Source: Candidatus Dadabacteria bacterium (lineage in GTDB: Bacteria > Desulfobacterota_D > UBA1144 > Nemesobacterales > JADFKM01). Taken from it: a DNA stretch of 29,491 nucleotides. Under the pieces are notes generated by a model. That model saw nothing but the letters and a program-made list of their open reading frames with translations. It made no database searches and was not told the DNA's origin. Shown here piece after piece: positions 1 through 29,491 of the stretch (position 1 is its first letter; the number at the start of each line of letters is the position of its first letter). The DNA lies in contig JADFKM010000006.1 of assembly GCA_022564935.1 (NCBI GenBank), positions 1 through 29,491 of the forward strand, given 5' to 3'. The position numbers and the translations under genes are program-made.

Positions 1-238
1 CCGAAGCCCGCGCCCGATCTAAATCGGCGGCGGCGAACGCTTCGTCGGGCCAGCCCGCCCGGCGGCAGGCGCCGCGCGCGCGCTCGAGCGACAGATCGGC
101 CACCGCCATGATGTGAAGCCCCGGCGTCCGGCGGGCCTGGGCGAGAAACATGGCGCCGAACTTGCCGGCGCCGATGAGCCCGACGCGGACGGGGTTGTCC
201 GCCTCCTCACGTGCGCGGAGTTGGGTGTAGAGACTCAC
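1..238 (-). CDS. NAD(P)-dependent oxidoreductase, 5' fragment (3' end beyond window)
   Basis: The minus strand is open from a GTG at 238 to the window edge, giving 79 codons. The translation starts VSLYTQLRAREEA and then has a Rossmann nucleotide-binding loop, VGLIGAGKFGAMF at about residues 19-31, followed by an acidic second strand (AVADL). The beginning resembles homoserine-dehydrogenase-like NAD(P) oxidoreductases that carry a C-terminal SAF domain, but only the dinucleotide-binding part is visible, so the substrate cannot be named. Base composition matches the neighbouring sdh genes. It lies downstream of sdhB on the same strand after about 158 bases and may be a separate unit. An ATG 30 codons further in is too late, because it would remove the binding loop. 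Confidence 0.7.
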   Translation of the reverse strand, partial: MSLYTQLRAREEADNPVRVGLIGAGKFGAMFLAQARRTPGLHIMAVADLSLERARGACRRAGWPDEAFAAADLDRARAS

Positions 239-396
239 GGGCGGAGAACCTGCTGTTCCTGGGTCATTGCCTTTCTAGATTAGCAAGCCGCTCCGCCGAT
301 CGCCAGCAGGCGCCGCTCCGGGTCCCAGCAGAACACAGCACAATGGGCGGCGAGTCCGGCCAGCCGCCCTTCCGCCCCCCCGCCGCGCCGCGCCTA

Positions 397-1176
397 TCAC
401 ATACGGCGCTCGACCAACATCTTCTTGATCCCGGCGATCGCCTTGGCCGGGTTTAGGTCCTTGGGGCAGGTGCGGGTGCAGTTCATGATGGTGTGGCAGC
501 GGTAGAGCCGGAACGGGTCCTCGAGCTCGTCGAGCCGCTCGCCGGTGTGCTCGTCGCGGCTGTCGACCAGCCAGCGGTACGCCTGCAACAGAACCGCCGG
601 GCCCAGGTAGCGTTCGCTGTTCCACCAGTAGCTCGGGCAGCTCGTCGAGCAGCAGGCGCAGAGGATGCATTCATACAGCCCGTCGAGCTTGGCGCGGTCA
701 TCCTTCGACTGCAGCCGCTCCTTGTCGGGCGGCGGCGTCTGGCTCTGGAGCCACGGCTTGATCGAGGCGTATTGGGCGTAAAAGTTGGTCATGTCGGGCA
801 CCAGGTCCTTGATCACCGGCATGTGGGGCAGCGGATAGACCGCGACGTCGCCCTTGGTGTCGTCGATCGGCTGGGTGCAGGCGAGGGTGTTGGTGCCGTC
901 GATGTTCATCGCGCAGGAGCCGCAGATTCCCTCGCGGCACGAGCGCCGGAAGGTGAGCGTCGCGTCGACCTCGTTCTTGATCTTGATCAGCGCATCGAGG
1001 ACCATCGGCCCGCACGCATCGCGGTCGATCTCGTAGGTGTCGACCCTGGGGTTGTCGCCCGAATCGGGCTCCCAGCGGTAGACCTTGAAGCGCTTCACGT
1101 TGGTCGCGCCGGCGGGCGCCGGATGCGCCTTGCCGGGGCCGATCTTGGAGTTGGCGGGCAGCATGAACTCGGCCAT
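397..1176 (-). CDS. sdhB: Succinate dehydrogenase iron-sulfur subunit SdhB
   Basis: This is the electron-transfer subunit of complex II: it passes electrons from the SdhA flavin through three Fe-S clusters to ubiquinone at the membrane anchor. The 259-residue protein has the normal length. The 2Fe-2S ligands are C80, C85, C88 and C100 (motif CREGICGSC). A second set, [12 protein letters not shown] (170-181), and a third, [13 protein letters not shown] (227-239), bind the 4Fe-4S and 3Fe-4S clusters. The ATG at 1176 has a strong GGAGGAG ribosome-binding site a few bases upstream. It is the last gene of the order sdhC-sdhD-sdhA-sdhB, 33 bases after the sdhA stop. The sequence is of the alphaproteobacterial/mitochondrial type. 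Confidence 0.97.
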
Positions 1177-1209
1177 GTCTCCTCCTCGGAGCTGAACCGG
1201 CGGGCGGCC

Positions 1210-3009
1210 CTAGTACACCCGCGCCTTCGGCGGGAACACCTCGACCTCGTCGGTCAGCGTGTAGAGATGCACGGGCCGGTAGTCGATGCGCACCTTGCCG
1301 TCGTCGCCGACCCAGGCCAGCGTGTGTTTCATCCAGTTCTCGTCGTCGCGGTCGGGGTAGTCCTCGCGGGCGTGCCCGCCGCGGCTCTCGGTGCGGTTGC
1401 TCGCCGAGTTGATCGTCACCACCGCCTGCCTGAGCAGGTTGTCGAGCTCGAGCGTCTCGACGAGGTCCGAGTTCCACACCATCGAACGGTCGGAGACGCG
1501 CACGTCGTCGAACGACTTGTAAATCTCGTCGAGCTTGGCCACGCCCTCGCCGAGGATCTCGCCGGTGCGGAAGACCGCGCAATTGGCCTGCATCGCGCGC
1601 TGCATGGTGAGGCGAATCTCGGCGGTCGGGCTTCCGCCGCTGGCGTTGCGCAGCGCGTCGAGCCGGTCGAGCGCCGCCTCTCCGGCACCGTTGCCGAGCG
1701 GCTTGTGCGACGCGCCGGGGGTGACGATCTCGGCGGCGCGCAGCGCCGCGGCGCGGCCGAACACGACGATGTCGAGGAGCGAGTTCGAGCCCAGCCGGTT
1801 GGCGCCGTGGACCGAGACGCAGGCCGCCTCGCCGATCGCCATCAGCCCGGGCACCACCGCGTCCGGGTCGCCGTCTTTGAGCGTCACCACCTCGCCGTGG
1901 TAGTTGGTCGGGATGCCGCCCATGTTGTAGTGCACCGTCGGGATCACCGGGATCGGCTCCGCGGTGACGTCGACGCCGGCGAAGATCCTGGCCGATTCCG
2001 AGATTCCCGGCAGCCGCTCCTCGAGGAGCTCGGCGCCGAGGTGCTCGAGGTGCAGGTGGATATGGTCCTTCTCGGGCCCGACCCCGCGGCCGTCGCGAAT
2101 CTCCAGCGTCATCGCCCGGCTCACCACGTCGCGCGAGGCGAGGTCCTTGGCGGTGGGCGCGTAGCGCACCATGAAGCGCTCGTTCTCCGAATTGGTGAGG
2201 TAGCCGCCCTCGCCGCGCGATCCTTCGGTGATCAGGCAGCCCGAGCCGTAGATGCCGGTGGGATGGAACTGCACGAACTCCATGTCCTGGCATGGAAGCC
2301 CGGCGCGCAACGCCATGGCGTTGCCGTCGCCGGTGCAGGTGTGCGCCGAGGTGCACGAGAAGTACGTGCGGCCGTAACCGCCGGTCGCCAGCACCACCAT
2401 GTGGGCGCGGAAGCGGTGGATGGCGCCGTCGTCCATGTTCCACGCCATCACCCCGCGGCACGCGCCGTCCGCGTCCATGATCAGGTCGAGCGCGAAATAC
2501 TCGATGAAGAACTCGGCGTCGTGCTTGAGCGACTGCTGATAGAGCGTGTGCAGGATGGCGTGGCCGGTGCGGTCGGCGGCGGCGCAGGTGCGCATCGCCT
2601 GGCCCTTGCCGTAATGCGTGCTCATGCCGCCGAAGGCGCGCTGGTAGATGTGTCCGTCCTCGGTGCGCGAGAACGGCACGCCGTAGTGCTCGAGCTCGAT
2701 CACCGCCTGCGCCGCCTCGCGGCACATGTACTCGATGGCGTCCTGGTCGCCGAGCCAGTCCGAGCCCTTGACCGTGTCGTACATGTGCCAGCGCCAGTCG
2801 TCCTCGCCCATGTTGCCGAGCGCCGCGCTCATGCCGCCCTGGGCGGCGACGGTGTGGCTGCGAGTCGGGAACACCTTGGTCAGGCACGCGGTCTTGAGCC
2901 CCTGCTCGGCCAGGCCGAAGGTGGCGCGCAGGCCGGCGCCGCCGGCGCCGACGACGACGACGTCGTAGCTGTGCTCGGTGATCGGATACGCCTGGGTCAC
3001 GGCGCTCAT
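1210..3009 (-). CDS. sdhA: Succinate dehydrogenase flavoprotein subunit SdhA
   Basis: This subunit oxidises succinate to fumarate in the TCA cycle with covalently bound FAD on the cytoplasmic face. The 599-residue protein starts [16 protein letters not shown]. It shows the FAD dinucleotide fold GAGGAG (21-26), the flavin-linking histidine in SHTVAAQGG (H52), the QFHPTGIYG block, the active-site TEGSRGEGG loop and the HYNMGGIPT segment. The frame is open further upstream, but the ATG at 3009 overlaps the sdhD stop as ATGA. That coupling, and the homologous start MSAV, support this start. The gene is complete, with no missing catalytic residue seen. It belongs to the sdhCDAB operon on the GC-rich part of the window. 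Confidence 0.97.
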
Positions 3010-3386
3010 CCCCCGAACGCGAGCTTGAGCACGGCGAACACGCACGCTGTGCCGAGCGCGAAGCTGCCCAGCAAGACCAGCAGCACCGAGCCGGTCTTGA
3101 CGCCTTCGTGGTGGATGTAGTCCTCGATTACCACCTGCATGCCGAGCTTCATGTGATAGAAGCCGGCGACGATGAACAGGAGCATGATCACGGCGACCAG
3201 CGGATTGCCCATCAACGCGACGGCGCGGGCGTGGTCGGCCCCGATCATGAGAAAGACGAAGACGACGAAGAGAAACGTCAACGGCACCAGAGCGACCGCG
3301 GTGAGCCGCTGGGCCCAAAAATGACCGGTTCCCTCCTTGGCGGCGCCGAGCCCGCGGACCCGGCCGAGCGGCGTGCGCAGGCTCAT
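3006..3386 (-). CDS. sdhD: Succinate dehydrogenase membrane anchor subunit SdhD
   Basis: This small membrane subunit, with SdhC, holds heme b and the ubiquinone site of complex II. The 126 residues contain three hydrophobic segments (about 32-50, 59-78 and 98-120). The N-terminal part [11 protein letters not shown] carries the conserved Arg, and [15 protein letters not shown] supplies the histidine region typical of heme/quinone binding in this family. The start at 3386 lies one base after the sdhC stop, and the stop overlaps the sdhA ATG by four bases, so the three genes are translationally coupled. The assignment rests on position and motif, because these anchor subunits are weakly conserved in sequence. 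Confidence 0.92.
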
Positions 3387-3387
3387 G

Positions 3388-3777
3388 TCAGCCCCCGATT
3401 CCCAGTCCGATCATCCAGGCGACGACGGTGAGCGTCACCGAGGCGGCGAGCATCGCCCAGCCCGAGCGGTAGACGTCCTCGATCTCGAAGCCGTATCCCA
3501 GGTCCCACACCAGGTGCCTGACGCCGTTGCACAGGTGATAGAACAGGCACGCCGAGAAGCCGAACAGGACGAGATAGCCGAACCACGAGCCGTAGAACGC
3601 CTGGGTGGTCTGATAAGCGCCGGGCCCGATGGCGGCGGCGATCAGCCACCAGGTGAGGAACAGCGTGCCGACGGCGAGGCCGACCCCGGTAAGGCGGTGG
3701 AAGATCGAGAGAACCGACGTGAGCTGCGGCTTGTAGATTTGGAGGTGCGGTGACAGAGGCCGCTGCGACTGGGCCAT
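3388..3777 (-). CDS. sdhC: Succinate dehydrogenase cytochrome b556 subunit SdhC
   Basis: This is the first gene of the sdh operon and encodes the larger membrane anchor of complex II. The chosen start gives MAQSQRPLSPHLQIYKPQ, the family's characteristic opening. The PQLTSVLSIFHRLTG block follows, and a conserved heme-ligand region SACLFYHLCNGVRHLVWD lies near residues 74-91. There are three membrane segments. Length is 129 residues, which is normal. An upstream in-frame ATG at 3798 would add seven residues, but GGAG lies eight bases before 3777 and supports the shorter form. Nothing upstream on this strand is coupled to it, so the operon promoter should lie between here and 3892. Confidence 0.94.
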   Translation of the reverse strand: MAQSQRPLSPHLQIYKPQLTSVLSIFHRLTGVGLAVGTLFLTWWLIAAAIGPGAYQTTQAFYGSWFGYLVLFGFSACLFYHLCNGVRHLVWDLGYGFEIEDVYRSGWAMLAASVTLTVVAWMIGLGIGG

Positions 3778-3891
3778 TTTATTGTTCTCCGGACACACAC
3801 CGCGCGCCCCCCGGATGGCGCGCGCGAAGCCATTGTAAGGCGTTGTCCCGGCGAGTCAATCGCGTGCCTTGCGCGACGCCGCCCGGCGGAA

Positions 3892-4380
3892 TCATTGGTA
3901 CAGCCCGTGGCGGCGGTGCCAGTCCTCGATCGATTCGCCCGGGTACTCGGGGAAGTGGCTGTCGCGGCCGGTCTCGGGCGCCTCGGCCCAGGGCGCCCTG
4001 GAGTCGAGCATGATGTGGACGCGCTCGGGCGGCACGGGCAACGGCGTGTCGATCGCCGAGGCGAAGGGGTGAACGAGCTCGGGCCAGCCCGGGTCGGCGA
4101 CCCACAGCGCGCTGCCGCAGACCCGGCAGAAATGACGCCGCGCCGGGCTCAACCCCTGCTCGTCGCCGGCTTCGGCCGGGAGCCGGACGCGATAGACGCT
4201 AACGTTGTCCTCACCTTCGACGGCGAGCGTCCCGGCGTCGCCCATGATGTTGATCGCGTAGCCGCCGCCGCCCGCGGTCTTGCGGCAGATCGAGCAGTAG
4301 CAGCGCATAAAGGGGTACGGCGTCCGCGATTCGACCGCGAACCGCACCGCGCCGCAGTGGCAAGAGCCTTCGAGCTTCAT
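3892..4380 (-). CDS. GFA-family (glutathione-dependent formaldehyde-activating-like) zinc protein
   Basis: The 162-residue protein opens MKLEGSCHCGAVRF. It carries the GFA-family zinc-binding pattern: SCHCG near the N-terminus, RCYCSICRK about 20 residues later, and FCRVCGSALW in the middle. Members of this family fold like the formaldehyde-activating enzyme Gfa and bind two zinc ions, but most, including probably this one, have no proven substrate. The frame continues 108 codons upstream without a plausible protein. The ATG at 4380 has GGAGG about seven bases upstream and is clearly the start. It lies upstream of sdhC on the same strand with about 115 bases between and is probably transcribed separately. 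Confidence 0.85.
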   Translation of the reverse strand: MKLEGSCHCGAVRFAVESRTPYPFMRCYCSICRKTAGGGGYAINIMGDAGTLAVEGEDNVSVYRVRLPAEAGDEQGLSPARRHFCRVCGSALWVADPGWPELVHPFASAIDTPLPVPPERVHIMLDSRAPWAEAPETGRDSHFPEYPGESIEDWHRRHGLYQ

Positions 4381-4445
4381 CGCTTGACCTCCACTGCTTG
4401 GGACCGGGGAGCGCCTATCCCCGCCTCGGCTGCGGCCGGCGGGCG

Positions 4446-5335
4446 TCAGCCGTCGTCGCCGAACTTTATGCCCTGCGCCAGCGGCAGCTCGTTCGAGTAG
4501 TTGATCGTGTTGGTGGCGCGCCGCATGTAGCTCTTCCACGCGTCCGAGCCCGATTCGCGGCCGCCGCCGGTGTCCTTCTCGCCGCCGAACGCGCCGCCGA
4601 TCTCGGCTCCGCTCGGCCCGATGTTGACGTTGACGATGCCGCAGTCCGAGCCGACGCCCGAGGTGAACGTCTCGGCCTCGCGCAGGTCGGTGGTGAAGAT
4701 GCACGACGCCAACCCCTGGGGCACGCCGTTGTGGATGCGAATCGCGCCGTCGAGGTCGCGGTACTTCATGGCGTAGAGGATCGGGGCGAAGGTTTCCTCG
4801 CGCACGGTCCCGGTCTGGCCGGGCATCTCGACGATCGCGGGCGTGACGTAGTAGGCGTCGGGCAGCTCGCCGGCGAGCACCCGCTCGCCGCCGAACACCG
4901 CGCCGCCCTCGCCCGCGACCGTCTCCAGCGTCGCCTGCATCTTATCGTATGCCGCCTCGCGGATCAGCGGGCCGATCAGCGTGCCGGGATCGAGCGGATC
5001 GCCGACCGCGACCGAGGCATAGGCCGATTTCAGCCGCGGCAGCAGCGCGTCGTAGACGTCCTCGTGGACGATCAGGCGCCTGAGCGAGGTGCAGCGCTGG
5101 CCCGCCGTGCCGACGGCGGCGAACAGGATGGCGCGCTCGGCGAGGTCGAGGTCGGCCGAGGGCGCGACGATCATGCCGTTGTTGCCGCCGAGCTCCAGGA
5201 GCGAGCGGCCGAGCCGGGCCGCCACCCGGGCGCCGACCGCGCGGCCCATGGCGCAGCTCCCCGTCGCGCTGATCAGCGGCACGCGCGCATCGTCGACGAG
5301 CGCCTCGCCGGCCTCCTTGCCGCCGACGACGATCT
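4446..5335 (-). pseudogene. Aldehyde dehydrogenase (aminoadipate-semialdehyde / ALDH7 type), C-terminal part only
   Basis: This is the last roughly 295 residues of an NAD-dependent aldehyde dehydrogenase of the ALDH7A1/AmaB group (alpha-aminoadipate semialdehyde or piperideine-6-carboxylate oxidation in lysine breakdown). The sequence contains LISATGS, the catalytic-site glutamate in LELGGNN, the catalytic cysteine in GTAGQRCTSLRRL, the REETFAPILY block and the family-specific C-terminal end TNTINYS. The N-terminal about 200 residues, including much of the NAD-binding fold, are absent. In their place the frame runs straight into a CBS-domain protein at about 5,335. Composition here is GC-rich like the sdh genes. 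The missing half is best explained by a sequence junction rather than by evolution of a fusion protein. Confidence 0.88.
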
Positions 5336-5355
5336 GCAGGAGGTCGTCGAGGGTG
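5320..5355. other. Probable chimeric junction between two genomes
   Basis: Within about 35 bases the sequence changes from very GC-rich, ALDH-coding DNA to moderate-GC, CBS-coding DNA, with both halves in the same minus-strand frame. The family patterns on either side meet around the residues LDDLLQIVVGG. 'LDDLL' fits the end of a CBS domain, and 'QIVVGGKEAGEAL' fits the ALDH segment just before its SATGS motif. A short shared stretch such as CTCCTGCAG could have served as overlap. I see no transposase, tRNA or attachment site at the boundary. Confidence 0.8.
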
Positions 5356-5702
5356 ATTATGCCCGAGAGGTGCCCGTTCTTATCCACTATGGGCACGCGC
5401 CTAATGCCGTTTTCGTCTATGACCTTTAGAAGCTCCGCTGCCCTGGTGTCTTCATTGGCGGTGATAAGCTCACCGGTCATGACTTCCCTAACTTTCGTCT
5501 TGGCCACATCCAGCCCGTCCGCCACGACTCTAACGGTGATGTCTCTGTCGGTAATTATACCGATGGGCCTTTTATTCTCCACGATGACAACGCTTCCGAC
5601 CATCTTTTCCCTCATCAGCATCGCAGCCGTCTTCACCGAATCGCCAGGGCCGGTGGAAATGACCGTCTTCTTCTCTATCTTCCTAAGCGTAGTCTTCGGC
5701 AT
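5336..5702 (-). CDS. CBS-domain protein (N-terminal about 122 residues; 3' end lost at the junction)
   Basis: The protein begins MPKTTLRKIEKKTVIS and shows two CBS repeats. The first covers about residues 10-60, ending IGIITDRDIT. The second covers about 72-123, ending SGIITLDDLL. CBS pairs usually bind adenine nucleotides and regulate a partner, and stand-alone two-CBS proteins of about 140 residues are common. The frame then changes identity into an aldehyde dehydrogenase, so the true C-terminus, probably a few to 25 residues, is not present. The ATG at 5702 overlaps the TAA of the upstream flavin oxidoreductase by one base (TAATG), with AAAGGAGG just upstream. The two are therefore translationally coupled, and the CBS protein might sense nucleotide state for that enzyme; this is inference. 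Confidence 0.88.
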
Positions 5703-6757
5703 TAGCCCCCTCCTTTGAAATACGGCATTATCTCTTCGGCATACACTCGCAGGGTCTCCTCGGGATCGGGGCTGAACCTGTAGAAAAGCACAAAGTGTCT
5801 CACTCCGCTCTCGACGAACTTCTCGATCTTCTGTATGCAGTCGCTCTTCGAGCCAGTGATGGTGAAATCGATAATGGCCTCCCGCGGGTAGAGCTGCCCT
5901 AAATCCCTCAGCCTCTGCCTGCCCTGCTCGTCTGTGGGCAGGACGTTGAAATAGTTGAGCCCGGCATACTCCGGGGGTATGTCGATGTCGTAGCCCGCGT
6001 TCTTAAGCTCGTTCTGCATAATGAGGACGTATTTGAACGGCTCCAGGGTCTTGTATGCCTCGTCTTCGTCCTTCCCGAGGGAGGTAAAAGTCCATAGGCA
6101 CGGCTCGAAGCCCTCAAGAGACCTCCCGACGCCCTTGGCGCCCTCCTCGATTGCGTCCAGGTAAGTTCTGTAAAGAGAGGGGTTGAGGTCGATAGGGAGC
6201 CAGCCGTCTGCGATTTCCCCCGTGGTTTTTAGTCCCTTCGGGGTGTGCGTGGCGATGTTTATGGGTATGGAGTCGCGGTTGAAGGGGTGAATCTGTAAAT
6301 AGCCCTTGTCGAGGCTGAAAAACTCCCCTCCGTAATCCATGGGGTCCTCACCCGCCCACAGCATTCTCATAACTTCGACAAACTCACGCAGCCTTGAGAG
6401 GGGTCTGTCCCAAGGAATGCCGAACGGGTCGAGGTTCATTGACTCACCGACGCCTAGCGTGAGGCTCACCCTGCCCTTCGCGATGTGGTCTGTGGTGGCG
6501 AGGCGCTGTGCGAAAACGGCCGGATGCATCCTGACGGGGTCCGACACCGTGCCGAGCGAGATGTTACGCGTCTTATCGGCCGCAAGCGACGCCACAGTCC
6601 AGGCCTCGGGGCACTGCGCCTTGGCCACGAAAAGCAGGTGGTCGGGAAACCAAATGCTGTCGAAGCCAAGCTCATCGCACCTGACGGCAAAATTTATTAT
6701 CCCTTCCAGGTCAGCCCCCGGCATTGGAGCGCACATGCCGAACTTAACATCTGCCAT
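5702..6757 (-). CDS. LLM-class flavin-dependent oxidoreductase (luciferase-like)
   Basis: The 351-residue protein begins MADVKFGMCAPMPGADLEG. It has the TIM-barrel hallmarks of the bacterial luciferase-like monooxygenase / F420-dependent reductase superfamily: DELGFDSIWFPDHL at about 29-42, the VSLTLGVGES strand, LREFVEVMRMLW, and the late FVESGVRHFVLFY strand. Sequence alone does not decide between FMN and F420, and the substrate is unknown. The start is set by AAGGAGA six bases upstream of 6757; the frame is open 25 codons further but lacks a better site. It is the first gene of a two-gene unit with the CBS protein, and a good promoter-like sequence lies at 6839-6867. Confidence 0.88.
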   Translation of the reverse strand: MADVKFGMCAPMPGADLEGIINFAVRCDELGFDSIWFPDHLLFVAKAQCPEAWTVASLAADKTRNISLGTVSDPVRMHPAVFAQRLATTDHIAKGRVSLTLGVGESMNLDPFGIPWDRPLSRLREFVEVMRMLWAGEDPMDYGGEFFSLDKGYLQIHPFNRDSIPINIATHTPKGLKTTGEIADGWLPIDLNPSLYRTYLDAIEEGAKGVGRSLEGFEPCLWTFTSLGKDEDEAYKTLEPFKYVLIMQNELKNAGYDIDIPPEYAGLNYFNVLPTDEQGRQRLRDLGQLYPREAIIDFTITGSKSDCIQKIEKFVESGVRHFVLFYRFSPDPEETLRVYAEEIMPYFKGGG

Positions 6758-6838
6758 CTCTGTCTCCTTCGGTATTGTCTCAAGAATCCTTCGCTTACTT
6801 TGCAGCCAAATGCGGGGGGTTATCACCCGCAATGTCCA

Positions 6839-6867
6839 AGTATATTCATTTCACTTAAATTAATCAA
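6839..6867 (-). promoter_or_regulatory. Sigma-70-like promoter for the oxidoreductase-CBS unit
   Basis: On the minus strand TTGATT (6867-6862) is followed after 17 bases by TATACT (6844-6839). Transcription would start near 6832, leaving a leader of about 75 bases that contains a small GCGGG/CCCGC hairpin (6812-6830) and ends at the oxidoreductase ribosome-binding site. The match to consensus is 4/6 and 5/6 with ideal spacing. The call is by eye only. Confidence 0.5.
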
Positions 6868-7016
6868 ATCACTGGGGGACAATGCGCCTCTCATGCTATA
6901 GATATCGCATCAAAGCTACCCGCATCTTCCTATTATGACTAAATTTATTGGGGAGATAAATACACATTGCAGGCGTTGAAAACACACTGAGAGCCGTTAT
7001 CTTGGAAGACTCTCCC

Positions 7017-7808
7017 CTAGCCCTTCTGCTCCCCGCGCGTATTCTTGATCGACCTTACCAGAAGGTATATTCCAAACAACATGAAAGGGATGCTCAATAT
7101 TTGACCCATGTTGATGAGCAAGCCCTTCTCGAACGCTACCTGGACTTCCTTGAAAAACTCTATAACGAACCTGGAAGCGAAAAGCCCCGTCATCATAATC
7201 CCCAGCAGGAACCCCCCCTCCTCCCGTATGCGCCTGCTCCTGTAGGCAAAAATCATAACTGCGAACAAAATCAGATATGACAGGGCTTCGTAGAGCTGAG
7301 TGGGGTGTCTGGGTATAAGGTCAATCTTATTATAGACAAAAGCCCAGGGGACTCCGGCGGGCTTGCCGTAAATCTCTGAGTTGAAAAGGTTGCCTATGCG
7401 CACGAATGCAGCGCCCAGGGGCGCGACCACGGCCAGCCTGTCGAGCGTCCATCTGAAGGTCAGATCCGGGTGCCTCCTTACATATATAACCAGGGCCACA
7501 AGGATGCCTAAGGCGGCGCCGTGACTGGCGAGGCCGCCCCTCCAAACCTTGAGAATCTCCAGGGGATGTTCAAAGTAAAACCCCGGGTCGTAGAACAAGA
7601 CGTGGCCCAGGCGCGCGCCGATAATAACGCCCAGAAACATGTAGAGGAACAGGTCATCGAGGTAGCCCTCAGGAACCCCTTCGCTCCTGAACATCCGGCG
7701 CATTATGAAAAACATAAAGAAGAATGCGGCGGCAAAGCACAGGCTGTACCACCTGATGGACAAAAACCCTATTCTTATCAGCTCGGGGCTGGCGTTCCAT
7801 TCAATCAT
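7017..7808 (-). CDS. lgt: Prolipoprotein diacylglyceryl transferase
   Basis: This inner-membrane enzyme moves diacylglycerol from phosphatidylglycerol to the lipobox cysteine of prolipoproteins, the first step of lipoprotein maturation. The 263-residue length is normal. The sequence shows about seven hydrophobic segments, the RGGLASHGA block with the essential histidine, and the signature FVRIGNLFNSEIYG with its essential arginine. A conserved arginine also lies in the late segment FASRFVIEFFKE. The ATG at 7808 has GGAG eight bases upstream. The stop is TAG, and the protein ends at the expected place, so TAG is a true stop in this genome. Several lipoprotein genes in the same window supply its substrates. 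Confidence 0.95.
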   Translation of the reverse strand: MIEWNASPELIRIGFLSIRWYSLCFAAAFFFMFFIMRRMFRSEGVPEGYLDDLFLYMFLGVIIGARLGHVLFYDPGFYFEHPLEILKVWRGGLASHGAALGILVALVIYVRRHPDLTFRWTLDRLAVVAPLGAAFVRIGNLFNSEIYGKPAGVPWAFVYNKIDLIPRHPTQLYEALSYLILFAVMIFAYRSRRIREEGGFLLGIMMTGLFASRFVIEFFKEVQVAFEKGLLINMGQILSIPFMLFGIYLLVRSIKNTRGEQKG

Positions 7809-7922
7809 AAATACGCTCCAGCTTGAGTAATTTCCACAGCAGCCCGGCCATAAAGTATACTACCGAAGACCAGGGCCGAACACAGGGCGCAGCAAATGCA
7901 GTCTACATGAAAAAACGCGGAG

Positions 7923-8225
7923 TCATGTCTCGTAGTCCACGACGTGCCTATCGGAGCGTATCTCGTTCACAAAGCCTACAACCTTTCGGTGCTCCGGGTG
8001 CTTCTGGTAAGTCTCCAGGTCATCTCTGCTCTCAAACACCGAATACAGCACGACGTCGCAGGCCGCCTCGGAGGGGTTGAAATTGAACCCGACCTCGATC
8101 TCTTTTATATGCGGTATTGAGTCCTTGAGCTCGAGCAGCCGCGTTTTCAGTATCCGCGCGTTCTCCTGCGCCCCGGCTCCGGCCGCATGCTCCTTCAGCT
8201 TCCACATAACGATGTGCTTTATCAT
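7923..8225 (-). CDS. Dabb-family (stress-responsive A/B barrel) small protein
   Basis: This 100-residue protein opens MIKHIVMWKLKE, a typical start for the dimeric alpha/beta-barrel Dabb family. The typical middle and end follow: LELKDSIPHIKEIEVG, a beta-strand segment DVVLYSVFES, and DLETYQKHPEHRKVVGFV. The family includes plant stress-induced proteins and a few ring-forming or olivetolic-acid-cyclase-like enzymes; most bacterial members have no known role. The start at 8225 has a very strong GGAGGAGG site six bases upstream, so the five-codon-longer alternative at 8240 is unlikely. It lies upstream of lgt on the same strand with about 115 bases between. Confidence 0.88.
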   Translation of the reverse strand: MIKHIVMWKLKEHAAGAGAQENARILKTRLLELKDSIPHIKEIEVGFNFNPSEAACDVVLYSVFESRDDLETYQKHPEHRKVVGFVNEIRSDRHVVDYET

Positions 8226-8462
8226 GGGCCCTCCTCCCAAACATTGAACTCTTAACGCGGGTTGATTACGAAGGCGGCAGGCTGCTCACAGTCCCGCCGC
8301 AAGAGCCATAATATACCAGCAGGGCGGTTAAATGTCAGTTCGGCTCGGTCTGGTAGAGCCAAAAAATTCCAAGAGGATAGACCATCCTTTTTTAGGAAAC
8401 CGTCAAACAGAGACCCGAATCATTGTAGGCAAAAAGCGGAACTGAATCAGAATACAACCGGA
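8226..8462. other. Divergent intergenic region
   Basis: About 240 bases separate the Dabb gene (minus) from the promoter of the next lipoprotein gene (plus). I see no convincing coding potential, tRNA or terminator here. Confidence 0.4.
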
Positions 8463-8492
8463 TTGACTTATAACGCCTATGTGTCGTATTAT
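8463..8492 (+). promoter_or_regulatory. Sigma-70-like promoter for the small lipoprotein gene
   Basis: TTGACT (8463-8468) is followed after 18 bases by TATTAT (8487-8492). Transcription would begin near 8500. That supports translation from the ATG at 8539 rather than the upstream in-frame ATG at 8479, which would sit inside the promoter. The call is by eye. Confidence 0.45.
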
Positions 8493-8538
8493 AAAATATA
8501 AAAGGATTAACCGATTTATCGGTATTTTCGCTTCAGCA

Positions 8539-8937
8539 ATGTTTAGGAAAACCGTTTCTTTTTATCTAATTTTATCCCTGGTTCTTCTGAGTGGGTGTCA
8601 AACAGTCCGATATCCCGGACCAAGTACAGTTAACAGCCCACGGGATGAAAATAATGAATGGAGGGTCATCGAAACGATAGACAACGCCCCCGTAGTCTCG
8701 GACGACGAGATAAAAGGGATAGTCGTAGAGCCGAAAGCCGCCGTGCCGCCCGAAGAAGAGGCCCCTGTAAAATCCCTTAAGAAGAGGAACGTAATCCTGT
8801 TTATCGCAGGGGTGGTCGCCGTAGGCATTATCATAGCCATAGTCAGCATAGCCAAGGGCGATAACGGGGGAGGTGAAGTTATTATGCCACCCGATGATGA
8901 GCCGATAGACGATATCGTGCCCGTGCCTGAGATTTGA
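8539..8937 (+). CDS. Small lipoprotein with a C-terminal-half membrane segment
   Basis: The gene encodes 132 residues starting MFRKTVSFYLILSLVLLSGC, a textbook lipoprotein signal with lipobox LSGC and the modified cysteine at residue 20. A polar, acidic region follows. A Lys/Arg cluster (KSLKKRN) then leads into a strongly hydrophobic stretch VILFIAGVVAVGIIIAIVS, and a short acidic, proline-rich tail ends the protein. A lipid anchor plus a second membrane segment is an odd layout: the protein could bridge two membranes or have both ends tethered. I do not recognise the family. A similar Lys-rich plus hydrophobic segment occurs in the repeat protein encoded at 10302-11984 (KILKIAVPVTIAGGVVSLIL), which may hint at related function. 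Confidence 0.72.
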   Translation: MFRKTVSFYLILSLVLLSGCQTVRYPGPSTVNSPRDENNEWRVIETIDNAPVVSDDEIKGIVVEPKAAVPPEEEAPVKSLKKRNVILFIAGVVAVGIIIAIVSIAKGDNGGGEVIMPPDDEPIDDIVPVPEI

Positions 8938-9088
8938 GGCTTGAGGGAAATGGGCGCTCAATCAGACCCGACGGGGCCGAGGTTGATGCGCTCATGGAAT
9001 CGAAGAAGCCCCCTTTTCGTTTCAGGCAGCCCGGCTCCGAGGAAGTTTAACGACCTCCGCCAAACTCAAGCCGCTTAGCATAAACCCC

Positions 9089-10264
9089 TTACCGTGAGCC
9101 GAACGACGTCTTATAGTCGTAGGTTATGCAGGGATAGAATTCATCCGACGGCTGTTTTTTGCAGTCCTCAACTAAATCGAGCAAATCGCTGAGCGACTCA
9201 TACTCATAGTAAGGGGTAATAGCTACCCTGAACCCTTTTTCATCGATAAATTTCCCATACTTGTCGATCCTTGACCTTGTGTAAGGATAGGCCCGCTGGA
9301 TAAACTCAGCCAGCTTCGCGTTGACATAATTGTCCGCCAGCTGGTCGAAGGGGCCGTCCCAGTAGTTGTTTCTCCGAACGTTGCGCGCCCATATGCCGAT
9401 AAGGATCTTCCTGCGCTCTTTCTTATTCACATAGAACGCAAAGCCGCTCAAAGCGTCGTAGACGATTTCCCCGGAGAGGGGCTTCATAACTCCCGGCATC
9501 CCTTGCTCCTCGTTCAAAATCCACATAAAATGTGAATGCTTCTTGTCGAAAATGAGGAAGAACCGGTAGCCGGACTCGTCGAATGTTTTAGCCGAGAGCT
9601 CTTCGTCATTTCTCAGTTTGAAAAGCCTTGGAGGGTCTTGCCCGATATCATTTAAATTGAAGATCACACTCTTGCCCCTGTAAGTCGCCTTATACCGCAG
9701 AGCAGAAAGCTCGTTGAGGGCAACCCCGTCTACGGCGCCAAACTCTTTATGCCATGTGGGAGACTCATCCGGGCTCTTGGGGTCGTCGATATATTCGTAG
9801 TAGACGAAGTTAAGCGCGCCACTTTTCCGCTCTTCGACGCCCAATCGAATATTGCCCCAGAACCACCTGCCGGTTGAATAGAAAGAGAAATAGTAATAGT
9901 TCTCCGTCGGGTATACGTAGACCTGTTCGGGCAGGGAGAAAAACACATAGACGAACACGGCGTCCACATCGTTGACATTCAGATTGGAGTATAGGGACTC
10001 AATGAACTTCTGGTTTGTGTACAGGGTCTTGCTTTCAGCGGCTAAGGGACTCCGCCGTCCTTCCCGCTCGGGCTCTACCCCCTCGCCCACTACGACACCC
10101 GAGAGGTAGTTGTCGCCGCCGGTGCCCGCGTCCTCATACCCTCTCTTTTCGGCGGTCTCAACAGGGCCATTGTTCTGAACCGACCTCGTGACGCACCCGA
10201 AAGATATCAAACCGACGAGCAAAACAACGGCAACCGAAACCGGTTTTCTCAAATCCAAACACAT
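9089..10264 (-). CDS. Predicted lipoprotein of unknown function, partner of the His-Trp repeat protein
   Basis: This 391-residue protein starts MCLDLRKPVSVAVVLLVGLI and reaches a cysteine in SFGC at residue 24, an imperfect but plausible lipobox. The mature part is soluble and rich in aromatic residues. It has a Tyr/Phe-rich block (YVYPTENYYYFSFYSTGRWF at about 115-134) that looks like beta structure and a C-terminal part with several predicted helices. The C-terminal region has two cysteines (VEDCKKQ, FYPCITY) that could form a disulphide in the periplasm. I do not recognise the family. It begins 37 bases after the stop of the repeat protein on the same strand, so the two probably form one transcript. 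No clear ribosome-binding site precedes the ATG at 10264, suggesting coupling or a slightly different start. Confidence 0.72.
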   Translation of the reverse strand: MCLDLRKPVSVAVVLLVGLISFGCVTRSVQNNGPVETAEKRGYEDAGTGGDNYLSGVVVGEGVEPEREGRRSPLAAESKTLYTNQKFIESLYSNLNVNDVDAVFVYVFFSLPEQVYVYPTENYYYFSFYSTGRWFWGNIRLGVEERKSGALNFVYYEYIDDPKSPDESPTWHKEFGAVDGVALNELSALRYKATYRGKSVIFNLNDIGQDPPRLFKLRNDEELSAKTFDESGYRFFLIFDKKHSHFMWILNEEQGMPGVMKPLSGEIVYDALSGFAFYVNKKERRKILIGIWARNVRRNNYWDGPFDQLADNYVNAKLAEFIQRAYPYTRSRIDKYGKFIDEKGFRVAITPYYEYESLSDLLDLVEDCKKQPSDEFYPCITYDYKTSFGSR

Positions 10265-10301
10265 CCGGAGAAAAAGTTATCGGCAGCTAAAATACCGGCC
10301 C

Positions 10302-11984
10302 TTACCACTTACTGCTCTCCGAGTAGCTGTGACCTTCGCCGTTCCATCGCTTTGTTGTATTGAAGTTATGTCTCTCCCTTTTCCACCTCCTGGATTCCGT
10401 GTAGCCGTGCTCGTCGCCTCTCCACGACCTGGTCAATGCCTGCCTGTGTCTGTCCTCACCCCACTGTTTGCTTGTCTCTTCGTCGTGCTCGTAGCCTTTC
10501 AATGATTTACTCTCAGAATGTTTCTTAGCCTTCCACTTTCCGGACTCCTCAAATTCGTGCCCGTACCCTTTCCACTTCTTGGTCGTCTCGTAAGCATGTT
10601 TTTTCGGCTTCCTGCGCTCCCACTTCCTAGACTCCTGATAGTCGTGGCCGTCGCCGCGCCATTCCTTCGAATTCCTTATGCTATGCCCGTGTCTGTCCCA
10701 CCTCGACGTAACAGCCTCGTCGTGGTTTGTATGAACCCATTTCTTAGACTGAGTGTATTTATGCCCATTCCATTTTCTGCTGCGCTCGAACTCATGACCT
10801 TCGCTGTCCCATTTCTGAGTTTTCGATTCGCTGTGTTTTTCTTTATCCCAGCTCCGAGATTTTGCGTCTTCGTGTTCTCCCGGCACCTTGTCTTTAACGC
10901 TCCGAGCAAGACGATGCCTCGGCCCCCACTTCCCGGATCCCTCAAATTCGTGCCCTTTGCTCTTCCACTTTTTGGTCGTCGCATATTTGTGCGCAACTGC
11001 GCCGGCCTGTACCTGCACGAGTATATTGAATGAGCCCGTTTGGACGCCGAGCAGAGTACGCTCGAACGAATATATGCCCTCCGTCCCGACATCTCCGGGG
11101 GCTATGGAGATGGTCTGAGCATTGCCGCCTTCCATGTTTACCACCTCAGGCGTTTCGTTGTAAAGGTTAAGCATCACTGGCTCGGTGATACCCTCAAGCC
11201 CAGAAACGTTGACGCCCAACGTGGTTTCTTCACCCCTTAGGAGCTTCGTTTTCGGTGCCGAAAGCCTGACCCGCAGGTTGTGCATCGTTCCCGACACCGT
11301 GACGTCACCCTCCGTAAGCTTAATCGTAGTAGGCCCGACCACGTCCTTCGGACTCAAGACGACCGTCTTCCGTGGGGACTCGGCAAGAATATCTACTTCT
11401 TCCCCCCCTATCTCCACTCCGGTCGTGTCGAAGTCCCCGTCGAAAGGCCCCTCGATCTCGACCGGTCTTCCGGGCTGGCCAACTGTCGGAAGATGGAAGT
11501 CGTCTTCCGTTGGAACGGGAGGGCGCTCTATGGCGGGAGGAGTTGGATTAACCGGAACCATTGTGCTCGCCAGCTTCTTGCCCTTGCTGTCCCGCAGTAT
11601 GAGCGACACAACGCCCCCGGCTATTGTTACGGGAACTGCAATCTTGAGGATTTTCCCGGAAACGGCGGTCTTCTTTTTTTCAACCTCGATCACATAGCCG
11701 TTAAGCTCGTCCTCGTTGCGCTGCCACTCCCGCTCGTTCTCGCCGAAGGGCTCCGCCACGACCGTTCCCGAAAGCGTGTCCCCCGCCGCCATGTCATCGG
11801 GAAGGTTCACCTTTACATTTCCGTGAGGAGTTCTGAAGGTGGCCGTATGAAGCCCCCACGACGTGTCGGTACGTGCAGAGAACCCCTTCTTGGCTAAAGC
11901 GCCTGCCGGAAGAGCGGTCGCGCTTACTATTAAAAAGACGACCGTTAAACCCAAATGAATGCAAAAACTTCTTCTTAAACCCAT
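10302..11984 (-). CDS. Secreted protein with Ig-like region and 18 tandem His-x7-Trp repeats
   Basis: The 560-residue protein has a Sec signal (MGLRRSF followed by about 20 hydrophobic residues, ending near ALPAGALA). A first domain (about 35-110) includes FRTPHGNVKVNLPDDMAAGD and LNGYVIEV, a pattern I associate with envelope proteins. A hydrophobic segment follows at about 112-130, then a proline-rich linker and beta-rich Ig/TIG-like domains (about 165-325). The C-terminal 233 residues are 18 short units, mostly 13 residues long, with consensus x4-H-x-[F/Y]-x2-[S/T]-x-[K/R]-W. The His-to-Trp distance is eight positions in all 16 units that end in Trp, and the protein ends exactly on the last Trp. 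The region is rich in Lys, Arg, Glu and His. GGGAG lies about eight bases before the ATG. The function is unknown; metal, polysaccharide or surface binding are guesses. Confidence 0.85.
   Translation of the reverse strand: MGLRRSFCIHLGLTVVFLIVSATALPAGALAKKGFSARTDTSWGLHTATFRTPHGNVKVNLPDDMAAGDTLSGTVVAEPFGENEREWQRNEDELNGYVIEVEKKKTAVSGKILKIAVPVTIAGGVVSLILRDSKGKKLASTMVPVNPTPPAIERPPVPTEDDFHLPTVGQPGRPVEIEGPFDGDFDTTGVEIGGEEVDILAESPRKTVVLSPKDVVGPTTIKLTEGDVTVSGTMHNLRVRLSAPKTKLLRGEETTLGVNVSGLEGITEPVMLNLYNETPEVVNMEGGNAQTISIAPGDVGTEGIYSFERTLLGVQTGSFNILVQVQAGAVAHKYATTKKWKSKGHEFEGSGKWGPRHRLARSVKDKVPGEHEDAKSRSWDKEKHSESKTQKWDSEGHEFERSRKWNGHKYTQSKKWVHTNHDEAVTSRWDRHGHSIRNSKEWRGDGHDYQESRKWERRKPKKHAYETTKKWKGYGHEFEESGKWKAKKHSESKSLKGYEHDEETSKQWGEDRHRQALTRSWRGDEHGYTESRRWKRERHNFNTTKRWNGEGHSYSESSKW
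10305..11003 (-). repeat. Coding tandem repeat, about 39-bp period, 18 units
   Basis: These positions encode residues 328-560 of the secreted protein. Thirteen units are exactly 13 codons in length; the others are 11, 12, 12 and 16 codons, plus one unit of 13 (the third) that lacks the Trp. All length changes are whole codons and fall between a Trp and the next His, never between His and Trp. DNA copies are diverged, so the array is old and selected at the protein level rather than a recent slippage product. Units such as GHEFEESGKW and GHEFEGSGKW recur several units apart, which suggests duplication of larger blocks. Confidence 0.85.
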
Positions 11985-12027
11985 CTTTCTACTCCCAACG
12001 TTTCATTTCCACCTTTAACACCATTAT

Positions 12028-12055
12028 ATTATATTTTGGGGCTAACAACAATCAA
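12028..12055 (-). promoter_or_regulatory. Sigma-70-like promoter for the repeat protein gene
   Basis: On the minus strand TTGATT (12055-12050) precedes a perfect TATAAT (12033-12028) with a 16-base spacer. A second overlapping TATAAT follows. The leader to the ATG at 11984 would be about 37 bases. The match is good but judged by eye. Confidence 0.5.
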
Positions 12056-12191
12056 AATAATTACGGAAGGGGCGGATCAAAAGTTCCTTAAAGGTGAAAG
12101 CGAAAGTCCCGTCTCCTTTATTCAAAATTGAGAGTGGATACCCATCCTGGCTCCGGACGGCTTAAGACGCCGCACTCCACAACGAGGGGGT

Positions 12192-13078
12192 CTAGCCCAC
12201 CGGGCCGTAGTCTTCCATCGATGTGAACAGTGCGGGGTCGCGCTTGTAGCCCATGATCTCTTCGAGGGTGCAAAACTGGTTCACGCCCGTGCTGATCTCG
12301 ACGTCAAAGCCCGTGAACTGGCAGGGGTGGTGGCAGCCGGCGGCGTGAGAAAGGGCCAGGAGCTCAGCCCTGAAGCTCTTCATGAACCGGGCGAACCTCG
12401 CGGTCTTGTCTTCGATGTCCAGCCCGGCCTGCATCCACCAATTCTGTGTTGTGATCCCCGTGGGGCACCAGTCGGTGTGGCACCTCATGGCCTGGACGCA
12501 GCCTATGGATATCATCGCCTCCCTAGCGATGTGGACGATGTCGCACCCCATGGCAAAGGCTACGACTGCGCGGTCGGGAAATCCCAGCTTCCCGCTCCCG
12601 ATCCACACGATGTCTCTTGACAGCCCGGCGCTCTGAAATATCTCGTACACCCTGGCGAACCCTATCTTAAAGGGCAGGGCTACGTGGTCTGCGAACGTGA
12701 GAGGAGCCGCTCCCGTGCCCCCTTGTCCTCGGCAATGGGAAACTGGGAGTGTTTGACTACCGGATAACCCACTTCATACATAAGCTCGCTGGAGCCGTAT
12801 CCTATGGTGTTATCAATACCCTTGGACGAGGTGTAAATCCAGGTGCGCTCCGAGCGGTTAAACGGAAGCTCCTCCCTGTCGTGCGCAACCCAGTACTGCC
12901 TCATCTCTGGGCCGGCCATCTCAAGCCAGTATCGAAAGTGGCCAATAATGGGGAAATTATGCTTAATCGCGTGCTTTCTCTGCAATATATCGTGAAGGGC
13001 CACGATCAATACAACCGCTATAACGGAGGTGATCAACCAATGCTCATAGAAAAAGTGGATGTGGAGAATTTCAGGCAT
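12192..13078 (-). pseudogene. FMN-binding glutamate-synthase-like protein with large internal deletion
   Basis: Two adjacent minus-strand frames encode the two ends of one protein. The first (13078 to about 12722) gives the family's N-terminus: a membrane helix, then NFPIIGHFRYWLEMAGPEMR, SKGIDNTIGYGSSELMYEVG and KHSQFPIAEDKG. The second, from about 12720 to 12192, gives GTGAAPLTFADHVALPF, then the FMN/Fe-S part WIGSGKLGFPDRAVVAFAMG, the Cys-rich SIGCVQAMRCHTDWCPTG, and the proper C-terminus. Complete family members are about 520-540 residues. Around 250 residues holding most of the TIM barrel are missing at a run of five Cs (12718-12722), and the frame is also shifted. It is therefore either a pseudogene or an assembly deletion. 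The N-terminal piece would end after 132 residues (at 12680) with a foreign tail. Confidence 0.85.
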
Positions 13079-13092
13079 ATTCCCTGCACCAG

Positions 13093-13106
13093 GGGGTAGC
13101 GCTACC
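13093..13106. repeat. 12-bp palindrome within a 14-mer that recurs at 23134
   Basis: GGTAGCGCTACC (13095-13106) is a perfect palindrome about 17 bases upstream of the start of the glutamate-synthase-like pseudogene. With two leading Gs it occurs again at 23134-23147 inside a coding sequence. It could be an operator half of an unknown regulator or coincidence. Confidence 0.35.
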
Positions 13107-13380
13107 GGGCGCTAAAAGAGGTGGATGTATGAGAATGTAAAACCGAGCGCACTCGCTCCGCCAACGTCCCGATACGCCTCTTGTGTTTGCAGCCAACTCA
13201 TATTGTCACGCAGTCTCGGCACCCTCTAACCGCCGGTTATCTCAGAACTATATTCTTTAAAGCACCTTCTTCCATCCCATAAGATGATGGTAAAGCGGGT
13301 GCGGATACATGTCAAGAAACAACGGGGTTTCTGATTTTGCTAAAAAAAAAAGGGTGGGGAGGATTTAGAATAAAGCCGAG
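13107..13380. other. Intergenic region without clear gene
   Basis: There is no coding potential. A short hairpin GAGCG-CACT-CGCTC lies at 13145-13158. A run of ten A (13341-13350) gives a T-tract just downstream of the EAL gene on the minus strand, but it lacks a clear stem, so I do not call it a terminator. Confidence 0.35.
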
Positions 13381-14496
13381 CTAAGCGAGCACCTCGTCGG
13401 CAGGGGCCGGTCTGCCGAAGTAAAAGCCCTGGGCGTAGTTAAAGCCCATTTCCAAACAGATTTCGTACTCCTCGACGCCCTCTATGCCCTCGGCCACGGT
13501 GTCGATGTCAAGGTCCTGGGCCATCTTCACGAGGCTCTTTACAAGGTGCTGAAACTTTTTCGCAGCCTTGTGGATGTTCCTGATAAGTCCGGGGTCGAAC
13601 TTGAGATAGTCGGGGGGAACCTCGATAAGCTCCTTGAAGCGCGCCTGCCCGGCGCCGAAATCATCATAGGCAAGGCCGATGTTGAGGTCGTTTAAAGCGA
13701 GCCTGAGCTGCTTCATCAGGCTAAGGTCGTACACCGATTTCTCATTTACCTCAAGGGTTATGGGCAAAGCGGGCGCAAGTTTCCGTATGTCCTTGAGCTA
13801 CTCGAGAAGCGTCATCCTGTACATCTCAACCGGATGGGTGTTCACGAACAGGTTAGGCGAGCCTTGCTTGGACTTCGCCACCCTGACGCCTTCATCACGA
13901 AATACCTGACTGAGGTCCGCCTCGAGCCCTATACACGAGGCTATGTTGAACAACTCTACGGGACTGGAAGGCAGATCTTTATAAAACGACCGGCCTAGGA
14001 CTTCGTACCCTATGATGCTCTTTGAGCTCATTTTGATTATAGGCTGGTAATAAGGAACCACCGCCTTTTTCCGGAGCATCTCTTCAAACGTGTGCATATA
14101 GGCGTCGTAACCCTTGGGGATTTCGTCTACATTCTTGTATAGAATCGTGCTCTCGCCGAGAGCGGCATCAATCACATCCTTTTTCAGAATCTGAAACTCA
14201 AGGGTTCCGAAATGGACTATGTCGCCACTTTTCAGTGCCATTTCCCTTCTGATCCTCTTGTGATTCACATATGTCCCGTTGGAGCTTTCTAGATCGCGAA
14301 TGATAAGATCAGATTCAAGGGGAACGATCTCGGCATGGCACCTGGAGATGTTTTTCGGCATCAAGGGCAGGTCGCAGTCCTTATGTCTCCCAACACGGAA
14401 AGGGAAGACCGTAATGGGCACAACCCATGTCCTGTCGTCGTTTAAGGCACCCTCTAGATACCACCCTATCGGCTGAGCATTCGGTTCGTTAGCCAT
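13381..14496 (-). pseudogene. FHA-EAL c-di-GMP phosphodiesterase-like gene interrupted by an in-frame TAG
   Basis: The first part (14496-13798, 232 residues) has an N-terminal FHA domain with GR (36-37), S51, H54 and NG (73-74), a phosphothreonine-binding signature. The start of an EAL domain follows: YYQPIIKM, GYEVLGR in place of EAL, and LFVNTHP. A TAG at 13798-13800 then stops the frame. Reading on in the same frame gives LKDIRKLAPALPITLEVNEKS, DDFGAGQARF, LKFDPGL, AEGIEG and QGFYFGRPAP, the rest of a well-conserved EAL domain, for 138 more residues. The domain hydrolyses cyclic di-GMP in intact relatives. Without readthrough the product lacks the DDF, K and QGF active-site elements and would be inactive. 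A single C-to-T change (CAG to TAG) would explain it. Confidence 0.85.
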
Positions 14497-14848
14497 AGTA
14501 TCAACGAGCTAACAGGTTAACCAATTTCGGGGATGAAATTATCATATCTCTTTAGAACTAAATCTTAGTATTGCAGAAATTATCCTTGAATCTTTAAGAT
14601 CCGTTACAGTGGGAATTCCACCCCCTAAACTTAACATTATACACGAAGTTTGAGAAAAAATAGAGAAGTTACATATAATGGCGGCACGCCGGCCCACTTT
14701 CGAAAAAGAATTCCCTCCTGCATCATGCTAACACCACACGCATTTATTCCGTGAAGTCTCACACTTAGCTTTGATGCAAAAGCGCAATAAATGAGTACAT
14801 ACTTTCATCACCTTTCTTCAAATTACACCCCGCCGTCCCGTGCCCTCC
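14497..14848. other. AT-rich intergenic region
   Basis: This stretch separates the FHA-EAL gene from queE. Both are on the minus strand, so it must hold the EAL promoter and the end of the queE transcript. I find no convincing stem-loop terminator, tRNA or small gene. Confidence 0.35.
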
Positions 14849-15490
14849 TCACACTCCTCTTTTGTTCCCCCAGATGAGCTTGTGCAGCTGGGGCAGTACC
14901 CTTACTCCCCGCATTTTGTCACGGAGCACCCTATCGGCAATCCACCTCATCTCCGTGCCGCCTACGGGCTGAAACACAACGCATGCCCTTGTGGGATGCT
15001 CCCTCAAAACTCCCTTAGCGTAGAGGTAATCGGCCTCGTCTTTGATCACAAACTTAAGCTGGTCTTTTTCTCCCAGCTTCCTGAAAAGTCCAAAGTCCGT
15101 GCTGCTCTCCATAGCCGAGCCCGGACACTTGCAGTCCAGGCTTATCACACACCCATCGTCGAAAAACACCGGAGGCGGCTCCATGTGACCGCTCGTCTCA
15201 AGTAGTATGTGATATCCGCCTTTAAGCAGTATTGCGGCAAGCTCCTTTACTTCTTCTTCCTGCAGGAGCGGCTCTCCTCCGGTAATGCAGACGGTTTTAC
15301 AGCGCAAGCCCTCCACGCGCTCAACCACTTCACTCACAGACATAGTCCGGAACTCTCCCCCCTCGACCGCATACATCGTGTCGCACCACTCACACCTCAA
15401 GTCGCAGCCGTAAAGGCGCACAAATACAGTCGGCGCTCCAATATAAATACCCTCGCCCTGCAAAGAAAAGAAAATCTCGCTAACTCTCAT
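14849..15490 (-). CDS. queE: 7-carboxy-7-deazaguanine synthase QueE (radical SAM)
   Basis: QueE converts 6-carboxy-tetrahydropterin to 7-carboxy-7-deazaguanine in the queuosine pathway, using S-adenosylmethionine and a 4Fe-4S cluster. The 213-residue protein starts MRVSEIFFSLQGEGIYIGAP, the standard opening. It has the radical-SAM cysteines C29, C33 and C36 (CDLRCEWC), then CITGGEPLLQ and LETSGH for SAM binding. The C-terminal RVLPQLHKLIWG is typical of the family. The product feeds QueC, whose gene lies directly upstream on the same strand with 136 bases between; the two may be co-transcribed. Confidence 0.95.
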   Translation of the reverse strand: MRVSEIFFSLQGEGIYIGAPTVFVRLYGCDLRCEWCDTMYAVEGGEFRTMSVSEVVERVEGLRCKTVCITGGEPLLQEEEVKELAAILLKGGYHILLETSGHMEPPPVFFDDGCVISLDCKCPGSAMESSTDFGLFRKLGEKDQLKFVIKDEADYLYAKGVLREHPTRACVVFQPVGGTEMRWIADRVLRDKMRGVRVLPQLHKLIWGNKRGV

Positions 15491-15626
15491 ATTCTACTTT
15501 ATCCCAGCATTATTTTTGTTAGTTCCTCACACTATTAACACTAAACCCGGCACTTACCCGCTGCCTTCTGCCTTACGTTTTGTGTTCATGGCATTCAATT
15601 CAAAGCTGCGCATCGGCATTGAAACA

Positions 15627-16304
15627 TCACCCCTCATAGCGAGTCGGGTCTGCAACCCCGGACTCGGCAAACGCCCTCTTCCTCTCCCTGCACGAGCTGC
15701 AAACCCCGCAGTGCTTCTGCCCCCCCTTGTAACACGACCACGTGATGTCGTAGGGCACTCCCAGAGAGGCGCCGAGGCTCACTATTTCAGACTTGTTCAT
15801 GTCCACAAAAGGGGCCTCCACCCGCAGTCCGGGCACGTCGGTGGCTAGGCGCTCCGCCGCCTCGAACGCCTCGATAAACTCGCGCCTGCAGTCGGGGTAC
15901 ACGCCCCGATCAGAGTGGTGAGCGCCGAAGTACACACGACCGGCGCCGGCGCTTACGGCAAGCCCTACCCCGATGGATAAGAAGATAGCATTCCTGTTGG
16001 GCACTATTGTAGCGGCAAGAGTGCCATAATGCTCCAGCGTCTCGGGAACCTCCGGGATATCGATAGTTGAATCTGTAAGGGCCGAGCCCGAGAGAAGCCC
16101 TTTAAGCGCCGACAGGTCAACAACCCTGTGGGAAACCCCAAGCATAGAGCAGACCTTCCGGGCCGATTCTATTTCCTTGATGTGTTTCTGACCGTAGATA
16201 AACGTAAGAGCATGGATATCAAACCCCTGCTCTGAAACCGTGTAGAGGAGCGTGGAACTGTCGATGCCGCCCGATACAATTACCACAGCCTTCTTGTTAT
16301 CCAT
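15627..16304 (-). CDS. queC: 7-cyano-7-deazaguanine synthase QueC
   Basis: QueC makes preQ0 from 7-carboxy-7-deazaguanine, ammonia and ATP. The 225-residue protein has the PP-loop ATP site SGGIDSS (11-17) and, near the C-terminus, the four zinc cysteines C191, C199, C202 and C205 in CYKGGQKHCGVCSSC. All key residues are present. No ribosome-binding site is visible before the ATG at 16304. Instead a GC-rich stem-loop ends nine bases upstream of the ATG, so translation may be controlled or the gene weakly expressed. I find no preQ1 riboswitch pattern in this leader. With queE it covers two consecutive steps; queD and queF are not in the window. Confidence 0.95.
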   Translation of the reverse strand: MDNKKAVVIVSGGIDSSTLLYTVSEQGFDIHALTFIYGQKHIKEIESARKVCSMLGVSHRVVDLSALKGLLSGSALTDSTIDIPEVPETLEHYGTLAATIVPNRNAIFLSIGVGLAVSAGAGRVYFGAHHSDRGVYPDCRREFIEAFEAAERLATDVPGLRVEAPFVDMNKSEIVSLGASLGVPYDITWSCYKGGQKHCGVCSSCRERKRAFAESGVADPTRYEG

Positions 16305-16313
16305 AGTCCGCTC

Positions 16314-16355
16314 GAGGGGCCGCCGGGGGTGGGGGTAAGGGAAGCGGCTCCCCTC
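16314..16355. promoter_or_regulatory. GC-rich stem-loop and G-tract motif in the queC leader
   Basis: GAGGGGCCGC (16314-16323) pairs with GCGGCTCCCCTC (16344-16355) with a two-base bulge and a 20-base loop. The loop and left arm on the plus strand contain four G-runs (16316-16319, 16325-16329, 16331-16335, 16339-16341), which fits a G-quadruplex pattern on the template strand of queC. Its role is unknown. Confidence 0.4.
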
Positions 16356-16509
16356 ACTTCCTAAAGCGACCGATATGCGTGTTCCTCCATCGAAGAGAGT
16401 ACCCGCTCAACTCCGGGTTCCTGAACACCATCTAAATATACCAATCCAGAAACCTTTTCCAAATCCGAAAAACCAAGCCGCAATAGGCCCAAACACCCGA
16501 CCCTTCTAT

Positions 16510-16538
16510 TTGACACAAACAACCAATATCGTTATTCT
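16510..16538 (+). promoter_or_regulatory. Consensus sigma-70 promoter for btuFCD
   Basis: A perfect TTGACA (16510-16515) is followed after exactly 17 bases by TATTCT (16533-16538). Transcription would start near 16545, directly at the 5' side of the cobalamin riboswitch. This is the best promoter match in the window. Confidence 0.7.
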
Positions 16539-16544
16539 AACACC

Positions 16545-16765
16545 TCATACGAGGGGGTATTGGAATCAGGTGCGATTCCTGAGCTGAACCCGCAGCCGTA
16601 ACCGGCCGAATCCCCCATCCCATATGGAGCAGCCAACCCAGCTCCAGAGTCACTGGAGAGACTATCGTTAGTGAGGGATCTCCGGGAAGGCTTGAGAGGG
16701 GAGATCAGGGGCTAAGAGTCCCGGGCCGGAAGCCGGAAAACATGCCTTCGAATAAAACGCCTCGG
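16545..16765 (+). ncRNA. Cobalamin riboswitch
   Basis: The conserved core is clear. AATCAGGTGCGATTCC is followed by GAGCTGAACCCGCAGCCGTA, the GCTG..CCCGC..C.GT pattern of the aptamer core. The B12-box equivalent GCCGGAAAACATGCC sits at 16732-16746. It lies between a consensus promoter and btuF, as expected for repression of B12 uptake by adenosylcobalamin. The exact ends are approximate. I see no strong intrinsic terminator between the aptamer and btuF, so control of translation is more likely. A 5-bp stem ACGCT/AGCGT (16870-16874 with 16890-16894) places the btuF ribosome-binding site in its loop. Confidence 0.88.
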
Positions 16766-16894
16766 GAGATAGGCACAACCGATGCATCTTAGAAAGCTCT
16801 ACCCTTTTTTGCTCGTTGCTTTTCCGGCCGCACCAAATTTCATGAGCCGCCGCTTCCCGGGTCAAATCAACGCTTTGTTTTAAGGAGTGAGCGT

Positions 16895-17800
16895 ATGGTC
16901 TCTGGTTGCCTGTTACACAGTTGTGTTATGGCCGCTCTACTGCTCTGTTTCTTAAGCCCTTCGGCACATGCTCTGGAAGCAAAGCGGGGCTGTCCCAAGA
17001 GGATAGTATCCCTAAACCTGGCCTCCGACGAGATACTGGTCGACCTCGTTGAGGGCGGCAGGATCGCAGGTATTACATACCTGAGCGCGAACGCAAAACT
17101 CTCAAACGTTTCTGAGCGTATTTCCGGGCTCAACGCAACCGTGAGAGCAAACCTAGAGACGATAGTGGAGCTTGAGCCCGACGTCGTAGTATTGGCCAAG
17201 TTCTCTCACCCGGACTTCGTGCTCCAGCTTCGGAACGCCGGAATACGGCTTGTCCTGCTCGAGTACTTCGAGTCCATAGACGGCATTAAAAAGAACATCC
17301 GCTTGATAGGGGAAGCAGTTTGCGAACAGGATAAAGCGGCTGCGCTGATAAAGGGGATGGAGACCGAGCTCGAAGCGATTTCTAGAACGCTCCCTGAGAA
17401 GGCCGGCAGGCCGAGGGTGCTCTATTTCAGCCCGGCAGGGTTCACGGCCGGTAGCTCAATCGTAGGCGACATAATAGAATACGCGGGCGGTATAAACGTC
17501 GTAGCCGAGGCGGGGATAATAGGGAACCGGAAGATCTCGCTCGAATTCATAATAGAGCTCGACCCCGACGTGATAGTTATGAACAGCTACAGCCCGGAGC
17601 GACCGGACTCCGCAAAACGCCTCATAGAGGAAACGGTGCTGAAACACTCGACGGCCGTTAAGAGCGGCAGGGTTTACCTGATCGACGACAAATATCTTAT
17701 AGGCGCCTCGCACTACGTTGTGAACGGCATCAGGGTATTGCACAGCCGCTTCTACCCTCCCCAGGAAAATAACGAGGAAATCAACGATGAAAGGCATTAG
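16895..17800 (+). CDS. btuF: Periplasmic cobalamin/corrinoid-binding protein BtuF-like
   Basis: The 301-residue protein has an N-terminal signal sequence (cleavage near SPSAHALEA) and the two-lobed periplasmic-binding fold of the helical-backbone class: CPKRIVSLNLASDEILVDLV, the ELEPDVVVLA strand, a long connecting helix, and ELDPDVIVMN in the second lobe. It delivers vitamin B12 or corrinoids to the BtuCD transporter. The family also includes siderophore and heme binders. The cobalamin riboswitch upstream decides for B12. The start has TAAGGAG at 16881-16887. The gene ends in TAG and overlaps the btuC start (17787) by 14 bases, so the genes are coupled. Confidence 0.9.
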   Translation: MVSGCLLHSCVMAALLLCFLSPSAHALEAKRGCPKRIVSLNLASDEILVDLVEGGRIAGITYLSANAKLSNVSERISGLNATVRANLETIVELEPDVVVLAKFSHPDFVLQLRNAGIRLVLLEYFESIDGIKKNIRLIGEAVCEQDKAAALIKGMETELEAISRTLPEKAGRPRVLYFSPAGFTAGSSIVGDIIEYAGGINVVAEAGIIGNRKISLEFIIELDPDVIVMNSYSPERPDSAKRLIEETVLKHSTAVKSGRVYLIDDKYLIGASHYVVNGIRVLHSRFYPPQENNEEINDERH

Positions 17801-18833
17801 AAAGAGGACTCTTTACTCCGTAGCGATCTGCTCAGCGGTATTGATCGTTATCCTCGCAGTTTGCGTACTTGTAGGAAGCGCATCGATCCCGCTGAAAACC
17901 GTGCTTGGTGTGCTGTTAAAATCGGTCGGGCTCGGCTTTATCGGCGACGCCGAGATAAGCCGCTCTCAAGAGGTGATTCTCTTAAACATACGAATCCCGA
18001 GGGTTCTGCTCGCCTCGCTTGTGGGGGGGGGTCTCGCCATAACAGGCTGCGTAATGCAGGCGATTTTTAAAAACCCTATGGCCGAGCCGGGAGTTCTCGG
18101 ATGGGCAAGCGGAGGGGCGTTCGTGGCGGTTGTCGTAATCTATACCGGCCTTGCCTCTTCAAGCGTCCTCATCCTTCCCCTCGGGGCGTTCGCCGGAACG
18201 CTGATTACAGCCTACACCGTATACAAAGTGGCAACGGTGAACGGATACACCCCAAGCTCGGTGCTGCTTCTAACGGGCGTGGCGCTGGGCTCCCTGTTTA
18301 TCGCCCTTACCACGCTGGTGCTCACCCTTGCAAATGTGTGGACGATGAAGGAGATGCTGTTCTGGCTCCTGGGAGGCGTGGACGCAAGGGGCTGGGCGCA
18401 CATCCGGCTGGCCGCCCCGGCGGTGGCTGTCGGCGCTGTGGGGATATTGTTTTACGCCAGAGAGCTAAATGCCATGCTGCTCGGCGAGGAGGTGGCCGTA
18501 ACCCTGGGGGTCAACGTGCAGAGAACAAAGACCGTACTTCTCGTCCTGTGCTCTCTCATAGTGGGTGCCTGCGTGTCGGTAAGCGGAGTGATAGGGTTCG
18601 TGGGCCTCATAGTACCCCACCTGATGAGGTTCGTCGTAGGGGCCGACCACAGGGCGCTCCTCCCCACAAGCTTCCTAACGGGGGCCGTGTTCCTGCCGCT
18701 TGCCGACCTCCTCTCGAGAACTCTAGCCAGGCCTATTGAGCTCAGGCTGGGTATCATCACCGCGTGTCTCGGCGTACCGTTCTTCCTGTATCTTCTGAAG
18801 AAAAACAGAGCCAAGATGGCGGGTGTGTCGTGA
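17787..18833 (+). CDS. btuC: Cobalamin ABC transporter permease BtuC-like (FecCD family)
   Basis: The 348-residue integral membrane protein belongs to the FecCD family with about ten membrane segments. It shows the conserved RIPRVLLASLVGGGLAITG and NPMAEPGVLGWASGG blocks, WLLGGVDARGW, and the coupling-region sequence VIGFVGLIVPHLMR that contacts the ATPase. The length is normal. It overlaps btuF at its start and btuD at its stop (GTGA). B12 specificity comes from the riboswitch, since the permease family alone does not separate iron-siderophore from B12 transporters. Confidence 0.92.
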   Translation: MKGIRKRTLYSVAICSAVLIVILAVCVLVGSASIPLKTVLGVLLKSVGLGFIGDAEISRSQEVILLNIRIPRVLLASLVGGGLAITGCVMQAIFKNPMAEPGVLGWASGGAFVAVVVIYTGLASSSVLILPLGAFAGTLITAYTVYKVATVNGYTPSSVLLLTGVALGSLFIALTTLVLTLANVWTMKEMLFWLLGGVDARGWAHIRLAAPAVAVGAVGILFYARELNAMLLGEEVAVTLGVNVQRTKTVLLVLCSLIVGACVSVSGVIGFVGLIVPHLMRFVVGADHRALLPTSFLTGAVFLPLADLLSRTLARPIELRLGIITACLGVPFFLYLLKKNRAKMAGVS

Positions 18834-19618
18834 GCGGCAATAACTCCATAGAAGTGAATAACGTCACCTACATCGCCGATGGAAAGACCATCATCAAAGA
18901 CATCACCTTCGGGCTCAACCCCGGGGAGCTGATAGGTGTAATAGGGCCTAACGGCGCGGGGAAGTCCACCCTGATTAAGAACATGGTTCGCATAGTCGAG
19001 CCGGACAGCGGCGATGTAACGTTGATGGGCGAGCCGGTAAGTCACTACGACGCGCAGGCGTTTGCTAGGAGCGTAGCCTATGTGCCGCAGAGCACCGAAT
19101 TCACATTTCCTATCACCGTGGAAGAAGCGGTACTGATGGGGAGAATACCTCACCTCAGCGGAGTACGCATGGAAGGCGCTCACGACTACACAGTTTCGGA
19201 GCAATGCCTGAAGGTGGTGGGAATGGAAGATTTTGCCGAAAGGCTCGTAACGAGCCTTTCGGGGGGAGAAAGGCAACTCGTCGCAATCGGCAGGGCGCTC
19301 GTGCAGGAGCCCGCGTTCCTTCTAATGGACGAGCCGACCTCGAACCTTGATATCCACCATCAGCTAACGATAATGGGGCTTCTCGTCGAGCTTACCCGTA
19401 GCGGCAAGGGCATCCTGGTGGTGCTCCACGACCTTACCCTGGCCTCCAGGTTCTGCACCAAGATACTGGCCATGAGCGGCGGGAGGGTAGTTTCATTCGG
19501 CACCCCAGCCGAAGTGCTCACCGAAGAGACCATAAGCCGTACTTTCAGGGTCAGCATACGCATAGAGAGGAACGAGCAGACCGGAAGCACCATCATCGAG
19601 CCGCTTGAGCCGCTTTAG
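18830..19618 (+). CDS. btuD: Cobalamin ABC transporter ATP-binding protein BtuD-like
   Basis: The 262-residue ATPase has Walker A GPNGAGKST (39-47), the Q-loop in YVPQSTEF (84-91), signature LSGGERQ (143-149), Walker B FLLMDEP (163-169) and the switch histidine in VVLHDLTLASRF. The GTG start at 18830 overlaps the btuC stop as GTGA; the longer frame from 18764 would lie inside btuC and is not needed. It completes a btuFCD operon. The outer-membrane receptor btuB is not in the window. A weak GAGCC/GGCTC hairpin spans the stop, without a T-tract. Confidence 0.93.
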   Translation: MSGNNSIEVNNVTYIADGKTIIKDITFGLNPGELIGVIGPNGAGKSTLIKNMVRIVEPDSGDVTLMGEPVSHYDAQAFARSVAYVPQSTEFTFPITVEEAVLMGRIPHLSGVRMEGAHDYTVSEQCLKVVGMEDFAERLVTSLSGGERQLVAIGRALVQEPAFLLMDEPTSNLDIHHQLTIMGLLVELTRSGKGILVVLHDLTLASRFCTKILAMSGGRVVSFGTPAEVLTEETISRTFRVSIRIERNEQTGSTIIEPLEPL

Positions 19619-20097
19619 GGCTCGCTAAACGAAGCTCCTACCATGACAGTAATTAGTAAAGAAATATCAAGGAATAGACAAGTGCGATAAAATTCTACTG
19701 ACAGGGTTGTTTTTTACTCTCAAATATTATGTAAATAAAGTAATGTGGGTTTAGAAGAAGAGGATAATGAGGTAGGGACAGATATTCACATACAAAATAC
19801 ATTCGTATCGTTGATCGTTACTTTATAATTACTGTATATCACTCTCTTATACATCTCTAGCTAAATTACCCACAAAAAGAGCATGTAGAAAATACCGAAC
19901 TTTTGATAATCCGCTCGGCTTCTTCTTTATTTTGATGGGCTGTTTTAAAAATCATAAGAGGAGTAGACTCTCTTTGGTTCTTAAGTATTTTGAAAAAGGC
20001 GGGCAGTGAATAGCTGGTAGCTCTTGGGTATTTAAATCAGGAAAGTGCGAATTTGGTAAGGTAAGGAAGTAAAAGAAATAAAAAGTAAGAAGTAATT
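19619..20097. other. AT-rich intergenic region before the lipoprotein island
   Basis: About 480 bases with no clear gene. The composition drops sharply to AT-rich just after btuD. Several promoter-like AT elements occur around 19,800-19,860, but none is convincing enough to call. No tRNA or integrase scar was recognised. Confidence 0.4.
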
Positions 20098-20114
20098 AAA
20101 GGAGGTAAAGAAAG

Positions 20115-20606
20115 ATGAATAGTACAGGAGTGAATAGGAGTTGGGTGATAGGTAGTATTGGAATTTGCTTATCATTAGCCCTTCTTTTCTTAGCTTTAAG
20201 CTGTAAAAATGAAACTGCAGAATCAACTAGGGAAGACGCAGAGATTAGAAAAAAGCTAGAAGAGAGGACCCGGAATTTAAGAAAACTAGAATTTGCCGTA
20301 GAGGACAGCGAAACCATTCTCTCCTCCATAAAAGAGGGTTTCTCTAAAAATGCATACGGTGATATAGCGGAACACGCAGAGGAAATTTCAAAGAAAGCAC
20401 AGAGCATGCGACAATACACTATTGATCTAGAAGGTGCTGAATATACACTGCTTAATAGAGATATTAGGAATCTCCAACACTCTGCTCACGAGCTTGAGGA
20501 AAAAGCACAGGCTAGACAGCATGCGGAAGCCCATCATTCAGCTCAAATGGTTGAGGAAGCACTTGAAACGCTTAAGGAAGATCTCCGCTCAGCACAGAGG
20601 AAATAG
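20115..20606 (+). CDS. Predicted lipoprotein with coiled-coil domain
   Basis: The 163-residue protein has a hydrophobic signal segment ending LALSC, with the cysteine at residue 30 in a non-standard lipobox. The rest is highly charged and helical: heptad-like runs such as RKKLEERTRNLRKLEFAVED and HELEEKAQARQHAEAHHSAQ suggest a long antiparallel coiled coil. I do not recognise the family; the layout resembles small periplasmic coiled-coil lipoproteins. AAAGGAGGTAAAGA at 20098-20111 provides a strong ribosome-binding site four bases before the ATG, a leader reused downstream. Codon use is AT-rich, unlike the btu genes. Confidence 0.75.
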   Translation: MNSTGVNRSWVIGSIGICLSLALLFLALSCKNETAESTREDAEIRKKLEERTRNLRKLEFAVEDSETILSSIKEGFSKNAYGDIAEHAEEISKKAQSMRQYTIDLEGAEYTLLNRDIRNLQHSAHELEEKAQARQHAEAHHSAQMVEEALETLKEDLRSAQRK

Positions 20607-20648
20607 TAATAAGGCAATTTTAACATCCAAAACAGGAGTAAACTCTTT

Positions 20649-21209
20649 TTGATTCTGAAGTATAAAGTAATTCTGTTGGTGCTTATGACTTTTATCTTTT
20701 CTGGATGTGTCGTTGCTGTTCCGCTTATATCTCTTGGGGCCGGTGCTTTGGGTGGAGCGGTAGCGGCAAGTAAAGTAAAAGAGAAGGGCCCTGAAAAAAC
20801 ACAACTCCAAATACGTGAGCTTCAAACGCGTCTATTTGATACCCGTAACTCAAAAAAGGTTTTGAAGACAATGCTCAATGTCCTTCAGGATGATGGTTTT
20901 ATCGTTAAAGAAGCAAACGTGGAACTTGGGTTGTTAACTGCTGCTAAGGAAATTGATGTTGAAACTAAAGGAGCTGTTTTTTGGGGAACTTTATTTAAAA
21001 CTGCCTGGGAAAAGAATGCCACCGTAGAAGTCACAGCTAATGTGAGTGAGTTTGGTAAGCAGACGCGAGTTCGAGTTAATTTTCAGAAAAAGGTTTATGA
21101 TAGTAGCGGTAGAGTGGCATCAGTCGAACTAATCGAAGATTTAAAGTTTTATCAAGAGTTTTTTGCAAAGGTGGATAAAGGACTCTTTATAGAAAGGGAA
21201 AAGCTGTAA
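20649..21209 (+). CDS. Predicted lipoprotein with a Gly/Ala-rich neck and beta-rich domain
   Basis: Translation probably starts at the TTG at 20649, with AGGAG about ten bases upstream. The product is 186 residues. The signal MILKYKVILLVLMTFIFSGC has a clean lipobox FSGC, with the cysteine at residue 20. A Gly/Ala-rich segment LISLGAGALGGAVAASK follows. The main domain contains LQTRLFDTRNSKKVLKTMLN, VLQDDGFIVKEANVELGLLT and a beta-strand series. I have seen this FDT...VLQDDGF...LGLLTA pattern in uncharacterised proteobacterial lipoproteins but cannot name a function. The TAA stop overlaps the ribosome-binding leader of the next gene, so the two are likely coupled. Confidence 0.75.
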   Translation: MILKYKVILLVLMTFIFSGCVVAVPLISLGAGALGGAVAASKVKEKGPEKTQLQIRELQTRLFDTRNSKKVLKTMLNVLQDDGFIVKEANVELGLLTAAKEIDVETKGAVFWGTLFKTAWEKNATVEVTANVSEFGKQTRVRVNFQKKVYDSSGRVASVELIEDLKFYQEFFAKVDKGLFIEREKL

Positions 21210-21222
21210 AGGAGGTAAAGAG

Positions 21223-21720
21223 ATGTTCAGAAATAAAATGGGAGTCAGATATGTGTGCGTTGGCGGTCTTTTGATGTTTGTGCTGCTTGCGGGCTGTATA
21301 CCGCATATGACAGCCGCCCAGCATCAACAATCCCTTGGTTCTACACGAGAGCGGGAAATGACGGTTGGTATTGTTCAAAAGGAAATTCGTGTGGGTATGT
21401 CCCAGGCTGACGTAGCCCAGGCGTTGGGTTCCCCAAATATTGTTACGAAAGATAGTGTGGGGGATGAGACATGGATCTATGATAAGATTGCGACAGAGGC
21501 TTCATATTCACACTCTGGTCAATCAGAAGGTGTAAAGGCGGGCGTCGGCGCCGGAGGTCTACTTGGCAAGATTTTAATACTTGGTGGGGTGGGTTATGGT
21601 AGAAGTGGAACTACCGCAGCAGGGGCAAGTGCGACTACTCAGAAAACACTTACAGTAATTATCAAATTCGATAAAAACTCGCGCGTGAAAACGTTTTCTT
21701 ACCATGCCAGTAAATTTTAA
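21223..21720 (+). CDS. BamE/SmpA-like lipoprotein
   Basis: The 165-residue protein has a lipoprotein signal ending VLLAGC, with the cysteine at residue 25. A SmpA/OmlA (BamE-like) motif follows: IRVGMSQADVAQALGSPN at about 56-73, and then ETWIYDK. A Gly-rich insertion, KAGVGAGGLLGKILILGGVG, separates this from a final strand LTVIIKFDKNSRVKTFSYH. True BamE stabilises the outer-membrane BAM complex. The extra glycine-rich, possibly membrane-active insert is unlike classical BamE, so this may be a paralogue with another role. The same AAAGGAGGTAAAGA leader (21208-21221) precedes the ATG by one base. Confidence 0.8.
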   Translation: MFRNKMGVRYVCVGGLLMFVLLAGCIPHMTAAQHQQSLGSTREREMTVGIVQKEIRVGMSQADVAQALGSPNIVTKDSVGDETWIYDKIATEASYSHSGQSEGVKAGVGAGGLLGKILILGGVGYGRSGTTAAGASATTQKTLTVIIKFDKNSRVKTFSYHASKF

Positions 21721-21880
21721 AAATTTAGACCACTCACTGTCAGTCAGAATGGATGCTGGATAATTAATTTAGTTCTCTAACTCTTAACACTTCTCGAACA
21801 TTATATGCTGAACATAAATCGTAAGGAAATTAAGGTTATTTGAAGTTTTGATTTTTCAATCTAAAGAGAGGTAAAGACAA

Positions 21881-22143
21881 ATGATGTATTTCGCCATTAT
21901 CTTTATTTCGCCTCCCTATTTTCTTTTACGAAAGAAGTGGGGCGGGTTTATTATTAATTCCTTTATCTCATTATAGCGTGGTTTTTTGTGCCGACCATCA
22001 TATTCACTTGGGTAGCGCCTGTATTCTGGATTTTGGGAATGGGACATGCTCTTTGGGCATATCGCAAGGAACTCATGGAAGAACAGGCCGAGATGATTGC
22101 TTCAAAGATGGCTGAGAAATTAAAGGGGGGTAAAGACATATAG
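21881..22143 (+). pseudogene. Small two-helix membrane protein with a frameshift
   Basis: From the ATG at 21881 the frame gives MMYFAIIFISPPYFLLRKKW and GGFIINS before stopping at TAG (21974-21976). The overlapping frame opened at 21958 continues FLYLIIAWFFVPTIIFTWVA, then FWILGMGHALWAYRKELMEE and a final amphipathic helix QAEMIASKMAEKLKGGKDI, ending at 22143. Together these make about 85 residues of a plausible small membrane protein with two hydrophobic helices and a charged C-terminal helix. A one-base indel near 21957-21961 explains the break. A ribosome-binding leader AAAGAGAGGTAAAGA (21863-21877) is intact. The piece was not an open frame of its own, so it is easily missed. Consensus error or true loss cannot be separated here. 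Confidence 0.7.
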
Positions 22144-22187
22144 CTTTTATTTTTCAAAATTCCTTGCTTTCCAAATTGAGGCAACAA

Positions 22188-24320
22188 ATGAATACGTCTT
22201 TTTTAAAGGCATTGTACATCGCAATGTTTTTTATTTTGATGGGCGTTCTTGCTGTAGGCTGTGGCGGGGGTGGTGGAGATACAGATACGGGTGTAAATAG
22301 CGTTAGCGTTTCAGGCAGTGTAGATGCTCCACCAGGTTCGAATATTATAGCAGTAAACTCAGCCATAGAGTCCAGCTCCATTAGTGTCGATGGCTCATTC
22401 ACTTTAGAGCTGGTTGAAGGCAGTGTTCAACTAGTAATTACTACAAACAGTGATGGCAATCCTATATTAATGGATATAGCAGTAGATGCCCGGGAAAACC
22501 AACAGATCACACTGGATGCACAATCTACTTCAGAAGCACTACTTTATCTATCACCGGGCGTAGCGCAGAATACCCCTGATGATGCAAGCACTGTCTTGGA
22601 GTTAATCCGTAGCTTACCAGAGACTACAAACTTAGCCACTATTCTAGCAAATAAAATAGCCGAAAATCCTAATATTTTAGTAGATCTAGAAGGCGATCCA
22701 GAAATTGTGCAGGCTATAAGTGTTGCCCTTCAAGCCTTCGTTGCAAAAATAACTTCTGAAGGATTTCAAAGTACGAGCTCTAGAGAGAATGCAATTGGTT
22801 CATTATCGGTATCTAGAAGTGCGACTGTTAACCCTTTATTTGCTAGTGGTCTATTTGTTTTCTTTAACGAGGAAACAAAGGAGCTTCGTGTAGAGAATGG
22901 AGCAAAGCGTTATGTGGATTTTTATACGGTAAGCCGCCCGACTGAGCAATTCCTTTTCGGGATTGACTCAGTCTCTGTCTTTGGATCAGGAATTGACATT
23001 CTCTTAGGAGAGCTTTCAGGGAGCACTCCCCAGGTGAGAACCTCGGAAGTAATAACACTAAGTGATTTCAGTACTTCAACACCTTTTATCATAAAAGCTT
23101 ACGGATTAGGTTTTCGTGATGCTGCTAATGTATGGGGTAGCGCTACCTTAGAGGACATAGATCGCCTCTATTTCCCAGTTAGTCAAACCTTAGTTTTTGA
23201 TACAGTCATTCCTACTATTAGTATTATTTTGGGTGTAGACGTGAGTCAATGCGGTGCGGAAGCTACCTTTTCATTTCTTAAAATAGTAAATGATAATCTT
23301 AAAACTTCACGTGTAATCGAGAACTTTATAAATGATGGTACTGTTGATAATTTTATCTTCGAGAGTATAGGAATAGTATGGGAATCATTGAGTTTTTCTA
23401 TTTTCACTCAAATAGCGAGAGATTGCTTTTTATCCGGTTTTGAAACCCTAGCGTTCAGATTAGTAGAGTTATTTACTCTAATCCCTGCTCGTATTACAAA
23501 TGGAAGTGAAGTTATAGGTGCTTTCGCTGCTATTGTTGGCACAAGGGCAATCGAAACATTTACAATTAGCTCATCAATTCCTCCACCACCTGCACCAACA
23601 CCACCTTCATCACCCTCACCAACCCCTACCCCTTCACCATCACCATCGCCTAGTCCCTCTCCTTTCCCATCACCTACGCCTACTCCTACACCAACACCAC
23701 CTCCTACACCAATCGTAAGCTTTCCCACCGTAACAACCGGCACCTATCAAATCTCAGGCCCAAGTTCAGCACAACTATTTGGTACCGTTAACTCCAACGG
23801 ATTGTCAACTACAGGTTGGTTCGAGTGGGGGACAACCACCTCTTATGGAAATACCACCAGTGCCGAGTCTCTGGGGAGTGGCACTAGTGTAGTACAAATG
23901 TTGCATACAATCTCTGGTCTTTTTTCAAACACCACATATCACTTCAGAGCAGTGGCACAGAATAGCGCTGGAATAAGTCTTGGCACAGATATGAGTTTCA
24001 CTACGCCTCCACCCCCGGTCGTTCCGCCAACTGTTACTACGGATCCTGCCACATCAGTTGGATCTTCATCTGCCACTCTCAACGGCACGGTCAATCCCAA
24101 CGGGTCGCCATTAACTGCTTGGTTTGAGTGGGGGACAACCACTTCTTATGGAAATACTACGACTATTATTAATTATGGTGGAAGTGGAACGAGTCCCATC
24201 CCCTTTAGTTGGAGTATATCCGGTCTTTCTCCCAACACCACCTATCATTTCAGAACGGTAGCGCAAAATAGCGCCGGGATAAGTCTTGGCAATGACCGGA
24301 CATTTACTACTTTGCCGTAG
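22188..24320 (+). CDS. Large lipoprotein with Pro/Ser/Thr linker and two fibronectin-like modules, ending at an in-frame TAG
   Basis: The 710-residue protein begins MNTSFLKALYIAMFFILMGV with a cysteine after LAVG and a run of glycines, typical of a lipoprotein anchor plus flexible neck. A short beta domain (about 38-100) is followed by a globular region to about residue 460 that I do not recognise. A linker of about 44 Pro/Ser/Thr residues (around 23577-23711) then leads to two roughly 100-residue Fn3-like modules with near-identical cores WFEWGTTTSYGNTT, NTTYHFR and AQNSAGISLG. A surface-exposed or adhesive role is likely for such architecture. The TAG at 24318-24320 is followed in the same frame by a further domain. 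GAGG eight bases upstream supports the ATG at 22188. Confidence 0.8.
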   Translation: MNTSFLKALYIAMFFILMGVLAVGCGGGGGDTDTGVNSVSVSGSVDAPPGSNIIAVNSAIESSSISVDGSFTLELVEGSVQLVITTNSDGNPILMDIAVDARENQQITLDAQSTSEALLYLSPGVAQNTPDDASTVLELIRSLPETTNLATILANKIAENPNILVDLEGDPEIVQAISVALQAFVAKITSEGFQSTSSRENAIGSLSVSRSATVNPLFASGLFVFFNEETKELRVENGAKRYVDFYTVSRPTEQFLFGIDSVSVFGSGIDILLGELSGSTPQVRTSEVITLSDFSTSTPFIIKAYGLGFRDAANVWGSATLEDIDRLYFPVSQTLVFDTVIPTISIILGVDVSQCGAEATFSFLKIVNDNLKTSRVIENFINDGTVDNFIFESIGIVWESLSFSIFTQIARDCFLSGFETLAFRLVELFTLIPARITNGSEVIGAFAAIVGTRAIETFTISSSIPPPPAPTPPSSPSPTPTPSPSPSPSPSPFPSPTPTPTPTPPPTPIVSFPTVTTGTYQISGPSSAQLFGTVNSNGLSTTGWFEWGTTTSYGNTTSAESLGSGTSVVQMLHTISGLFSNTTYHFRAVAQNSAGISLGTDMSFTTPPPPVVPPTVTTDPATSVGSSSATLNGTVNPNGSPLTAWFEWGTTTSYGNTTTIINYGGSGTSPIPFSWSISGLSPNTTYHFRTVAQNSAGISLGNDRTFTTLP

Positions 24321-24644
24321 ATATCATCTTTAGGTCAGATTTCCATCGGGCCCTTATCACTGAACTTTGGTGATGTTACAGTCGGAACGTGCAGCACTGT
24401 TCCATTTGCGATTCAACATGTTTTGGGTACTGGCCCTGCATCTGGGACGGTCGGTGCAAGCCCAAATCCACCGTTTAATATCTCATCTAACAGCAGTTTT
24501 TCGGTTTCGAATGGGCAGGGTGTCAACGTAGGGGTTCAGTTTTGCCCCACAAGCACCGGCACTTTCTCAGGGACTGCCACCGTGTCGAGTAACGCAACCT
24601 TTACGGGGACTAACACCGTTTCCCTAAACGGCACCGGCACATAG
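24321..24644 (+). pseudogene. Stranded Hydin-like (choice-of-anchor D) C-terminal domain
   Basis: Directly after the TAG, the same frame stays open for 107 codons to a second TAG (24642-24644). The translation has the ASPM-SPD2-Hydin pattern: ISIGPLSLNFGDVTVGTCST near the start, VNVGVQFCPTSTGTFSGTAT in the middle, and NTVSLNGTGT at the end. Such domains normally sit at the C-terminus of secreted repeat proteins like the one upstream. No start codon with a ribosome-binding site introduces it, so it is translated only if the TAG is read through or is a sequencing error. Confidence 0.78.
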
Positions 24645-24809
24645 CCAGATTTGTGATAGTTTACTAGTTAGTCGATCCTTATAAAGTCCTTTACGGGGTG
24701 GATTTAGGGATATTTAGCCCGAAATAGGACTGTTCTAAAATGAGCGAAATAAAACCCTTCGCCATCCTAATATTTCAAAGACAAGCGTTTAACAACACGG
24801 CAGCGTCTC

Positions 24810-25784
24810 TCAGCACTCGAACTGAATCACCACGTGTCCGATGCCCAGGCGGGTTCTGAGGAACTCGTATACCTTCTGGCGCAGGGCGAGCGCTTCGCTT
24901 ATCCTAACGTCCTCAAGCACGATGTGTGCGGTAAAGCAGATGAACTGAGAGGTAATCTCCCATATGTGTATGTCGTGGATGTTCTTGATCTCCGGGAACT
25001 CTTTCATAATGCCGTCCACTGCGGTCTCGACGCTTATGTGCTCGGGCTTCCTTTCAAGCAGAATCAGCGTCGAGTCCTTGATCAGCCCCCACGACCACTT
25101 TACAATCACAGCGGCCACCACCAGGCTCAGGACGGGGTCCACCACGACCCAGCCGGTAAAAATTATCAAGATACCGCCTGCGATTATCACCACCGAAGAA
25201 AATGTATCGGCCAGCATGTGGAGGTACGCGCTCTTCGTGTTCAAGTCTTCAAGACCCGAGCGCCCGAGGATATAAGCCGTGGTCAGGTTCACCAGAAGCC
25301 CGACGACTGCGACGACTGTCATTTCAACCCCCATGACATGAGTGGGGCTTGCGATGCGCGCAAGCGCCTCGTACACAATCCAGAGGCTGAACACAAGAAG
25401 CCCGATGCCGTTCAGCAGAGCGGCCAGAATCTCCACCCGGTACAAACCGTACGACAACCTTACGCCGGTCTTTTGGGCCGCAAGCACTATTGCAAAAAAA
25501 CTTATCGAAAGCGATAGGGTGTGTGAGAGCATGTGCACCGCATCACTCACGAGCATCAGGCTTCCCGTAAGCCACCCGGCTACAAACTCGGCCGCCATCA
25601 TCACTACCGTCAAGACGATGCTTATGAGCAGCGCTCTCTTCTGCCTGGGACGGTGCCCCGCCCGGCTAATGGCCCTCTCGATAACCCCGCCGTCAGACTC
25701 CGAGACGATATCTCCGGCAGGGGATTCGTCACTCAACGGCAGGGGATAATGATTGTGCGGACAAGAACAGGTAGAAATTTCCAT
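24810..25784 (-). CDS. Cation diffusion facilitator (CzcD/ZitB-like metal efflux transporter)
   Basis: The 324-residue protein has a short Cys/His N-terminus (CSCPHNHYP), six membrane segments and a cytoplasmic ferredoxin-like C-terminal domain (about 240-324). In the CDF family, divalent metal is exchanged for protons at a site made by membrane segments 2 and 5. Segment 5 has the usual HMLAD (H189, D193). Segment 2 reads DAVHMLSH (D81, H84, H88), with His where HxxxD is expected. The C-terminal IHDIHIWEI and GIGHVVIQFEC fit zinc-type CDFs. The histidine suggests altered metal selectivity, though not inactivity. No ribosome-binding site is clear before the ATG at 25784. The gene stands alone. 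Confidence 0.88.
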   Translation of the reverse strand: MEISTCSCPHNHYPLPLSDESPAGDIVSESDGGVIERAISRAGHRPRQKRALLISIVLTVVMMAAEFVAGWLTGSLMLVSDAVHMLSHTLSLSISFFAIVLAAQKTGVRLSYGLYRVEILAALLNGIGLLVFSLWIVYEALARIASPTHVMGVEMTVVAVVGLLVNLTTAYILGRSGLEDLNTKSAYLHMLADTFSSVVIIAGGILIIFTGWVVVDPVLSLVVAAVIVKWSWGLIKDSTLILLERKPEHISVETAVDGIMKEFPEIKNIHDIHIWEITSQFICFTAHIVLEDVRISEALALRQKVYEFLRTRLGIGHVVIQFEC

Positions 25785-26100
25785 AATCTAAAGTATAAAC
25801 TACGTTTTTTTAGGTTTAACCCAACCCACTGTGCAAACGTGGTTATATAAATAGTGACAGGGTGTTTAGCCCAGCGCAAGTACCACAGAACACCGGGAGC
25901 TTAAGCCAATTGCAGCAGGGCCCGGCCCCCCTACCCGGATTGTGTATAGAAATGAGGCGGCGTAGACGTCTGAACCTGCGAAACGAATACCCACCCCGTA
26001 CCGAAGCACACCGAAGCTCGGACATTACTGGATTTAAGCCAGATATTATTTATTATTTATGTACCGAAAAGCGAATCCGAAACCGGACACAGAAACACAA
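25785..26100. other. Divergent intergenic region between the CDF gene and the mutase operon
   Basis: About 315 bases hold the promoters of two divergent genes. An 8-bp palindrome AGACGTCT lies at 25964-25971, and AT-rich stretches occur near 25,843 and 26,045. No tRNA, riboswitch or small gene was recognised. I looked for a second cobalamin riboswitch before the mutase and did not find one. Confidence 0.4.
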
Positions 26101-28140
26101 ATGGCTGAGAAGAAGGCTAAAAAACAAGAGCAGAGCCTGTTCGGGCAGTTCCCACCTCAAACCATTGAAGAATGGAGATCGGCAATTATCAATGACCTCA
26201 AAGGGGCCGATTACGACAAAAGGCTTCTTTGGAGGTCTTATGAGAGTTTCACGATGCAGCCCTTCTATACTCCCGACGACCTTGAAGGACTCGAATACCT
26301 TAGCATATCCCCGGGCCGATTCCCCTTCATAAGGGGCGCAAAAGTAACCGGAAACCGTTGGGAAATATGCGAAGAAATCGGCGTCTCCAGCTTAGAGGAA
26401 GCCAACTCACTGGCCGCTACGGCTCTAGAGCGGGGAGCGACATCCCTTAATTTTAACTGCGCCGTCGAAGACGGACACTTCACCGGTGTTCCAATCCAGA
26501 AACTCTCAGATATGGAAGTCCTCCTGGAGGGAATCCCAATCGATGAAATCCCGGTTCATTTCACCTGTGGCGGCGGGGGGCTTCCTATCCTTGCGCTATT
26601 TGCAGCCGTGGCCAACAAAAGGGGCGTGCCGCTTGAGTTTCTATCCGGCTCTGTGGACACAGACCCCATCATGCGCCTGGAGCTCCAGGGCTCATTCAAG
26701 CTGAAGCGATTCGACGAATTCAACGAAGTAAAGACTGCGCTTGAGTTCCTCGGCGAGAACATGCCGCGGTTTAGGTGCCTCTGCGTCCACAGCCGCCAGT
26801 TCCACGACTCCGGAGCTTCTATATCCCAAGAGCTTGCTCTCGGCCTCGCATCCGGCGTCGAGTACCTTGCCGAGCTTACCTCAATGGACTTGAAGGCAGA
26901 CGTTGTAGCAAAACACATGATGTTTTCCTTCCCGGTCGGTACAAACTACTTCATGGAAATATCGAAGCTCAGGGCCGCCAGGCTGCTCTGGTCGCAAATT
27001 GTTGCGCAGTTCGGCCCCGAGGACGTCTCCTCATGCATAATGAACATACACTCGAAGACTTCGATGTGGAGCCAAACCCTCTATGACCCTTACGTCAACA
27101 TGCTGAGGGCCACAACCGAGGCTATGTCTGCGGCCATCGGAGGGGCCGACACGATTACGCTTTCGCCCTTCGATGAAGTATTCAGAGCGCCGGACGGGTT
27201 CTCCCGGAGGTTGGCGCGGAACACCCAGCTTGTTCTAAAGCACGAATCTTACCTTGACAAGGTCATTGACCCGGCCGCCGGGTCATATGCGATCGAAAAC
27301 CTGACCGATAAGATCACGGAAGAGGCCTGGAAGATCTTCCTTGAGATCGAGTCCCGAGGCGGCCTCATCGAGGCCCTGAAAAGCGGTTACGTGCAGCGAG
27401 AGATCGCAGAGGTAAGGGAAAAGAAAGACACAAACCTGGCGATTGGAAGAGACACCAGCCTGGGGACTAACCGGTTCGCGAACAGAAGCGAGACAATGTT
27501 GCCCTTGATAAACACACCTATAATCTCAACCCCTCTAGAACGCGGCTCAGACCGTCATGACAACAGAAAAGAACGATCTATAGAAACGCTGATTAAGCGC
27601 TTCGAAAGCGGCGCTAAAATCGGCGATGCGCTTATGAGCGAAGACGCACAAAGTGAATTCACGGTTGAGCCGCTTAAGCCCTACCGCGCTTCGCAGGAGT
27701 TCGAAACTCTCAGGCTCGCCACCGAAGCATATGCCGATAGGTCGGGGTCGCTTCCAAAGGTCTTTCTCGTAACGATGGGGAATCTCGCGATGAGACAGGC
27801 AAGGGCCAATTTTGCCCTCAACTTTTTCGGATGCGCAGGGTTTGAAGTAATAGACAACACCGTGTTTTCCTCAGTCACAGAGGCTGCAGAGGCCGCGCTC
27901 GAAAGCGGGGCCCGAATAGTCGTCATATGCAGCTCCGATGAGGAGTACGCACAGCTCGCTCCCCAGATCTGCAAGGAAATAAAGGGGAATAAGACGGAGC
28001 CGTATATAATAGTCGCAGGGCACCCCAAAGACATAATAGGAGATTTGAAAGCGGCCGGAGTCGATGATTTTATTTCAGTAAGAACAAACGCTATCGAAAC
28101 CTTAAGCAAATATCAAAGACTGCTCAATATTCAAGCCTAG
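26101..28140 (+). CDS. mutA: Methylmalonyl-CoA mutase small (non-catalytic) subunit
   Basis: The 679-residue protein is the structural partner of the catalytic mutase, which interconverts methylmalonyl-CoA and succinyl-CoA. The barrel part shows WRSAIINDLKGADYDKRLLW, the FTMQPFYTPDD block, IMNIHSKTSMWSQTLYDPYV, EAMSAAIGGADTITL and RLARNTQLVLKHESYL. The C-terminal flavodoxin-like domain (from about residue 555) keeps the fold (FLVTMGNLAMRQARANF, GCAGFEVIDN) but lacks the cobalamin-ligand DxHxxG motif, as expected for the small subunit. The start could also be 26059; 26101 gives the more typical MAEKKAKK opening, but neither has a good ribosome-binding site. The large-subunit gene follows after 22 bases. 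Confidence 0.92.
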   Translation: MAEKKAKKQEQSLFGQFPPQTIEEWRSAIINDLKGADYDKRLLWRSYESFTMQPFYTPDDLEGLEYLSISPGRFPFIRGAKVTGNRWEICEEIGVSSLEEANSLAATALERGATSLNFNCAVEDGHFTGVPIQKLSDMEVLLEGIPIDEIPVHFTCGGGGLPILALFAAVANKRGVPLEFLSGSVDTDPIMRLELQGSFKLKRFDEFNEVKTALEFLGENMPRFRCLCVHSRQFHDSGASISQELALGLASGVEYLAELTSMDLKADVVAKHMMFSFPVGTNYFMEISKLRAARLLWSQIVAQFGPEDVSSCIMNIHSKTSMWSQTLYDPYVNMLRATTEAMSAAIGGADTITLSPFDEVFRAPDGFSRRLARNTQLVLKHESYLDKVIDPAAGSYAIENLTDKITEEAWKIFLEIESRGGLIEALKSGYVQREIAEVREKKDTNLAIGRDTSLGTNRFANRSETMLPLINTPIISTPLERGSDRHDNRKERSIETLIKRFESGAKIGDALMSEDAQSEFTVEPLKPYRASQEFETLRLATEAYADRSGSLPKVFLVTMGNLAMRQARANFALNFFGCAGFEVIDNTVFSSVTEAAEAALESGARIVVICSSDEEYAQLAPQICKEIKGNKTEPYIIVAGHPKDIIGDLKAAGVDDFISVRTNAIETLSKYQRLLNIQA

Positions 28141-28162
28141 AGAAAACAGGACTTTGTGAACC

Positions 28163-29491
28163 ATGAGACCCGATTTTACAAAAATAGATTTCCACAGCTT
28201 GAAAAACCGCAGCTCATCTCTAGGAGATGCTCAGGATACCGCCCGTGATGAGAATGGTCTTCCTCCACAAGATGACTCCGAGTGGATGACAGCCGAGCAA
28301 ATCCCTCTAAAGCCCGTCTACACCGAAGACGATATAAAAAACGTCGAGCACCTGAGCTACTCGGCGGGTATCCCACCTTTTCTAAGGGGCCCTTACTCTA
28401 CTATGTATGTCGTCAGACCCTGGACGATCAGGCAGTACGCCGGTTATTCGACCGCAGAAGAGTCAAACGCATTTTACAGGCGAAACCTCGCAGCCGGGCA
28501 AAAGGGTCTCTCGATCGCATTCGACCTCCCCACACACAGGGGCTATGACTCAGACAACGAGCGGGTGGTCGGGGACGTGGGCAAGGCCGGGGTGGCCATT
28601 GATTCGATCCTCGACATGAAGATACTGTTCGACCAGATACCCCTCGACCAGATGTCGGTGTCTATGACGATGAATGGAGCGGTGCTCCCCGTCATGGCGT
28701 TTTACATAGTGGCCGCCGAAGAGCAGGGCGTCCCGCACGAGCTGCTTACGGGCACAATTCAAAACGACATACTCAAAGAGTTCATGGTCAGGAACACCTA
28801 CATATACCCCCCGCTCCCGTCGATGAAAATAATCGCCGACATCTTCGAATACACTTCGAAAAGCATGCCCAAGTTCAACTCCATCAGCATAAGCGGCTAC
28901 CACATGCAGGAGGCCGGGGCCACGTGCGACATCGAGCTTGCCTATACGCTTGCCGACGGCCTGGAGTACCTTCGAGCCGGTATTGAAGCGGGTATGGATA
29001 TCGACGACTTCGCCCCCCGCATATCCTTTTTCTGGTCAATCGGGATGAACCACTTCATGGAAATCGCAAAGATGAGGGCTGCCAGGATGCTGTGGGCAAA
29101 GCTGGTAAAGCAGTTCGACCCGAAAAACCCCAAATCCATGGCGCTCAGGACTCACTGCCAGACCTCGGGGTGGAGCCTCACCGAGCAGGACCCGTTCAAC
29201 AACGTGATCAGGACCTGCACCGAGGCCCTTGCGGCCGCGCTCGGGGGAACGCAGTCCCTCCACACAAACGCCCTGGACGAGGCGATCGCACTCCCCACGG
29301 ACTTCAGCGCCAGGATAGCCAGGAACACGCAGATATACCTGCAGCGGGAAACCGACATCTGCCGTACCATCGACCCCTGGGGAGGCTCGTATTATGTCGA
29401 GTACCTCACACACAGCATAGCCCATAGGGCGTGGGAGCTTATTCAGGAAGTCGAAGACCTCGGCGGGATGGCCTCGGCAATAGAAACCCGC
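28163..29491 (+). CDS. mutB: Methylmalonyl-CoA mutase large (catalytic) subunit, N-terminal 443 codons (continues beyond window)
   Basis: The frame from the ATG at 28163 stays open to the last base. It starts [20 protein letters not shown], has a variable N-terminal arm, then the highly conserved substrate-binding run [20 protein letters not shown] and [12 protein letters not shown]. Further matches are [16 protein letters not shown], the [15 protein letters not shown] block with its active-site histidine, [17 protein letters not shown] and [14 protein letters not shown]. These are the catalytic barrel residues of the adenosylcobalamin enzyme; the B12-binding C-terminal domain lies beyond the window. 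It follows mutA by 22 bases on the same strand. The reaction links propionate and odd-chain or branched-chain catabolism to the TCA cycle and needs the B12 that btuFCD would import. Confidence 0.95.

Follow-up and report, generated by a model that had tools for sequence, protein, structure and literature searches.

A secreted H-x4-[ST]-x2-W repeat protein and its conserved neighbour: an apparently undescribed two-gene system in bacteria and archaea

Curli offer one of the nearest parallels to the locus described here, strictly as an analogy of how such a system might work: CsgA and CsgB combine a secreted repeat protein with a partner that carries a few like repeats, as do most Phycisphaerales versions of the two genes, A and B, that we report below. 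The curlin repeat reads S-x5-Q-x-G-x2-N-x-A-x3-Q and, as in curli, each repeat of A would, we infer, supply one strand-turn element. However, the repeat of A is H-x4-[ST]-x2-W, with His, Ser/Thr and Trp as its fixed residues, and does not match the Pfam curlin family; again unlike curli, the core of B is large, globular and conserved, and the A-B pair also occurs in archaea. The nearest structural neighbour of the modelled A tail is the beta belt of ApoB100, likewise a long antiparallel sheet (VIA Z 14.0, rmsd 4.5, 203 residues), but at 5% identity, with a low-confidence model and no sequence relation, probably only the arrangement is shared. Finally, dockerin-bearing surface proteins of Planctomycetota resemble A of Phycisphaerales, which likewise has dockerin or EF-hand segments before its array (Pfam matches in 5/5 proteins tested, Dockerin_1 in four). 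Neither the array nor B is part of those systems, however, and the A studied here has no dockerin.

The first-pass annotation of this DNA recognised no named family in the repeat, and this holds across the collections that we searched. Neither protein A (P0001) nor 12 repeat regions matched Pfam at E<=1 (MORN, WG, CW_binding, curlin and others); P0001 matched nothing in NCBIfam or PHROGs, and NCBIfam gave one weak serine-rich match in a single one of the 12 regions. For B, Pfam gave no match by sequence, the copy from our locus had none in NCBIfam or PHROGs, a PADLOC scan returned none, and NCBIfam searches with 11 B members gave two stray weak matches, both in one of the eleven. PDB sequences include no relative of A or of B. 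Among the matches listed from open-licence PMC articles, which cover the literature in part, nothing was pertinent to the repeat or to B. Together, A and B are apparently an undescribed two-gene system.

The window, by which we mean the whole stretch of 29,491 nucleotides analysed, is the first 29.5 kb of the 51.9-kb contig JADFKM010000006.1 from a draft genome (1.99 Mb) of Candidatus Dadabacteria. The features under discussion are as follows.

10302..11984, minus strand: gene A, an ORF for the secreted repeat protein P0001 (560 aa), with no Pfam, NCBIfam, PHROG or PDB match
11892..11984, minus strand: predicted signal peptide of A, aa 1-31, MGLRRSFCIHLGLTVVFLIVSATALPAGALA, assigned by eye from the sequence
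10995..11891, minus strand: N-terminal region of A, aa 32-330, lineage-specific, with homologues in the order
within 10995..11891, minus strand: TIG-like part of A, aa ~170-240, a weak assignment from homologue L015 (TIG, E=7.7e-4)
within 10995..11891, minus strand: BatD-like beta domain of A, aa ~241-330, a weak assignment from homologue L002 (BatD, E=1.5e-3)
10305..10991, minus strand: repeat tail of A, aa 332-560, 18 units of H-x4-[ST]-x2-W with linkers mostly of 4, from spacing counts, HMM and model
9089..10264, minus strand: gene B, a probable lipoprotein of 391 aa and partner of A, 37 bp past the A stop, with homologues beside every true array
9095..9982, minus strand: conserved core of B, aa 95-390, with YPTExYYY, GNxR, DESG, DGPFDQ and YPY motifs, residues invariant over 28 homologues, and pLDDT mostly 80-97

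Elsewhere in the window, GC content falls at about position 5300, from ~0.73-0.78 over positions 1-5300 to 0.52-0.58. The drop lies inside an ORF (4446-5702) in which CBS domains are linked to an aldehyde dehydrogenase reduced to its C-terminal two thirds. It probably marks either a chimeric junction between two genomes or an insertion of recent date, in which case the SDH genes at 397-3798 would be foreign. A probable glutamate synthase-like gene at 12192-13078 is split, with the C-part of PF01645 in 12192-12650 and an ORF without Pfam match at 12680-13078, and an FHA-EAL gene at 13381-14496 is apparently interrupted within EAL, whose beginning shares an ORF with FHA while the remainder lies in the next ORF.

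The repeat tail of protein A

The tail contains 20 His, 18 of which head a unit, and 16 Trp, every one of them exactly eight positions after a His; counts at every other His-to-Trp distance are one at most. Across 20,000 composition shuffles of the tail, no distance collected more than eight such pairs (mean 3.4). The 18-unit His-x7-Trp repeat of the first-pass annotation, with Trp at +8 in 16 of 18 units, is therefore real. Its interval, 10305-11003, begins 12 bases ahead of the first unit and is otherwise exact, and it was right that length varies only between one Trp and the next His, a linker mostly of 4 residues. We also count its ten units with Tyr or Phe at +2, among the 16 that end in Trp. 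Where it saw Ser/Thr at +5 in most units, it had the right residue but put the case too weakly and overlooked a third fixed position: all 16 Trp-ending units and both degenerate ones have it. Because Ser/Thr occurs at +5 in all 18, we write the unit as H-x4-[ST]-x2-W.

An exact DNA-pattern scan of 84,980 prokaryote species genomes, which made no use of the neighbouring gene B, was run with the unnamed pattern W-P-x-x-H-x4-S-x2-W; as it required W-P linkers, arrays like that of the window would be missed elsewhere. It returned 46 stretches. Genuine in-frame arrays came from ten genomes, belonging to Phycisphaerales and other Planctomycetota, Candidatus Andersenbacteria (CPR) and two archaea, one of the Pacearchaeota and one from a different phylum, and the remainder were repetitive DNA in spurious frames. 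The usual unit in these genomes is H-x4-S-x2-W-P-x-[NDG], with period 12, and its H, S and W stand in the same register as in the window tail. Among 275 units outside the window, Trp is at +8 in 240, and position +5 is Ser in 257 and Thr in 18, Ser/Thr there being demanded by the search motif. Only H, S/T and W are nearly fixed. The first-pass annotation had suggested a function from Lys and Glu content. This is not supported: charge is peculiar to the window copy, with K+R at 25% of its repeat versus 1-10% in relatives.

An HMM built from three-unit pieces of the arrays in other phyla, with the window excluded, scores the window tail at 61.8 bits. None of 500 shuffles that preserved His and Trp reached this score (maximum 24.9), free shuffles reached 9.9 at most, and the best other ORF among 305 scored 4.1 bits. 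The repeat thus has homologous arrays in other phyla, a check that had been proposed from the sequence alone; copy number, which was to be compared too, varies, with 8-17 units in the relatives. Among 57 genomes of the window's own phylum, a search with the tail found its own genome only.

Several candidate matches were rejected. In viral contigs, the H-x7-W pattern hit junk frames only and the WP pattern a single junk frame, and none of 110 viral-DNA pattern matches had the window-like form (linker of 4, without Pro). Plasmid matches in Cupriavidus (E=5e-4) are translated DNA repeats rather than A-like genes: large plasmids there (L016, L017, L018) have arrays of a ~39 bp DNA repeat whose translation mimics H-x7-W. 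On plasmids, an artificial WP consensus picked up other kinds of repeat only. No relative of B was found in viral contigs, nor B on plasmids, and phages yielded neither A nor B.

What structure might the tail adopt? The best of five models has one beta strand per unit and a turn in the linker between Trp and His, with mean pLDDT of 60.5 (75-79 mid-region); the other four are poor (mean 25.9-50.9). The structures nearest to the best model have antiparallel sheets, either flat or closed into barrels (Z 14 for the ApoB belt, about 10 for porins), which would indicate a long beta meander and nothing more specific. Independently of any model, large hydrophobic residues favour +2/+4, the strand face shared with H0 and W8, over +1/+3, both in units outside the window (270/550 versus 126/550, p=1e-19) and in the window tail (13/32 versus 0/32, p=5e-5). 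This alternation is as expected of strands, and the linkers are rich in P, N, G and D, as expected of turns. A ladder with one strand per unit seems the best interpretation of the A tail. The unit is structural, as first proposed, although the best model, at low confidence, has a meander with a single strand per unit in place of the suggested hairpin or solenoid turn. We also considered an outer-membrane beta barrel, given the porin matches, and dropped it because arrays also occur in archaea and CPR, where this membrane is absent, and because the strands are too polar. The last tail strand, HSYSESSKW, has polar residues at -3 and -5 and is not an amphipathic C-terminal strand of the barrel type.

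Might the tail instead be a low-complexity disordered extension, and its likeness to other arrays convergence on a short motif? It is charge-rich, four of its five models are poor, and the Cupriavidus plasmid repeat illustrates how translated junk DNA can mimic H-x7-W. Convergence, however, would hardly yield an HMM score that no His/Trp-preserving shuffle attains, and is contradicted by the partner gene, which adjoins in every case; we consider this reading very improbable.

The N-terminal part of A, about 300 beta-rich residues, has, by sequence comparison, a history separate from that of the tail. It has homologues in 14 of 43 genomes of the order, the window's own included, most of them continuing into a disordered segment and then a SPOR-like terminus (by eye) and one into a carboxypeptidase-regulatory-like end; the repeat tail is absent from all those in other genomes. 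In the closest (G031, 58% identity), similarity ends where the repeat starts, there are no repeats, and the B gene was not found in that genome. Repeats therefore co-occur with B rather than with the N-terminus of A, which is interchangeable: TIG-like in the window, dockerin/EF-hand in Phycisphaerales, and a membrane anchor (by eye) in archaea and CPR. As a separate observation, the secreted proteins that share this N-terminal region (L003-L014), many with a SPOR-like terminal domain, are present in ~1/3 of the order's genomes, and their C-terminus is swapped among lineages.

A conserved partner gene

The first-pass annotation drew attention to the repeat gene and overlooked the gene directly downstream of it, which is the stronger evidence for a system. 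A homologue of B is present in 10/10 scan genomes and adjoins an array in each; as the scan was blind to B, this independently confirms that the window A belongs with these arrays. No other neighbour recurs across loci. Conversely, a B-profile search found B in 4/392 Planctomycetota, 13/251 genomes of the Phycisphaerales-type order, 1/379 Patescibacteria, and 4/371 and 1/87 genomes of two archaeal phyla, where each count includes the seed genome and samples hold one genome per species. Of 22 pairs, 19 have A immediately upstream of B in the same orientation (gap -298 to 60), L258 and L275 have them on opposite strands, and L297 is a natural A-B fusion. Over the full alignment, the window B shares 25-38% identity with ten homologues; its best tblastn match is from Andersenbacteria (43% identity, E=5e-69), and strong matches are confined to true-array loci among all loci compared. 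A weak match in G029 (E=1.7e-4) is a different protein that does not match the B profile. B is thus a genetically linked, conserved and obligate-looking partner of A.

Next to B at every main-branch locus is a gene with 8-17 units. Six divergent B lie outside this branch, one at a contig end and five (L333, L334, L338, L339, L340) adjoining short secreted proteins that have His/Ser/aromatic repeats of other kinds: H-x3-[ST]-x2-H heptads, for example in L334 (6 found versus 0.17 expected), or aromatic-x-P...H (3 versus 0.06), the case for a repeat being weaker by such counts in L338 and L340. The B phylogeny places the window sequence with Andersenbacteria (support 0.975), and this group next to archaeal sequences (0.998), which suggests horizontal transfer.

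B is probably a lipoprotein or otherwise membrane-anchored. Its core of ~300 residues has 18 residues invariant across 28 homologues, many of them polar, including, in bacteria and archaea alike, E121, E221, D229, S231, R285, N299, D303, D307 and R346; the window copy has all family motifs (YPxExYxY, DESG, DGPFDQ). The core is modelled with pLDDT mostly of 80-97, yet Foldseek found nothing in the PDB at E<=1e-3, the best VIA match was NlpE at Z 4.0 over 72 residues only, and viral structures gave no good match among those listed. The predicted fold has no clear PDB match, which does not prove it new.

Conservation of this kind invites the reading that B is an extracytoplasmic enzyme and A its multi-site substrate, modified, cross-linked or cleaved at the His, Ser/Thr or Trp of each unit. 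The nine residues named above, many in predicted loops, exceed what a pure adaptor would need; in A, residues between the fixed H, S/T and W vary freely; and an enzyme that recognises a motif would permit divergent B to sit beside differently spaced repeats. B matches no enzyme in fold or sequence, however, and the beta-type alternation and turn-like linkers of A suggest a structural constraint too. We therefore regard an enzyme as an unlikely, if serious, contender.

What the pair may do

Our preferred reading, which we hold tentatively and at somewhat less than an even chance, is that A and B form a surface system in which membrane-held B anchors or seeds the beta ladder of A. Imagine that each unit is one beta strand that opens with His and closes with Trp, every turn then being bracketed by a Trp and the His that follows it. 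Consecutive strands, paired antiparallel, would build a ladder that is aromatic (His/Trp) on one face and lined with Ser/Thr on the other, and B at the membrane would recognise this ladder and anchor or seed a surface fibre or scaffold. The B C-terminus in most Phycisphaerales bears 2-4 H-x4-[ST]-x2-W units of its own, as would be expected of a seeding subunit, and the surface reading is further supported by the constant adjacency in the scan genomes and by the reciprocal B search, which finds arrays. Against it, the tail model is weak, the invariant acidic, Arg, Ser and Asn residues of B would suit an enzyme equally well, two A-B pairs are on opposite strands, and the window B, like archaeal and CPR B, has no C-terminal repeats.

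Alternatively, the ladder might offer many binding sites for a metal, haem or some other ligand, with B as membrane receptor or loading factor. An invariant His in each unit, 8-17 per protein, would suit such a role, as would the His-ended heptads beside the divergent B of L333 and L334. Yet metal binding leaves the fixed Trp and Ser/Thr unexplained, and the conserved neighbourhood consists of A and B only, with no gene for metal transport or haem; we think it improbable.

Returning to the surface system, the two conserved genes represent families without a name, one a repeat of very simple grammar, the other a globular protein rich in invariant polar residues. Their small size makes direct expression and testing feasible, and the grammar offers a simple route to further members in metagenomes. 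The scatter of the pair over five or more phyla, both bacterial and archaeal, speaks for horizontal transfer and for a stand-alone function at the cell surface, in hosts that include organisms with very small genomes. Possibly, though we would sooner bet against it than for it, the pair represents a new class of prokaryotic surface polymer, in which B would seed or process an H-x4-[ST]-x2-W ladder fitted with interchangeable heads and exchanged between bacteria and archaea, CPR and small-genome archaea included.
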